Positions 1 through 64,000 of a DNA stretch of 64,000 bases are shown here, one piece after another (the first letter of the stretch is position 1; every line of letters begins with the position of its first letter). A program made the position numbers and the translations under genes. Source of the stretch: Castellaniella caeni NBRC 101664 (GTDB lineage: Bacteria; Pseudomonadota; Gammaproteobacteria; Burkholderiales; Burkholderiaceae_B); NCBI RefSeq assembly GCF_001592225.1, contig NZ_BCWN01000003.1:124001-188000 (forward strand), read 5' to 3'. The notes below the pieces were generated by a model, which was not told the origin of the DNA, made no database searches, and worked only from the letters and a program-made list of their open reading frames with translations.

Positions 1-40
1 TGGTCTGTGTGACAGCCCTTCTGAGCCGGTTCGTCAAACA

Positions 41-73
41 GCGGCCGCCTCGGCTCAGACAGAGGCGGCCCGC
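41..73 (-). terminator. Putative terminator after ccoP
   Basis: A GC-rich inverted repeat (GCGGCCGCCTC / GAGGCGGCCCGC, one bulged base, 10-nt loop) begins a few bases past the ccoP stop. The following minus-strand bases are only weakly T-rich (TGTTTG), so termination may be inefficient. Bases 1-40 show no coding signal that I can support. Confidence 0.5.
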
Positions 74-77
74 TTGC

Positions 78-986
78 TTAGTGGTTGGACTGGCCCCACA
101 CCCAGGCGGCCAGCAGACGGATCTGCTCGGGCGTCAGGTGCCCTTCCTGCGCTGGCATCTGGTTGTCGCGTCCGTTGAGGATCGTCTCGATGATCGTGGC
201 CTCGGAACTGCCATACAGCCAGACGCCGTCGGTCAGGTTGGGGGCGCCCATCAGGGGATTGCCCTTGCCCTCGGCCCCGTGACAGGCCACGCAGTAGGTC
301 TCGAAGCCGCGCTTGCCCGCGTTCACCCGCAGGGGGTCGTGCGCCAGGCCCGAGAGCGAGCGCACGTACTGCGCGATGGCCGCGGCCTCTTCAGGCTTGA
401 CCACCGCGCCCCAGGCGGGCATCACCCCATGGCGGCCCTTGGTGATGGTCTGCAGGATCTGCTCGGGCGCACCACCCCACAGCCAGTCGTCGTCGGTCAG
501 GTTGGGAAAGCCTTTACCGCCCTTGGCGTCCGAACCGTGGCACTGGGCGCAGTTGTTGAGAAACAGCCGCTGACCGATGTCGCGCGCCTGGGCATCCTTG
601 GCAATCTCGGGAATGGGCATGTCGCCAAAGCGCTGGTAGATGGGCTCGATACGGGCATTGAGCGCCTGCTGCTCTTGCAGCACTTGCTCACCCGCCGTGA
701 AGCCCAGCGTGCCCTTGAAGCTGCCCAGGCCCGGGTAGAGCACCAGGTAGCCCAGGGCGAACGCGCACAAGGCCAGATAGAACACCGTCCACCAGCGTGG
801 CACGGGGTTGTTCAGCTCGGTCAGGTCGCCGTCCCAGACGTGTCCCGTACTTTCGACAGTGGTGGGCTGAACGTCGCGCTTGAGCCAGGCGCGCTGGGAG
901 AACAGCAGGTACACGCACCAGATGATGCCCCCCAGGGCAATGATGGCGATGTAGTAACTCCAGAAACTGCTAGTGAAATCACTCAT
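78..986 (-). CDS. ccoP: cbb3-type cytochrome c oxidase, diheme subunit III (CcoP)
   Basis: This is the membrane-anchored diheme c-type subunit that passes electrons from cytochrome c to CcoO/CcoN of the high-affinity cbb3 oxidase. The 302 residues begin with two transmembrane segments (about 8-28 and 65-85), followed by two periplasmic cytochrome c domains with heme motifs CAQCH (146-150) and CVACH (232-236). Candidate axial methionines are Met189 and Met277. Length is normal for the family. Its ATG lies inside the last codons of ccoQ (8-nt overlap), and it is the last gene of the ccoS-N-O-Q-P unit. ccoG and ccoH are not seen and may lie left of the window. Confidence 0.97.
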   Translation of the reverse strand: MSDFTSSFWSYYIAIIALGGIIWCVYLLFSQRAWLKRDVQPTTVESTGHVWDGDLTELNNPVPRWWTVFYLALCAFALGYLVLYPGLGSFKGTLGFTAGEQVLQEQQALNARIEPIYQRFGDMPIPEIAKDAQARDIGQRLFLNNCAQCHGSDAKGGKGFPNLTDDDWLWGGAPEQILQTITKGRHGVMPAWGAVVKPEEAAAIAQYVRSLSGLAHDPLRVNAGKRGFETYCVACHGAEGKGNPLMGAPNLTDGVWLYGSSEATIIETILNGRDNQMPAQEGHLTPEQIRLLAAWVWGQSNH

Positions 987-1155
987 GGGTATCCCCGGTT
1001 TTCTTGTCGTTCTGATATTCCTCGGGCAGGGCGAAGGGCAGCAGCGCCGACTGGCGGTTGGCCTCGGCGCGGTGCGCCGACCAGGCCCACCAGACGATGC
1101 CCGCGAAAGTGAGCAGGCCCAGGCCCGTGATGAAGCCGTTGACGATGGCCAGCAT
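979..1155 (-). CDS. ccoQ: cbb3-type cytochrome c oxidase subunit IV (CcoQ)
   Basis: This 58-residue reading frame fits exactly between ccoO (stop ends 1157) and ccoP. It encodes MLAIVNGFITGLGLLTFAGI, then a WWAWS motif and a charged tail, the classic CcoQ layout of one N-terminal membrane span and a short cytoplasmic end. CcoQ stabilises the cbb3 complex and has no heme. The ATG is 1 nt after the ccoO stop, and the stop overlaps the ccoP start by 8 nt, so translational coupling is likely. Confidence 0.93.
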   Translation of the reverse strand: MLAIVNGFITGLGLLTFAGIVWWAWSAHRAEANRQSALLPFALPEEYQNDKKTGDTHE

Positions 1156-1156
1156 C

Positions 1157-1813
1157 TCAGCGCCCCCCGCGCTGCATGGCTTCTTCAGCCGCGGCGCGCG
1201 AGCCCACCCCCAGGCCTTGCAGATAAGCCACGACGGCGTCTTCTTCCGTCTTGCCCTTCAGCGCCGCGGGGGCCTTGGCGATGTCGTCATCGGTATAGGG
1301 CACCCCCAGGGTGCGCAGCACGCGCATGCGCGCCTGTACGTCGGAGCCCTCGACCGTGTTGTGCTGCAGCCAGGAATAGGCGGGCATGTTGGATTCTTTC
1401 ACCACGTCGCGCGGGTTGCGCAGGTGGATGCGGTGCCATTCGTCGGAATAGCGCTGCCCCACGCGGGCCAGATCGGGCCCCGTGCGCTTGGAACCCCACA
1501 GGAAGGGATGCTCGTAGACCGATTCGGCGGCAATCGAGTACGGCCCATAGCGCTGCACTTCGGACTGCAGCTTGCGGATCTGCTGCGAGTGGCAGCCCAC
1601 GCAGCCCTCGCGGATGTAGATGTCGCGCCCCACCAGTCGCAGCGATTCGAGCGGCTTGACCCCTTCGGCCGGCGCGGTGGTGGAATGCTGGAAGAACAGC
1701 GGGATGATCTGCACCAGGCCCGAGAACGACACCACCAGGATGCTGAAGATGATCAGCAGGCCGACGTTGCGTTCGAGCATCTCGTGCGAAAAGCGTTTCT
1801 TGCTGGCAGACAT
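1157..1813 (-). CDS. ccoO: cbb3-type cytochrome c oxidase monoheme subunit II (CcoO)
   Basis: Membrane-bound monoheme cytochrome c subunit of the cbb3 oxidase. One N-terminal membrane span is followed by a periplasmic domain with a single heme motif CVGCH (residues 71-75 from this start). The family sequence around [16 protein letters not shown] and the later SNMPAYSW, which holds the axial Met, are both clear. The ATG at 1813 is chosen over an in-frame TTG two codons upstream because GAGGAG lies 6 nt before the ATG. That ribosome-binding site overlaps the ccoN stop codon, indicating coupling. 218 residues. Confidence 0.97.
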
Positions 1814-1823
1814 GGTCAACTCC

Positions 1824-3305
1824 TCAGGCCGATGCCGGCACGGCGGTTACAGGGATGGCGCGGGCATCCGGGCTGTCGAGCGGCACGAGCGGATCGACAC
1901 CCTCTTGGCCGCGCACGGTGAGCCAGGTGTTGTAGGCCATCAGGCACATCCCTGACAGGAAGAACAGGCCGCCGATCATGCGGATGACGTAGAACGGATA
2001 GGTGGACTTCACCACTTCGACGAAACTGTAGGTGAGCATGCCGTCGTCGCCCGTGGCGCGCCACATCAACCCCTGCATCACCCCGGCGATCCACATGGCG
2101 GCGATGTACAGCACCACGCCCAGCGTCGCCAGCCAGAAGTGCAGGTTGATGAGCTCGGGGCGCGCCATACTCTGGCGGCCATACAGGCGCGGGATGAGGT
2201 AGTACATCGAGCCGAAGGTGATCATGGCCACCCAGCCCAGGGCCCCCGAGTGCACGTGGCCAATGGTCCAGTCGGTGTAGTGCGACAGAGCGTTGACGGT
2301 GCGGATCGCCATCATCGAGCCCTCGAACGTGGACATGCCGTAAAAGGACAGCGCCACCACCATGAACTTCAGGATGGGGTCGGTGCGCAGCTTGTGCCAG
2401 GCCCCCGACACCGTCATGATGCCGTTGATCATGCCGCCCCACGACGGCGCCAGCAGGATGAGCGAGAACGTCATGCCCAGCGACTGCGTCCAGTCGGGCA
2501 GCGAGGTATACAGCAGGTGGTGCGGCCCGGCCCACATGTAAGTGAAGGCCAGCGCCCAGAAGTGCACGATGGACAGGCGGTACGAATAGATGGGGCGCTC
2601 GGCCTGCTTGGGCACGAAGTAGTACATCATGCCCAGAAAGCTGGTGGTGAGAAAGAAGCCCACGGCGTTGTGGCCGTACCACCACTGCACCATGGCGTCC
2701 TGCACCCCGGCGTAGGCCGAGTACGACTTCCACAGCGACACCGGCAGTTCGAGGTTATTGAAGATGTGCAGGATGGCGATGGTGAGGATGTACGAACCGA
2801 AGAACCAGTTGGCCACGTAGATGTGCTTGACGCGGCGCCTGGCGATCGTGCCGAAAAACACGATGGCGTAGGCCACCCACACCAGGGTGATGAGAATGTC
2901 CAGCGGCCATTCGAGCTCAGCGTATTCCTTGGTGGAGGTAAAACCCATGGGCAGGGTGATGACGGCCCCGAGCAGCACGGCCTGCCAGCCCCAGAAGGTG
3001 AAGGCGGCCAGCTTGTCGGAGAACAGGCGCGCCTGACAGGTGCGCTGCACGACGTAATACGAGGTCGCGAACAGCGCGCTGCCGCCAAAGGCGAAAATCA
3101 CCGCATTGGTGTGCAGCGGGCGCAAGCGCCCATAGCTGAACCACGGCGTATTGAAATTGAGCTCGGGCCAGATCAGCTGCGAGGCGATCAGGACGCCCAG
3201 GCCCATACCCACGACGCCCCAGAAAATGGTGGCAATCGTGAACTGGCGGACGATCCTGTAATTAAAGGTTTCGGCCGGTATTCCGGTTCTCCCGGTCGTG
3301 CTCAT
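1824..3305 (-). CDS. ccoN: cbb3-type cytochrome c oxidase catalytic subunit I (CcoN)
   Basis: Twelve-span catalytic subunit that reduces oxygen at the heme b3-CuB centre. Visible heme and CuB ligand motifs are the early [11 protein letters not shown] His, WYGHNAVGF (CuB His next to the cross-linked-Tyr helix), [11 protein letters not shown] (the His-His pair), and [10 protein letters not shown] (heme b3 and b His). The ATG at 3305 gives a 493-residue protein of normal length; longer upstream reading is the out-of-frame ccoS region. GAGGGG precedes the ATG. The start lies inside ccoS (44-nt overlap), so ccoS and ccoN are tightly coupled. Confidence 0.98.
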
Positions 3306-3477
3306 AGATGTTCCCCTCAGAGCAAGGTTTAAGTGATCGATCATCGTCATCCAGGATGGCCGTGGCCGCGTCCTGGGTATCATCGAACTGGCCCGCGAAG
3401 ATCGCCCACCAGAACGCCACGCCGATACCCAGCACGAACAGCAGGGAAATCGGCAGAAGAAGAAACAGGCCGTCCAC
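3262..3477 (-). CDS. ccoS: cbb3-type cytochrome oxidase assembly protein CcoS
   Basis: Small assembly factor required for cofactor insertion into cbb3 oxidase. The 71-residue product begins with one transmembrane span ([20 protein letters not shown]) followed by the family hallmark FAGQFDD. It starts with GTG at 3477. The tail beyond about residue 45 is hydrophilic, and its DNA overlaps the start of ccoN by 44 nt. The gene lies directly after the CcoI-like gene, the standard ccoI-ccoS order. Confidence 0.9.
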
Positions 3478-3486
3478 CGCGCCGCC

Positions 3487-4434
3487 TCAGCCCGCTTCGG
3501 CCGCCAGGGGCGCACGCGGGCTCGCCGGGCGGCGCACGAGGCGCCAGGCATTGGTGCCCACGGCCAGCGAAGACAGCAGCATCGTGATGGCCGCCAGCCA
3601 GGGCTGCACGAAACCCAGCGCCGCCAGCGGGGTCATGAGCACGTGCCAGACGAGCGAACCCAGCAGATTCTGCGCGGCGACGCGGCGCGTGGCCGCGTGC
3701 AAGGGATCGGTGGCGCGCGGCGAGGCCGCGGCGCGCCGGGCACCATGACCCGCGGCCGGCGCGCCCGGCACAAGGCCCGCGCGCAGCTGCGCGGCGCGAC
3801 GCGCCGCGAGCGCGGCGGGCACCGACATGGACAGGGCACAGGGGCAGCTCATGACCAGCAGGGCGACGGTGACCGCCACGGCCCGCTCTGGCTGCAGCTG
3901 CCACCAGGCCAGGCCCACGGCGGCCGCCAGCAGGATCTGGACGCAGACGAACCAGAACGCCAGGCGGTCGGCCTGGCGCAGCAGGCCGGCATCGGCTTCG
4001 TCGTGCTCGCCCACGGCCTGGCGCGCGCACAGTTCGAGAAAGCGGGCCGTCAGCAAAAAGGCCACGAACATCGATACGGAATCGAAGTAGACTTCGCCCG
4101 CGTCGCGCCAGGTGGCCACCACGCTGGGGACGAAAGCCGCCAGAATGCCCAGCGCCACGGGGACGTCCATGCCTACGCGGCCACGTGCCAGACTGCGCCA
4201 GGCGCCGTGCCAGACGGGCCAGGCGCAGTACAGCACCAGGGGAACGCAGAGCACGAGGCTGAGCCAGTTCATGAGCACGATGGCCTGCTCAAGCGCCAGC
4301 TGCGATTCCGCCGCCCGGGCGCCATGGCGCAGGTAGCCGGGAAAGGCCAGCATCATGACCTGCATCATCACCAGCCAGGCGAGCCCGGTACGGGCGAGCA
4401 TGTGCCGGCGCGCGCGGCGCATGGCATCGGTCAT
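3487..4434 (-). CDS. CcoI/FixI-like P1B-ATPase membrane core lacking the catalytic domains
   Basis: The position before ccoS is that of CcoI, the copper-exporting P1B-ATPase needed for cbb3 assembly. This 315-residue protein has about eight membrane spans, the copper-binding SCPCAL motif (Cys197 and Cys199) and the family C-terminal pair of spans ending [12 protein letters not shown]. The N-terminal metal-binding domain is missing. The loop that should hold the actuator domain (TGE) is only about 25 residues (133-157). The loop after CPC that should hold the phosphorylation/nucleotide domain (DKTGT) is about 40 Ala/Arg-rich residues (212-252). A full-length CcoI is usually 700-800 residues. 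An ATG at 4470 (327 residues) is the alternative start; no clear ribosome-binding site favours either. ATG 4434 fits better with the promoter at 4477-4518. Confidence 0.8.
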
Positions 4435-4476
4435 GTGGGGCGGAGGCGTCAACAATGAAGTGGCGTGCATGGCGCG

Positions 4477-4518
4477 ACTATAGCCAGACGGCCATCGGCC
4501 AACCTTGACGCAGATCAA
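4477..4518 (-). promoter_or_regulatory. Class-II FNR/ANR-type promoter of the cco operon
   Basis: TTGAC-GCAG-ATCAA (4505-4518) matches the FNR/ANR consensus TTGAT-N4-ATCAA with one mismatch. On the minus strand a TATAGT -10 element (4482-4477) is centred 32 bp downstream. That places the FNR site near -41.5, the class-II activator position. Transcription would begin near 4470. Oxygen-limited induction of cbb3 oxidase by FNR-family regulators is well established in Proteobacteria; the assignment to this promoter is inference from spacing. Confidence 0.8.
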
Positions 4519-4693
4519 TAAACCCCCGCAAACGCTGTCATCGTCGTGATTTAGAGCTCAATAGTAGACAAGACAACGATAGAGGCCGCCATCACCCGGA
4601 CGCCGGGGCGCAAGCCGCGCTCGCCGGACGAGGCCGGGCGAGGCCACCCCAATCCGTGATGGACAGCACCCCGCTGCCACGCGGGTCAAGTAC

Positions 4694-4722
4694 TAGGGTT
4701 TTCCCTAATACGATGCTACAAT
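4694..4722 (+). promoter_or_regulatory. Promoter with overlapping palindrome before the 53-residue ORF
   Basis: A perfect inverted repeat TAGGG-TTTT-CCCTA (4694-4707) occupies the -35 position relative to a good -10 element TACAAT (4717-4722). No recognisable -35 hexamer exists, so the palindrome may be an activator or repressor site. The rest of 4519-4693 is GC-rich with no gene that I can support. Confidence 0.55.
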
Positions 4723-4763
4723 TGTTTCCAGATAAGCACCGTCGAACAACTCAGGAGCAAACC

Positions 4764-4925
4764 ATGATGATCTACGCACGCTTTGCAGACAAATCCCTGG
4801 TGAAGGCCATCGAACGGCGTAACGCTTTCACCCGGCGCGCGCAACAAGCCGACCGGCACGTGACACTGGCACAACAACTGCTGTCTCTGTTCAAGCCCAG
4901 CCACCTGGCACACCACCACGGCTGA
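4764..4925 (+). CDS. Small basic protein of unknown function (53 aa)
   Basis: An ATG preceded by AGGAG at a 6-nt spacing opens a 53-codon frame (MMIYARFADKSLVKAIERRN at the start). It is flanked by a good promoter at 4694-4722 and a strong intrinsic terminator at 4968-4994, a complete monocistronic unit. The product is basic (many Arg, Lys and His), has no signal peptide or membrane span, and ends in a His-rich tail (HLAHHHG). I do not recognise the family. Size and charge resemble small stress-related proteins, but that is only an impression. Confidence 0.65.
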   Translation: MMIYARFADKSLVKAIERRNAFTRRAQQADRHVTLAQQLLSLFKPSHLAHHHG

Positions 4926-4967
4926 AACCCCGGGCCCCCAGGGCCTGAGCCGGTTCAGATACCATCA

Positions 4968-4994
4968 AGCGACCACGATGTGGTCGCTTTTTTT
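4968..4994 (+). terminator. Rho-independent terminator after the 53-aa ORF
   Basis: Perfect stem AGCGACCAC / GTGGTCGCT with a 3-nt loop, followed by a run of seven or more T. It ends the unit starting at 4694. Confidence 0.93.
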
Positions 4995-5118
4995 GTGTGC
5001 GCCCAACATGAGCGCACTCCTGCGGGCGCCCTGCTCAGGGTAATTCCCCAGTTCGCATCGTCTTGCGACAGGCCTATGATCTGTCAGATATCTTCATACA
5101 TGCACGATTAAATATTTG

Positions 5119-5130
5119 CTGACATGTCAG
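5119..5130 (+). promoter_or_regulatory. Candidate operator for the racemase/permease operon
   Basis: A 12-bp perfect palindrome CTGACATGTCAG lies 54 bp before the start of the racemase-family gene in an AT-rich stretch (5080-5120). A related half-site, CTGTCAG, occurs about 35 bp upstream. The form is typical of GntR-type operators, but no regulator gene is adjacent. The rest of 4995-5183 shows nothing else. Confidence 0.45.
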
Positions 5131-5183
5131 AAGACGACCACAGCACGAATCAAGCAAGACACTCCCGGCCCCAAGGAGGCACC

Positions 5184-5903
5184 ATGCGTATCCTGGTTGT
5201 CAACGTCAACACGACCCCATCCATGACCGAAGGCATTGTCGCCTCGGCCCGCGCCGCGGCGGCGCCCGGCACCGAAATCGTCGGCCTGACCCCGCGCTTC
5301 GGCGCCGACTCCTGCGAGGGTAACGTCGAAAGCTACCTCGCCGCCCTGGGGGTGCTCGACCAGGTGCTCAAGTATCCCGAGCCATACGACGCCGTCATCC
5401 AGGCGGGCTTCGGCGAGCATGGCCGCGAAGGCCTGCAAGAAGCGCTGGACGTGCCGGTGGTGGACATCACCGAAGCCGCCGCCATCACGGCCGGGCTGCT
5501 GGGCCACAAATTCGGCATCGTGACTTCGCTGGATCGCACGGTGCCTCTCATCGAAGACCGGCTGCTGCTGGCAGGCCTGGATCGGCGCTGCAGCGCCATC
5601 GTCGCCAGCGGACTGAGCGTGCTCGAACTCGAACAGGATCACGCGCGCACCGTCGCGGCCATCGTCGCCAAAGCCAAGGAAATCGTCGAGCAGCGCGGCG
5701 TGGAGGTCATCTGCCTGGGCTGCGGCGGCATGGCCGGGCTCGACGAAGCCGTCTCCGCAGCAACCGGCGCGCCCGTCGTCGACGGAGTGGCCGCCGCCGT
5801 CGCCCTGGCGGAAGGCTTGGTGCGCATGAAGCTGTCCACCTCCAAGGTGCGCACTTACGCACCGGCCCGCCCCAAAAAACTCAGTGGCTGGCCCCTGCCC
5901 TGA
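5184..5903 (+). CDS. Aspartate/glutamate/hydantoin racemase family protein
   Basis: 239 residues when begun at the ATG with AAGGAGG upstream (an upstream in-frame ATG at 5124 has no such site). The fold family includes hydantoin racemase, allantoin racemase, maleate isomerase and arylmalonate decarboxylase. N-terminal LVVNVNTTPSMT and the second catalytic motif LGCGGM (Cys180) are present. The first catalytic position, normally Cys in ACFGD, reads QAGFGEHG with Gly75. One-Cys members cannot use the two-Cys racemisation mechanism; arylmalonate decarboxylase also has the Gly/Cys pattern. The gene is followed after 42 bp by an NCS1 permease, so a hydantoin-, ureide- or pyrimidine-like substrate is likely. 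No hydantoinase or carbamoylase gene is nearby. Confidence 0.8.
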   Translation: MRILVVNVNTTPSMTEGIVASARAAAAPGTEIVGLTPRFGADSCEGNVESYLAALGVLDQVLKYPEPYDAVIQAGFGEHGREGLQEALDVPVVDITEAAAITAGLLGHKFGIVTSLDRTVPLIEDRLLLAGLDRRCSAIVASGLSVLELEQDHARTVAAIVAKAKEIVEQRGVEVICLGCGGMAGLDEAVSAATGAPVVDGVAAAVALAEGLVRMKLSTSKVRTYAPARPKKLSGWPLP

Positions 5904-5945
5904 GCCCGCTAGCCCCCCTCACCCACCCTTTCCGAGGCTTTCAGC

Positions 5946-7457
5946 ATGAGCACGACACACGCTGAGCATATCCCCAACGAAGAACTCGCCCGCCAAGACC
6001 CGGACGGCCGACTGTTCAACGAAGACCTGGCCCCCGCCCACCCCACCCACCGCAAGTGGAACGGCTACCAGCTGTTTTCCCTCTGGATGAACGACGCCCA
6101 CAACGCGGGCAACTACACCTGGGCGGCCGGCCTGTTCGTTGGCCTCGGGATGTCGGCCTTCGACATCACGCTCGGCATCTTCCTGGGCTCGCTCATCATC
6201 CTGGCGGGCTGCTGCCTGTCGGGCTTCATGGGGCACGACACCGGCACGCCCTACCCCGTCATCAGCCGCATCACCTGGGGCATCTGGGGCGCCAACATCC
6301 CTGCCGTGGTGCGCGGCATCGTCGCCATCGCCTGGTACGGGGTGCAGACCTACCTGGCCTCCATCGCCCTCAACGCCCTGCTCTCGCGCGCCTTCCCGAT
6401 GTTCCGCGAACTCAGCCTGAGCACCGCGCCCAGTTTCCTGAACCTGTCGCTGGGCGGGTGGATCTGCTTCCTGCTGCTGTCCATACTGCAGCTCATCATC
6501 GTGCGCCGCGGCATGGAAGCCGTGCGCCACTTCCAGGGCCTGGCCGGCCCCATCATCTGGGTGATCATGCTCGTCCTGATGTTCTACTTCCTGTCGAAGG
6601 CCAACTGGCATTTCGACTGGTTCTCGGGCCCGGACGGCAAGCAGCTCGACAGCAGCACCCAGATGCGCAACATCCTCATCGCCTGCGCGCAGACGGTGGG
6701 CACCCTGGCCACCCTGATGCTCAATTTCTCTGATTTCGCGCGCTTCTCGCCCAGCCGCAAATCGGTGGTCACGGGCTGCGCCTGGGGCCTGCCCGTCAAC
6801 TGGACAGCCTTTGCCGTGACCTCGGTAGTCACCACCGTCGCCGCTGCGCAAGTGCTCAATGCCGACATCAACGACATCAAAGACCCCGGCATCCTGCTCG
6901 AACACGTCGATAACTCGATCATGTTCTACGTCTGCACGATCTCGTTCGTCTTCGCCACCATCGGCGTGAACATCGTGGCCAACTTCGTCTCGGCGGCCTT
7001 CGACATCTCCAACATCAACCCGCGGCGCATCAGTTTCCGCACGGGCGGCCTGATCACGGCCATCGCCTCGATCATCGTCACCCCCTGGAACTACTTCAAC
7101 AACCCGGTAGTGGTGGGCTACTTCCTGGGCAGCCTGGGGGCCTTGCTGGGGCCGTTCTTCGGCATCCTGGCCGTCGATTACTACCTGGTGCGCAAGCAGA
7201 AGTTCAGCATCCGCCACATGTACCTGCCCACGCCCGAGTCGATCTATTACTACAACAAAGGGGTCAGCCACTACGCCCTGTACGCACTGATTCCGTCGGC
7301 CATCGTGTCGCTGAGCATCGCTCTGTTGCCCGCCTTCTCCGAGATCAAAGACTTCGGCTGGTTCATCGGGGCCCCGATCGGCGCCATCATCTACTACTTC
7401 CTGGCGAACGGCCGGGTCGTCATCCTGCCGCACGAAACCGCCGCGCAAAAAGCGTGA
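5946..7457 (+). CDS. NCS1-family permease for nucleobase, hydantoin or allantoin
   Basis: 503-residue, roughly twelve-span sodium- or proton-coupled transporter. The NCS1 signature NDAHNAGNYTWAAG lies in the first span, followed by the long hydrophobic helices and the conserved SRITWGIWGANIPAVVRG region. Family members import uracil, allantoin, hydantoins, cytosine or thiamine; the exact substrate cannot be read from sequence. It follows the racemase-family gene in the same direction, and the two probably form one transport-plus-catabolism operon. An AGG-rich site precedes the ATG. Confidence 0.88.
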   Translation: MSTTHAEHIPNEELARQDPDGRLFNEDLAPAHPTHRKWNGYQLFSLWMNDAHNAGNYTWAAGLFVGLGMSAFDITLGIFLGSLIILAGCCLSGFMGHDTGTPYPVISRITWGIWGANIPAVVRGIVAIAWYGVQTYLASIALNALLSRAFPMFRELSLSTAPSFLNLSLGGWICFLLLSILQLIIVRRGMEAVRHFQGLAGPIIWVIMLVLMFYFLSKANWHFDWFSGPDGKQLDSSTQMRNILIACAQTVGTLATLMLNFSDFARFSPSRKSVVTGCAWGLPVNWTAFAVTSVVTTVAAAQVLNADINDIKDPGILLEHVDNSIMFYVCTISFVFATIGVNIVANFVSAAFDISNINPRRISFRTGGLITAIASIIVTPWNYFNNPVVVGYFLGSLGALLGPFFGILAVDYYLVRKQKFSIRHMYLPTPESIYYYNKGVSHYALYALIPSAIVSLSIALLPAFSEIKDFGWFIGAPIGAIIYYFLANGRVVILPHETAAQKA

Positions 7458-7488
7458 AAAAAAATGGGAAGGCGCAAGGCCTTCCCAA
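7454..7488 (-). terminator. Intrinsic terminator of aceA (possibly bidirectional)
   Basis: Stem GGGAAGGC / GCCTTCCC (7466-7473 with 7479-7486), 5-nt loop. Read on the minus strand it is followed by eight T, a good terminator for aceA. On the plus strand it follows the permease gene directly, though with no T run. Confidence 0.85.
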
Positions 7489-7570
7489 AAGCACACCGCA
7501 GGGGGGCCCCTCTTCCCCCCTGTCCTCTCGGTAATACAACTTCAAAATCAGTGCGGCAAAGCCGCCTCGT

Positions 7571-8881
<1,311 letters not shown>

Positions 8882-8950
8882 GGTGTTGCTCCTGAGAAAG
8901 ACAAAACAAGAAACCGATGCAAAATAGTGTACGCGGATGCTGCACCGCAC

Positions 8951-8974
8951 ATAAGACCTATGTCTTATATAAGA
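8951..8974 (-). promoter_or_regulatory. Overlapping palindromes upstream of aceA
   Basis: ATAAGAC-CTAT-GTCTTAT (8951-8968) overlaps the palindrome TCTTATATAAGA (8963-8974). Together they form a nested operator-like element about 70 bp before the aceA start. The GTCTTATATAAGA form resembles GntR/FCD-type sites reported upstream of carboxylic-acid genes in betaproteobacteria, from memory; the regulator is not encoded here. Confidence 0.6.
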
Positions 8975-9015
8975 TTGAAAATTTAATTCATATTAATCAT
9001 TGATTTACGCAAATC

Positions 9016-9117
9016 ATTTCATGTCATGAAATTATTTTTCTTGAGATGAAATGCCGATCAACGCAGTGCAGCATAAGTTTTTCACATCACAAAACCATAC
9101 TTTCATCATGTGAAAAA
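9016..9117. promoter_or_regulatory. aceA-queF divergent control region with two dyads
   Basis: AT-rich region containing a 17-bp palindrome ATTTCATG-T-CATGAAAT (9016-9032). A 10-bp inverted repeat TTTTTCACAT (9078-9087) / ATGTGAAAAA (9108-9117) is separated by 20 bp. The second dyad lies just upstream of a TACAAT -10 element (9134-9139) for queF. No preQ1 riboswitch was recognised. Confidence 0.45.
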
Positions 9118-9148
9118 GAGCGGGTCGGCACAGTACAATGGACGGACT

Positions 9149-9979
9149 ATGGAAACCACCGCACTCGAACACAGCCCGCTGGGCCACAGCACCCAAGGCG
9201 CGGATCACTACGACCCCACGCTGCTGTTTCCCATTGCACGCAGCGACACCCGCACGGGCCTGGACGCACCCCAAGCCCCTTACGGGGCCGACATCTGGAA
9301 CGCCTACGAACTGTCCTGGCTCAACGCCAAGGGGCGCCCGGTGGTGGCCATGGGCCGCTTCACCTTTTCGGCGGCCAGTCCAAGCCTGATCGAATCCAAG
9401 TCGTTCAAGCTGTACCTCAACAGCTTCAATGAAGAGCGCTTCGAATACCCGGAGATCGTGCAGCAGCGCCTGCACAGCGACCTCACCAAGGCATCCGGCA
9501 AAGAAGTGCATGTCGAGATTCTGTCGGTGCGCCCGGCCTTCGAGCTCAGCTGCGCCCCCTTGCGCGGCACCTGCATCGACGACCAGGACATCGAGTTCGC
9601 GCCAACGGCGGCCCCCACGCCCGAAACCCTGGTATGCGCGCAGCCCGCGCCCTTCGTGCGCGAAAACCTGGTGACCGAGCTGCTGAAATCCAACTGCCCC
9701 GTCACCGGCCAGCCCGACTGGGCCAGCCTGCAAATCCAGTATGCCGGGCCGCGCATCGACCACGCCGGGCTGCTGCGCTACATCGTGTCGCTGCGTCGCC
9801 ATGGCGAATTCCACGAGCTGTGCGTGGAAAAAATCTACGGCGAGATCATGGCGCGCTGCGCGCCCGAAGAACTGCTGGTGTACGCCCGCTACACGCGCCG
9901 CGGCGGTCTGGACATCAACCCCTGGCGCGCCAGTTTTCAGCCCAAGGAAATAGGGCAAACGCGCACCCTGCGGCAATAA
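9149..9979 (+). CDS. queF: NADPH-dependent 7-cyano-7-deazaguanine (preQ0) reductase, YqeD-like long form
   Basis: Reduces the nitrile preQ0 to the amine preQ1 in queuosine tRNA modification. This is the long, two-domain form (276 residues). The NADPH-binding ESKSFKLYLNSFN motif (82-94) is in the first half. The catalytic Cys183 (LKSNCPVTGQPDWA, with Asp190) is in the second half. A TACAAT -10 element ends only 10 nt before the ATG and no clear ribosome-binding site exists, so the mRNA may be leaderless or nearly so. Confidence 0.95.
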   Translation: METTALEHSPLGHSTQGADHYDPTLLFPIARSDTRTGLDAPQAPYGADIWNAYELSWLNAKGRPVVAMGRFTFSAASPSLIESKSFKLYLNSFNEERFEYPEIVQQRLHSDLTKASGKEVHVEILSVRPAFELSCAPLRGTCIDDQDIEFAPTAAPTPETLVCAQPAPFVRENLVTELLKSNCPVTGQPDWASLQIQYAGPRIDHAGLLRYIVSLRRHGEFHELCVEKIYGEIMARCAPEELLVYARYTRRGGLDINPWRASFQPKEIGQTRTLRQ

Positions 9980-9996
9980 AAATCACATACGCAATA

Positions 9997-10470
9997 TTAA
10001 CGCGAGCCTTGGCGCACGATTTGCCTGGCTTGATCGAAGGGCAAGATATTTGCTTCGCAAGACGCCCAGAGTAAGGGCAACAAGCGGCTGTCGTTTGTCA
10101 GTATCGTGTAACTTTTTGCCAGTTCGACCAGCGAGGCATCCGTAATGCCGAACCCAAGAAATACCGGGCCACCGACATCCCGGCTGATCAGGGAGTCAAC
10201 TTGGCCAAATTCAGAAAACAGCACTTTCGCAACGGCAAAGGCGCGTGTTCGCGCCTGGTTTCTTAGGTCAATGAGATTCGAGACTTCGGCTGCAATGTAG
10301 GGTGTGATATGAACACTTCTGAAAGTGCCCATGAGCTTGACCACCACTTCGTAATCAGCCCAATCGTAGCCACCCAACCGCTTTGAGTTCTTGATCTGCC
10401 CGCCATTGTCCAGAGCCCCGATAACCAACAAAAGAAGCAGATTTGCATCGATGATCAACTTGTCGGCCAT
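9997..10470 (-). CDS. PIN-domain protein (putative VapC-like RNase)
   Basis: 157 residues with the PIN pattern of spaced acidic residues: IIDAN near the N terminus (Asp8), a central Glu in YIAAEVSNL, then GITDASLVEL and ILTNDSRLL near the C terminus. PIN proteins are metal-dependent RNases, often toxins. Start is ATG 10470, with GTG 10473 as an alternative; AGGGGG lies upstream. It follows the 100-codon gene by about 8 nt. Base composition is nearer 50% GC than the roughly 65% of its neighbours, which suggests horizontal acquisition. Toxicity is not shown by sequence. Confidence 0.8.
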   Translation of the reverse strand: MADKLIIDANLLLLLVIGALDNGGQIKNSKRLGGYDWADYEVVVKLMGTFRSVHITPYIAAEVSNLIDLRNQARTRAFAVAKVLFSEFGQVDSLISRDVGGPVFLGFGITDASLVELAKSYTILTNDSRLLPLLWASCEANILPFDQARQIVRQGSR

Positions 10471-10478
10471 CACGATGG

Positions 10479-10781
10479 TTAACCCCCTTTGCGGTCCCTG
10501 AACCCCTTGAACACGCCATCGCTATGGCTGACCAAGAAAACCTTGTGCTGCCGTTTTTCCTGCATCAAGGCTGCCAGCCTAGCCAGATTTGACAGCCCGT
10601 TGCCAGATGGGTTGTCAAACTGCTGCTCAGCCTTGTCACCAAAATCGTAGCTGAGCGTTACTTGATAAAGAAGATCATCCTCAGACAGGATCACCTCTTC
10701 CAATTTGATGTTTCGGGCATCAGGCTGCAAGGTGGTAATGCTGTCCTTGGCAATGCGCACTGCATCAGTGAAATCGATCAT
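10479..10781 (-). CDS. Unknown protein paired with the PIN-domain gene (possible antitoxin)
   Basis: 100 residues starting MIDFTDAVRIAKDSI, with GGAGG 7 nt before the ATG. It immediately precedes the PIN gene on the same strand and shares its lower GC content. No helix-turn-helix, ribbon-helix-helix or AbrB motif is visible, so it is not a standard VapB antitoxin. The sequence looks like a small alpha-beta fold (alternating LLYQVTLSYDF and HKVFLVSH). The gene order, antitoxin-like first then PIN, is the only support for an antitoxin role. Confidence 0.6.
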   Translation of the reverse strand: MIDFTDAVRIAKDSITTLQPDARNIKLEEVILSEDDLLYQVTLSYDFGDKAEQQFDNPSGNGLSNLARLAALMQEKRQHKVFLVSHSDGVFKGFRDRKGG

Positions 10782-10894
10782 CCGAGCCTCCAACCACCAT
10801 TTCCCATCAGGAAATTTTTGCACGAGCGATGGGTGTCATTCAAGCTGTCGGCCCTGCCAGGGCAGCTTACTGAAACAACCAGCTCATCGACACA

Positions 10895-11464
10895 CTAGCT
10901 GCGGCTGCGCATTTCCGGCCAGGCCTTTTGCAGGTAGTAGCACATCGACCACACCGTGAGGATGGCGGCCACGATGATGAGCACGGTGCCGACCAGGCGG
11001 GTGGAGACACCCTCGATGGGCTGCCAGTACAGCAGGCAGGGAATGGCGACCATTTGCGCCGCCGTCTTGAACTTGCCCAGGCGGTGCACGGCCACGCTGC
11101 TGGCCGCACCGATCTTGGCCATCCATTCGCGCAGGGCCGAGATGGTGAGTTCGCGGCCGATGATGACCAGGGCGATGAGCAGATCGACGCGCCCCAGGTC
11201 GAGCAGGATGAGCAAGGCCGCCACGACCATGAGCTTGTCGGCCACGGGGTCGAGAAACGCGCCGAACGCCGAGGTCTGGTTCCAGCGGCGGGCTAGGTAG
11301 CCGTCGAACCAGTCGGTGACGGCGGCGATGATGAAGGCGATGGCGGCGATGTGGTCGCGCCAGCCCGAGCCTGTCCAGGCATCGGGCAGATAGAACAATC
11401 CCACGAGCAGCGGGATCATGGCAATGCGCAGCCACGTCAGGGCGATGGGAATATTGAACGGCAT
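10895..11464 (-). CDS. pgsA: CDP-diacylglycerol--glycerol-3-phosphate 3-phosphatidyltransferase
   Basis: Makes phosphatidylglycerophosphate, the committed step to phosphatidylglycerol and cardiolipin, in the inner membrane. 189 residues, multi-span, with the CDP-alcohol phosphatidyltransferase motif (D-G-x2-A-R-x8-G-x3-D-x3-D) in DWFDGYLARRWN...GAFLDPVADK. Starts at ATG 11464 (MPFNIPIALTWLRI); longer readings do not match the family. It lies downstream of uvrC on the same strand, a common betaproteobacterial order. The 177-bp gap 11465-11641 shows no clear feature. Confidence 0.95.
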   Translation of the reverse strand: MPFNIPIALTWLRIAMIPLLVGLFYLPDAWTGSGWRDHIAAIAFIIAAVTDWFDGYLARRWNQTSAFGAFLDPVADKLMVVAALLILLDLGRVDLLIALVIIGRELTISALREWMAKIGAASSVAVHRLGKFKTAAQMVAIPCLLYWQPIEGVSTRLVGTVLIIVAAILTVWSMCYYLQKAWPEMRSRS

Positions 11465-11641
11465 GATGAACGTAATACTACCCCATGCAGGGCACCTGTA
11501 CATCACCGCTGGTCGTGCGGAGTCAAACGGGTGCTGAAACAGGGCTCGCGCCTCACGATGAAACGTGCTTGCGCTATCTGATGTAAGGCCGCGGCACAAC
11601 ACGGCGCAACCGGCACCTTGTTGCTGCGCACTGCCAACGCA

Positions 11642-13465
11642 TCAGCGCAAAGCGTGGTAAATACGCTCGGCCAGCTGGCGCGAAATGCCCTCGACACCCG
11701 CCAGCTCGTCGATGCTGGCATCGACCACCCCCGAGAAGCCACCAAAGCGCGCCAACAGATTCTTGCGTCGATGCTGGCCGACCCCTTCGATTTCTTCCAG
11801 GCGCGACACGTTGCGCGCCTTGGCACGGCGCGCACGCATGCCGGTGATGGCGAAGCGGTGCGCCTCGTCGCGCACTTCGGCCACCAGCATGAGGGCGGCG
11901 GATTCCACCCCCAGGGCTACCGAGGGGCGGCCATCCACAAAGACCAGGGTTTCCAGCCCCACCTTGCGGTGATCGCCCTTTTTCACGCCCACGATGCGGC
12001 TGACGTCCAGCCCCAGTTCTTCGAACACCTGGCGCGCAATGCTCACCTGCCCTTCGCCGCCGTCAATGAGCACGATGTCGGGCAGGGAGACTTCGCCGTC
12101 GGCCACCTTGGCGTAGCGCCGGGTGAGCGCCTGGCGCATGGCCGCGTAGTCGTCGCCCGGCTCGATGCCGGCGATGTTGAAACGTCGATAGAGAGAATGC
12201 TGCATGGCGTGGTTCTTGTAGACCACGCACGAGGCCACCGTGGCCTCGCCCGCCGTATGGCTGATGTCGAAGCATTCGATGTGCAGCGCGGCGAGCGCCT
12301 CGTCGTCGGTATCCAGGTCGAGTTCGACGGCCAGCGCCCGGGTGCGCGCCTCGCGCGCGCTGGACTCGGACAGACGCTGGGCCAGCGCCAGGTGGGCATT
12401 GCGCTGGGCCTGTTCAAGCCAGGTGCGGCGCGTACCCTGCGGGCGCGTGAGCACGCGGATCTTGTGGCCGTGCTGCTCGGCCAGCATGGCGATGAGGTCG
12501 GCATCGGGCACGCCATGCGAGCACACCAGCACGGGCGGCACCGGGTTGTCGGCGTAATGCTGGGCAATGAAGGCCGCCAGCACTTCTTCGGCAGGCTCGT
12601 CTTGCGTCTGGGTGGGAAACAGCGGCTTGTCGCCCAGGTGACGCCCGGCGCGTACCATAGCCAGATTGACGCACACGCGCCCGCCCGAGACCTCGACGGC
12701 GATAATGTCGGCGCTGTCGTCGCCCACCTGTTCCATGGTCTGCTGCTGCAGCACCTTGGCCAGGGCGCGCATCTGGTCGCGCAGCACGGCGGCCTGCTCG
12801 AAATCCTGCCGGTCGGAGGCCGCCATCATGCGTTTTTCGAGGTCTTCCATGACCTCGGTGGTGCGGCCTTCGAGAAAACGGATGGCGCGCTCGACATCGG
12901 CCCGGTAGTCTTCAAGCGAAATCTTCAGCACGCATGGCGCCGAGCAGCGGCCGATCTGGTAGAGCAGACACGGGCGCGTGCGGTGGGCGTAGACGCTGTC
13001 TTCGCAGGTGCGCAGCTTGAAGACCTTCTGCAGGATGTTGATGGTCTCGCGCACGGCCCACGAATTGGGATAGGGGCCGAAGAAGTGCCCCTTGCCCTGC
13101 GTGCTGCCGCGGTAATACACGATGCGCGGCGCTTCGTGGTCGGTGATGTGCAGGTAAGGGTACGACTTGTCGTCCCGGAACAGGATGTTGTAGCGCGGCT
13201 TGAGGCGCTTGATGAGGTTGTTTTCCAGGATCAGCGCCTCGGCCTCGGTGCGCGTGATGGTGACCTCGGTGCGCACCACCCGCGCCAGCATGTGCTCGAT
13301 GCGCGGGCCGTGGCCGGTCTTCTGGAAATATGAACTCACCCGGCGCTTGAGGTCGCGCGCCTTGCCGACGTACAGCACCTCGCCTTCGGCATCGATGTGC
13401 CGATAGACCCCGGGCAGATGCGGGAGATCAGCCAGGAAGGTTTTCAGATCGAAGGCTTCGGGCAC
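11642..13465 (-). CDS. uvrC: Excinuclease ABC subunit C
   Basis: Makes both incisions in nucleotide excision repair. 607 residues with the usual order: GIY-YIG nuclease ([20 protein letters not shown]), UVR domain ([15 protein letters not shown]), RNase H-like nuclease ([10 protein letters not shown] and later DGGEGQV), and C-terminal helix-hairpin-helix. Starts with GTG, with GAGG 7 nt upstream. Its first 38 nt overlap the end of nagZ on the same strand. Confidence 0.97.
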
Positions 13466-14474
13466 GCAGATACCTCGGGTCGGACAAAAGCCCCGCCCAG
13501 CTGGGCGCGGGCCGGGGGGGCATCAGACGCCGGATGCGGCGCACGGCGTGCGGATCGATGGCCCGCCCGGCCAGCCCCAGCAGCAGGGTGTCTGCCAGGT
13601 CGGGACGGTTGCAGACCAGCACCATGTCGCAGCCCGCGGCCAGGGCGGCCTGCGCCCGGGCGTGGATGTCGCCCGCCACGCTGGCGCCTTCCATGGTGAG
13701 ATCATCAGAGAACACCACGCCATCGTAGGCCAGCTGCTCGCGCAAAATGCCGGTGACCCAGCGGCGCGAGAACCCGGCGGGCTCGGGCGCCACCTGAGGA
13801 TAGATGACGTGCGCCGGCATGACGGCGGGCAGCACCAGGTCGCCCAGCCAGCCGTAGGGGGCCGCATCGGCGCCAAGAATGTCGTCCAGGGGGCGGTCAT
13901 CGACGGGAATGGCCAGGTGCGAATCCGCCGCCACCGCGCCATGCCCCGGAAAATGCTTGCCGCAGGCCGCCATCCCGGCCTGCGCCAGACCTTGCACCAG
14001 CGCGCGGGCCAGCAGCGACACGACTGCGGGATCCGCATGAAACGAGCGGTTGCCGATGACCTGGCTGACGCCGTGATCGAGGTCGAGCACCGGCGTGAAG
14101 CTGAAATCGACCCCGCAGGCGCGCAGTTCGCTGGCCAGCACAAAGCCGGTTTCGGTGGCCCCATGCAGCGCCGCCTGGGGATCCTGGTCGTACCACTCGC
14201 CCAGCGCGCGCATGGCCGGAATCGGCGTGAAGCCATCGGTACGAAAACGCTGCACGCGCCCGCCCTCGTGATCGACGGCAATCAGCAGCGGTTCGCTGCG
14301 CACCGCGTGAATGGCCTGGCACAGGGCCGTGAGCTGCGCCCGGTCGGCAAAATTGCGAGTGAACAGAATGACGCCCCCCACCTGGGGGTGGCGCAGGCGC
14401 GCCTGTTCGGCCTCGGTGAGCTCGAAGCCCGCCACGTCCACCATCACGGGGCCCGGGGGCAAGGGGTTCTGCAT
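13428..14474 (-). CDS. nagZ: Beta-N-acetylhexosaminidase NagZ
   Basis: Cytoplasmic family-3 glycosidase of peptidoglycan recycling, removing GlcNAc from anhydro-muropeptides. 348 residues with the motifs [14 protein letters not shown] (catalytic His region), SDDLTMEG (nucleophile Asp) and [15 protein letters not shown] 14474 is preferred over the upstream TTG because GGAG then has usable spacing. It sits 5 nt after the acpS stop and overlaps uvrC by 38 nt, so acpS-nagZ-uvrC is one transcription unit. Confidence 0.96.
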
Positions 14475-14479
14475 AATGA

Positions 14480-14908
14480 TCAATCTCCAGAGTGGGCGCC
14501 GGTCGGCAGCCCTTCAACAATCACGAAGGCGGCCACCATGTCCGATTCGTCGGTCATGGAGACGTGCGCGCGACCAAAACGCTGGGCATACCAGGTTTGC
14601 AGCGGACCGGACAGGTGGATTTCGGGGGCCCCGCCACGCCGGTTGAGCACCTGCACCCGCGACCAGGTCATGGGCATGTGGATGCCCAGGCCGATCGCCT
14701 TGGAGAAGGCTTCTTTGGCGGCAAAGCGGGTGGCCAGGTACAGAATGCCGCGCCGCGGGTCGCGCGCACTGCGGCGCGCATGCACGAGCTGTTCGTCGGC
14801 CCCCAGCACGCGCTCGACGAAGCGCGCGCCATGCCGGGCGTAGATGTGTTCGATGCGCGCCACGCGCAGCAAGTCGGTGCCGATGCCGGCAATGCCTGGA
14901 TGTGACAT
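14480..14908 (-). CDS. acpS: Holo-[acyl-carrier-protein] synthase
   Basis: Transfers phosphopantetheine from CoA to acyl carrier protein. 142 residues with the magnesium-binding [13 protein letters not shown] near the N terminus and [13 protein letters not shown] in the centre, both family signatures. AAGGGGGG lies just before the ATG. Downstream nagZ begins 5 nt after the stop. Confidence 0.96.
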
Positions 14909-14979
14909 GTGCCCCCCTTGAAAACCGGGCCCGCGAGAGGCGCGCCGCTGGCGCGGGGCGCGGCCCCGGGCCGTCCGTG

Positions 14980-15525
14980 CTACAGACGCAGAAAATGCTC
15001 GCGGTAATGCTTGAGCTCGTTGATGGATTCTTCGATGTCGGCCAGCGCCTCGTGCTTGCTGGCCTTGGTGAAACTGCGGTAGACCTCGGGTTTCCAGCGC
15101 AGCGACAGTTCTTTGAGGGTGCTGACGTCGAGGTTGCGGTAGTGGAAGTAGGCTTCGAGCCGCGGCATGTATTTCACCATGAAGCGGCGATCCTGGCCGA
15201 TGGTGTTGCCGCACATGGGCGACTTGCCCGCGGGCACCAGCGGCGCGAGAAACCGCAGCAAGGTGTCTTCGACGTCGGCCTCGGTGAGGGCGGACGCTTT
15301 CACCCGCCCGATGAGACCGCTCTTGCCGTGCGTGGACTGGTTCCACTTGTCCATGCCGTCGAGCACCGCGTCGGCCTGATGCACCACCAGCACCGGCGCG
15401 CGGGCCACTTCGGTGAGATCGGGCTCGGTGACTATCATGGCAATCTCGAGAATGCGCTCTTTCTCGGGGTCCAGGCCGGACATTTCCATGTCCAGCCAGA
15501 TCAGGCGCTGATCGTTCGCAGCCAT
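14980..15525 (-). CDS. orn: Oligoribonuclease
   Basis: DEDDh 3'-5' exonuclease that degrades 2-5-nt RNAs and the c-di-GMP product pGpG. 181 residues with [12 protein letters not shown] (first Asp-Glu), [12 protein letters not shown] (second Asp) and the C-terminal His-x4-Asp ([11 protein letters not shown]). ATG 15525 or GTG 15528 can serve as start. It is divergent from the M48 peptidase gene with a 48-bp shared promoter region. Relevant to the GGDEF-EAL protein at 54.7 kb, whose EAL product pGpG needs Orn. Confidence 0.97.
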
Positions 15526-15529
15526 CACC

Positions 15530-15535
15530 TATAAT
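15530..15535 (+). promoter_or_regulatory. -10 element of the M48 peptidase/rsgA unit
   Basis: Perfect TATAAT 38 bp before the ATG at 15574, giving a leader of about 32 nt. The -35 region (about 15507-15512) is poor, and lies inside the orn start region. Confidence 0.4.
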
Positions 15536-15573
15536 CCTCTCAACCAAAAACCAGATTTTCGCACACTGGCTCG

Positions 15574-16830
15574 ATGGACACGCTGACCCTCCTCTTCCTT
15601 GCCTGCCTGATCTGCGATCTGCTGATCCGCTACTGGCTGGCTCGACGCCAGATTCGCCACGTCGAAGCGCATCGCGACGACATCCCCCCCGCCTTTGCCG
15701 GGCGCATCGGCCTGCACAGCCACCAGCGCGCCGCCGACTACACCGTCGCTCGCTGCCAGTTCGCCATGGTCGAACGCATCGTCGAGGCGGCGCTGCTGCT
15801 GGGGCTGACGCTGCTGGGCGGGCTGCAGGCCATCGACCTGCACCTCGGGCGCGTCATCGAATCTGAACTCTGGCGGCAGATGTCGCTGGTCGGCGTCGTA
15901 CTGGCCCTGCTCGGCTCGGTGGGCCTCGTGTTTTCGGCCTGGCGCACCTTCCGGCTCGAAGCGCACTACGGCTTCAACCGCATGACGCCCAGGCTCTTCG
16001 TCACCGACGCCCTGAAAATGCTGCTCGTCACCCTGGTGCTCGGCGCGCCCTTGCTGGCCGCCATCCTGTGGGTGATGGATACCACCGGCGCCAGCTGGGC
16101 CTGGTGGGCCTGGGGCCTGTGGGTCGGCTTCAACCTGCTGGTGCTGTGGCTCTACCCCAGCTTCATCGCTCCGCTCTTCAACCGTTTCAGCCCACTGGAC
16201 GACCCGGCCCTCAGCCAGCGCATCCACGCCCTGGCCGAACGCTGCCACTTCGGGCTGTCGGGCCTGTTCGTGATGGACGGCTCGCGGCGGTCGGCGCACG
16301 GCAACGCCTACTTCACGGGCTTTGGCCGACACCGCCGCATCGTCTTTTTCGACACACTGCTCTCGAAGCTGGACGCCGACGAGGTCGAGGCCGTGCTGGC
16401 CCACGAGCTGGGGCACTTTGCCCATCACCACATCCTGCGCCGCATCGTCGTCAGCTTCATCACGGCGGGCGTGCTGCTGCAGCTGCTGGCCTGGCTGTCC
16501 ACGCAGCTGTGGTTCTACACCGGCCTGGGCATCATCCCCCAGCTGGGGCGGCCCAACGACGGCCTGGCCCTGGTGCTCTTCATGCTGACCCTGCCCGTCT
16601 TTACTTTCTGGTTCACACCCGTTGCCAGCCTGATGTCGCGCCGCGACGAATTCCAGGCCGACCAATACGCCGTCCGGCAATGCGGCGCGGCGCCGCTCAG
16701 CAGCGCCCTGGTCAAGCTGTACGACGACAACGCCGCCACCCTGACGCCCGACCCCATCCACTCCGCCTGGTACGACAGCCACCCCTCGGCCGCCGTGCGG
16801 ATTGCACACCTGCACCATGAGCAGGGCTGA
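15574..16830 (+). CDS. M48-family (Ste24-like) membrane metalloendopeptidase
   Basis: 418 residues with about seven hydrophobic spans and the zinc motif HELGH (277-281) in [15 protein letters not shown]. The downstream Glu ligand lies in [11 protein letters not shown]. This layout matches bacterial homologues of CAAX protease Ste24 rather than the shorter HtpX. In bacteria these are thought to act in membrane-protein quality control; the substrate is unknown. Its last 14 nt overlap rsgA. Confidence 0.9.
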
Positions 16831-17722
16831 GTCCGCCCTGCCGGGCCGGGTCGTGGCGGCACACGGGCGCCACTACCGGGTCGTCCTCGATGCCTCGCCA
16901 GCCCCCCGCCACTGCTACACCAAGGGCAAAAAGGCCGGCCCGGCGGTCGGCGACCGGGTGCTCGTACTGCCCGAAGGTCTGAACGAAGGGGTCATCATCG
17001 AAGTGCTGCCACGGCGCAACCTGTTCTACCGCTCGGATGCGCAGCGCAGCAAGCTGTTTGCCGCCAACATCGACCAGCTGCTGCTGGTGCTGGCCGCCGA
17101 ACCCGAATTTTCAGACGACCTGCTGGGACGCGCGCTGGTGGCCGCCGGCAGCGCCGACATCGCCGCGCACATCGTGCTGAACAAGGCCGACCTGCCCGGC
17201 ACGGCGCGGGCGCGCGCGCGGCTGGCGCTGCCCGAGTCGCTGGGCATTGCCGTCACCACCCTCAGCGCCCTGGACACCGAACAGACACGCGCGCGGCTGG
17301 GGCCCGTCCTGCAGGGACGTTGCACCTTGCTGCTGGGACAAAGCGGCATGGGTAAGTCTACCCTGCTCAACGCCCTGGTGCCCGAGGCCGCAGCCCCCAC
17401 GCAAGCGCACTCCGAGGCGCTTGGCACGGGCCGCCACACCACCACCCACACGCGGCTCTACCCGCTGCCCATGGGGGGCGACCTCATCGATTCGCCAGGC
17501 TTCCAGGCCTTCGGCCTGCAGCATCTCAGCGCACACGACATCGAGCAGGGGTTTCCCGAATTTGCCCCGGCCATCGCCCAGTGCCGGTTCTACAACTGCA
17601 CGCACCAGCACGAGCCAGGCTGCGGGGTGCTGGCCGCCCTGGCGCGCGGCGAGATCACCGCGCAGCGCCACGCGCTGTACCTGCGGATACTGGCCGAAAA
17701 CGAGGCGGCACGGCGCTACTGA
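16817..17722 (+). CDS. rsgA: Ribosome small-subunit biogenesis GTPase RsgA
   Basis: Circularly permuted GTPase acting in late 30S maturation. 301 residues: N-terminal OB fold, then G motifs in the permuted order NKADL (G4), GQSGMGKST (P loop, G1), DSPG (G3). A C-terminal zinc knuckle (CRFYNCTHQHEPGC) follows. ATG 16817 is used; it lies within the end of the M48 gene, so the two are translationally coupled. Confidence 0.96.
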   Translation: MSRAESALPGRVVAAHGRHYRVVLDASPAPRHCYTKGKKAGPAVGDRVLVLPEGLNEGVIIEVLPRRNLFYRSDAQRSKLFAANIDQLLLVLAAEPEFSDDLLGRALVAAGSADIAAHIVLNKADLPGTARARARLALPESLGIAVTTLSALDTEQTRARLGPVLQGRCTLLLGQSGMGKSTLLNALVPEAAAPTQAHSEALGTGRHTTTHTRLYPLPMGGDLIDSPGFQAFGLQHLSAHDIEQGFPEFAPAIAQCRFYNCTHQHEPGCGVLAALARGEITAQRHALYLRILAENEAARRY

Positions 17723-17796
17723 GACAAACCGCGCAGGCACGGCCCGGCAGGCCGATTGCGGCCCGGGCCTGGGGCATCCGGCCGGGACTCGGTGTG

Positions 17797-18534
17797 TCAG
17801 CGGGGGCCGGGGCCGGCCAGCCCCGCGGCGGCGGCCAAAAAGCGATAGAAATTGCGCACCAGAATGGCCGTCGCGCCCCAGATGAAGTGCGACTGCCAGG
17901 GCATGGAAAAATAGCAGCGGCCATGCCCCCAGGCCGTCTGCAGCTGATGCAGCTGATGCCGGGCGGGATCCATCAGGATGGCCAGCGGCACCTCGAAGAC
18001 TTCGGCTACCTCGGCCTGGTCGGCCTTGATCTGGAAGCCCGGCAGCAGCTCGCCCACCACCGGCGTCATCAGAAATCGGGTGGTGGTCAGCAAGGTGGGC
18101 TGCAGGCCCATGACCTGCACGAACTGCGGCGCGATGCCGATTTCCTCGCCGGTTTCGCGCAAGGCGGCCGCCACCGCATCGGGGTCGCTGGTTTCGATGC
18201 GCCCCCCTGGAAAACTGACCTGGCCCGCGTGCTCGTGCAGGCGATCCGAGCGCCGGGTGAACAGCACCGCCAGGCCGCCGGGGCGCTGCACCAGCGGCAT
18301 CAGGACGGCCGCCTGGCGCGCCCGGGCCAACGCGGCGGGATCGGGGGCAAACGCCTGGGCGAACAGGGGTTCGACCTGCCAGGCGACCGGCTGCGCGAAG
18401 GCCTGGCGGATGAAATCCAGCCGCAGGCATTCGGCGGGCAGGCTGGGCAGCGCGGGACAGGACAGCAGCGGCTGGATGGCCGGGTCGAAACTGGCGGACT
18501 GCGGAGCGTCCAGCGGCGGAATCGGGGGCGTCAT
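17797..18534 (-). CDS. Nudix hydrolase, CoA pyrophosphatase type
   Basis: 245 residues with a complete Nudix box (GGRIETSDPDAVAAALRETG continuing into EEIGI). A UPF0035-type motif (LMPLVQRPGGLAVLFTRRS) lies just before it, the arrangement of the NudL/YeaB CoA pyrophosphatase family that hydrolyses CoA to phosphopantetheine and 3',5'-ADP. An N-terminal extension of about 80 residues is longer than in E. coli NudL. Convergent with rsgA. It lies beyond the rplS terminator, so it probably has its own promoter in 18535-18610, where a small dyad ACACTG-N4-CAGTGT occurs (18566-18581). Confidence 0.88.
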   Translation of the reverse strand: MTPPIPPLDAPQSASFDPAIQPLLSCPALPSLPAECLRLDFIRQAFAQPVAWQVEPLFAQAFAPDPAALARARQAAVLMPLVQRPGGLAVLFTRRSDRLHEHAGQVSFPGGRIETSDPDAVAAALRETGEEIGIAPQFVQVMGLQPTLLTTTRFLMTPVVGELLPGFQIKADQAEVAEVFEVPLAILMDPARHQLHQLQTAWGHGRCYFSMPWQSHFIWGATAILVRNFYRFLAAAAGLAGPGPR

Positions 18535-18610
18535 GGCTTCCAGAAAAGGGCTCTGCGACAGGAACACACTGTGGTCAGTGTACTGCCTGTGACAGACCGC
18601 GGGCATGCAT

Positions 18611-18642
18611 AAAAAAAGACACCCGCCCGGGTGTCTTTTTTT
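18611..18642. terminator. Bidirectional rho-independent terminator after rplS
   Basis: Stem GACACCCG / CGGGTGTC (18618-18625 with 18628-18635, 2-nt apparent loop, so a few pairs open) flanked by seven A and seven T. Works on either strand; the gene it ends is rplS on the minus strand. Confidence 0.93.
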
Positions 18643-18664
18643 ATGCCAGTGGCGCGGCCTGCCT

Positions 18665-19036
18665 TCAGGCGGACTTGCGCACCAGCTTTTCCTTGATGCG
18701 GGCGGCCTTGCCGGTACGGCTGCGCAGGTAGTACAGCTTGGCGCGGCGCACGTCACCGCGGCGCTTGACTTCGATGCTGGCGATTTGCGGAGAATACAGC
18801 TGGAACGTACGCTCGACGGCTTCGCCCGACGAAATCTTGCGCACGGTGAAGGCCGAGTTGAGCCCACGGTTGCGGCGGGCGATGACCACGCCTTCGTAGG
18901 CCTGGGTACGCTTGCGCGTGCCTTCGACCACGTTGACGCCGACCACGACGGTGTCGCCAGGGCCGAATTCGGGGATGGTGCGGCCTTCGGTCAGGCGCGC
19001 GATTTCTTCTTGTTCGATGGTTTCGATGAGATTCAC
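18665..19036 (-). CDS. rplS: 50S ribosomal protein L19
   Basis: 123 residues matching L19 throughout ([49 protein letters not shown]). Located at the 30S-50S interface. It starts with GTG 19036, with GGAG 8 nt upstream. In most bacteria it ends the rpsP-rimM-trmD-rplS operon. Here the next gene upstream is the small SOS-linked ORF at 19118, so rplS is separated from rpsP-rimM-trmD, and readthrough from the SOS promoter is possible. Confidence 0.98.
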
Positions 19037-19117
19037 TGAGGGCTCCGAAGCATCTTGGGCACAGGCTGTTGGTTGAATGGATGCCGTGGCAGAGGATGCG
19101 GTAAACCAGGGATTATA

Positions 19118-19330
19118 TCAGAACCCCGCAGCTGCACCGAGCCACATCAGGCCAGGCACCATGGCGGCCCACAGCGCCACCATGAGGACGTCGGCCAGCA
19201 AGGGCCACACCTGCCGCCAGGGGATGGCCCGGCGGGCGGCCTTGCGCGGAACCGGGCGCACGGCCTGTGGCCGCTGTGGCCCATAGGCCAGTTGGCCTGC
19301 CTGCCATGCGGATGCGGATGTGCTTGCCAT
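19118..19330 (-). CDS. Small single-span membrane protein under LexA control (70 aa)
   Basis: 70 residues starting MASTSASAWQAGQLAYGPQR, then a basic, Pro/Arg-rich middle, then one transmembrane helix (VWPLLADVLMVALWAAMVPG) reaching the C terminus. GGGAG lies 7-8 nt before the ATG. The promoter 50 bp upstream carries a consensus LexA box between its -35 and -10, and no other gene can use it. I do not recognise a named family. Small membrane proteins under SOS control elsewhere include division inhibitors (SidA of Caulobacter, YneA of Bacillus) and depolarising peptides (TisB); either role is possible here, by analogy only. Confidence 0.75.
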   Translation of the reverse strand: MASTSASAWQAGQLAYGPQRPQAVRPVPRKAARRAIPWRQVWPLLADVLMVALWAAMVPGLMWLGAAAGF

Positions 19331-19386
19331 GTGTGGTCTCCCGGCGCCGCCTGTTGGAAGAAGGTGTTTTTGCGCGGCACAGAATT

Positions 19387-19415
19387 ACTGTACAAAAATA
19401 CAGCGTTGATGACAA
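19387..19415 (-). promoter_or_regulatory. SOS promoter with LexA box
   Basis: On the minus strand: TTGTCA (-35, 19415-19410), 17-bp spacer, TACAGT (-10, 19392-19387). The LexA site CTGT-N8-ACAG (19388-19403; CTGTACAAAAATACAG on the plus strand) fills the spacer and overlaps the -10, an ideal repressor position. The predicted transcript starts near 19380, about 50 nt before the ATG at 19330. Confidence 0.9.
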
Positions 19416-19472
19416 GAGGGGCGATACCGGCGCACACACAGGCACCACGCGTCATTGCACGGCGCGCCAGAT

Positions 19473-19506
19473 GCAAAAGACCCAGCACCAGGGCTGGGTC
19501 TTTTGC
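19473..19506. terminator. Terminator of the peroxiredoxin gene
   Basis: 14-bp perfect stem GCAAAAGACCCAGC / GCTGGGTCTTTTGC with a 6-nt loop; A and T tracts on both sides make it usable in either direction. It insulates the SOS promoter from transcription arriving from the peroxiredoxin gene. Confidence 0.9.
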
Positions 19507-19583
19507 CCGCGGGGCGCGCGGCTCGCGTCCAAAGCGCACACCGTTCAAGGCGCGTGCCGCCACGGGCGCGTACCGCTTGCGGT

Positions 19584-20225
19584 TTACAGATTGGGCTGCG
19601 GGGTGGTGCGCAGGTACGCGCGGATTTCCTTGTAGCCCTTGGGGAATTTTTCTTTCAGTACGGCGGGGTCTTTGATGGACGGCGCGATGATGACGTCTTC
19701 ACCCGGTTTCCAGTTCACCGGCGTGGCGACGCTGTAGTTGTCGGTCAGCTGGATGGAATCCAGCGCCCGCAGGATTTCATCAAAATTGCGACCCGTACTG
19801 GCCGGGTACGTGAGGATCAGGCGGATTTTCTTCTTCGGATCGATGACGAACACGGAACGCACCGTCGCCGTCGTGCTGGCGTTGGGGTGGATCATGTCGT
19901 AGAGCGTGGCGACCTTGCGGTCTTCATCGGCCAGGATTGGATACTGGACGTCGGTTTTCTGCGTATCGTTGATGTCTTTGATCCAGTCGATGTGCGACTG
20001 CTTGCCATCCACCGAGACGGCAATCACCTTGGCGCCACGCTTGGCGAAGTCGCCGGACACGATGGCGGTGTAGCCCAGTTCGGTGGTGCACACCGGCGTG
20101 AAGTCGGCCGGGTGCGAGAACAGCACCCCCCAGCTGTCGCCCAGCCACTCGTGAAACTTGATTTTCCCCAGGGAAGATTCTTGTTCGAAGTCGGGGGCAA
20201 TGTCACCCAAACGCAAAGAGGCCAT
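19584..20225 (-). CDS. 1-Cys peroxiredoxin (Prx6-like)
   Basis: 213 residues of the AhpC/TSA superfamily; reduces peroxides through Cys46 in PADFTPVCTTELG. There is no second, C-terminal resolving Cys motif, and the long C-terminal region (VNWKPGEDVIIAP, FPKGYKE) is typical of 1-Cys Prx6-type enzymes. AAGGAG precedes the ATG at good spacing; an upstream in-frame start is less likely. Monocistronic, with an AT-rich promoter region (20270-20340) in which no clear OxyR site could be recognised. Confidence 0.93.
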   Translation of the reverse strand: MASLRLGDIAPDFEQESSLGKIKFHEWLGDSWGVLFSHPADFTPVCTTELGYTAIVSGDFAKRGAKVIAVSVDGKQSHIDWIKDINDTQKTDVQYPILADEDRKVATLYDMIHPNASTTATVRSVFVIDPKKKIRLILTYPASTGRNFDEILRALDSIQLTDNYSVATPVNWKPGEDVIIAPSIKDPAVLKEKFPKGYKEIRAYLRTTPQPNL

Positions 20226-20341
20226 CGATAACTCCTTAAGTATCTGTCGCCCGGACATCCCGGGCGACGAATTGGTTTAGACACTTAAGATTCTTGCAGA
20301 ATATAGGACGCTATAAAAATACAAGAATGTAATAACTATAT

Positions 20342-22147
20342 TTACGCGTGACGGGCATAGCGGTCGGCCAGGCCGCCGGCCTGAATCTCCGCGTCGAGGG
20401 CACCCGTGCGCGGCAGCACGTGCGCGGCATACTGCACCGCCGTGGCGATCTTGCGCGTGAAGAACGCATCAGTGGCGCCGGACTCGAGCGCCCGCGCAGC
20501 CGCCAGGGCGGCGCGTCCCAGCTGCCAGCCCGCGTGCGCCGTGCCGGCCAGCATCAGGCAGGGCACGCTGCCGGCGAACACCCCGCGCACGTCCTCGCGC
20601 ACGTGCCCCAGCACGTACCCGACCGCGGACTCATAGGCCTGGGCCGCCGCATCCAGGCGCGCGCCGATGGCACTCAGGGCTTCGGCATGCGCCCCTGGGG
20701 CGGACTGCAAGGCGGCGGCGGTTGCACGCATGCCGGCAATCTGCGCGTGCGCCACGGCACCGCCATCACGCACGATTTTCCGACCGATGAAATCGTTGGC
20801 CTGAATGGCCGTCGTGCCCTCGTAGATGGGCAGGATGCGGGCATCGCGGTAGTACTGGGCCGCGCCGGTTTCCTCGATGAAGCCCATGCCGCCGTGCACC
20901 TGCACCCCCAGGGACGCTACCTCCACCGACGATTCGGTGGAGAACGCCTTGACGATGGGCACGCAATATTCGTAGACCGCCTTGCAGCGAGCCCGTTCGG
21001 CCTCGTCGGCGGCGTGCGCCGCCTTATCGCGATAGCCCGCAGCCACGTAGGCCACGGCGCGCGCGCCCTCGGCCAGGCCACGCATCACGCCCAGCATGCG
21101 CGCCACGTCCGGGTGGTTGGCGATCGCCACCGGCCCGGCGGAGCCCTCCAGCGCATTGCCCTGCACCCGCTCGGCGGCATACGCGGCCGCGTGCTGCAGC
21201 GCCCGCTCGGCCACCGCCACGCCCTGCAGGCCCACGGCGTAGCGCGCGGCGTTCATCATGATGAACATGTATTCGAGGCCACGGTTTTCCTCGCCGATGA
21301 GGTAGCCCACGGCGCCCTCGCCCACGTCGCCCTTGCCCGAGCCGTACAGCAGCACCGCCGTCGGGCTGCCGTGGATGCCCAGCTTGTGTTCCAGCGAGGC
21401 GCAGTAGACGTCATTGCGCTTGCCCAGGCCGCCGTCGTCGTTGACCAGGAACTTGGGCACGATGAACAGCGAAATCCCCTTGACCCCCTTGGGCGCGTCC
21501 GGCGTGCGGGCGAGTACCAGGTGGATGATGTTCTCGGCCATGTCGTGATCACCATAGGTGATGAAGATCTTCTGGCCGCTGAGGCGGTAGCTGCCGTCAT
21601 CCTGCTTGAGCGCGCGGGTCTTGAGCAAGGCCAGATCAGAGCCGGCTTGCGGTTCGGTGAGGTTCATGGTGCCCGTCCAGCGGCCTTCGAGCAGCGCGGG
21701 GATGAAGCGGGCCTTCTGTTCGGGCGTGCCCACCATCGACAGCGCCTCGATCACCCCGTCGGTGAGCAGGGGGCACAGGGAAAACGACAAATTGCCCGCA
21801 TTGATGCTTTCGGTGACTGGAGCGGCCAACAGTTTGGGCAGGCCCTGGCCGCCGAATTCGGCCTCGTGCGGCAGCCCCTGCCAGCCCCCTTGCACGAAGG
21901 CCTGGAAGGCGGCGCGAAAGCCGGGAGTCGTGTGCACGACGCCGTCGTCCCAGCGCGCGGGCTGTGTGTCGCCCGCGCGGTTCAGGGGGGCGATTTCCTG
22001 CTCGACGAAGCGGGCATTCTCATCCAGCACGGCGTCCACGAGGTCGTCGCTGACCTCTTCGAAACCGGGCAAGGCCAGCACGCCTGGCAGATCAGCCAGC
22101 TCGCGCAGCACAAAACGGACATCCTGGGTAGGCACCTGATAAGTCAT
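20342..22147 (-). CDS. Acyl-CoA dehydrogenase, long two-domain bacterial type
   Basis: 601-residue FAD enzyme of fatty acid beta-oxidation with the extra C-terminal acyl-CoA dehydrogenase domain. Motifs: MNLTEPQAGSDLALLKTRA (FAD/substrate region) and GGMGFIEETGAAQYYRD followed by ARILPIYEGTTAIQAND, which carries the catalytic Glu region. The second of two adjacent ATGs (22147) has AGGA at proper spacing. It follows etfB-etfA on the same strand; ETF is its electron acceptor, so the three genes are functionally linked. Confidence 0.94.
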   Translation of the reverse strand: MTYQVPTQDVRFVLRELADLPGVLALPGFEEVSDDLVDAVLDENARFVEQEIAPLNRAGDTQPARWDDGVVHTTPGFRAAFQAFVQGGWQGLPHEAEFGGQGLPKLLAAPVTESINAGNLSFSLCPLLTDGVIEALSMVGTPEQKARFIPALLEGRWTGTMNLTEPQAGSDLALLKTRALKQDDGSYRLSGQKIFITYGDHDMAENIIHLVLARTPDAPKGVKGISLFIVPKFLVNDDGGLGKRNDVYCASLEHKLGIHGSPTAVLLYGSGKGDVGEGAVGYLIGEENRGLEYMFIMMNAARYAVGLQGVAVAERALQHAAAYAAERVQGNALEGSAGPVAIANHPDVARMLGVMRGLAEGARAVAYVAAGYRDKAAHAADEAERARCKAVYEYCVPIVKAFSTESSVEVASLGVQVHGGMGFIEETGAAQYYRDARILPIYEGTTAIQANDFIGRKIVRDGGAVAHAQIAGMRATAAALQSAPGAHAEALSAIGARLDAAAQAYESAVGYVLGHVREDVRGVFAGSVPCLMLAGTAHAGWQLGRAALAAARALESGATDAFFTRKIATAVQYAAHVLPRTGALDAEIQAGGLADRYARHA

Positions 22148-22233
22148 GATCATTCCTGTGAGAAAGGGGGGTGGCAGACGCGGCGGCGCCCCCGGCGAGT
22201 GCCCGCACGCGGCACTGCGGCAAGCATCGAAAA

Positions 22234-22314
22234 CGGGCCCCGCAGCCGCCGGGACAGGCTGGGCGGCGCGGCATGCTCCGCCCGCAAACCCGTACCGGGC
22301 GCCTGCGGGGCCCG
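22234..22314 (-). repeat. Structured intercistronic region between etfA and the acyl-CoA dehydrogenase gene
   Basis: Perfect 12-bp inverted repeat CGGGCCCCGCAG (22234-22245) / CTGCGGGGCCCG (22303-22314), with further GC-rich complementarity inside the 57-nt loop. No T run follows, so it is probably an RNA structure that adjusts expression or stability rather than a terminator. Confidence 0.5.
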
Positions 22315-22329
22315 CTGGCGAAAGACGGT

Positions 22330-23259
22330 TTAAAGCGCCTTCACCAGCTCGGGCACGGCCTCGAAGAGGTCGGCCACCAGACCGTAGTCGGCCACGCCGA
22401 AGATGGGCGCTTCGGCATCTTTGTTGATGGCCACGATGACCTTGGAGTCTTTCATCCCGGCCAGGTGCTGGATGGCCCCGGAAATGCCGATGGCGATGTA
22501 CAGTTGCGGTGCCACGATCTTGCCGGTCTGCCCCACTTGCCAGTCGTTGGGTGCGTAGCCCGCATCAACGGCGGCCCGCGAGGCCCCCAACGCCGCGCCC
22601 AGCTTGTCGGCCAGGGGGTCGAGCAGCTTGAAGTTCTCGGCGCTGCCCAGGCCACGCCCGCCGGACACCACGACCGAAGCCGCCGTCAGCTCGGGACGGT
22701 CGCTCTTGGCGAGTTCGCGGCCCACGAACACCGACTTGCCGGAATCGGCCACCGCGTCGATCGCGGCGACCTCGGCGCTGCCGCCGGTTTCCGCTGCGGG
22801 ATCGAAGGCCGTGGTGCGCACCGTGACGACCCGCTTGGCATCGGTGGACTGCACCGTGGCCAGCGCATTGCCCGCGTAGATGGGGCGCACGAAGGTGTCC
22901 GCGGATTCGACGGCGACGATGTCGGAAATCTGGGCCACGTCGAGCTTGGCCGCCACGCGCGGCGCCACGTTCTTGCCCGACGCCGTGGCGGCGAACAGGA
23001 TGTGGCTGTAGTCGCCCGCCACGGCCAGCACCTGCGCAGCCAGGTTTTCGGCCAGGCCGTTGGCCAGCGCCGGGCCGTCGGCCAGCAGCACCTTGGCCAC
23101 GCCCGCCGTCTGCGCAGCCTGCTGCGCCACGGCTTGCGCCCCGGCACCGGCTACCAGCACGTGAACGTCGGCCCCCAGCTTGGCGGCGGCAGCCACCACG
23201 TTGCGGGTAGCCGCGCCCAGCTGGGCATTATCGTGTTCAGCAATAACCAGCACGCTCAT
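22330..23259 (-). CDS. etfA: Electron transfer flavoprotein subunit alpha
   Basis: 309 residues. The C-terminal FAD-binding signature of ETF-alpha is complete: [20 protein letters not shown], then [14 protein letters not shown]. With EtfB it carries electrons from acyl-CoA dehydrogenases to ETF-ubiquinone oxidoreductase. The ATG follows the etfB stop with no gap. Confidence 0.98.
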
Positions 23260-24009
23260 TTAAATCACCTTTGCTTCGTTCTTGAGTTTCTCGACCAGCG
23301 TGGCCACATCGGGCACCTTGATACCCGCCGAACGGGTAGGCGGCTCGGTGACTTTCAGGGTTTTCAAGCGCGGGGCGGCATCGACGCCGAGGTCGGCGGG
23401 CGCCAGGGTTTCGAGCGGCTTTTTCTTGGCCTTCATGATGTTGGGCAAGGTGACGTAGCGCGGCTCGTTGAGGCGCAGGTCCGTGGTGACGATGGCGGGC
23501 AGCGTGAGGCTGAGGGTTTCCAGGCCGCCATCGACTTCGCGGGTGACCTGCACGTGATCGCCCTGCACCTCGACCTTGCTGGCGTTGGTGGCCTGCGGCC
23601 AGTCGAGCAAGGCGGCCAGCATCTGGCCGGTCTGGTTGGCGTCGTCGTCGATGGCCTGCTTGCCCAGGATGACCAGCTGCGGCTGCTCTTTCTGGGCCAG
23701 GGCGGCCAGCAGCTTGGCGACCGCCAGCGGCTGGAGTTCGGCGTCGGTTTGCACCAGCACGCCGCGATCGGCGCCGATGGCCATGGCGGTGCGCAGGGTT
23801 TCCTGGCACTGCGCCACGCCGCAAGACACGGCGATGACCTCGGTGGCCACCCCCTTTTCTTTCAGGCGGGTGGCTTCTTCAATGGCGATTTCGTCGAACG
23901 GATTCATGGACATTTTGACGTTGGCGATGTCCACGCCGGTGTGATCGGATTTGACGCGAACCTTGACGTTGTAGTCAACGACACGCTTGACTGGCACTAA
24001 GACCTTCAT
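23260..24009 (-). CDS. etfB: Electron transfer flavoprotein subunit beta
   Basis: 249 residues starting [20 protein letters not shown], with the AMP-binding/ETF-beta fold and the recognition-loop region [16 protein letters not shown], which docks onto dehydrogenases. First gene of etfB-etfA; its stop codon abuts the etfA start. Confidence 0.98.
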
Positions 24010-24081
24010 CGAGCTAACTCCAGAACGAAAAGAAAAAAGAATGAATGCGCCAGACAGCGGACGCCGACTGACGCGCCTTCA

Positions 24082-25005
24082 TCAGTAACCCCCCAGCGCC
24101 CGCACGTGCGCCACGGCACTGCGCCCCAGGGCGGACAGGTCATACCCGCCTTCCAGGAAGCTGACGATGCGCCCGTGGGCGGATTCGGCGGCCACCTCGA
24201 CCAGGCGTTCGGTGATCCAGGCGTAATCCGCCTCGACCAGCTTGAGACTGCCCATGTCGTCTTCACGGTGGGCATCAAAACCGGCGGACACGAGGATCAG
24301 CTCGGGCCGGAAGCGGCGCAGGGCGGGCAGCCAGTGTTCCATGGCCAGATCGCGCACCACCTGCCCGTCGGAATAGGCATCCACCGGGATGTTGACCATA
24401 TTGGGCCCGACGTGTTCCTGGCGCGTATCCGGGAAAAGTGGATATTGGTAGAAGCTGCACATCAGCACCCGGTCTTCGTGCAGGAAAGCTTCTTCGGTGC
24501 CGTTGCCGTGATGCACGTCGAAATCGACGATGGCCACGCGTTCGAGGCCGTAGTGCTGGATGGCGTAGCGGGCGGCAATGGCGATGTTGTTGAAAAAGCA
24601 GAAACCCAGGGCCTGGCCGGGACGCGCGTGATGCCCCGGCGGGCGAATGGCGCAAAAAGCCGTCTGCGCATGGCCCGCCATGATTTCATCGAGCGCCGTC
24701 AGCCCGGCCCCGGCGGCGGCCCAGGCGGCTTCGAGGGTTTCCGGGTTCATGATCGTGTCGGGGTCGATGGGAAAATAGCCATGAGCAGGCGCATGCTGGC
24801 GCAGAAAAGACAGGTATTCCGGCGTGTGCACCCGCAGCACGTCAGCCGCCGTGGCAGGCCGGGCCTGACATTGGCGCAGAAAATCCATCAGGCCGCTGGC
24901 CGCCAGCTGATCGGACACCGCGTCGAGCCGTGCGGGGCATTCGGGATGCCAGGCGCCCATTTCATGCAGGCGGCAAGCGGGATGAGTAATATAGAGCGTC
25001 TCCAT
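24082..25005 (-). CDS. Histone deacetylase-superfamily amidohydrolase
   Basis: 307-residue zinc deacetylase of the HDAC/acetylpolyamine amidohydrolase/AcuC family. Motifs: RPPGHHA, catalytic His-Asp network and zinc ligands in DFDVHHGNGTEEAF, third ligand in SAGFDAH, and EGGYDLSAL. Bacterial substrates are acetyl-lysine proteins, acetylpolyamines or acetoin-related molecules; the substrate is not predictable here. ATG 25005 starts only 10 bp from the divergent mltB start (25016), so each gene's promoter must lie inside the other's coding sequence. Confidence 0.92.
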   Translation of the reverse strand: METLYITHPACRLHEMGAWHPECPARLDAVSDQLAASGLMDFLRQCQARPATAADVLRVHTPEYLSFLRQHAPAHGYFPIDPDTIMNPETLEAAWAAAGAGLTALDEIMAGHAQTAFCAIRPPGHHARPGQALGFCFFNNIAIAARYAIQHYGLERVAIVDFDVHHGNGTEEAFLHEDRVLMCSFYQYPLFPDTRQEHVGPNMVNIPVDAYSDGQVVRDLAMEHWLPALRRFRPELILVSAGFDAHREDDMGSLKLVEADYAWITERLVEVAAESAHGRIVSFLEGGYDLSALGRSAVAHVRALGGY

Positions 25006-25015
25006 AAGGGCGATT

Positions 25016-26176
25016 ATGTTCAGACCAACCCGTATTTTGCAAGTTGCCGTAGCGTCGTTGTTTTTATCCGGCTGTGCCACCAGCGGCAACGGCCCGCAAG
25101 CCACGGCGGCGGACACAGCCCAGTCTCAAAATCAAACAATCGTTTCAAACGATCGTATTAATTCTAGCAGAAGCCGCAGGCCAGGCAAATCTTTCTCGGT
25201 GCCGGGCGACTTCCTGAACAGCCAGGGGCAGCTGCTGCCCGAGCTGCAAGCCTTCGCGCAAGACACCGCCCGCACCCAGCAGCTGCCGCTCGACGAGGTC
25301 GAGGCGTTGCTCAAGTCCGCGCGCTACGACGCCACCGCCGTGCGCCTGATGACGCCGCCCACGCGCACGGGCCGCATCCGCCGCGCCTGGTTCAGTTACC
25401 GCACGCGCCACGTCGATCCCATCCGCATCCGCCGTGGCGTGCAGTTCTGGCAGGATCACCACACGGCACTCGAACGGGTCAGCGCGCGCACCGGGGTGCC
25501 CGCCGCCATCATGGTGGCCATCATCGGCATCGAAACTGTCTACGGGCAGTACACGGGCGACCATCGGGTGCTCGATACGCTCACGACGCTGGGCTTCCGC
25601 TATCCCGACCCCAAACGTCCAGAGCGCCAGGCCATGTTTCGCGGCCAGCTGGCCGACCTCATGCTCCTGAACCACCAGGGGGTGCTCGACGCCTGGACAG
25701 TCGAGGGTTCTTTTGCCGGGGCCATGGGCCTGCCGCAGTTCATGCCGGGCAGCCTCATGCGCTATGCCGTCAGCTATGAAGGCAGGCGCCAGGTCGATCT
25801 CACCAACAGCCCCGAAGACGCCATTGCCTCGGTGGGCAATTTTCTCCAGGCGCATGGCTGGGTACGCGACGTGCCGGTCTTCGCGCCCGTCCGGCTGCCC
25901 GCCAACGCCAGCCAGCTCACGCAAGACGGGCTCGAACCCATGAGCGACTGGACGCACCTCGAAGCCGAGGGTGCGCGGGCGCTGCCGGGCGCGGGCAGCC
26001 GCTGGCAGTCCCAGCCGCTGGGAGTGATCGATCTGCAGGACGAAATTCGTGGCACGCACGAGTACCGCTGCGCTACGCCCAACTTCTTCGCCATCACGAA
26101 ATACAACCGCAGCTATTTCTATGCGGCATCGGTAGCCGATCTGGCCCGCGAAATCGCGGACCGCATGGGTTCATGA
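25016..26176 (+). CDS. mltB: Membrane-bound lytic murein transglycosylase B
   Basis: 386-residue outer-membrane lipoprotein cleaving peptidoglycan to 1,6-anhydromuropeptides. Lipobox LSGC with the lipidated Cys20. Family 3 transglycosylase core with catalytic Glu173 in AIIGIETVYGQYTG, then GAMGLPQFMPGS and the C-terminal ATPNFFAITKYNRS signature. Divergent from the HDAC-like gene. Confidence 0.95.
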   Translation: MFRPTRILQVAVASLFLSGCATSGNGPQATAADTAQSQNQTIVSNDRINSSRSRRPGKSFSVPGDFLNSQGQLLPELQAFAQDTARTQQLPLDEVEALLKSARYDATAVRLMTPPTRTGRIRRAWFSYRTRHVDPIRIRRGVQFWQDHHTALERVSARTGVPAAIMVAIIGIETVYGQYTGDHRVLDTLTTLGFRYPDPKRPERQAMFRGQLADLMLLNHQGVLDAWTVEGSFAGAMGLPQFMPGSLMRYAVSYEGRRQVDLTNSPEDAIASVGNFLQAHGWVRDVPVFAPVRLPANASQLTQDGLEPMSDWTHLEAEGARALPGAGSRWQSQPLGVIDLQDEIRGTHEYRCATPNFFAITKYNRSYFYAASVADLAREIADRMGS

Positions 26177-26186
26177 TGCGTGCGTC

Positions 26187-27092
26187 TTAGCCGAATACCC
26201 CGGTGGACAGGTAGCGGTCGCCACGGTCGCAGACGATGAAGACGATGGTGGCATCGCGCACGCTGGCGGCCACCCGCAGGGCGGCCACCGCCGCGCCCGC
26301 TGACGAGATGCCGCCAAAGATGCCTTCTTCGGCAGCCAGGCGCCGCGCCATGGATTCCGCCTGTTCTTGCGTGATGGGCTCGAAGGCATCGACAGCCGTC
26401 GGGTGATAGATGCGCGGCTGATAGGCCTCGGGCCACTTGCGGATGCCCGGAATATGGGCACCATCGGCGGGCTGCGCACCGATGATCCGCACCTTGGGAT
26501 TGCGCTCGCGCAGGTAGGAGGCCACCCCCATGATGGTGCCCGTCGTGCCCATGGCACTGACGAAATGGGTGACCTGGCCATCGGTCTGCCGCCAGATTTC
26601 GGGGCCTGTGGTTTCGTAGTGCGCGCGCGGGTTGTCTTCGTTGGAAAACTGATCCAGCACGAAACCCTTGCCCTCGGCCTGCATGCGCAGGGCCTCGTCG
26701 CGGGCGAATTCCATGCCGCCTTGATCCGCCGGCGTGAGAATGAGCTGCGCGCCGTAGGCCGTCATGGCGGCGCAGCGCTCTTGCGAGGAATTGTCCGGCA
26801 TGAGCAGGATCATCTTGTAGCCGCGCACGGCGGCGGCCATGGCCAGGGCAATGCCGGTATTGCCGCTGGTGGCCTCGATGAGCGTATCGCCCGGCCGGAT
26901 GTCGCCGCGCAATTCGGCCTGGCGGATCATGCTGAGCGCCGCACGGTCTTTCACCGAACCTGCCGGGTTGTTGCCTTCCAGCTTGGCCAGAATGACGTTG
27001 CCACGCGGTTCACCCACCTCTTGGGCCAGGCGCTGCAGGCGCACCAGAGGCGTGGAACCGACGATCTCTTCGATGGTGGGGTAGGTTTTCAT
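26187..27092 (-). CDS. cysM: Cysteine synthase B
   Basis: PLP-dependent O-acetylserine sulfhydrylase isoform B (uses sulfide or thiosulfate). 301 residues; PLP lysine Lys48 in NPAGSVKDRA, substrate loop TSGNTG, glycine-rich phosphate loop GTTGTIMG. CysM-type features include the charged residues around GIRKWPEAYQP. Start ATG 27092 (MKTYPTIEEIVGSTPL) fits family alignment; two upstream in-frame starts would add residues not seen in the family. Convergent with mltB, 10 bp apart. Confidence 0.94.
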   Translation of the reverse strand: MKTYPTIEEIVGSTPLVRLQRLAQEVGEPRGNVILAKLEGNNPAGSVKDRAALSMIRQAELRGDIRPGDTLIEATSGNTGIALAMAAAVRGYKMILLMPDNSSQERCAAMTAYGAQLILTPADQGGMEFARDEALRMQAEGKGFVLDQFSNEDNPRAHYETTGPEIWRQTDGQVTHFVSAMGTTGTIMGVASYLRERNPKVRIIGAQPADGAHIPGIRKWPEAYQPRIYHPTAVDAFEPITQEQAESMARRLAAEEGIFGGISSAGAAVAALRVAASVRDATIVFIVCDRGDRYLSTGVFG

Positions 27093-27152
27093 CCCCGAGA
27101 TCATACACCCGGCCAGCGCGGCCAGCCGGACATCTGATCTCGAGAAATAAGC

Positions 27153-27171
27153 ATATCGCCACAGGCGATAT
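27153..27171 (-). promoter_or_regulatory. Hairpin/dyad upstream of cysM
   Basis: Perfect dyad ATATCGCC-ACA-GGCGATAT about 60 bp before the cysM start. It could be a regulator site or an RNA hairpin in the leader. Nothing else is recognised in 27093-27235. Confidence 0.35.
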
Positions 27172-27235
27172 CCACCCGCCAGAGACGCCACGCGCTACGC
27201 ACCAGCAGGCACCAGGCATGGCTTTGGACAAGCGC

Positions 27236-27865
27236 TCAGCGCCGGACGGGCGAAGCCGCGCGACGCGCGCCCTCTGGGCGGGAGGCCCGGGCTTCCGCGG
27301 GCGGTGGCTCAGCCGCCTGGCGCGCCTGCGCGCCCTGCCCCGAGACCCGCGTTCCGCCGCCATCGATGGTTAGGCCCGCCGACTGCATGGCCTGCGCCCG
27401 CCGCGGGCCGATGCCGCGCACGCGATCGGACAAATCCGCGAACGACAGGTAGCGCCCGCCCCGGCTGCGTTCATCGAGAATGATCTGCGCCGTCTTGGGC
27501 CCGATGCCCCGAATGCCCTTGAGCTGATCGAGGCTGGCCGAGTTCAGATCGACGGCGCCGACAGCCCCCGCCCAGGCCAGCGTGGTGAGGCTGAGGACGC
27601 AGAAGGCTCGGGCCAGCGGATTTCCTGCCCGAGTGCGCACGCGGTGGCCCGAGGCGGGCGCGCGCGGCGGGGCCGATGCGGCAGACCGCCGCCCAGGCGC
27701 GGCAGGAACGACTGCCGTGGGAAGCCGCACAACTACGGCAGGAACAGCGACGGCGGCGGCGGGTGCTCGTACGGACGGCACAGAAGCCGCGACGGCGGAC
27801 GTTTGCGCGGGCGTGGCCGCGGACGGCTGGGGCCGGGCCACGGTGTCATGCAGAAAGGGGTTCAT
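27236..27865 (-). CDS. ComEA-like helix-hairpin-helix DNA-binding protein
   Basis: 209 residues starting at the ATG with AGGAG 7 nt upstream. About 75 N-terminal residues rich in Ala, Pro, Val and Arg precede one hydrophobic segment (LARAFCVLSLTTLAWAGAVG). Next come the ComEA core VDLNSASLDQLKGIRGIGPK and a second HhH motif (RVRGIGPRRAQAM), then a basic Arg/Pro/Ala tail. Classical ComEA binds incoming DNA in the periplasm and has its anchor at the N terminus, so the long N-terminal extension is unusual. No other competence genes are nearby. Whether it is secreted or cytoplasmic is uncertain. Confidence 0.8.
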   Translation of the reverse strand: MNPFLHDTVARPQPSAATPAQTSAVAASVPSVRAPAAAVAVPAVVVRLPTAVVPAAPGRRSAASAPPRAPASGHRVRTRAGNPLARAFCVLSLTTLAWAGAVGAVDLNSASLDQLKGIRGIGPKTAQIILDERSRGGRYLSFADLSDRVRGIGPRRAQAMQSAGLTIDGGGTRVSGQGAQARQAAEPPPAEARASRPEGARRAASPVRR

Positions 27866-27931
27866 ATTCAGACTCCTGTTCATGGAAACGAGGGTCTGGA
27901 TATCTTGCAGCAAGCCGAACGCTTGCGGCAG

Positions 27932-27958
27932 GCGCCGTGACCAAATTTGTCACGGCGC
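27932..27958. repeat. Perfect inverted repeat between hldD and the ComEA-like gene
   Basis: GCGCCGTGAC-CAAATTT-GTCACGGCGC, 10-bp arms and 7-bp spacer, in the gap after the hldD stop. On the minus strand no T run follows, so it may be a weak terminator, an RNA stability hairpin or an operator for the ComEA-like gene. Confidence 0.5.
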
Positions 27959-28015
27959 AGTTTTCGGCATAAGGAAGCCACCACAGCGAGTGGCGAACCG
28001 CCCGCCGCCCGGATC

Positions 28016-29020
28016 TCAGCGGAGGCGCAGCTGCCCGGCCTCAAGCAGGCGCTGCACATAGGCTGAAACGCCCGTCTGCACGTCGCTGAAGGCGCCCGTA
28101 TACCCGGCTGCGCGCAGCTGGGCGAGGTCGGCCTGGGTGTGGCTCTGGTAACGCCCCTTGAGATCGTCCGGAAAGGCGATGTAGCGCAGCTGGCCGCCCG
28201 CCACCAGTTCTTCGCGCGGCAGGGCCAGCTGCCCCTGGTGGATGCGCAGGCTGTTGACCACGGTCTGCGCCACGTCGTTGAAGGGCTGCGCGCGGCCCGT
28301 GCCGCAGTTGAAAATGCCGGAGACCTCGGGGTGATCCAGGAAATGCAGATTGACTTTGACCACGTCGTCGACGAAGACGAAATCGCGCTGCTGGCCGCCG
28401 TCGGGGTAGCCGTCCCAGCCGCCGAACAGGCGGACGTGGCCCTCGGCGACGTACTGGTTCATGTTGTGAAACGCCACCGAGGCCATGCGCCCCTTGTGCT
28501 GCTCGCGCGGGCCGTAGACGTTGAAATAGCGCAGCCCCACCACCTGGGCGGTGAGGGTGTCCATGCGGCGGCGCAGCACCTGGTCGAACAACAGCTTCGA
28601 GTAACCGTATACATTGAGCGGCGCCTCGTTGGCCGGGTCTTCGATGTAGCGCGGCCCGGGGCCATACACCGCCGCCGACGAGGCATACAAAAAGGGCACC
28701 TCGCGCGTCTGGCAATACTCGAAGAGTTCGAGCGTGACGCGAAAGTTGTTGTCCATCATGAACTGGCCGTTGCGCTCGGTGGTGTCCGAGCAGGCCCCCT
28801 GATGGAAGACCGCATCCGGGCGCGGCAGTTCGCCGCTGAGCACGCGGCGGCGGAATTCGTCTTTGTGCAGGTAATCGGCGATCCGCAGATCGACCAGATT
28901 GCGGAATTTGTCGCCGTCGGTGAGGTCATCGACGGCCAGAATATCGAATACGCCCCGTGCATTGAGGCCACGAACCAGATTGCTGCCGATGAACCCGGCG
29001 GCGCCTGTGACGACGATCAT
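28016..29020 (-). CDS. hldD: ADP-L-glycero-D-manno-heptose 6-epimerase
   Basis: NADP-dependent extended short-chain dehydrogenase finishing ADP-heptose synthesis for LPS core. 334 residues; nucleotide motif [10 protein letters not shown], catalytic YxxxK in YGYSKLLFD, and the family SSAAVYG segment. CAGGAG precedes the ATG, which overlaps the hldE stop by 4 nt (ATGA), so the two heptose genes are coupled. Confidence 0.97.
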
Positions 29021-29952
29021 GCTGACAACTCCTGTGCGGTCACAATCGATGTGCCCAGTTTACCCACGACGATGCCACCCGCCCGGTTGGCCCACAGCAT
29101 CGCGTCATACCAGCCCAGCCCGGCGGCGCGCATCACCGCCAGCGTGGCCAGCACCGTATCACCCGCCCCCGAGACGTCGAACACTTCTTGCGCCTGCGCG
29201 TCGGCGTGCTGGCGCCCGGCCTGCGTGTACAGCGTCATGCCTTGCTCGGAACGGGTGATGAGCAAGGCCTCGAGCGCCAGCTCCGTGCGCAGGGCCTGCG
29301 CGCGGGCGGTGAGGTCTTCCTCGGAATCCCAGCGACCCACGGCATCCTGCATCTCGCTGCGGTTGGGCGTGACCAGGGTGGCGCCCTGATAGCGCTTGTA
29401 GCGATGGCCCTTGGGATCGACCAGCACCGGCACCCCGGCATCGCGTGCCAGCGCGATGAGATGTTCGACGCGCGCCAGCGCCCCCTTGGCGTAATCGGAC
29501 AGCACCAGGAGATCGACGCCGCGCAGGCCATCGGCCAGCCCGGCGTCGAGGGCATCGAGGGCCCGCTCGCCGGGCCCCTGCTCGAAATCGACCCGCAGCA
29601 GCTGCTGCTGGCGCCCGAGCACACGCATCTTGAGCGTGGTGTCCATGCCCTCGGCGTCTTCGACCAGGCCGTCCCGGATGCCCGACTCGCGGATGAGCGC
29701 ACGCACCCGTGCGCCCGCCTCGTCGGCGCCGACGATGCCCATGAGGCTCACCTGGGCCCCCAATGCGGCGATGTTGCGGGCGACGTTGGCCGCCCCGCCC
29801 AGGCGATCTTCGCGCCGCGCCACGCGCACGACCGGCACCGGGGCCTCGGGCGAAATGCGATCCACCTCGCCGAACCAATAGCGGTCGAGCATGATGTCGC
29901 CCACCACGAGAATCCGTGCCGCCTGTACCGCCGAGGCCGGAAACACCATCAT
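29017..29952 (-). CDS. hldE: D-glycero-beta-D-manno-heptose-7-phosphate kinase (HldE kinase domain only)
   Basis: PfkB-family kinase of the ADP-heptose pathway (RfaE domain I; could be named hldA/rfaE1). 311 residues; motifs [15 protein letters not shown] and the C-terminal anion hole [11 protein letters not shown]. The cytidylyltransferase domain found in the fused E. coli HldE is absent, so a separate RfaE2 must be encoded elsewhere. GGAGGAG precedes tandem ATG codons, the first overlapping the lapB stop (ATGA). Confidence 0.95.
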
Positions 29953-31160
29953 CGAATCTCCTCCAGACGCCGCGGCCGGTAGGTTTCCCAGGCATTGCAG
30001 CCCGGACACTGCCAATAGAAACGCCGCGCCTCGAAACCGCACTGGCTGCAGGCATAGCGGTCGAGACGCTGCGTATGTTTGTGAATGAGGCTGCGCAGCA
30101 AACCAAGATCGGCCCCCGGAACGAGACGATTGACCGTGCCGTGATCGCCTTCCTGGGCCAGTTCGACTTCGAGCAGGCGATCGAGCCCCAGCAGGGACGG
30201 GTGCGCCCGCAGTGCCTGGCGTGCGAAGCCCCAGGCGGTCTCGACGCCATCGCGCGTGCGCAGGGCGCGAAACACCACGTTGAACAGATCAAGCGTGGGC
30301 GATTGTTCGTACTGCGCCTGTAACAGGGCCAGGCCCTCGTCCGCGCGTCCCTGCGCGCCATAGCAGGCCAGCAGCAGATCGGCCACCAGACCGGCGTAGT
30401 CGGGGGCGCTCACCAGCACGTCCTGCAGCTGCACGCGCTGCGCTTCGAGATCGCCCCGGCGTTCGGCGTACTGCGCTCGCAGCAGGTGCACACGCGTCTT
30501 CGAAGCGTCGCTGGAGCCGTTCTGGCGAGCCGCGTTGTCGGCAGCGTCCAGCGCATCGGCGGCGGCGGAAAAATCGGGTTCTTTCTGTTCGAGCGCCTGC
30601 TGGGCGAGTTCGCAGTAATAATGCGCGAGCTGCGGCACCGGCTCTTCCGTGCGTCCGCGCAACTGCTGCACCGCCTCGATGGCCCGGTGCCAATCGTGCT
30701 CGGACTCGTAGATGCGGATCAGGGCGCGGATGGCCGCTTGCGCGTGGCGCGTCTGGAGGATGGCCTGGAAGCCGTGCTCGGCGCGATCGAGCATCCCCGC
30801 CTTGAGAAAATCTTGCGCCAGTTCGAATTGCGCGTTTTCGCGGTCGGCCATGGGGAGGTCTTCACGCGACAGCAGGCTCTGGTGCACGCGGATGGCGCGC
30901 TCGATCTCGCCGCGACGGCGAAAGAGGCTGCCCAGGGCAAAGTGCAGTTCGGTGGTTTCGGGGTCGAGCTTGGCCACCTCGATGAAGGCGTCGATAGCCC
31001 GGTCGGGCTCTTCGTTGAGCAGAAAATTGAGGCCCTTGAAATAGGAATCGGGCAGTGCGCGCGTCTCGGAGAGCATCTGCCGGAAATCAAAGCGCGCGGC
31101 CAGCCATCCCAGACCGAAGAGGACAGGGACGATGATCAGCCACCAGGGTTCAAAATCCAC
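29949..31160 (-). CDS. lapB: Lipopolysaccharide assembly protein LapB (YciM)
   Basis: Inner-membrane regulator that directs FtsH to degrade LpxC and so sets LPS output. 403 residues: one N-terminal span (WWLIIVPVLFGLGWLAA), several TPR repeats, and a C-terminal rubredoxin-type metal knuckle with two CxxC-like pairs (CSQCGF and CPGCNAW). Starts with GTG, AGGA upstream. It directly follows lapA and overlaps hldE. Confidence 0.96.
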   Translation of the reverse strand: MDFEPWWLIIVPVLFGLGWLAARFDFRQMLSETRALPDSYFKGLNFLLNEEPDRAIDAFIEVAKLDPETTELHFALGSLFRRRGEIERAIRVHQSLLSREDLPMADRENAQFELAQDFLKAGMLDRAEHGFQAILQTRHAQAAIRALIRIYESEHDWHRAIEAVQQLRGRTEEPVPQLAHYYCELAQQALEQKEPDFSAAADALDAADNAARQNGSSDASKTRVHLLRAQYAERRGDLEAQRVQLQDVLVSAPDYAGLVADLLLACYGAQGRADEGLALLQAQYEQSPTLDLFNVVFRALRTRDGVETAWGFARQALRAHPSLLGLDRLLEVELAQEGDHGTVNRLVPGADLGLLRSLIHKHTQRLDRYACSQCGFEARRFYWQCPGCNAWETYRPRRLEEIR

Positions 31161-31175
31161 GGCAATGCGTCCTGA

Positions 31176-31499
31176 TCAGAGGGGCGCCAGAGGAGCCACG
31201 GTTTCGGGAATGACGGGGCCCGAATGCACCGGCGGATGCGCCAGCGCGTCTTGCGCGCGGGCCAGCTCGCGGCGCAGGCGGTTGATTTCGCGGCGGCGGC
31301 GCAAGACCGCGGAGAAGGCCACCAGCAGGCCGAACACCAGCCCCAGCACGAAGGCGGCCAGCATGACGACGATGAGCGGCACCTGCTGCACGACGTGATC
31401 GGCGAAGAAACCCACATCGACCGGCGCCGTGTTTTTCAAGGCGAACAACAGCACGATGACGAAAATCACCAAGCGCAACAACCAGACCAGATAGCGCAT
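31176..31499 (-). CDS. lapA: Lipopolysaccharide assembly protein LapA (DUF1049)
   Basis: 107-residue inner-membrane protein with two transmembrane hairpin helices (LVWLLRLVIFVIVLLFALKN and the LIVVMLAAFVLGLVFGLLVA segment) followed by a coiled, charged tail. Characteristic NTAPVDVGFF motif between the spans. AAGGAG precedes the ATG. Partner of LapB, 15 nt downstream. It lies after a strong terminator, so it likely has its own promoter or depends on readthrough. Confidence 0.93.
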   Translation of the reverse strand: MRYLVWLLRLVIFVIVLLFALKNTAPVDVGFFADHVVQQVPLIVVMLAAFVLGLVFGLLVAFSAVLRRRREINRLRRELARAQDALAHPPVHSGPVIPETVAPLAPL

Positions 31500-31540
31500 A
31501 TGCCCAGCTCCTTGAAAGAGAATCACGACATTGTAAGGGG

Positions 31541-31565
31541 AAAAAAATAGCGGCCCGAAGGCCGC
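31541..31565 (-). terminator. Strong intrinsic terminator between ihfB and lapA
   Basis: Minus strand: GCGGCC-TTCG-GGCCGC, a UUCG tetraloop hairpin, then TA and seven T. It should end most rpsA-ihfB transcripts and separates the ribosome block from the LPS block. Confidence 0.92.
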
Positions 31566-31618
31566 CCGAACGTCACCGGCCCGAAACCGCCTTGCGGGGC
31601 GGCTTCGGAATGGTCGGC

Positions 31619-31978
31619 TCATTCGTTGAACAGATGCATCTGATACAAGTCAGCCACGGTCGCGGGTTCGTCGGCACCCGGGGTTTGCGGCCCCTGGTCG
31701 ACCCGTTCACGGAGTTCTTTGCCCGGCTTGAAGTGCGGCACCAGCTTGGCTGGCACCAGCACTTTTTCGCCTGACTTGGGGTTGCGCCCGACACGCGGCT
31801 GGCGTTGCGACAGCGAAAAGCTGCCAAAGCCGCGTATTTCGATGCGCTGCCCTTGGGCCAGCGCATCGGCCATGGCATCCAACACCGTCTTGACCGCGAG
31901 ATCCATGTCGCGGATCGCCAATTGAGGATAGCGACCCGCCAGCACGGCTATGAGCTCGGACTTGGTCAGGCCTGGCAT
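31619..31978 (-). CDS. ihfB: Integration host factor subunit beta
   Basis: 119 residues of the HU/IHF family that bends DNA at specific sites as a heterodimer with IhfA. Beta-arm signature [21 protein letters not shown]. The C-terminal tail (after about 95) is longer than in E. coli IhfB, as is common in Alcaligenaceae. The ATG overlaps the rpsA stop by 1 nt. Confidence 0.97.
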
Positions 31979-33690
31979 CAGTTGTCGCGCTGCTGATCGA
32001 GCTTGGCCTTCAGCAAGGCGCCCAGGTTGGTGGTGCCCGACGAAGCGCTGGCTTCGGTCATGCGCTGGATGGTTTCAGCCGTTTCGGCGTTGTCGCGCGC
32101 CTTGATGGACAGCTGGATGGAACGCGCCTTGCGATCGATGTTGATGATCATGGCTTCGACCTGATCGCCGGCGTGCAGCACGGTGGTGGCGTCTTCGACG
32201 CGGCCAGCCGAGATTTCGGAAGCGCGCAGGTAGCCATCGACATCGACGGACAGGGTGACGACGGCGCCCTTGGGTTCGACGGACTTGATCGTGCCGGTGA
32301 GCACGGCGCCCTTGTCGTAGGTAGCCACGAAGTTGTTGAACGGGTCGCCTTCGAGCTGCTTGACACCCAGCGAGATGCGTTCTTTGTCGGTATCGATGCC
32401 CAGCACCACGGCGTCGATCTCGTCGCCCTTCTTGAAGTTGCGCACGGCTTCTTCGCCGGTTTCCGTCCAGGAGATGTCGGACAGGTGCACCAGGCCATCG
32501 ATGCCGCCGGGCAAGCCGACGAACACGCCGAAGTCGGTGATCGACTTGATGGCGCCATGAACCTTGTCGCCACGCTTGAAGTTGGCGGCGAAGTCTTCCC
32601 AGGGGTTGGGACGGCATTGTTTCATGCCCAGCGAGATGCGGCGGCGGTCTTCGTCGATTTCCAGAACCATGACTTCGACTTCTTCGCCCAGGGTGACAAC
32701 CTTGCGCGGATCGACGTTCTTGTTGGTCCAGTCCATTTCGGAGACGTGCACCAGGCCTTCGATGCCGGCTTCGACTTCGACGAACGCGCCGTAGTCGGTG
32801 AGGTTGGTAACCTTGCCGAACAGGCGGGTGCCTTGCGGGTAGCGGCGGCCCAGGCCGATCCAGGGATCTTCGCCCAGCTGCTTGACGCCCAGCGAGACAC
32901 GCTGCTTTTCTTGGTCGAACTTGAGCACCTTGGCTTCGATTTCCTGACCCACTTGCAGGACTTCGGAGGGGTGACGCACACGGCGCCAGGCCATGTCGGT
33001 GATGTGCAGCAGGCCGTCGATGCCGCCGAGGTCGACGAACGCGCCGTAGTCGGTGATGTTCTTGACGATACCCTTGACGATGGCGCCTTCGTGCAGGTTT
33101 TCGAGCAGCTTTTCGCGCTCTTCGCCCATGCTGGCTTCGAGCACGGCACGGCGCGACAGCACGACGTTGTTGCGCTTGCGGTCGAGCTTGATGACCTTGA
33201 ATTCGAGGGTCTTGCCTTCGTAGGGAGTGGTGTCCTTGACGGGACGCAGATCGACCAGCGAACCCGGCAGGAAGGCGCGGATGCCGTTGGTCATGACGGT
33301 GAGGCCACCCTTGACCTTGCCGGTGATGGTGCCGTTGACCAGCTCGCCGGACTCGAGGGCCTGTTCGAGTTGCAGCCAGGCCGACAGGCGCTTGGCGCGG
33401 TCACGCGACAGGATGGTGTCGCCATAGCCGTTTTCGAGAGAATCGATGGCCACGGACACGAAATCGCCGTCCTGGACTTCGAGCTCGCCCTGATCGTTCA
33501 GGAATTCTTCCAGCGGAATGTAGGCTTCGGACTTCAGCCCGGCATTGACCACGACAAAGTTGTGGTCGACGCGCACGACTTCGGCCGAAATGACCTCGCC
33601 GGAGCGCATGTTCTGATCTTTGATGCTTGCGGCAAACAGATCGGCAAAGCTTTCGCCGCCCAGAGCGGCTTCGGTGGTAAGGGTGGACAT
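31978..33690 (-). CDS. rpsA: 30S ribosomal protein S1
   Basis: 570 residues with six S1 RNA-binding repeats (for example [20 protein letters not shown] and [20 protein letters not shown]). S1 delivers mRNA to the 30S subunit. ATG 33690 matches the family start; longer in-frame readings run into the leader. Followed without a gap by ihfB, the conserved proteobacterial pair. Confidence 0.98.
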
Positions 33691-33706
33691 GAACAATAAT
33701 CCATAA

Positions 33707-33748
33707 GCCCCGAGGGGCAATCATGACACGCCGGGAAAGACCCCGGCG
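33707..33748 (-). promoter_or_regulatory. Hairpin leader upstream of rpsA
   Basis: Two stem-loops lie between cmk and rpsA: GCCCC-GA-GGGGC (33707-33718) and CGCCGGG-N6-CCCGGCG (33729-33748). The rpsA mRNA leader of gammaproteobacteria folds into hairpins used by S1 for autocontrol. This leader may be analogous, but no sequence match can be claimed. Confidence 0.4.
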
Positions 33749-33796
33749 GAGTGAGCAAAAATCCTGCGAGAAGCCCGCCAGACGGATGGCGTGGTA

Positions 33797-34489
33797 TCAG
33801 GCAGGCCCGCGTGCCGACCAAAGGCCAAGCACTTGTTGCACGACGTCATCGATCCCGAGACGGGACGAATCGATCGTGATGGCACCGGCAGCCGCTACGA
33901 GCGGCGCATGCGCCCGACCCCGATCGCGTGCATCACGCGCCCGAAGATCGCTTAAAAGGTCGTCTAGATTAGCAGAAATTCCCTTGCCACTCAACTGCTT
34001 ATGGCGTCTGTGCGCGCGAATTTCAACGTCGGCGTCAAGGAAGATTTTGAGGTCGGCATCCGGAAAGACGACGCTGCCCATGTCACGGCCATCGGCCACC
34101 AGACCCGGGGCCTGGCGAAAGTCGCGCTGGCGTTCGAGCAGGGCCGCGCGCACCGCGGGCAGCGCGGCCACCTCCGAGGCCAGGTTGCCGACGGCCTCGT
34201 GGCGGATCAGCCCGGCGACGTCCTGGCCGCCCATCAGGATGCGTTCACCCTGGAAGCGCACGTCCAGCGCGCGCGCCAGGCGCGCGGCCAGCGCCTCGTC
34301 CTGCCCGTCGCCGCCCGCCCGCTGCAGCGCCAGCGCCGTCAGACGGTAGAGTGCGCCGCTGTCGAGCGCATGCCAGCCCAGGTGATCGGCCACGCGCTGC
34401 GCGATGGTGCCCTTGCCCGAGGCGGTCGGCCCATCGATGGTGATGACGGGGATGCGAAGTGCATCCGGAGAAGACGAAACAGGACTCAT
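33797..34489 (-). CDS. cmk: Cytidylate kinase
   Basis: 230 residues; phosphorylates CMP and dCMP. P loop [13 protein letters not shown] at the N terminus and the family [16 protein letters not shown] segment. ATG overlaps the aroA stop (ATGA). cmk-rpsA adjacency is widely conserved. Confidence 0.97.
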
Positions 34490-35811
34490 GATTGCAGAAG
34501 GCTTTGAAAATCGGAGAAATAGGCCGGGTAGGTCTTGGCCACGCAGCCAGGATCAAGAATCGTGACGGGCGCACGCCCGAAGGCAGCGAGCGAGAAGCAC
34601 ATTGCCATGCGGTGATCGTCATAGGTGCGGATGTCCGCCGCGCGCCATTGGTCATCGGCCAGGGGATGGACGGTAAGGCTGTCGGCGTCGGACTCGACCT
34701 TCGCCCCCAGCCGGGCCAGCTCGGTGTGCATGGCGGCGATGCGGTCGGTTTCCTTGACGCGCCAGCTGGCGATGTTGCGCAGGCGGCAGGGGCCGTCGGC
34801 ATACAGGGCCAGCACGGCGGCGGTCATGGCGGCATCGGGAATCAGGTTGAAGTCTTCGTCGAAGGCACGCAGGCGCGCCCCCTGCGCGACCACCACGCCC
34901 TCGACCTCCAGCGCATCGGCCGCGTAGCGCACCGTGGCCCCCAGGGCCTCGACCACCCGGGCGAAGGCGAGATCGCCCTGGATGCTGTCGGCCCCGACCC
35001 CTTCGAGCCGGATCGGCCCGCCGGCAATCGCCCCCAGCCCCAGGAAGTACGAAGCCGAAGACGCGTCGCCCTCGACCTGATAGCGGCCTGGGCTGACGTA
35101 GCGGGCATGGGCCGGAATGACGAAGCGCGCCCAGCCGTCGCGCCGCACCTGCACGCCAAAGCGCGCCATGAGGTTCAGCGTGATGAGGATGTAGGGCTTG
35201 GAGATGAGCGGCCCGTCGAGCTCGATGACGACGTCGCGCCCCGCCCTGCCCGCCGCGATGGGCGCGGCCATGAGCAGCGCCGTGAGAAACTGGCTGGACA
35301 CCGAGCCACGCACCCGGATGGGCTGTTGCAGCTGAAGCGCGCCCGGACGGATGCACAGCGGCGGATAGCCTGCCTGCCCCTCGTAGTCCACGACGCAGCC
35401 CAGACCCAGCAGCGCATCCACCAGATCGCCGATGGGGCGCTCATGCATGCGCGGCACCCCCGACAGATGGTAATCGCCGCCCATGAGCGCCAGCGCCGCC
35501 GTCAGGGGCCGAAAAGCCGTGCCCGCATTGCCCAGGAACAGGCGGGCCGCCCGCACCGGCCAGCGGGCCGCGCCCGTCACGCGCACGCAGCCGGGGCCGT
35601 GCGCCTGCAGCGAAACGCCCAAGGCCTGCAAAGCGGCCTGCATCACGCGGGTGTCATCGGAGTCGAGCAGGCCGTGCAGTTCGGTGCTGCCCTCGGCCAG
35701 AGCGGCCAGCAGCAGCGCGCGATTGGAGATGCTCTTCGAGCCCGGCAAGGTAATGGTGCCGCGCGCACGCACGGACGGCGGCAGACACAGGGAAGCGGTG
35801 TGATCGGTCAT
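34486..35811 (-). CDS. aroA: 3-phosphoshikimate 1-carboxyvinyltransferase (EPSP synthase)
   Basis: 441-residue shikimate-pathway enzyme. [12 protein letters not shown] near the N terminus and [13 protein letters not shown] are the substrate-binding signatures; the second is the glyphosate-relevant LGNAGTA motif with the normal Gly. Start ATG 35811 overlaps the tyrA stop (ATGA), so the aromatic genes are translationally coupled. Confidence 0.97.
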
Positions 35812-36701
35812 GACATCTGGTTGCGCCCGCCCCAAAAGCGGCGCGCCAGGGCGGCCTGCTCGAGCATGGCTTCAAGGGTCTCGGGATGGCTGTCGTCTTC
35901 CAGAGCGGCACGCCAACGCCCGAGCACGCGCTCGAAGTCGGCCAGCTCGCCCAGCACAGCCGCGCGGTTGGAAAAAAAGATGTCGCGCCAGACTTCGGGC
36001 GAGCCCGCGGCAATGCGGGTGAAATCGCGAAAGCCGGTGCCCGCCAGCCCCAGGCGCGTGTCGGCGTCTTCGGCCCGCACCACCTGCGCCATGTAAGCCG
36101 CCGCGAGAAAATGCGGCAGGTGGCTGACGCAGCCCAGGGCGCGGTCGTGGGCATCGGGGCGCATCAGTTGCACCCGCGCGCCGCAGGCTTCCCAGACGCG
36201 GATCAGCCGGTGCTGCGCCAGGCCCGGCGTATCGTCGAACGGCGTGAGCACCACCTTGCGGCCATGGTAGAGCAAGGGGTCGGCGGCCTCGGGCCCGGTC
36301 ATTTCCGACCCGGCGATGGGATGACCGGGGATGAACTGCAGATAGCGCTCGCCCAGCGCCTCTTGCGCCAGCCGGGCCACGTCCGACTTGGTGCTGCCCG
36401 CATCGGTGAGCAGGGTATCGGGGCGCAGCACGGGAGCCAGCGCCCGCAAAGCGGGCGCCATGGCGCTGATGGGCGTGGCCAGGAAGATGAGATCGGCCCG
36501 CGCCGCGGCCTGGGGGAGATCGACCGCCTCGTCGATGAGCCCCAGCGCCTGGGCGCGCCGCAGTGAGGCCGGGTTGCGCCCGACCCCCAGCACCCGGCCC
36601 ACCTGCCCGACCCGGCGCAGGGCCGCCGCGAACGAGCCGCCAATGAGGCCGGTGCCGACGACGGCCAGCACGGGAACCAGAGGATCGGCCGCGTCGTTCA
36701 T
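35808..36701 (-). CDS. tyrA: Prephenate dehydrogenase
   Basis: 297 residues; oxidises prephenate (or arogenate) in tyrosine synthesis. NAD-binding [12 protein letters not shown] at the N terminus, then [14 protein letters not shown] and the catalytic-His region. Monofunctional, with no chorismate mutase domain. ATG overlaps the hisC stop (ATGA). Confidence 0.95.
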
Positions 36702-37810
36702 TGGGCGAGGATGTCGGACAAAGCCTCGATGAAGCGCGCGTTTTCCTGGGGCAGGCCAACCGTGACACGCAGGTGCTGCGGCAGGCCGTCACCCGCCACG
36801 GGCCGCACGATGATGCCGCGGCGCAGCAGTTCGGTGTCGATGCGCGCCGCATCGCCCACCTTGACCAGGACGAAATTGGTATGGCTGGGCACGAAGTCGA
36901 GCCCCAAGGCGGCAAAGGCTTCTTGCAGCTGGATGCGGCCGTCGCGGTTCAGCGCATAGGTGCGGGCGAGAAACTCTTGATCCGCCAAAGCCACCCGGGC
37001 GGCCAGTTGCGCCAGCACGCTGACGTTGAACGGCTGGCGCACGCGGTTGAGAACGTCGGTCAACCCGGCTTGTGCCAGGGCGTAGCCGACCCGCAGCCCC
37101 GCCAGGCCATAGGCCTTGGAGAAAGTGCGCGTGACGATCACGTTGGGATAGGCACGCACCCATTGGGTGCTGTCCGTGCGTTCGGCGGGGTCAAGGTAAT
37201 CGTCGTAGGCCTCGTCGAGCAGCACCACGACACGATTGCCGTGGCGCGTCCGGACGGCGGCGAGAAACTGCCCGATGGCCTCGGGCGCCAGGTGGGTGCC
37301 CGTGGGGTTATTGGGGTTGGCGATGAACACCAGACGGGTGTCTTCCGCAATGGCATCGAGCATGGCGGGCAGGTCGTGCCCGTAGTCTTTGGCCGCCACC
37401 ATCCGGTGGCGCGCGCCGCGCGCCTGGGTGGCCAGGCGATACACCACGAAGGCGTGCTCGGCGTAGACGGCCGACGAGCCCGCATCGAGCAGCGCCAGCG
37501 AAGCGAGTTCGAGCAGATCGTTGGAGCCGTTGCCCACCGTGATCCAGTCGGCGGGCACCCCGTGATGCGCCGCCAGGGCGGCTTTTAAATCGAACGCGTT
37601 GGGGTCGGGATAGCGCCCCTGCAGCGCGCCCGCGGCCTCGCTGAGCGCTTCGCGCACCCGCCCCGAGCAGCCCAGCGGATTTTCATTGGAGGCCAGCTTG
37701 ATGATGCCCGCCGGGTCGAGCCCGAATTCGCGGGCCAGTTCTTCGATGGGCTTGCCCGCCCGGTAGGGCGCGATCGCCAGAATGTGATCGGGAGCCAAGG
37801 GCTGAGTCAT
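36698..37810 (-). CDS. hisC: Histidinol-phosphate aminotransferase
   Basis: 370-residue class I/II PLP aminotransferase; PLP lysine in TRTFSKAYGLAGLRVGY and the LASNENPLG substrate loop. This second HisC paralogue in aromatic operons can also transaminate aromatic keto acids, which suits its place between pheA and tyrA. 12 nt after the pheA stop. Confidence 0.94.
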   Translation of the reverse strand: MTQPLAPDHILAIAPYRAGKPIEELAREFGLDPAGIIKLASNENPLGCSGRVREALSEAAGALQGRYPDPNAFDLKAALAAHHGVPADWITVGNGSNDLLELASLALLDAGSSAVYAEHAFVVYRLATQARGARHRMVAAKDYGHDLPAMLDAIAEDTRLVFIANPNNPTGTHLAPEAIGQFLAAVRTRHGNRVVVLLDEAYDDYLDPAERTDSTQWVRAYPNVIVTRTFSKAYGLAGLRVGYALAQAGLTDVLNRVRQPFNVSVLAQLAARVALADQEFLARTYALNRDGRIQLQEAFAALGLDFVPSHTNFVLVKVGDAARIDTELLRRGIIVRPVAGDGLPQHLRVTVGLPQENARFIEALSDILAQ

Positions 37811-37822
37811 GACGTCATCACC

Positions 37823-38911
37823 TCATTGCCTGGGATAGGAACCCAGTATCTTGAAAAACGCGACCTGCTGGCGCAGCTCGGCCAGCGCCAGGCTGACGGG
37901 CTCATCGTCGTGATGACCCAGCAGATCGACGTAGAAATAGTATTCCCACTGGCCGGTGCGCGCGGGGCGCGACTCGAGACGCGTCATGGACACGCCATGA
38001 TGGGAAAACGGCGCCAGCATGTCGTAGACGGCACCAGCCCGATTGGGGACAGCGAGCACCAGGCTGGTCTTATCCCGCCCTGTCGGCCCGGCATCTTGCA
38101 ATCCAACGGCCAGAAACCGCGTCTGGTTCTGCGGATCGTCCTGGATGCCGCTGGCCACGGTGCTCAACCCCCAGGCAGCCGCCGCGGCATCGCCGGCGAT
38201 GGCCGCACAGCTGGCGTCTTCGGACGCCATGCGAGCGGCCTGCGCGTTGCTGGCCACCGGCATGCGTTCGAGCCCCGGGTGATTGCGGCTGAGCCAGGCC
38301 TGGCACTGCGCCAGCGCCTGGGGGTGGCCAAGCACCCGCGTCACGCCTTCCAGCCCGCCCGTGAGCGTGAGCAGATTGTGGTGGATGCGAATGGTGCGCT
38401 CACCCAGCACCTTGAGCGAGGAATGGAGCAGCAGATCGAGGCTGCGGTTGACGGCGCCCTCGGTGGAATTTTCGACCGGCACCATGCCGACGTCCGCCTG
38501 GCCCGCCTCGACGGCGCGAAAGACTTCGTCGAACGATTCGCAGCGCAGGCCCGTGATGGCCCGACCGAAGTGCTCGTAGGCCGCCTGCTCGGAAAACGAG
38601 CCCTGCGGCCCCAGGAAGGCCACCGTCAGCATGCTTTCGAGCCCGCGACAGGCGGAGATCACCTGGCCCCATACGGCAGCCACGGCGGCCTCGGGCAGCG
38701 GCCCGGGATTGAGGGTCTGCAGGCGACGGATGATGAGCGCTTCACGTTCGGGCTTGAGGATGGGCCCGGCGGCGTCGAAGCGCTTCTTGACCTCGCCCAC
38801 CTGCAAGGCCGCCTGGGCGCGCTGGTTGAGCAACTGCAGGATCTGCTCGTCGAGCGAGTCGATCTGTGCCCGCAGCGGTTCGAGGCTGGCCTGCAAGCTG
38901 GGCTCAGCCAT
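37823..38911 (-). CDS. pheA: Bifunctional chorismate mutase/prephenate dehydratase
   Basis: 362 residues in three parts: AroQ chorismate mutase (about 8-92, [20 protein letters not shown]), prephenate dehydratase (about 95-275, [13 protein letters not shown] and the [12 protein letters not shown] loop), and an ACT regulatory domain (about 285-362, with [17 protein letters not shown]). Feedback control by phenylalanine is expected. Overlaps serC by 8 nt. Confidence 0.97.
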
Positions 38912-40034
38912 GGCGGGCCTCGAAATCGCGCAAGAAGGCGATGAGCGCCCGCACCCCTTCGAGGGGCATGGCGTTGTACAGCGATGCGCGCATGCCGCCC
39001 ACCGACTTGTGGCCCTTGAGCGCCAGCAGCCCGGCGGCTTCGGATTCGGCCAGGAAGGCGGCGTTGAGCGATTCGTCGCGCAGGAAGAAGGGGATGTTCA
39101 TGCGCGAGCGCACTGCCGGCTGGATGCGGTTCTCGTACAGCGCAGAGCCATCCAGGTACTGGTACAGGGCTTGCGACTTTTGTGCGCTGGCGGCATCCAT
39201 GGCGGCCACGCCGCCGTGGCGCAGCAGCCACTTGAACACCAGGCCGGCCATGTAGATGGCATAGGTGGGCGGCGTGTTGAACATGGAGTCGGCCCCGGCC
39301 ACATTGCTGTAGTCGAAGACCGAGGGGCACTGTGCCGACGCATGACCGATGAGATCTTTGCGCACGAACACCAGCGTGACGCCCGCCGGGCCGGCGTTTT
39401 TCTGCGCCCCGGCATAGACCAGGCCCAGGCGCGAGAAATCGATGGGCCGCGACAGGATGTTGGAGGACATGTCGGCCACCAACGGTACTTCGGGCGCCCC
39501 CAGCGCGGCCATGTCCGGCATGACGGCCTGTTCGACCCCGCCGATCGTCTCGTTGGCGCACAGGTGCAGATAAGCGGCATCGGCGCGCACTTTCCACTGG
39601 GATTGCGCGGGCAGCCAGCACCAGTCGCCGTAGCGGCGACCATCGAATTCGGCCGCGCCCTCGGCGCTGGCCGCCACGGCGATGTCGCCGTAGCGCTTGG
39701 CTTCGTTGAATGATTTGCGTGCCCAGTGGCCACTGAGCACGTAGTCGGCGCGGCCACTGCCGTTGCGCCCGATGAGGTTCAGGGGGACGAGGGCATTTTG
39801 CGCCGAGGCCCCCCCCTGCATGAACAGCACCTCGAAGTCGTCCGGCACGGCCAGCAAGGCGCGCAGATCGGCCTCGGCCTCGTCGCGGATGCGGCTGTAG
39901 TGCTTGCCCCGATGGCTCATTTCCATCACGGAGGTGCCACTGCCCTGCCAATCGCACATGTCGGCAGCCGCCTGCTGCAAGACTTCAAGAGGCAAAGTGG
40001 ACGGGCCTGCAGCGAAATTCCAGGGGCGATTCAT
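38904..40034 (-). CDS. serC: Phosphoserine aminotransferase
   Basis: 376-residue class V aminotransferase of serine and pyridoxine synthesis. PLP lysine in [16 protein letters not shown] and the N-terminal [14 protein letters not shown] signature. AAGGA 6 nt before the ATG; 9 nt after the gyrA stop. Confidence 0.97.
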
Positions 40035-40043
40035 GAAGAGTCC

Positions 40044-42758
40044 TTAGGAAAGGGAGGAATCATCCGGCGTGTCGTCTGTCGGCGCCGCGCCAGAACCGGG
40101 ATGGCCATTGGCGCCATCCGTATCAGAGCCTGCATCCGGCGCGGGGTTCGCGTCGGTGGTGTCGTCATCGGCGCCGTCTTCGTCGTCGGCATCGCTTTCC
40201 GCCACGCGGCGCACGCCCGACAGGCGGCTGTCCTCATCGACGTTGATGAGCGTGACGCCCTGGGTGGCGCGACCCATCTCGCGGATTTCGGCAACGCGCG
40301 TACGCACCAGCACGCCGCCGGTGGTGATGAGCATGATTTCGTCTTCAGGCTGCACCAGCACGGCACTGACCACCTTGCCATTGCGCGCGGAGGTCTGGAT
40401 GGCGATCATGCCCTTGGTGCCGCGCCCGTGGCGCGTGTACTCGACGATGGAGGTGCGCTTGCCATAGCCGTTTTCGGTGGCCGTCAGCACACTTTGGCTT
40501 TCGTCCTCGGCCACCAGCAGCGCGATCACCGCCTGGCCGTCTTCGAGCGACATGCCGCGCACGCCGCGCGCCGCCCGGCCCATCGGACGGACGTCGTTTT
40601 CATCGAAGCGCACGGCCTTGCCCGCGTCGGAGAACAGCATGACGTCGTGCTTGCCATCGGTGAGGTCGGCGCCCACCAGGAAGTCGCCCTCGTCCAGGCC
40701 CACGGCGATGATGCCGGCCTTGCGCGGATTGGAGAAGTCGGACAGCGGGGTTTTCTTGACCGTGCCGCGCGAGGTGGCCATGAAGACGAACTGGTCTTCG
40801 CTGAAGGCCTTGACCGTGAGCACGGCGGTGATGGTTTCGCCGTCGACCAGCGGGAACATGTTGACGATGGGCCGGCCGCGCGAGTTGCGCGACCCCTGGG
40901 GGACTTCCCAGACCTTGAGCCAGTACACGCGGCCGCGGTCGGAGAAGCACAGGAGGTAATCGTGCGTGTTGGCGATGAAGAGCTGGTCGATCCAGTCGTC
41001 ATCTTTCATGGTGGTGGCCTGCTTGCCGCGTCCGCCGCGCTTTTGCGAGCGGTATTCGGACAGCGGCTGGCTCTTGATATAGCCGCTGCGCGAGAGCGTC
41101 ACCACCATGTCCATGGGAGTGATGAGGTCTTCGGTTTCAAGCTCGGTGGCGTTGAATTCGATCTCGGAGCGGCGCGGATCGCGGGCCGGGTCGGAGAATT
41201 CGGCGCGCACGGCCTGCAGCTCGTCGCCAATGATGGTGGTGACGCGCTCGGGGCGCGCCAGGATGTCGAGCAGATCGGCGATGGTGTCCATGATGTCGCG
41301 ATATTCGCCGACGATCTTGTCCTGTTCGAGGCCCGTGAGGCGCTGCAGGCGCATGTTGAGGATTTCTTGCGCCTGCACTTCGGACAGGCGGTACTGGCCG
41401 TCGTCCTGCAGACCATAGCGGGGTTCGAGCCCCTCGGGCCGATAGGCCGCGCGTCCGCCCGAGGCCACGTTGGCGTCGGCGCGCAGCAGCATTTCGCGCA
41501 CCAGGGAGGAATCCCAGGTGCGATCCATCAGGCCTTGGCGCGCCACCGGCGGGGTGGGTGCGGCCTTGATGATGGCGATGAAATCGTCGATGTTGGCCAG
41601 GGCGACGGCCAGGCCCTCGAGCACGTGGCCGCGCTCGCGCGCCTTGCGCAGCTGGAAGATGGTGCGCCGCGTGACGACTTCGCGGCGGTGCTGCAGGAAA
41701 TACTGCACCATCTGCTTGAGATTGAGCAGGCGCGGCTGGCCATCGACCAGCGCCACCATGTTCATGCCGAAGGTTTCTTGCAGCTGGGTGTTCTTGTACA
41801 GATTGTTGAGCACCACCTCGGGCACTTCGCCGCGCTTGAGTTCGATGACCAGGCGCATGCCGTCTTTGTCGGACTCGTCGCGGATGTCGGAGATGCCGTC
41901 GATCTTCTTTTCGTTGACCAGTTCGGCGATGCGCTCTTGCAGGGTTTTCTTGTTGACCTGATACGGGATGGCATCGACCACGATGGCCTGGCGGCTGCCG
42001 TGCGGCAGGTCTTCGAAGTGGGCCTTGGCGCGCATGATGACGCGGCCGCGGCCCGTGCGGTAGCCTTCGCGCACCCCGGCCATGCCGTAGATGATGCCGC
42101 CGGTGGGGAAGTCGGGCGCCGGGATGCGTTCGATGAGTTCGTCGATGGTGCAATCGGGATTGCGCAGGCAATACAGGCAGCCCTCGACCACCTCGGACAG
42201 GTTGTGCGGCGGGATATTGGTGGCCATGCCCACGGCAATGCCGGCGCTGCCGTTGACCAGCAGATTGGGCAGGCGCGAAGGCAGCAGCAGCGGCTCTTGT
42301 TCGCTGCCATCGTAGTTGGGGCCGAAATCGACGGTGTCCTGGTCGATATCGGCCAGCAGTTCGTGGGCAATCTTGGCCAGGCGCACCTCGGTGTAGCGCA
42401 TGGCCGCCGCGTTGTCGCCGTCGATGGAGCCGAAGTTGCCCTGGCCGTCGACCAGCATGTAGCGCAGTGAAAAATCTTGTGCCATACGCACGATGGTGTC
42501 GTAGACCGCGGTATCGCCGTGGGGGTGATACTTACCGATGACGTCACCGACGATACGGGCCGACTTCTTGTACGAGCGGTTCCAGTCGTTGTTGAGCTCG
42601 TGCATGGCAAACAGCACGCGCCGGTGAACTGGCTTGAGGCCATCGCGCACGTCGGGCAAGGCACGCCCCACGATCACGCTCATGGCGTAATCGAGATAGC
42701 TGCGGCGCATCTCGTCTTCTAGCGAAATGGGCAATGTCTCTTTAGCGAAGGATTCCAT
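40044..42758 (-). CDS. gyrA: DNA gyrase subunit A
   Basis: 904 residues. Catalytic Tyr in [11 protein letters not shown], GyrA box QKRGGRG at the start of the wrapping domain, and an Asp-rich disordered tail (last 50 residues). In the quinolone-resistance region the sequence is [12 protein letters not shown]. The position equal to E. coli Ser83 is Thr, a natural residue in several genera, and Asp87 is unchanged. Start ATG 42758. First gene of the gyrA-serC-pheA-hisC-tyrA-aroA-cmk block. Confidence 0.98.
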
Positions 42759-42807
42759 GGTTTCGTCCGAAAGCTGCAGGCGTAAAACAAGTCTGGGCCA
42801 ACCGCTG

Positions 42808-42813
42808 ATTCTA
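42808..42813 (-). promoter_or_regulatory. -10 element of the gyrA promoter
   Basis: TAGAAT on the minus strand, giving a transcript start near 42801 and a leader of about 43 nt. The -35 region is weak. The stretch 42759-43139 between gyrA and ompA (381 bp) otherwise holds only the ompA promoter and leader. Confidence 0.5.
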
Positions 42814-43038
42814 TCATCCACCCTCGGACAGCATGGTTTTGCCGGTATTCCGGGCATTCGGCCCGGGCGCGGGGCACGGCCGGGCAAATCCGCCAGGCGT
42901 TGCAAAAATCCCACAGGCTGGCGCTCCCCCCGGGAGAAATCGCGCCCAGAGCGGCCACACACGCCCGAACACTTAACCAGGCCCTGGAAAATGCCTTAAG
43001 ATTTCGGCTAACACGCATCAAACCCAGCGCAATTCATA

Positions 43039-43070
43039 GTTTCCGAACTGGACATTGCTATACTGGAAAC
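43039..43070 (+). promoter_or_regulatory. ompA promoter region
   Basis: TATACT (43059-43064) is a good -10 element about 76 bp before the ATG. An inverted repeat GTTTCC (43039-43044) / GGAAAC (43065-43070) brackets it. No consensus -35 was found, so an activator may help, or the leader may be processed. Confidence 0.45.
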
Positions 43071-43139
43071 GTTCTTTCAGATATGCGGCGGGGGTTCGCT
43101 GCGGTCACTTTCAAGCATCATGCTCAAACGAGGAGAAAC

Positions 43140-43709
43140 ATGAACAAACCCTCCAAAATCGCTATTGGACTCGCCATCGCAGCCATGGCCGCCGTCGGTA
43201 CTGCGTCGGCTTCCGACAACTGGACCAACGTTGACGGCCACGTCTGGAAAGATGCCAGCGGCGAAAACTGCTGGCGCGATGCTTTCTGGACGCCCGCTAC
43301 CGCCGCCGAAGGCTGCGGCAAGCCCGTCGCCGAAGCGCCCGTCGTCGCCCCGACCGCCAGCAAGGTCGTCCTCAATGCCGACACGTTCTTCGACTTCGAC
43401 AAGTCCAACCTGAAGCCCGAAGGCAAGCAGGTGCTCGACCAAGTCGCCCAACAAGCCCAGTCGATCAACCTCGAAACCATCATCGCCGTGGGTTACACCG
43501 ACTCCATCGGCACGGTGGCCTACAACCTCAAGCTGTCCGATCGCCGTGCCGCTTCGGTCAAGCAATACCTGATCAGCCAAGGCGTGCCCGCTGACCGCAT
43601 CTACACCGAAGGCAAGGGCAAGGCCGATCCGGTCGCCACCAACAAGACCCGTGAAGGTCGCGCGCAAAACCGCCGCGTGGAAATCGAAATCGTCGGCACC
43701 CGCAAGTAA
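43140..43709 (+). CDS. ompA: OmpA-family outer-membrane protein with peptidoglycan-binding domain
   Basis: 189 residues. Signal peptide cleaved near TASA-SDNW (after residue 24), a short Cys-containing linker (two Cys, around EGCGK), then an OmpA-like domain (about 75-189). The peptidoglycan-binding residues lie in TDSIG...LSDRRAASVKQYL and QNRRVEIEI. There is no eight-strand barrel, so it resembles the short OmpA form of Bordetella. Strong GAGGAG before the ATG. A GC-rich stem (43728-43751) follows the stop. Confidence 0.92.
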   Translation: MNKPSKIAIGLAIAAMAAVGTASASDNWTNVDGHVWKDASGENCWRDAFWTPATAAEGCGKPVAEAPVVAPTASKVVLNADTFFDFDKSNLKPEGKQVLDQVAQQAQSINLETIIAVGYTDSIGTVAYNLKLSDRRAASVKQYLISQGVPADRIYTEGKGKADPVATNKTREGRAQNRRVEIEIVGTRK

Positions 43710-43727
43710 TTCGGTTCACCGCACGAA

Positions 43728-43751
43728 ACGGCCATGCTGCGGCATGGCCGT
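43728..43751 (+). terminator. Stem-loop between ompA and ubiG
   Basis: Perfect 10-bp stem ACGGCCATGC / GCATGGCCGT with a 4-nt loop, 18 nt after the ompA stop. No T run follows, so it may only reduce readthrough into ubiG. Confidence 0.5.
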
Positions 43752-43803
43752 ACTTAGGGCTCCGCGCGTGCGGGGCCTTATTCATTTCTGGAGCCCACAC
43801 CGC

Positions 43804-44511
43804 ATGCAAACCGCCAACGTCAACCAAGCCGAACTCGACAAGTTCGGCGCACTCGCCTCCAGCTGGTGGGACCCGCAAGGCGAGCTGAAAACCCTGCACG
43901 ACATCAACCCGCTGCGCCTGGGCTGGATTCGCACCCAGGCGGGCACGCTGGCGGGCTGCCGGGTGCTGGACGTCGGCTGCGGCGGCGGCTTGCTGGCCGA
44001 GGCCATGGCAGCCGAAGGCGCCCAGGTCACGGGCATCGACCTCGCCCAGCAATCGCTGCAGATCGCCCGCCTGCACGGACACGAATCGGGGGTGCGGGTG
44101 CACTACGAGTGCATCAGCGCCGAAGACCACGCGCAGCAGCAGGCCGGGCAGTACGATCTGGTCACCTGCATGGAACTGCTCGAACACGTGCCCGATCCCG
44201 CAGCCATCGTGCGCGCCTGCGCCCAGCTGGTGCGCCCCGGCGGGCTGGTCTGCTTCTCGACCCTGAACCGCAACGCCAAATCGTTCCTGCTCGCCATCGT
44301 GGCGGCGGAATACATCTTGCGCATGGTGCCGCGGGGCACCCACAGCTACGAGCAGTTCATCACCCCCAGCGAGCTGGCGGTCGCCGCGCGCCAGGCCGGG
44401 CTCGAGGTCAGCGCCGTCAACGGCCTGCAGTACCTGCCCCTCACCCGGCAATATCAGGTGTCCTCTGACGCCGGGGTCAACTACCTGATGGCGGCACGCC
44501 GCCCGGAATGA
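43804..44511 (+). CDS. ubiG: Ubiquinone biosynthesis O-methyltransferase
   Basis: 235-residue SAM-dependent enzyme doing both O-methylations of ubiquinone synthesis. N-terminal family motif KFGALASSWWDPQGELKTLH, SAM motif LDVGCGGGLLAEAMA, and post-motif FSTLNRNAKSF. Start ATG 43804. Its stop overlaps the gph start (ATGA). ompA-ubiG-gph divergent from gyrA is a conserved Burkholderiales arrangement. Confidence 0.97.
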   Translation: MQTANVNQAELDKFGALASSWWDPQGELKTLHDINPLRLGWIRTQAGTLAGCRVLDVGCGGGLLAEAMAAEGAQVTGIDLAQQSLQIARLHGHESGVRVHYECISAEDHAQQQAGQYDLVTCMELLEHVPDPAAIVRACAQLVRPGGLVCFSTLNRNAKSFLLAIVAAEYILRMVPRGTHSYEQFITPSELAVAARQAGLEVSAVNGLQYLPLTRQYQVSSDAGVNYLMAARRPE

Positions 44512-45194
44512 ACGCCATGTCCCCGCTGATCTTGTTCGACTTCGACGGCACGCTGGCCGACACCGCCCCCGACCTCGCCGCCGCCGCCAACCGGCAACGC
44601 ACGCGCCAGGGGCTGGCGCCCCTGCCCTACGAGGCCTTGCGGCCCCATGCCTCGCATGGCGCGCGCGGCCTGCTGAAGGCCGCGCTCGACCTGAACCCGG
44701 ACGACGACGCCTACCCGCGCGTCCGGCAGCAGTTTCTGGACGACTACGCCCAAGCCATGCTGGTACACACCCAACTGTTTCCAGGGGTGGCCGAACTGAT
44801 CGAGCAGCTGGCCCGGCAGGCGCTGGCCTGGGGCATCGTTACCAACAAGGTCGAGGCATTGGCCTTGCCCATCGTGCGGCACTTCGGGCTGGACGCGCGC
44901 TGCGCGGTCACCGTGGGCGGCGACACAACCCCGCACACCAAGCCCCACCCCGAACCCCTGCTCTACGCGGCACGCCAGGTGGGCGCGCGCCCCGAGCACT
45001 GCATCTACATCGGCGACGACGCGCGCGACATCCAGGCGGGCAAGGCCGCCGGCATGGCCACCGTGGCCGCCGCCTACGGCTATTGCGCGGACGATCCGGC
45101 CAGCTGGCAGGCGGACATCATCGCCCGCTCGCCCGCCGACCTCTGGCCCATCATCCAGCGTTGGCAACAGCGCGATACGAACCCGCCGCGGTAA
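44508..45194 (+). CDS. gph: HAD-family phosphatase, phosphoglycolate phosphatase type
   Basis: 228 residues with the HAD nucleophile motif [11 protein letters not shown], motif II region GIVTNK, and Mg-binding [14 protein letters not shown]. Next to ubiG this gene is usually named gph, although close relatives (MupP) act on MurNAc-6-phosphate. The last 44 bp overlap the convergent sstT gene. Confidence 0.88.
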
Positions 45195-46383
45195 ACAGCA
45201 CGTCGGTGGACGAGTTGAGCGCCGTCTCGGCGGAATCCTGCAACACACCGATGATGAAACCCACGCCAACGACCTGCATCGCCAGGTCGTTGGAAATGCC
45301 GAACAGGCTGCAGGCCACGGGAATCAGCAGCAAAGAGCCGCCCGCCACGCCCGAGGCGCCACAGGCACAGACCGCCGCCACGATGCTCAGCAGCAAGGCG
45401 GTGAAAAAATCCACCGAAACCCCCAGGGTGTTGACGGCGGCCAGCGTGAGCACCGTGATGGTGATGGCGGCGCCCGCCATGTTGATGGTGGCGCCCAGCG
45501 GAATCGACACTGAATAGGTGTCTTCTTCCAGACCCAGTTTTTCGCACAGCGCCATATTGACGGGGATATTGGCCGCCGAGCTGCGCGTGAAGAACGCTGT
45601 CACGCCGGATTCGCGCAGGCAGGTGAAGACCAGGGGATACGGGTTGGCGCGGAGGCGCGAGAACACGATCAGCGGATTGACCACCAGCGCGACGAACACC
45701 ATGCAGCCCAACAGCACGGCCAGCAGGCGCACGTAGTCCAGCAGGGATGCGAAGCCTGTTTCCGCGATGGTGGCGGCCACCAGGCCGAAGATGCCGATGG
45801 GCGCCATGCGGATGACGATGCGCACGATGTACGACAGGCCCAGTGACAGGTCGGACATGACGTTCTTGGTGGAGCCATGCGCATGGCGCAGGGCGATGCC
45901 CAGGCCCACGGCCCAGGCGAGAATGCCGATGTAGTTGGCCTCCAGCAGCGCGTGTACCGGATTGTCCACCACGCTCATGAGCAGGTTGCGCAGCACCTCG
46001 ATGACGCCGCTGGGCGGATTCAGCGTCGAGTCGCCCAGCTGCAGCTGGATCGTCAGCGGAAACAGGAAGCTGGCGCCCACGGCCACCACGGCGGCGGCGA
46101 ACGTGCCCACCAGATACAGGATCAGGATGGGGCCCAGCTGCGTCTTGGCCCCCTTCTGGTGGTTGGCGATGGAGGCGGCCACCAGGACGAACACCAGCAG
46201 AGGCGCGATCGATTTCAGCGCCGTGACGAACAGATTGCCCAGCAGGCTGACCGCGCGCGCGGCATCCGGCGAGACGTAGGCCAGCACGACCCCCGCCACC
46301 AGGCCGATGACGATCTGCATGACCAAGCTGCCGTTGGTGACGAACTGAAGAAGAGGATTGGGTTTGGAGGCGGAAGACGCCAT
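45151..46383 (-). CDS. sstT: Serine/threonine:Na+ symporter SstT
   Basis: 410-residue member of the DAACS (glutamate transporter) family, about eight spans plus re-entrant loops. Ser-rich HP1 tip ([11 protein letters not shown]) and the sodium-binding [12 protein letters not shown] segment are typical of SstT. AAGGAG before the ATG. Convergent overlap of 44 bp with gph. Confidence 0.93.
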
Positions 46384-46592
46384 CGGGAAGGCTCCTTGGT
46401 GAGTGTCCGGTCACGGACCAGGAAGATCAACACAATGCGCCTTGCCCAACATCTCGCGGAGAGAAACCCGTGCCCAACTGGAAATTGGAAATGGCCGCCA
46501 TTCTACCTCGACAACGGCGCGGCCACGAATCGATAAAATGACGCATCCGCCCGGCGCTGGCCGGGCCCGCCCATTTTTTCACAAGGACACCC

Positions 46593-47582
46593 ATGGCTTC
46601 ATCACCCATCCGCGTCGGCATCGCCGGTTACGGCAACCTGGGGCGCGGCGCACTGGCGGCCATCGCGCAGCAGCCCGACATGCACCTGGCAGGCGTCTTC
46701 TCGCGGCGCGCCCCGGCATCGCTGGCGCTGGCCGACCCCTCGGTGCCGGTGTGGTCGCTGGACGACGCCGCCGCCCACCGGCAGGACATCGACGTGCTGA
46801 TCCTGTGCGGCGGCTCGAAAGACGATCTGCCGCAGCAAGGCCCCCGGCTGGCGCAATGGTTCACCACCATCGACAGCTACGACACCCACGCGCGCATCCC
46901 CCAGTATTTCGACGCCGTGGATCGCGCCGCCCGCGAGCACGGCACTCTGTCGATCCTGGCGGTGGGCTGGGATCCGGGCCTGTTTTCCATCAACCGGCTG
47001 ATGGGCGAGGCCATCCTGCCCGCGGGCGCCACCTATACGTTCTGGGGCAAGGGGCTCAGCCAGGGGCATTCGGACGCCATTCGCCGCGTGCCCGGCGTGG
47101 CCGCGGGGGTGCAATACACGCTGCCCGTGCCCGCCGCGGTCGAGCGCGTCCGGGCGGGCGAACAGCCGCAGCTCAGTACCCGCGACAAACACACCCGCGA
47201 GTGCTTCGTCGTGCTGCAGGCCGGCGCCGACGCCGCCCAAGTGCGCCAGGCCATCGTCACCATGCCCGACTACTTCGCCGACTACGACACCACGGTGCAC
47301 TTCATCGACGCCGACACCCTGCGCCGCGAGCACGCGGGCATGCCCCACGGCGGCTTCGTCATCCGCAGCGGCCAGTCGGGCGCGGGCGACCAGCAGGTGA
47401 TGGAATACTCGCTGAAGCTCGCCAGCAACCCCGGATTCACCTCCAGCGTACTGGTGGCCTATGCGCGCGCGGCCTGGCGCCTGAAGCGGGCGGGCGAAAC
47501 CGGCGCCCGCACGGTGTTCGACGTCGCGCCCGGCCTGCTCTCACCCAAGTCGGCCGCCGACCTGCGCCGCGAGCTGCTGTAG
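46593..47582 (+). CDS. ddh: meso-diaminopimelate D-dehydrogenase
   Basis: 329-residue NADPH enzyme making meso-DAP directly from tetrahydrodipicolinate. Nucleotide motif GIAGYGNLGRGA, substrate loop GWDPGLFSINR, and FWGKGLSQGHSDAIRR are diagnostic. AAGGA precedes the ATG. This one-step lysine route is patchily distributed in bacteria and often coexists with the succinylase route. Confidence 0.95.
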   Translation: MASSPIRVGIAGYGNLGRGALAAIAQQPDMHLAGVFSRRAPASLALADPSVPVWSLDDAAAHRQDIDVLILCGGSKDDLPQQGPRLAQWFTTIDSYDTHARIPQYFDAVDRAAREHGTLSILAVGWDPGLFSINRLMGEAILPAGATYTFWGKGLSQGHSDAIRRVPGVAAGVQYTLPVPAAVERVRAGEQPQLSTRDKHTRECFVVLQAGADAAQVRQAIVTMPDYFADYDTTVHFIDADTLRREHAGMPHGGFVIRSGQSGAGDQQVMEYSLKLASNPGFTSSVLVAYARAAWRLKRAGETGARTVFDVAPGLLSPKSAADLRRELL

Positions 47583-47664
47583 GCGGCGCCGCGCAGCCCG
47601 CGCACGGTCTGGATTTGGAGTACCGTACAGAGAGTCTGTTCACGCACGTCCGTTGCCCAAGCCC

Positions 47665-48228
47665 ATGACATCCAGCCACCCTGCACCGTCTTCCATCCCG
47701 CACACGGCCCAGGCCATGATCGACTTCTGGCAGGAAGCGGGCCCGGCCAAGTGGTTCGCCAAGAGCGCGGCTTTCGACGCGGCCTTTCGCAGCCGCTTCT
47801 ACGACGCGCACTACGCCGCCGCCCGGCAAGAGCTCGAAGACTGGCTGCGCCAGCCGCTGTCGGCCCTGGCGGTGATTCTGTTGCTGGATCAATACCCGCG
47901 CAATGCGTTTCGCGGCACGGGCCACATGTTCGCCACCGACGGCCTGGCCCTGGCCTATGCCCGGCGCAGCCTGCCGCTGCTCGACCAGATCGAGCCCGGC
48001 TTGCGCAACTTCGTCTGTCTGCCCTTCATGCACGCCGAAAGCCTGGCCGTCCAGGACGAGGCGCTGGCGCTGTACCAACAGCACGTGCCCGACTCCGTCC
48101 GCTGGGCCAACATGCACCGGGACATCATCGTGCGCTTTGGCCGTTTCCCGCACCGCAACGCCGCGCTGGGGCGCGCGACCACCCCTGAAGAACAGGCCTT
48201 TCTCGACGCGGGCGGGTTTGCCGGTTAA
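47665..48228 (+). CDS. DUF924 family protein
   Basis: 187 residues, alpha-helical, TPR-like fold. Family motifs FWQEAGPAKWFAKSAAFD near the start, LLDQYPRNAFRGT in the centre, and HRDIIVRFGRFPHRNA near the end. Biochemical role unknown. ATG 47665 is chosen over an upstream TTG. 82 bp after ddh; possibly cotranscribed. Confidence 0.88.
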   Translation: MTSSHPAPSSIPHTAQAMIDFWQEAGPAKWFAKSAAFDAAFRSRFYDAHYAAARQELEDWLRQPLSALAVILLLDQYPRNAFRGTGHMFATDGLALAYARRSLPLLDQIEPGLRNFVCLPFMHAESLAVQDEALALYQQHVPDSVRWANMHRDIIVRFGRFPHRNAALGRATTPEEQAFLDAGGFAG

Positions 48229-48308
48229 GGGTTGCTGTCGGTAAAGATGCCTCTGGCAGGCAACCCGCAGGTCACACGCACACCGGTGCAGGCCAGTCCA
48301 GGGACATA

Positions 48309-49235
48309 TCAGCCGTGCGTCGCACGCCACTGGACAAACCAGCCGTAGCCGCTCAGCATCACGACACCGGCCACCACCAGCAGCGCCCCCAGGAGAAAGC
48401 CGGAGCCAATCGGCTCGCCCAGCAGCCAGGCGCCCAGGATCACGCCGAAAAACGGGGTCAGAAAGGAAAACACGCCCAGCCGCGACGCCAGGTACTTGCG
48501 CAGCAGCCAGAACCACGCGAGATAGCTGAGAAACGCCACGAAGACGGACTGGAACGCCAGGCTGGCCCAGACCAGCGGCGTCGCGTGAAACGTGGTCTGC
48601 CCCATCAGCACGGCAGCCGCCAGCAGCAGGATGGCTCCGGCCAGCAGCTGATACAGCAGCGTCTGGCTGGCGGGCAACGACGCCAGCGGCGTGACGCGCA
48701 CCAGCACTGTCGTCGCCCCCCAGGCCGCGCCCCCCGCCAGGGCCAGGATGTCGCCCCAGAGCATGGCCCCCGCCACCGTCGCATGCCCGGTATCGCGCAC
48801 CAGAAAGGCCAGCGCGACCCCCGCGAAAGCAAGCCCCACCCCCAGCCACTGCGCGGCGGCCAGACGTTCTTCGGGCAGCTTCCAGTGCAGGCCGATGGCG
48901 GCGAAGATGGGCGCGGTATACAAGAGCACCACCACGTGGCCCGCCGTGGTGAAGCGCAGGCTTTCGCCGACCAGCAGAAACTCGAGCGCATACAGGGCCC
49001 CCGCCAGCAGCCCGGGGCGCCAGAGCTTGAGCGCCTCGTCCAGGGGTTCGGCGCGGCGCCAGGCCATGACCGCCCCCACCAGCACGCCACCGATGGCCGT
49101 ACGCAGGCCGATCTGGTACACCGGGGAAAAATCCGCGGTGGTGGCCTTCAGGACAATCTGCTGCAGCGCCCAGATGAGGCACAGCACCAGCATGAGGCCG
49201 GACGCCAGACCATCCATGGGTTGACGACTTTCCAC
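48309..49235 (-). CDS. EamA-family (DMT) transporter
   Basis: 308 residues with ten predicted spans made of two EamA repeats, as in RhaT/YdcZ-like metabolite exporters. Conserved TPFFGVILGAWLLGEPIG lies in the second repeat. GTG 49235 or ATG 49217 can be the start. Convergent with the DUF924 gene; 48229-48308 carries only an imperfect dyad (GGGTTGC / GCAACCC). Substrate unknown. Confidence 0.9.
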   Translation of the reverse strand: MESRQPMDGLASGLMLVLCLIWALQQIVLKATTADFSPVYQIGLRTAIGGVLVGAVMAWRRAEPLDEALKLWRPGLLAGALYALEFLLVGESLRFTTAGHVVVLLYTAPIFAAIGLHWKLPEERLAAAQWLGVGLAFAGVALAFLVRDTGHATVAGAMLWGDILALAGGAAWGATTVLVRVTPLASLPASQTLLYQLLAGAILLLAAAVLMGQTTFHATPLVWASLAFQSVFVAFLSYLAWFWLLRKYLASRLGVFSFLTPFFGVILGAWLLGEPIGSGFLLGALLVVAGVVMLSGYGWFVQWRATHG

Positions 49236-49409
49236 GTTTGCTCTCGATCTGCTGTTGTCGGAAACACATTGTAGGCCGGGTCGGTGGCGGCCCCAGGTCC
49301 GGCGCGCAACGGATCGCCGATTAACCCGGCCAGGAACCGGGGCGTCCCTGGCCTATCCCCTGCCCGGGGTCTATGATGAAGTCAACCCACAGAACAAAGG
49401 AACACCACC

Positions 49410-49757
49410 ATGGACGCACCCATGTATCCCCACGCCACCGCTGATCTGGCCAAGCGCCGCGCCGAACTGGCTCCCGAACCCCTGGCCGCCTTCAAGGCCT
49501 TCAGCAAGGCGGTCTTCGCCGCCGGCGCCCTCGACGCCAAGACCAAGCAGCTCATCGCCGTTGCCGTCGCCCACGTCACCCAATGTCCCTACTGCATCAA
49601 GGGCCACACCGAAGGCGCATCGCGCGCCGGGGCCAGCGACGCCGAAATCATGGAAGCCATCTGGGTGGCCGCCGAAATGCGCGCGGGCGGCGCCTACGCG
49701 CACTCCAACCTGGCCTTGCAGACACTCGAAAACCTGCACCCGCACACGCACCCCTGA
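49410..49757 (+). CDS. Carboxymuconolactone decarboxylase/AhpD-like protein
   Basis: 115-residue helical protein with the AhpD active-site motif CPYCIKGHTEGA (two Cys and a His). This supports a peroxidase or disulfide-reductase type activity rather than lactone decarboxylation. AAAGGAA precedes the ATG. It lies just before the ECF sigma gene on the same strand, but the sigma gene has its own promoter. Confidence 0.92.
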   Translation: MDAPMYPHATADLAKRRAELAPEPLAAFKAFSKAVFAAGALDAKTKQLIAVAVAHVTQCPYCIKGHTEGASRAGASDAEIMEAIWVAAEMRAGGAYAHSNLALQTLENLHPHTHP

Positions 49758-49854
49758 ATCATCCCCCGCACGTACGGCGCGCCCGCGCACCCGTGCGCGG
49801 CGTCGTTGCCCGGACAGCCCGGCCAGCCTGAACTGTCCCTGTCCGGCATGCGGA

Positions 49855-49887
49855 TGAAACGTTCATCAGGCTGCCGTCATCCAATGG
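49855..49887 (+). promoter_or_regulatory. ECF-type promoter of the sigma gene
   Basis: TGAAAC (49855-49860), exactly 17 bp, then CATCCAATGG (49878-49887), 25 bp before the GTG start. The same two boxes at the same spacing occur upstream of the cupredoxin operon. Box sequences are of ECF type (AAC-like -35, non-TATAAT -10). A small dyad GATGAA-ACG-TTCATC overlaps the -35 (49853-49867). Confidence 0.8.
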
Positions 49888-49912
49888 CATCACATGAATT
49901 TCCGGAGGCGAA

Positions 49913-50641
49913 GTGGACACCCAAATTCAGCACGACTTGAACACGGCCAACGACCTGTCGCTGATCACCCTGTGCGGCGCGGGTAATTTGAAAGCCTTTG
50001 ACGTCCTGATGAAGCGCCACAACCAGCAGTTGTACCGCGCGGCCCGCAGCATTCTTCACGACGAGGCCGAGGCCGAAGACGCCGTGCAAGAGGCCTGGTG
50101 GAAGGCCTTCCAGCACCTGCAAGACTTTCGCGCCGACGCCCAGGCCGCCACCTGGCTGACGCGCATCGCGGTCAACGAGGCGCTCATGCGCCGACGGCGA
50201 AACAAATCGCGCGAAACTATCATCCAATCGGCGTACCAGGTATCAGGCAATTCCGACAACATGCTCCCTCCCGGCGCTACCCTCCCCGCCCCAGAGTCCT
50301 CGCGGCCAGACCAGTCGGCCTGGCGCGCAGAACTGCGGCACAACATCGAACAGCAGATCGATGCCCTGCCGGACATCTACCGCACGGTCTTCATGCTGCG
50401 CGGCGTGGAAGAAATGTCCGCCACCGAAGTCGCCCAGGTACTCGACATCCCCGAAGCCACCGTGCGGGTGCGTTTCATGCGCGCCCGCCACCTGCTGCAA
50501 GCCGCCATGAAACACGACTTCGACCCCAAGGCAGCCAGTGCTTTTTCCTTTGCCGGTGAACGCTGCGCCCGCATCGTCGCCGGCGTGCACGCGCGCATGC
50601 GGGCCGCAGGGCTGCATCCCGAAGACGAAGCCTCGATGTAA
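49913..50641 (+). CDS. ECF-family RNA polymerase sigma factor
   Basis: 242 residues, GTG start with GGAGG at ideal spacing. Sigma-2 region (about 15-90) includes YRAARSILHDEAEAEDAVQE and WWKAFQHLQDFR. Sigma-4 (about 140-200) includes LPDIYRTVFMLRGVEEMSAT and a helix-turn-helix ending in FMRARHLL. A 40-residue C-terminal extension (FSFAGERCARIVAGVHARM) is not part of classic sigma-4. No anti-sigma gene is adjacent, so control may lie in the extension, its single Cys, or transcription. It appears to drive its own promoter and the convergent cupredoxin operon. Confidence 0.92.
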   Translation: MDTQIQHDLNTANDLSLITLCGAGNLKAFDVLMKRHNQQLYRAARSILHDEAEAEDAVQEAWWKAFQHLQDFRADAQAATWLTRIAVNEALMRRRRNKSRETIIQSAYQVSGNSDNMLPPGATLPAPESSRPDQSAWRAELRHNIEQQIDALPDIYRTVFMLRGVEEMSATEVAQVLDIPEATVRVRFMRARHLLQAAMKHDFDPKAASAFSFAGERCARIVAGVHARMRAAGLHPEDEASM

Positions 50642-50700
50642 ATATACGCACGCCAGCAGGCAGCAGGCGCACGGGCATGACGCACGACGTGTCGCGCTGC

Positions 50701-50753
50701 GCAAAAACCCCTCGGCAAACCAGGCTCACGTCTGGTTTGCCGAGGGGTTTTGC
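50701..50753. terminator. Long bidirectional terminator hairpin
   Basis: About 21 perfectly paired bases with an 8-nt loop (50724-50731), flanked by A and T runs. It separates the sigma gene and the convergent cupredoxin operon. The stem is unusually long for an intrinsic terminator. Confidence 0.88.
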
Positions 50754-50847
50754 ATGATGCGACAGGCGCTCGCGGCGGCTGGGCCGGGGCCGGCTGACCG
50801 CCCATGAACACGCGGCAGACACACGATCCAACGGCCCGCATCGCCGC

Positions 50848-51372
50848 CTAGTCGATACGCTTGCTTTTCAGGATGGCGGCGACATCGGGAAACTGCGCCA
50901 GCGCCACGGCGGGCAACTGCGCATCGGTGGCGGCATAGGGCTTGTGCGCGGCATCGGCCGTACCCACCACGATGCGCCCGACCATGCCGGCCATCTCATG
51001 CGGCAGGCAAAAGTAGTCGTACACGCCGGGCACACTCAGCACGACCTCGAACGACTGGCCGGGCAGCAGATAGCCGGAATCCCAAGGCGTTGCGCCATCC
51101 GGGATGCGCAGCGGCTTGTGGTTCTTGGGATGGTAGGCCGTGGTGGTGTGCGCATTGCCCGTGTCGCTGTTCACCCAGCGCACCGTCTGTCCCGGCTGAA
51201 TCAGCAGGCCATGGGGCCGAAACCAGACCTGGGAACCCGAAGGGGTGCCGGACATCTGGATTTCGACCGCCTCCGCCGCACCGGCACGCCGGATGACGGC
51301 TGCCGTCAGCAGCAGACCGCCGCCCATGGCCAGCAGACGGCGGCGCTGCGGGTTGAAGGCGGCGGTGCTCAT
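50848..51372 (-). CDS. Cupredoxin (plastocyanin/pseudoazurin-like) periplasmic protein
   Basis: 174 residues. A Tat-like signal RRRLLAMGGGLLLTAA is followed by a single type-1 copper domain. Ligands: His in NAHTTT, then Cys, His and Met in DYFCLPHEMAGM. Likely an electron carrier or copper-handling protein in the periplasm. Its ATG overlaps the stop of the upstream secreted-protein gene, and the pair is preceded by the ECF-type promoter. Confidence 0.9.
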   Translation of the reverse strand: MSTAAFNPQRRRLLAMGGGLLLTAAVIRRAGAAEAVEIQMSGTPSGSQVWFRPHGLLIQPGQTVRWVNSDTGNAHTTTAYHPKNHKPLRIPDGATPWDSGYLLPGQSFEVVLSVPGVYDYFCLPHEMAGMVGRIVVGTADAAHKPYAATDAQLPAVALAQFPDVAAILKSKRID

Positions 51373-51797
51373 TTGGCGACGCTCGCTTCCTGCGCGGCAG
51401 GCACGTTCCACAGAATGATGTGGATATGCGGCTCAGCCACGCCGGGGTGCCCCGCGTTGTACTGGATGTCCACGTGATCCACGTGGCCCGCGGGCGCTTT
51501 CAGATCCTGGAAGTGCATATCGGGCTTCATTTGCGCGATGGGGATCATATAGGTGGTGCTGACCAGCTTGCCATGGTGGTCGTAGCCCAGGAAGGGGCCG
51601 GCCGGCAGGGTGGACGGATCAACGAACAGCTGCCCCAGGCCGGGGATGAAATCAGGCAGCTTGACCAGCGAGCTGACGGCCTTGTAGGGGGCTGCGGGCG
51701 GGGCCTGCTCGACGGAGGTCTGCGCCGCATACGCGCCAACGGAACCCACGGATAGTGCCAGGGCGGCGGCCGCCGCGGTCAAGAATGAACGTTTCAT
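51369..51797 (-). CDS. Secreted protein with His-rich metal-like motifs (DUF5602/TTHB210-like)
   Basis: 142 residues with a Sec signal peptide (MKRSFLTAAAAALALSVGSV, cleaved after AYA). The mature part holds YDHHGKLVSTTYMIP, GHVDHVDIQYNAGHPG and EPHIHIILW, clusters of His and Asp suggesting metal binding. I think it belongs to the DUF5602 (TTHB210-like) family; in Thermus a homologue is reported to be controlled by an ECF sigma, from memory. GGAG before the ATG 51797. Confidence 0.7.
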   Translation of the reverse strand: MKRSFLTAAAAALALSVGSVGAYAAQTSVEQAPPAAPYKAVSSLVKLPDFIPGLGQLFVDPSTLPAGPFLGYDHHGKLVSTTYMIPIAQMKPDMHFQDLKAPAGHVDHVDIQYNAGHPGVAEPHIHIILWNVPAAQEASVAK

Positions 51798-51839
51798 GAG
51801 AATCTCCAGAAGCACGCAGCGCGAATCGCTGCTTTCAAC

Positions 51840-51872
51840 CCATTGGATGCAGCGCGCTGAAGATGTGTTTCA
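51840..51872 (-). promoter_or_regulatory. ECF-type promoter of the cupredoxin operon
   Basis: Minus strand: TGAAAC (51872-51867), 17 bp, CATCCAATGG (51849-51840), 43 bp before the ATG at 51797. Identical boxes and spacing to the sigma gene promoter at 49855-49887. The -35 overlaps the stop codon of the GlxA-type regulator gene. Confidence 0.8.
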
Positions 51873-52919
51873 GGGATCGGATAAAAAATTGGCGCCGGCG
51901 GCCGGTGGCAGGCCAGGCGCCTGCGCGACGGCCCGCAGGCCGTTGACGGTGCCACAGCGCCGCCGATATTCGCTGGGCGAGAGGCCGGCAAACGCCCGAA
52001 AATGACGACGCAGCGCCAGCGCCGACCCAAACCCCACCTGTGTCGCCACGTGCTCGACCGATTGGTCGGTGGATTCAAGCAGCTGCTGGGCGCTGGCAAG
52101 TTGCTGCTTGAGACGCCATTGCTTGACCGTCAGCCCCGTCAATTGATGAAAACGGCGGGTAAAGGTACGCACGGATACGTGCATGCGGTCGGCCAATATC
52201 TTCAGGTTTTGCTGCTCTTGCAGGTGCGTTCGCATCCAGACCAGCAAGCCCCGCAGCTCGCGGCTGCTGTCGTCAAGAAAAAAGGACGCGTCGATGTGCT
52301 GCCGCTGGTCACCATGGCGCAAAAGGCCCACGGCAAGACTGGCCGCCACCTGGTCGGCCACCGCGGCCCCGGCCAGATACCGCAGCAGCAAAAGGCACAG
52401 ATCGATCGCCGCACATCCCCCCGCGGAAGTCCAGAGATTGCCGTCGCGCACGTAGAGGATGTCGGGGTCGATGTCCACCCTGGGGAAGCGCTGGGCAAAC
52501 AGGCGGGAATACTGCCAATGCGTGGTCGCACGCCGCCCATCCAGCAGGCCGGCTTCGGCCAGGACAAAGCAGCCCAGGTGCAAGCCCACCACTTGCGCCC
52601 CTCGCGCGCAGGCCTGGCGCAAGGCTTGTTTCAAGGCCCGCGGCACCGGCGCATCGGGCCCAGGCCAACCAAGTACCAGAACGGCATCGGCGCTTTGCAG
52701 GTGCCCCAGCCCGGCTTCGGGCTGGATGGAAAACCCCGCCCCCGTTTTGATGACCCCGGCATCAACCGCCACACAGCGGACCTTGACGGCATTTGTGCCC
52801 AGGCTTTGAGGATCGAACACCATCAAAGGCCCGGCCAATTGCGTCGCCCCGATACCGTCGTAGACCAGCAGTGCAAGCTGGCGACGCGGCAGGCAAGGAT
52901 GATCAGGCTGGGCGAACAT
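51870..52919 (-). CDS. GlxA-type AraC family transcriptional regulator
   Basis: 349 residues: N-terminal DJ-1/PfpI-like domain (about 15-190, with the nucleophile-elbow-like VVGLHLGCFVLAEAGLL) and a C-terminal AraC double helix-turn-helix (about 230-330, SVRTFTRRFHQLTG and GFGSALALRRHFRAFAGLSP). Such regulators sense small metabolites; the ligand is unknown. ATG 52919 follows an ATTACA-TT-TGTAAT palindrome 4 bp upstream. The gene lies directly before the cupredoxin operon on the same strand. Confidence 0.9.
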   Translation of the reverse strand: MFAQPDHPCLPRRQLALLVYDGIGATQLAGPLMVFDPQSLGTNAVKVRCVAVDAGVIKTGAGFSIQPEAGLGHLQSADAVLVLGWPGPDAPVPRALKQALRQACARGAQVVGLHLGCFVLAEAGLLDGRRATTHWQYSRLFAQRFPRVDIDPDILYVRDGNLWTSAGGCAAIDLCLLLLRYLAGAAVADQVAASLAVGLLRHGDQRQHIDASFFLDDSSRELRGLLVWMRTHLQEQQNLKILADRMHVSVRTFTRRFHQLTGLTVKQWRLKQQLASAQQLLESTDQSVEHVATQVGFGSALALRRHFRAFAGLSPSEYRRRCGTVNGLRAVAQAPGLPPAAGANFLSDP

Positions 52920-52923
52920 TGAA

Positions 52924-52937
52924 ATTACATTTGTAAT
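52924..52937 (-). promoter_or_regulatory. Palindrome at the start of the GlxA-type regulator gene
   Basis: ATTACA-TT-TGTAAT with perfect 6-bp arms, ending 4 bp before the start codon, where the ribosome-binding site should be. It could be an autoregulatory operator. The remaining divergent region to 53065 shows no clear FliA-type promoter for the chemoreceptor gene. Confidence 0.45.
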
Positions 52938-53065
52938 GGCTGGAAATGATCGAATTTTAACCAGAACGTGGCTTGTCCGGCGCCTGGCCGAACCGCAAAA
53001 TAAGGGCCTTTGACACACGTCATGCAGCGCCGCGCGCGCCCGGTCAAACCTCCACACCCACATCA

Positions 53066-54691
53066 ATGCGAAATCTAACCATCGGCATCCGCCTGACCCT
53101 CGGCTTTGGCGTTCTCATCCTCTTGCTGGTTCTGCTGGCGATCCAAAACGGCTGGCTCATGATGGGCACGCGCGACAGCAACCAAAAAAGCATTGAGCGC
53201 CAGGCGCTGGTGGTGACGGCCCTCGAGCTGGAAACCGCCATCAAACTGAATACGGCCTACAGCCTGGCGGCCGCCAGGGCGCAGGGGCTGACCACCAACG
53301 AAGATTTCGACCAGGAAATCCAGGCAGCCACCACCAAGGCGGCCACGCTGGTCAAGTCGCTGGATCAAGGCATCCAAGACCCCAAGGCCCGCACCTTATT
53401 TCAGAAACTGGAACAGCTGCGCCACGACTTCGTCACCCGGCGCAATGCCGCGCTGGCCGCGATGGAATCGGGCCACACCCAGGATGCCCAGCGCTTTTTC
53501 AATCAGGAAATGCCATCGCTTGTCACCACCTACATCGACCAGGTCGAAGCCTTTACGCACTACCAGACCGACAGCGTCAATCAAGCCCAGCGGCAAATCG
53601 TCCACGACATCGACGAAGGGCTCTGGGTCAGCGGCATCGCCACGCTGCTTGCCCTGGTTTTCAGCCCCTGGTTTGCCCGCAGCGTCACCCGATCTATCAC
53701 ACGCCCGCTCAATAAGGCCGTGCAACTGGCCACCCAGGTTGCCCACCGCGACCTCAGCCCCTCGATCACCGCCTTGGGGCGCGACGAAATCACCCAGCTT
53801 GAAAAAGCCCTGGATGCCATGGTGACCGGGCTGCGCGAAACCATCGGGCAAGTCCATGGCGGGGCCAATGCCATTGCCACCGCCGCCAGCCAGATCAGCA
53901 TGGGCAATCTTGATCTTTCCGCACGCACCGAACAGCAGTCTGCCTCATTGGCACAAACCGCGGCCTCGATGGAAGAAATCACGGCCACCGTGCGGCAGAA
54001 CGCCGACAACGCCCAACAGGCCGACCATCTTTCCAGGCAGGCCACGCAGTCCGCCCAAACAGGCGGCACCACGGTCGAAAAACTGGTGCTCACCATGGGC
54101 GACATTCACACGAAATCCCAGCAGATCGCGGAAATCGTCGGCGTCATCGACAGTATTGCCTTCCAGACCAACATCCTCGCCTTGAATGCCGCCGTCGAAG
54201 CCGCACGCGCGGGCGAGCAGGGCCGCGGCTTTGCCGTCGTCGCCGCCGAAGTGCGCGCGCTGGCACAGCGCAGCGCCAACTCGGCCAAAGAAATCAAGGC
54301 CCTGATCGACACAGCGGCTGAAGTCATGGCGCACGGTAATACCCAAGCCCAGCAGGCCGGCAGCGACATGCGGGCCATCGTGGACGGCATCCAGCGCGTC
54401 AGCGGCATCATGGCCGACATCACCACCGCCAGCCACGAACAGACCACGGGCATCGAACAAATCAACGTCGCCATCACGCAGATGGACGATGTCACCCGGC
54501 AAAATGCCAGCCTGGTGGAAGAATCGGCCGCCGCCAGCAGCCTGCAAGAACAGGCCGACACCCTGGCCCAGCTGGTCGCCACCTTCCAGATCGGCACCGA
54601 CCGCCAGGCGCGCGCCGGGCAAACCCGTCACCAGGTGCCCATGCGACCGCCCAGCCTCGACAAGGCGGCAATCCCCCTGCTGGGCGCCTGA
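53066..54691 (+). CDS. Methyl-accepting chemotaxis protein
   Basis: 541 residues: N-terminal span (about 8-28), periplasmic four-helix-bundle ligand domain (about 30-185), second span (about 190-208), HAMP, and a signalling domain with the invariant hairpin [20 protein letters not shown]. The C terminus lacks a CheR-tethering NWETF-like pentapeptide. ATG 53066 fits the family; upstream in-frame sequence is non-homologous. 9 nt before the GGDEF-EAL gene, probably cotranscribed, linking taxis and c-di-GMP signalling. Confidence 0.94.
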
Positions 54692-54700
54692 CGACCGCCG

Positions 54701-56992
54701 ATGCACACCTTTTTTCTCGTGCCCAGCCTGGCTGCCGCGCATCCGTCGTGGCGGGTGGCCCGGATGCTGCTGCTCAGCCTGCTGCTCTGGTGCACAGGCC
54801 CCTGGGCGCTGGCCGCTACCCTGCGCGTGGGGGTGCCAGACCTGCCACCCGACATCTATCTGCAGCCAGACGGGCGGGTCGGCGGCATCCTGGCGGACAT
54901 TCTCACGCCTATCGCGGCTGACAAAGGGCTGGAGCTGCAGGCGCAACCCTGCCACTGGCTCGACTGCCTCGCACTGCTGCGGACAGGTGCCATCGATCTG
55001 TTGCCCAACGTTCGCTATTCAAACGAACGCGCGCTGCAGTTGGATTTGAATCAGGTTCCCGCCCTGACCCGGTCTTCACTGATCTTCGCGCCGGAACAGC
55101 ACGAGCCGACACACTGGCAAGACCTGGAAGGCAAGCGGATTGCCGTGCTCGGAGGCTCTGTCCAATACACGCTTCTGGCGGACAAGCTGCAGGAACAGCG
55201 GGTTTCCGCCAGCCTGATTGCCACTAAAGAACTGGTCGACGGCTTTCGCCTCGTGCAAACAGGCAACGCCGACGCCGCTGTCGCAGGCGACATATCCGGC
55301 GCGCTATCCGCCGCGCGCTACCATCTGTCCGCCTCACCCCTGCTGCTGGAGTCGAGCCCGATCTTTTTTGCCGCCCCCAAAGGGCACGAAACCGCACTGC
55401 TGGCGCAGATCGACCAGCACCTGCAAGCCTGGAAGGAAGACCCGCAATCCCCCTACTACCAGGCGTTGGCCCACTGGGGCATGGCACCGTCGGCTTCAAC
55501 CACCAGCGACTGGCGCTGGATCGTGCTGCTGCCCCTGGCGCTCGTCTCGCTGTTGGCGGCAGGCGCTTATTACCACTGGCACGGGCAGCGGCACTTCTTC
55601 GACGAACTCACCAGCCTGCCCAGTCGGCAGATACTGCACACGCGCGTCGAACAGGCCCTGGTGCTGACCCAACGCCAAAAGGCCAAAGGGGCATTGCTCA
55701 TCCTGGACATCGACGACCTCAACCTGGTGAACGAGCGCCACGGTCTCACGGTGGGCGACCACGTACTGCAAGAGATCGCGCGAACGCTGATCCACAACAC
55801 CTACCCCAGGGATACGATCGCCCGCACCGATGGGGACGAGTTCACCATCCTGCTGACCACCTTGAGCGGCGAACAACAGGAAGCAGCCCACCAGGCCATG
55901 GACATCGCCGAAAAGCTGCACCACGCCCTCACCCATCGCGCCATGGTCATCGACGGACAACCTTGCACCGTGCGCATCAGCATCGGCGTGACCTTGCTGG
56001 GCGACGCGTCTTCCACGCTGGAAAACTGCCTGCAAGAGGCCCGCATCGCCTTGGGCCGGGCCGAAACCCTGGGCGGCAACCGGGTCATCCTGTTCAACCA
56101 CGAGATACAACAAGAGTTGTGGTATCAGCGCAACCTGGAACGCGACCTGGCGCACGCCGTCACCACCCAGCAAATCCACGCCTGCGTCCAGCCGCAGATC
56201 GATCGTCGAGGCAACGTGATCGGCGCCGAATTGCTGGCCCGCTGGCAGCACCCCCAGCTGGGCGACATCCCCCCCAGCCGGTTCATCCCCCTGGCGCAGG
56301 GCCAGGGCCAGCTTACCTTGCTGACGTGCCAGATGCTGGCGCACGCCTGCCAGCTGATCGACCAGTTGACGGCGCTCGGGCAAACCTACCCTTTGTCGAT
56401 CAACGTCAGCCCCGTCACACTGACAGACCCTCAATTCATCCAGACAGCCCTGCGGATCATCAAAGACACCGGCGTCGATGGCCAGCGCCTGATCTTTGAA
56501 ATCACCGAGGACATCGATCTGGAAAACAACGAGCAGGCCATCCAGCACATGAACACGCTCTCGGCACAGGGGGTGCGGTTTTCGATCGACGACTTCGGCT
56601 CGGGGTACGCCAACTTGGTGAAGCTGCAGAAACTGCCGATTCACGAACTGAAAATCGACAAGAGCCTGATCGACGGGTTGCCTCAGCAGGCCGGCAGCGC
56701 CGCGATCGTGCAGGTCATCCTGCTGCTGGCGCGCAAACTGAAACTGCGCACCATCGCCGAAGGGGTCGAGCAGCAGGCCCAGGCAAACTTTCTCTTCACG
56801 CACCACTGCGATGCGATCCAGGGGTATTTGTTCTCGCGCCCGATCACATCAGCCGCCTGGGTACAGCAGGAAACCGATCATTTCCGCCACCCCCTGGCGC
56901 CTCACGAAAGGTGGCCTGCCGCCATGCACACACTGCCAGGCCGCCCTCAGGGCACCTTGGCCAGCCAGGCCTCGGTGCCGAATTTCTCTTGA
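54701..56992 (+). CDS. Periplasmic-sensor GGDEF-EAL protein
   Basis: 763 residues: signal peptide, periplasmic solute-binding type sensor (about 40-262, SBP_bac_3-like), one span (272-292), GGDEF (about 298-465), EAL (about 475-725). The GGDEF signature is DGDEF (377-381). The EAL motif reads ELL (Glu510), but the metal and catalytic residues are kept: Asn568, Glu600, Asp630-Asp631, Lys651, Glu688 and Gln707. Mainly a c-di-GMP phosphodiesterase is expected; cyclase activity is doubtful. The sensor resembles amino-acid-binding proteins, so a small ligand may control it. Its 3' end overlaps the convergent ligase gene by 46 bp. Confidence 0.9.
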   Translation: MHTFFLVPSLAAAHPSWRVARMLLLSLLLWCTGPWALAATLRVGVPDLPPDIYLQPDGRVGGILADILTPIAADKGLELQAQPCHWLDCLALLRTGAIDLLPNVRYSNERALQLDLNQVPALTRSSLIFAPEQHEPTHWQDLEGKRIAVLGGSVQYTLLADKLQEQRVSASLIATKELVDGFRLVQTGNADAAVAGDISGALSAARYHLSASPLLLESSPIFFAAPKGHETALLAQIDQHLQAWKEDPQSPYYQALAHWGMAPSASTTSDWRWIVLLPLALVSLLAAGAYYHWHGQRHFFDELTSLPSRQILHTRVEQALVLTQRQKAKGALLILDIDDLNLVNERHGLTVGDHVLQEIARTLIHNTYPRDTIARTDGDEFTILLTTLSGEQQEAAHQAMDIAEKLHHALTHRAMVIDGQPCTVRISIGVTLLGDASSTLENCLQEARIALGRAETLGGNRVILFNHEIQQELWYQRNLERDLAHAVTTQQIHACVQPQIDRRGNVIGAELLARWQHPQLGDIPPSRFIPLAQGQGQLTLLTCQMLAHACQLIDQLTALGQTYPLSINVSPVTLTDPQFIQTALRIIKDTGVDGQRLIFEITEDIDLENNEQAIQHMNTLSAQGVRFSIDDFGSGYANLVKLQKLPIHELKIDKSLIDGLPQQAGSAAIVQVILLLARKLKLRTIAEGVEQQAQANFLFTHHCDAIQGYLFSRPITSAAWVQQETDHFRHPLAPHERWPAAMHTLPGRPQGTLASQASVPNFS

Positions 56993-57738
56993 ATCAGGCG
57001 CTCGGCCTGGGCCAGTTCGGCAGCCCGCAGCACGTCTTCATGCAAGCTGGCCCGGCGGCGGAAAGTATCGAGCATGCGCTGCACGATGACGTCGCGTTCG
57101 AGCCCTGTCTGACTGCGCAGGGGATCGACCCGCTTGACCGCCGAGACGGTGCCTTTGTCGGACAGTTTTTCACGCCCGATGCGCAGCACCCGCACCATTT
57201 TGGCGGCATCGATGTCGTACGACATGGTCACGTGGTGCAGCACGGCCTTGCCGCGCCGCGCCTGGGCGGCGCCGCCGATCTTGCCGCCATCGGACGTGAT
57301 GTCGTTGAGCGGCTGATACCAGGCTTTGATACCCAGGTCTTTGAGTGCCTGCACGGCGAAGTCGTCCATGAAGGCATAGGCTTCTTTGAAGCTCATGCCT
57401 TCGACCAGGGACAGGGGCGTGTAGAGCGAATACGTGATGGTGTTGCCAGGTTCGACGAAAATCGCGCCGCCGCCGGTGATGCGGCGCACGACCTGGATAC
57501 CGTGGGCAGCCGCCGCCTGGGCGTCCACCTCGTTTTTCAGCGACTGGAAGATACCGATGATGATCGCCGGTTTGGCCCATTCCCAGATGCGCAACGTCGG
57601 CGCACGCCGTCCGGCCGCAACCTCGTCAAGCAGCACCTGGTCAAGCGCCATGTGCTGCAGCGGCAGCAGGGGCTCGGGATGCAGCAGCTGCCAGTCGAAA
57701 TCAGCCCATTGGCTGCGGGGTGTCGTCACGGTGCTCAT
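56947..57738 (-). CDS. lplA: Lipoate-protein ligase A, catalytic subunit (split form)
   Basis: 263 residues of the biotin/lipoate ligase fold. RRITGGGAIFVEPGNTITYS is the lipoyl-AMP binding motif, and DGGKIGGAAQARRGKAVLHH carries the catalytic Lys. The C-terminal accessory domain of E. coli LplA is missing and is supplied by the adjacent small gene. ATG 57738 overlaps that gene's stop (ATGA). Attaches lipoate to E2 and H proteins. Confidence 0.9.
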   Translation of the reverse strand: MSTVTTPRSQWADFDWQLLHPEPLLPLQHMALDQVLLDEVAAGRRAPTLRIWEWAKPAIIIGIFQSLKNEVDAQAAAAHGIQVVRRITGGGAIFVEPGNTITYSLYTPLSLVEGMSFKEAYAFMDDFAVQALKDLGIKAWYQPLNDITSDGGKIGGAAQARRGKAVLHHVTMSYDIDAAKMVRVLRIGREKLSDKGTVSAVKRVDPLRSQTGLERDVIVQRMLDTFRRRASLHEDVLRAAELAQAERLIQEKFGTEAWLAKVP

Positions 57739-58040
57739 GCCAGTGCCCTCTCGACGGCCACGGCCACCCCTTCGGGGCTGATGCCGAACATCTGCACATC
57801 GTCCGACAGGGCTTCGCGCACGGCCTGGGCAAGCCCGGCGGCGCCCGCGTTGCAAGGCAGGCCTTCGAGCGCCGCATTGATCGCGTCCAGCGCCTCGGGT
57901 GGTTCGAGGAAAAAATCACCCGACAGCTGCACGTTCTTCAGGTGGCCGGCTTCGACGGACAGATCGATCACGACCAGCTTGCCGCCAGGAACCTTGTATT
58001 CTCCGTGCCCCGCCCGAAGCGGTTGCTTGATCTCGTGCAT
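57735..58040 (-). CDS. Lipoate-protein ligase accessory (C-terminal domain) subunit
   Basis: 101 residues starting MHEIKQPLRAGHGEYKVPGG, then KLVVIDLSVEAGHLKNVQLSG with a FFLEPPEALD segment. This matches the stand-alone C-terminal domain of lipoate ligase, described as LplB/CTD in Thermoplasma, where it is needed for lipoate adenylation. Overlapping start and stop with lplA supports a two-subunit enzyme. Confidence 0.8.
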   Translation of the reverse strand: MHEIKQPLRAGHGEYKVPGGKLVVIDLSVEAGHLKNVQLSGDFFLEPPEALDAINAALEGLPCNAGAAGLAQAVREALSDDVQMFGISPEGVAVAVERALA

Positions 58041-58097
58041 GCGTGTTTCCTGTGTTGACGTGGGCTAACATTGAGGCCCTATTGCATAGCCGTCATT

Positions 58098-59633
58098 ATG
58101 AACGCGATCACTCCGGAAAAGCAGGAGAGCCCCTACACCGACGCCGACGAAATACCCCCCGTTGCCCACCGGGGCTGGATTCTCGCGGCCCTCATGCTCA
58201 CCATGTCGCTGGCGGCCATGGACATCACCATCGTCGCCACGGTCATCCCGCAGGTGGTGGGCGATCTGGGCGGCTTCCAGCAGTTCAGCTGGCTGTTCTC
58301 CATCTACCTGCTGGCGCAGACAGTGACGATTCCCATCTACGGCAAGCTGGCCGACCTGTATGGCCGCAAGCCGGTGCTCATTGGCGGCGCCTCGCTGTTT
58401 CTGCTGGGGTCGGCGGCCTGCGCCCTGGCCTGGGGCATGGTGCCCTTGATCGTCTTTCGCGGGCTGCAGGGCCTGGGGGCGGGTTCGATCATGGCGACCG
58501 TCAACACGCTGGCGGGCGACCTGTATTCCACCCGCGAGCGCGCCCGCATCCAGGGCTGGCTGTCGAGCGTCTGGGGGGTGGCCGCCATCGTCGGCCCCAC
58601 GCTGGGAGGCGCGTTTGCCGAATACGCCACGTGGCGCTGGGTGTTTCTGGTGAACATCCCCATCGGCCTGGCCGCGATCGGCCTGATCGCCCACTTCCTG
58701 CACGAGCAGGCGCCCAGCCGCCGCCATGCCATCGACTACGGCGGCGCCATCCTGATGATGCTGGCGGGCTCCGTCGGGGTCTTCGGCCTGCTGCAAGGCG
58801 GCAATGCCTGGGCCTGGGGGTCGTTGCCCAGCCTGCTGACCTTCGCCCTGGCCGCCGCGCTGGTCGCCGCCACCGTCTGGCGCGAGCGCCGCGCGGCGGA
58901 GCCCATCATGCCGGGCTGGGTCTGGAAAGACCGCACCATGCTGGGTGCCAATCTGGGGGTGCTGGGCATGGGGCTCATCATGATGGCGCCCGACACCTAT
59001 CTGCCCATCTTTGCCCAGTCGGTGCTGGGCCTGGGGCCCATCGCCGCCGGCCTGGTGCTGGCCAGCATGAGCCTGGGCTGGGTGTCGGCCTCGGCCTGGT
59101 CGGGGCGGCTGTACCTGCGGTACGGATTTCGCGACACGGCCCTGTTTGGCGGCCTGCTGATTCTGCTGGCGGTGCTGGGTTTTACCCTGCTGCCCGAGCA
59201 CCCCGCCGTCTGGCTGGTGACCGCCGACCAGATTCTGTTGGGCGCGGGCTTCGGCATGCTGTCCACGCCGCTGCTGGTGGGCGTACAGGCCGCCGTGCCG
59301 TGGCAGCAGCGCGGTGTCGCCACTGGCGCAAACATGTGGTCGCGATACCTGGGACAAAGCCTGGGGGCGGCCATCGTCGGCGCCTTGTTCAACCACACGA
59401 TCCGCGAACAGCTGGCGGCCGCCCCGGCGGCGCTGACGGACACCCTGCCCCCGGTGAGCCAGTTGGTGAGTGTGCTGCAGACCGAAGCGCCCGGCACGGC
59501 CAGCCACCAGTTCCTGCTCACCGCCTTCGATCTGTCCACCCGTCAGGTATACACAGGCATGCTGTGGGCGGCGGTGCTGACGCTATTGGTGGTGCTGCTG
59601 GCACCTCGGCACGCAGCGGCGCTGGACGCTTAG
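58098..59633 (+). CDS. MFS transporter, DHA2 (14-span) drug efflux type
   Basis: 511 residues with about fourteen spans. Motif A (GKLADLYGRKPVLIGG) after span 2 and motif C (WGVAAIVGPTLGG) in span 5 mark a drug:proton antiporter of the EmrB/MdfA-like DHA2 group. ATG 58098 lacks a clear ribosome-binding site. The gene is divergent from the lipoate ligase pair. No TetR or MarR regulator or membrane-fusion partner is adjacent. Substrate unknown. Confidence 0.9.
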   Translation: MNAITPEKQESPYTDADEIPPVAHRGWILAALMLTMSLAAMDITIVATVIPQVVGDLGGFQQFSWLFSIYLLAQTVTIPIYGKLADLYGRKPVLIGGASLFLLGSAACALAWGMVPLIVFRGLQGLGAGSIMATVNTLAGDLYSTRERARIQGWLSSVWGVAAIVGPTLGGAFAEYATWRWVFLVNIPIGLAAIGLIAHFLHEQAPSRRHAIDYGGAILMMLAGSVGVFGLLQGGNAWAWGSLPSLLTFALAAALVAATVWRERRAAEPIMPGWVWKDRTMLGANLGVLGMGLIMMAPDTYLPIFAQSVLGLGPIAAGLVLASMSLGWVSASAWSGRLYLRYGFRDTALFGGLLILLAVLGFTLLPEHPAVWLVTADQILLGAGFGMLSTPLLVGVQAAVPWQQRGVATGANMWSRYLGQSLGAAIVGALFNHTIREQLAAAPAALTDTLPPVSQLVSVLQTEAPGTASHQFLLTAFDLSTRQVYTGMLWAAVLTLLVVLLAPRHAAALDA

Positions 59634-59673
59634 GGCTTGACCGCTCATCCCGCCTGGTTTTGAGGATGCAGAA

Positions 59674-59708
59674 AAAAACCTGCATCGGCTTGACCGAGGC
59701 AGGTTTTT
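59674..59708. terminator. Terminator shared by tRNA-Ser and the MFS gene
   Basis: Stem AAAAACCTGC / GCAGGTTTTT (59674-59683 with 59699-59708), with an inner CGG/CCG pairing. T runs on both sides allow use by tRNA-Ser (minus) and the MFS gene (plus). Confidence 0.85.
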
Positions 59709-59712
59709 CAAA

Positions 59713-59804
<92 letters not shown>

Positions 59805-59828
59805 GGTTCGACTGCGGTCAAGTCCGGC

Positions 59829-59856
59829 ATTCTAGCACGGAATTTGGCTCATGCAA
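59829..59856 (-). promoter_or_regulatory. Promoter of tRNA-Ser
   Basis: Minus strand: TTGCAT (59856-59851), 16-bp spacer, TGC-TAGAAT extended -10 (59834-59829). Start predicted near 59822, 18 nt before the mature 5' end. Confidence 0.7.
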
Positions 59857-59870
59857 TTCGCCCGCCCATA

Positions 59871-59899
59871 TTGTTGAAAGCTGACAGACCGCTTATAGT
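59871..59899 (+). promoter_or_regulatory. Promoter of the EF-hand membrane protein gene
   Basis: TTGTTG (59871-59876), 17-bp spacer, TATAGT (59894-59899), 34 bp before the ATG. Confidence 0.65.
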
Positions 59900-59932
59900 G
59901 AATTCAGGCATCGCAAGCTTTCGGAGGCCATC

Positions 59933-60298
59933 ATGAACATCCAGGCTCTGCATTTCGTGCTCGACATCGACGGCAATGGCAGCATTTCCAGCTGGGAAGT
60001 CATCGATGCCCTCAAATGGGGTGTCACCCTGCCCGGGCGCCTGCTGGTCGAAGGTCTGGGCAACATCCCCCTCGTGGCCAACACGTTTGGCATTCAGGCG
60101 TCGGCCGCCACAGGCTACGCCAGTTTCAACAGCTTGCTGGCCACCGGGGCCAGTCTCGTCTTCTGGGTGCTGGTGCTGTATTTGCTGACGCGCATCGGCG
60201 CCCAGCGCGAACCCAAAGCCTCGACACAGGCCGCGCCGCCCGTCATCCCGGGCATGCCGCACTATCGCGGCCCCAAGCCCCATAAGCACTCGGGCTGA
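59933..60298 (+). CDS. Membrane protein with an EF-hand loop
   Basis: 121 residues with GGAGG before the ATG and its own promoter. Residues 11-22 (DIDGNGSISSWE) fit the canonical EF-hand calcium loop: Asp11, Asp13, Asn15, Ser17, Ser19 and Glu22, with Gly16 and Ile18 in place. A hydrophobic region (about 29-50) and a clear transmembrane span (about 70-90, LVFWVLVLYLLTRIG) follow, then a Pro-rich basic tail ending in HKHSG. I do not recognise the family. Calcium binding is predicted from the loop only; only one EF hand is present. Confidence 0.75.
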   Translation: MNIQALHFVLDIDGNGSISSWEVIDALKWGVTLPGRLLVEGLGNIPLVANTFGIQASAATGYASFNSLLATGASLVFWVLVLYLLTRIGAQREPKASTQAAPPVIPGMPHYRGPKPHKHSG

Positions 60299-60352
60299 TA
60301 CCCGCGAAAGCCGCGCGCAACACACTCGGCGACCAGGAAACAGGCACCACCA

Positions 60353-60376
60353 CACACTCGCACGCAATCGAGTGTG
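60353..60376. repeat. Hairpin between the EF-hand gene and serS
   Basis: CACACTCG-N8-CGAGTGTG, 8-bp perfect stem, in the convergent gap 60299-60460. No T run follows on either side, so terminator function is weak. Confidence 0.4.
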
Positions 60377-60460
60377 ATCAGGCGGCGGCGGACTCGACCA
60401 GGCAGCCCGCGCTCGCGTCAGACACGCTGCGCGGCGCCTGGCTTGGCCGATCCCAGGCTT

Positions 60461-61849
<1,389 letters not shown>

Positions 61850-61879
61850 TCAGCCTGGGGCCACGTACACTGGGCACCT

Positions 61880-62500
61880 ATGCACGACACTATCCGCCTC
61901 ATCCACGCACACGAACTTGCCAGCGCGCCCTGCCACCACGACGCGGCCATCACCCGACAGCTGGCGCAGTATCCGGCCCAGGCATCGGCAGATGATTTTC
62001 TGTGGCGCGTGAGCACCACCGACATCCGCCAAGACGGGCCCCTGGATGCCTGGGTGGACATTGATCGCATCCTGCTGGTCACTGGCGACACGCCCCTGTG
62101 CCTGACCCACACAGAACAGCAGCGCGACACACGGCTGGATTACGGGGGCCGCCTGTACTTTGCCGGCGAGACACCCTACCGGGCCACGCTGCCGGAAGGC
62201 CCGACACACACCTTCGACCTGATGTTCCGCCGCAAGCAGGGCCACGGCTGCGTCGATCTGCGCACACGCGAACAACAGCTGCCGCTGCGCCCCGGCGACA
62301 CCATCCTGCACTGCCTGCACGGGCGGTTTCGCGCGAGCTTCCCGGCCCACCTGGGTGGCGAACGTTTGCTGGACACAGGCGACACCCTGCACATCACGCT
62401 GGACTACGTGCCCTTCTTCAAGCTGGGGCTGACCCCGCTTACGCCGGGCGCGCGCCTGGCCGACGCGCGCCTGAACCTGTATCCGGGAGATCAGCGGTAA
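61880..62500 (+). CDS. hutD: HutD/Ves family protein
   Basis: 206-residue cupin-like protein. FLWRVSTTDIRQDGPLDAWV, then DRILLVTGD, is the HutD/Ves signature. HutD is found in histidine-utilisation clusters, where it is thought to limit Hut flux, and Ves is linked to cold response in E. coli. No hut genes are present here. It overlaps the convergent permease by 10 bp. Confidence 0.85.
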   Translation: MHDTIRLIHAHELASAPCHHDAAITRQLAQYPAQASADDFLWRVSTTDIRQDGPLDAWVDIDRILLVTGDTPLCLTHTEQQRDTRLDYGGRLYFAGETPYRATLPEGPTHTFDLMFRRKQGHGCVDLRTREQQLPLRPGDTILHCLHGRFRASFPAHLGGERLLDTGDTLHITLDYVPFFKLGLTPLTPGARLADARLNLYPGDQR

Positions 62501-63747
62501 ACCGGCAGGATGTCGAGCACGTCGGGCGACAGCAGATGAAACCCCGCCGACAGCAGCCCATAGATCAGTACCAGCCACACCAGCGCAAGGCGCCCGCGGT
62601 TTGCCTGGTGGGCAAGCAGGCTCTTCCACTCCATCAGAGCCGGGATGATGACTGACCAGATGGCGGCGGCAAAGCCCGCGAAACCAATCGCCATGATGAA
62701 GCCGTCCGGGAAAATCGTGCCCGCCAGCACAGGCGGGGCAAAAGCCACCAGCGCCGTCTTCACGCGGCCTGGCACACGGTCGTCAAACGAGCAGGCATCG
62801 GCGATGTAGTCGAACAGCCCCAGCCCGGCTCCGAGAAACGAGGTGACCACCGCCAAGAACGCAAATACGGAGACCGCCTGCCCCAGCCAGGCATCGGCGC
62901 GAACCTGTTCCACCGCCGCCAGATAGTGGCTGATGTTGCCGCCCTGCGCATAGACCGCGCGCAGGCCCTCGCGGCTGAGCACGCCAAAACCGGTGAGAAT
63001 CCAGGCGGCGTAGAACAGACCCGCGATCAGCAGGCCATAGAAGATGCAGCGGCCGATGCGCTTTTCGTCCGGGCCGTAATACTTGACCAAGCTGGGCACG
63101 CTGGCATGAAAACAGAACGACGTGAGAAAGTACGGCAAAGTGGCCAGCACGTACCAGGCCCTGGGCAGCCGCTCGCCACCCGCGACCAGCGTGCCGCCGT
63201 CGCCCAGGTGCTCTACGCGAAAGGCGGGCAGCATGCCCGCCAGCGCGGCCACGAAGGCCACGACCATCCCCACCATCAGGATGACGGACAGGCGATCGAC
63301 TATTCGCGTGCTCCAGAAGATACAGGCCGCCAGCAAGAGGCCAAAGCACAGACTGACCAGCCCCTGGGGCCAGGACAAGCCCAGGCTGTGCCCGAGCGTG
63401 GCGCCGCCGCCGCTGGTGTAGGCATACATCAGCATGTAGAGCACGAAGCCCACCGACAGGCCGTTGAGCAGGTTCCAGCCGCGGCCCAGGGTGCCGCGTA
63501 CGACGGTGTCGAAACTGGCCCCCGGCGCATAACGCAAGTTGGCCCGCAGAATCATGTGCGCGCTGGCGCGCATCATGAAAAACGACAGCACCAGCACGGC
63601 CAGCGTCCAGCCTGTCCACATCCCCGCCGCAATGATGGGCAGGGTCAGCATGCCGGCACCGATCACGGTGCCGGCGACGATCATGGTGCCCCCCAGGGTA
63701 GAGGGGGCCGCCGCATGCCCCTGGTTGGGGGCGGTCTTGCAATCCAA
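62491..63747 (-). CDS. Aromatic amino acid permease (Mtr/TnaB/TyrP family)
   Basis: 418 residues, about eleven spans, HAAAP family of proton symporters for tryptophan or tyrosine. N-terminal GGTMIVAGTVIGAGMLTLP is the family signature. TTG 63747 is chosen as start because GGAG lies 7 nt upstream; an in-frame GTG at 63798 has no ribosome-binding site. Trp versus Tyr specificity cannot be told. Confidence 0.9.
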   Translation of the reverse strand: MDCKTAPNQGHAAAPSTLGGTMIVAGTVIGAGMLTLPIIAAGMWTGWTLAVLVLSFFMMRASAHMILRANLRYAPGASFDTVVRGTLGRGWNLLNGLSVGFVLYMLMYAYTSGGGATLGHSLGLSWPQGLVSLCFGLLLAACIFWSTRIVDRLSVILMVGMVVAFVAALAGMLPAFRVEHLGDGGTLVAGGERLPRAWYVLATLPYFLTSFCFHASVPSLVKYYGPDEKRIGRCIFYGLLIAGLFYAAWILTGFGVLSREGLRAVYAQGGNISHYLAAVEQVRADAWLGQAVSVFAFLAVVTSFLGAGLGLFDYIADACSFDDRVPGRVKTALVAFAPPVLAGTIFPDGFIMAIGFAGFAAAIWSVIIPALMEWKSLLAHQANRGRLALVWLVLIYGLLSAGFHLLSPDVLDILPVYR

Positions 63748-63813
63748 CTGTGTTCTCCAGACCTGCTTCGGGCAGGCGAAGGGAGAATTGTAGGGCACAA
63801 ATTACAAGGAATT

Positions 63814-64000
63814 TCAGTTGCGCGCGGGCAGCATGCGCAGCAAGGTATCGTCGCGGCGGATGTAGTGGTGCCTGAGCGCCGCCAGGGCATGCAGTCCGAT
63901 CAGGCCGTAGCCGATATTGGCGATCAGCTTGTGGGCGCCCAGCACCGACTTGGCCAGCGCCTTGTTTTCAGCGGAGAGCACCGGCAGGGGCAGGCCCCAC
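63814..64000 (-). CDS. Cytochrome b561, C-terminal part (gene cut by window edge)
   Basis: An open frame enters from the right edge and stops at 63814, giving 61 residues. KSVLGAHKLIANIGYGLIGL is the last membrane span with its heme-ligand His (GAHK). HALAALRHHYIRRDDTLLRM and a short tail complete the cytochrome b561 C terminus. These are four-span di-heme quinol-oxidising membrane proteins. The 5' end lies beyond the window. Confidence 0.85.
   Translation of the reverse strand, partial: WGLPLPVLSAENKALAKSVLGAHKLIANIGYGLIGLHALAALRHHYIRRDDTLLRMLPARN

Follow-up and report, generated by a model that had tools for sequence, protein, structure and literature searches.

Which promoters does an ECF sigma factor read, and what holds it in check, when no anti-sigma gene is seen beside its own? 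The question is raised by a locus within the window, a 64,000-nt stretch of the Castellaniella caeni NBRC 101664 genome, in which an ECF sigma gene lies convergent to an operon encoding a DUF5602 protein and a cupredoxin. The answer that we consider likely, built on sequence comparison, is that an ECF29-like sigma factor reads TGAAAC-N17-CATCCAAT and would thereby transcribe its own gene, the DUF5602–cupredoxin operon and ovoA, with its C-terminal tail acting as a gate and a site inside its own gene also being active.

A shared predicted promoter at the sigma gene, the cupredoxin operon and ovoA

The locus has the following features (coordinates in the window, strand, description and evidence):
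49410–49757, plus strand: CMD/AhpD-like gene, upstream neighbour of the sigma gene (Pfam PF02627)
49855–49887, plus strand: predicted ECF29-type promoter of the sigma gene, TGAAAC-N17-CATCCAATGG (sequence)
49913–50641, plus strand: gene for an ECF sigma factor of 242 aa, RpoE8/ECF29-like, with a GTG start (Pfam Sigma70_r2 and r4_2; NCBIfam NF008888; tree)
50704–50751, no strand assigned: strong inverted repeat between the convergent genes (folding of 50690–50765)
50848–51372, minus strand: cupredoxin of the plastocyanin/azurin family (Pfam PF00127)
51369–51797, minus strand: DUF5602/TTHB210-like protein (Pfam PF18197; PDB 3vg8, E 1.3e-22)
51840–51872, minus strand: predicted ECF29-type promoter of the DUF5602–cupredoxin operon, TGAAAC-N17-CATCCAATGG (sequence)

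The initial annotation had placed TGAAAC, exactly 17 bp and CATCCAATGG before both the sigma gene and the operon, and this proved exact (49855–49887, plus strand; 51872–51840, minus strand). The two spacers, described there as different, are unrelated in sequence, and the boxes end at 49884 in the sigma promoter and at 51843 in the operon promoter. In the window, TGAAAC-N15-19-CATCCAA matched twice, compared with no match in 100 dinucleotide shuffles. A genome-wide search, which the annotation had proposed, was run with the same pattern and gave three matches in 3.28 Mb, all with N17, compared with none for the reversed control; at uniform base composition, chance would supply ∼0.1 matches (fixed N17) or ∼0.5 (N15-19). 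With up to two mismatches allowed, the genome held 32 matches against 19 for the control, and because this excess is modest, near-exact matches alone are informative. A sigma-70 promoter scan reported nothing at either promoter site.

Identification of the genes was straightforward. The sigma protein scored 260.4 bits against NCBIfam NF008888 (cut-off 204), and its closest relative with a named record comes from a Castellaniella MAG (81%). Pfam bore out the secreted-protein and cupredoxin genes annotated as a convergent operon. The DUF5602 protein is probably secreted, judging its signal peptide by eye; the cupredoxin N-terminus appears twin-arginine-like, again by eye, and the cupredoxin start overlaps the stop of the upstream DUF5602 gene. 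In agreement with the annotation, we saw no anti-sigma gene beside the sigma gene, which is flanked by the CMD/AhpD-like gene upstream and the convergent operon downstream (small ORFs lay outside the scan). The CMD/AhpD-like gene, for which no motif of its own was found, also adjoins the sigma gene in G001, G002, G003, G005 and G006. The region 50690–50765 between the convergent genes folds at −55 kcal/mol (z −9.8), and its inverted repeat is a probable terminator shared by both; a simple terminator scan did not report this repeat.

Both promoters are kept across related species while their spacers diverge, and this comparative conservation supports the earlier proposal that the sigma factor controls itself and the cupredoxin operon. 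The sigma factor was present in all 10 genus genomes searched. By pattern, the motif lies just before its gene in eight of them, and a one-base variant was found by eye upstream of the gene in G007; neither G004 nor Paralcaligenes showed a motif directly before the sigma gene. Across the 10 genomes, GAAAC-N16-18-CATCCAA gave 37 matches, four of them without an assigned gene (G000:C23; G005:C26, which is coding; G006:2753379; G009:C332), compared with none in the reversed control, and KGRAAC-N17-CATCYAA gave 21 compared with one. The operon is convergent with and adjacent to the sigma gene in six of the 10 (the window genome, G001, G002, G003, G005 and G006) and stands apart from it in G004, G007 and G008; DUF5602 was not found in G009.

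The association extends to the family, where DUF5602 was present in 31 of 268 genomes. The sigma factor occurred in 26 of these 31 compared with 17 of the 237 others (Fisher p 5e-20; counts made by hand, presence being scored on at most 10 candidates per genome at a limit of E 1e-50). The 31 genomes yielded 30 DUF5602 loci (G230 gave none), and in 24 of the 30 the motif lies 74–86 nt before the DUF5602 start: 19 were found with the fixed-N17 pattern and five more with N16-18, all five having a spacer of 17. The six loci without the motif belong to three genomes with no sigma match (G046, G050 and G164), two with a distant sigma (G219 and G223) and G222, in which a sigma gene adjoins DUF5602 and yet the motif is absent. 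G110 keeps the motif before DUF5602 and has no sigma match at E 1e-50. Across a sample of 61 family genomes, the motif occurred 27 times compared with 15 for the control. When tallied by hand, the 18 sigma-bearing genomes of this sample gave 19 compared with 5, and the other 43, with no sigma match at E 1e-50, gave 8 compared with 10.

The third genomic match of the core precedes ovoA, the ovothiol synthase gene, whose product was identified by its N- and C-terminal domains (TIGR04344, 683.6 bits, cut-off 400; TIGR04345, 339.9 bits, cut-off 170). This match starts 211 nt before the chosen ovoA start codon, and an earlier in-frame ATG exists. In the genus, the motif is found directly before ovoA in G000 (the window genome), G005 and G006; G001, G002 and G003 have it ahead of a flavin/NAD reductase-like gene, with ovoA following. 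It therefore leads into ovoA in six of the nine ovoA-bearing genomes, the ovoA genes of G004, G007 and G008 having no motif. By its motif sites, the predicted regulon is wider than the initial annotation proposed, taking in ovoA, the flavin reductase-like gene and, in the two relatives G007 and G009, a DUF1775 gene preceded by the motif. In two MAGs, L103 and L106, a GGGAAT-type motif is followed by a similar reductase-like frame (likeness by eye), which in L103 lies directly before the sigma gene. SbmA-like genes in G000, G005 and G006 were considered as a further target, but the spacer there is 16, so they were not counted; their Pfam identity was established for G000 only.

Relationship to ECF29 and the C-terminal tail

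In the available excerpt of PMC6180224, S. meliloti RpoE8 (SMb20592) is assigned to group ECF29 with the promoter GGGAAC/GCATCCAA, at which a transcript start has been mapped before rpoE8 itself. The same excerpt gives RpoE8 a blue-copper neighbour gene and no known anti-sigma, and terms the control of this ECF29 factor a mystery. The window sigma and RpoE8 have in common the −10 core and the placement of the promoter, which precedes both the sigma gene and an adjacent blue-copper operon. Because the window sigma resembles RpoE8 in its promoter, its blue-copper neighbour and its lack of a known anti-sigma, we propose that it and its targets form an ECF29-like regulon, grouped by likeness to this classified member. 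Three ECF29 traits were found in the window: the identical −10 core, no anti-sigma gene seen and a C-terminal extension. The two proteins are 37% identical, and their tails, FPFAGKRCERL in RpoE8 and FSFAGERCARI in the window sigma, have FxFAGxRC in common. The tree places RpoE8 together with the window sigma and the relatives of the latter, and separates them from all paralogue rows but one (20 of 21; branch 97/88, with a long-branch warning); the row not separated is L014, which G004 carries as a second copy.

The two systems also differ. The −35 box is TGAAAC in this species but GGGAAC in RpoE8 and several relatives. The operon is convergent to the sigma gene here but downstream of rpoE8 in S. 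meliloti (locus taken from pSymB), and the cupredoxin is paired with DUF5602 here but with DUF4142 in SMb20593-amcY; SMb20593 had been expected to be a DUF5602 protein and proved to be DUF4142. Neither an ovoA target nor an intragenic site appears in the account of RpoE8 in the PMC6180224 excerpt. Elsewhere, Table 2 of PMC8999054, also available as an excerpt, lists ECF29 among groups without an anti-sigma, under 'Others', a heading that we take to mean predicted regulatory extensions, and we matched this block of 15 to the 15 groups whose extensions, according to that paper, are still to be studied. A term search of the accessible text of PMC3817407 and PMC10880074 found no mention of ECF29.

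The part of the sigma protein that follows region 4 is listed as:
50489–50638, plus strand: C-terminal extension, residues 193–242, with the FxFAGxRC motif (GxRC count across relatives)

The initial annotation had described a 40-residue C-terminal extension with a Cys. The Cys stands, as Cys218 (codon at 50564–50566), but the length needed correction to ∼50 residues after region 4. Only one other Cys, at position 21, occurs in the protein. When the extension was compared across homologues, as the annotation had suggested, 48 of the 51 sigma rows, or 45 distinct sequences with the window's own protein among them, contained GxRC within the last 60 residues, compared with 0 of 21 paralogue rows. 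The other three had been set aside in advance: L099 is truncated at a contig end, L110 carries a frameshift, and L111 (202 aa) is a distantly related sigma from Acidobacteria whose reading frame lacks a tail of this kind. The count does not extend to the further relatives L112–L176 (33–40% identity). Pfam found the sigma regions only, with no match for the short tail. The conservation of this Cys fits a putative regulatory role, and the tail that carries it is probably the best candidate for a gate on the sigma factor in place of an anti-sigma.

Other ECF groups were compared with the window sigma. ECF26, our first guess, was dropped: its published consensus as excerpted, GGAATA/GT, does not fit, whereas that of ECF29 does. 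The CMD-like neighbour prompted us to consider ECF41, which, in the excerpts available, likewise has no anti-sigma, a regulatory C-terminal extension and a CMD-like gene as both neighbour and target; it differs in its SnoaL-like extension (PMC8999054) and in its promoter, and Pfam found no SnoaL-like domain in the window sigma. CorE of Myxococcus (formerly ECF44) also combines an extension containing Cys with a link to copper, but the PMC8999054 excerpt gives it a Cys-rich domain and a CXC motif, where the tail of the window sigma has one conserved Cys. Sensing of the CorE/ECF44 type was rejected, as the Cys-rich domain and CXC motif are absent and Cys occurs at 21 and 218 only.

In Thermus thermophilus HB8, sigma-E controls TTHB210. 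At the TTHB210 locus of this organism (PDB 3vg8), the DUF5602 gene adjoins an ECF-type sigma gene, as here; unlike here, an anti-sigma gene is annotated at that locus and the Thermus sigma is without the GxRC tail. Our literature search found no papers on TTHB210 or DUF5602.

A candidate promoter inside the sigma gene

A further match, one mismatch from TGAAAC, was overlooked in the initial annotation and lies within the sigma gene:
50198–50227, plus strand: intragenic match CGAAAC-N17-CATCCAA, in the linker after region 2 (sequence, conservation, codon statistics)

The site is present in 10/10 genus genomes. It was found in 13 of 31 orthologue rows scanned, or 11 after removal of the near-copies L006 and L213, and these 11 all fall within one 16-row clade, five rows of which do not have it. 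Codon choice in the site was examined in seven species (7 of the 11 site-bearing rows), where 105 columns have an invariant residue and 14 of these use a single codon throughout. The rarest two of the 14 uniformly kept codons are CGA (codon 96) and CAA (codon 105), within the −35 and −10 of the site. By chance, all four site columns would be among the 14 with a probability of 2e-4, which drops to 2e-5 when the neighbouring AAA is counted too. Both values are post hoc, since the site was picked before the test; the columns, moreover, are not independent.

The question is then whether these codons are kept for a promoter or for the protein. Possibly, though we regard it as doubtful, they are kept because of the encoded residues RNKxRExxIQ or because translation pauses on rare codons between domains 2 and 4: CGA and CAA are less-used codons at a domain boundary, and L211 and L212 keep the residues (with Q for K in L211) while using a CGC codon and having neither the site nor an upstream motif. 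An in-frame Met downstream of the site position is likewise present in these two genes. Against this reading, codon 96 is CGA in 7/7 species although the Arg codons 94 and 95 vary, and the codon before IQ ends in C in all 11 site-bearing genes although the residue varies (I, H, L, V or F). Moreover, random synonymous recoding produced the site in only 0.1–2.9% of trials per gene, and permutation of each gene's own codons in 0.5–6.2% (13 genes; the codon usage of L009 was substituted for L211 and L212). Codon 96 is CGA in the seven genes from species whose promoters are of the GAAAC type, but CGG or AGG, giving GGAAC, in the four site-bearing genes that have GGGAAC in their own promoter (L011, L012, L013 and L214; that of L013 was read by eye and has a one-base variant −10); therefore the intragenic −35 follows the upstream −35. 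A rare-codon pause does not predict this match, with the caveat that the two classes are not strict, because GAAAC is what the DUF1775 sites of G007 and G009 carry. The difference between CGA and CGG/AGG may be a single switch on the tree. On balance, the site is probably a promoter that selection has preserved and that the sigma factor itself reads.

If so, the same holoenzyme would start transcription at the intragenic site, yielding a short RNA that covers the 3′ half of the sigma gene and ends at the inverted repeat. One consequence, which we think unlikely, could be a separate protein of region 4 and the Cys tail (∼112–129 aa) that restrains the full-length sigma, giving an internal negative feedback that replaces the anti-sigma. 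In 10 of the 11 site-bearing genes an in-frame ATG follows the site start at a distance of 63 or 69 nt, and in the remaining gene the distance is 36 nt; this is weak evidence because two site-less genes have an ATG as well. Among the literature matches listed, no title or abstract start described a promoter inside a sigma gene that is read by that same sigma.

In Streptomyces, SigR′ arises from a self-driven promoter. There, as might be the case here, a sigma gene makes two protein forms, SigR and SigR′, and the PMC4921905 excerpt describes SigR′ as an unstable isoform that amplifies the response; unlike SigR′, the product of the intragenic site here would be a fragment without region 2.

Proposed regulation and its meaning

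We infer that the sigma factor directs RNA polymerase to TGAAAC-N17-CATCCAAT promoters and, by transcribing its own gene, would set up positive feedback. When active, it would raise expression of the DUF5602–cupredoxin operon and of the ovothiol synthase gene. Because the predicted targets are the sigma gene, this operon and ovoA, the output may be a redox or copper stress response that spans periplasm and cytoplasm; the redox reading takes its cue from gene names. The C-terminal tail with its Cys, rather than an anti-sigma protein, would gate sigma activity.

Two parts of this scheme can be challenged. The ovoA site of the window genome is set further from its gene, at 211 nt, than the motif at other motif-bearing genes, the ∼0.1 to 0.5 chance matches expected per genome allow for an accidental one, and the motif is missing at ovoA in three genus genomes. 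We nonetheless hold a chance match to be unlikely, given that in five further genus genomes the motif precedes ovoA, or the reductase gene with ovoA behind it, in two different arrangements. A more general challenge is that a different sigma factor or a DNA-binding activator reads both sites, the neighbouring sigma gene being merely one of its targets. The window genome does contain another ECF gene, and motif-bearing DUF5602 loci occur without a sigma gene in the same locus, G110 having no sigma match at E 1e-50 at all. In addition, overexpression of RpoE8 in S. meliloti induced no target, not even a gene with a perfect motif, according to the PMC6180224 excerpt; we take this as a warning that a promoter match alone is no proof. 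Yet the published ECF29 motif, in that same excerpt, is nearly identical, sigma and DUF5602 co-occur across family genomes, and the motif is enriched in the 18 sigma-bearing genomes and not in the 43 others. The 17-bp spacing and two-box form are moreover those of an ECF promoter. A different reader therefore seems highly improbable, and we favour recognition by the ECF29-like sigma factor itself.

Within the literature searched, an ECF29 factor with this promoter is known, and the putative DUF5602 and ovoA targets and the candidate intragenic site appear to be new. The intragenic site, if it works, could account in a testable way for how the sigma factor is controlled in the absence of an anti-sigma. 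The comparative regulon supplies concrete targets (DUF5602–cupredoxin, ovoA and the reductase) and therefore concrete stresses to try, and it would link a bacterial ovothiol gene to a dedicated sigma factor.

Surroundings of the sigma gene

The gene for the ECF29-like sigma factor holds a further copy of its promoter motif (TGAAAC-N17 and a -10 box with CATCCAA), here with CGAAAC as the -35 box, at window positions 50198-50227, conserved at the level of synonymous codons. Directly upstream of the DUF5602-cupredoxin operon promoter lies a gene for an FtrA-like AraC/DJ-1 regulator (51870-52919, minus strand), which scores below the NCBIfam cut-off for FtrA.

In another genome of the genus, G004 (locus L039, position 10208, minus strand), and in Paralcaligenes (L098, 7582, minus strand), a comparable motif is oriented convergently to the sigma gene. 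Downstream of both, a small membrane protein takes the place of DUF5602-cupredoxin, followed in G004 by what by eye is a DUF2231-like protein.

Other genes behind the motif

Similar motifs precede a DUF1775 gene in genus genomes G007 and G009 (L050, L051); in G009, a CopC-like frame seems, by eye, to come next. SbmA/BacA-like ABC transporter genes are preceded by GAAAC-N16-CATCCAA in three related genomes (L067, L049 and L071), this identity having a Pfam basis for L067 only. In the window genome (G000), the motif at L261 1490-1519 (contig C24) precedes the ovothiol synthase gene ovoA and is flanked on its far side by a divergent 481-aa reading frame that appears membrane-like by eye.
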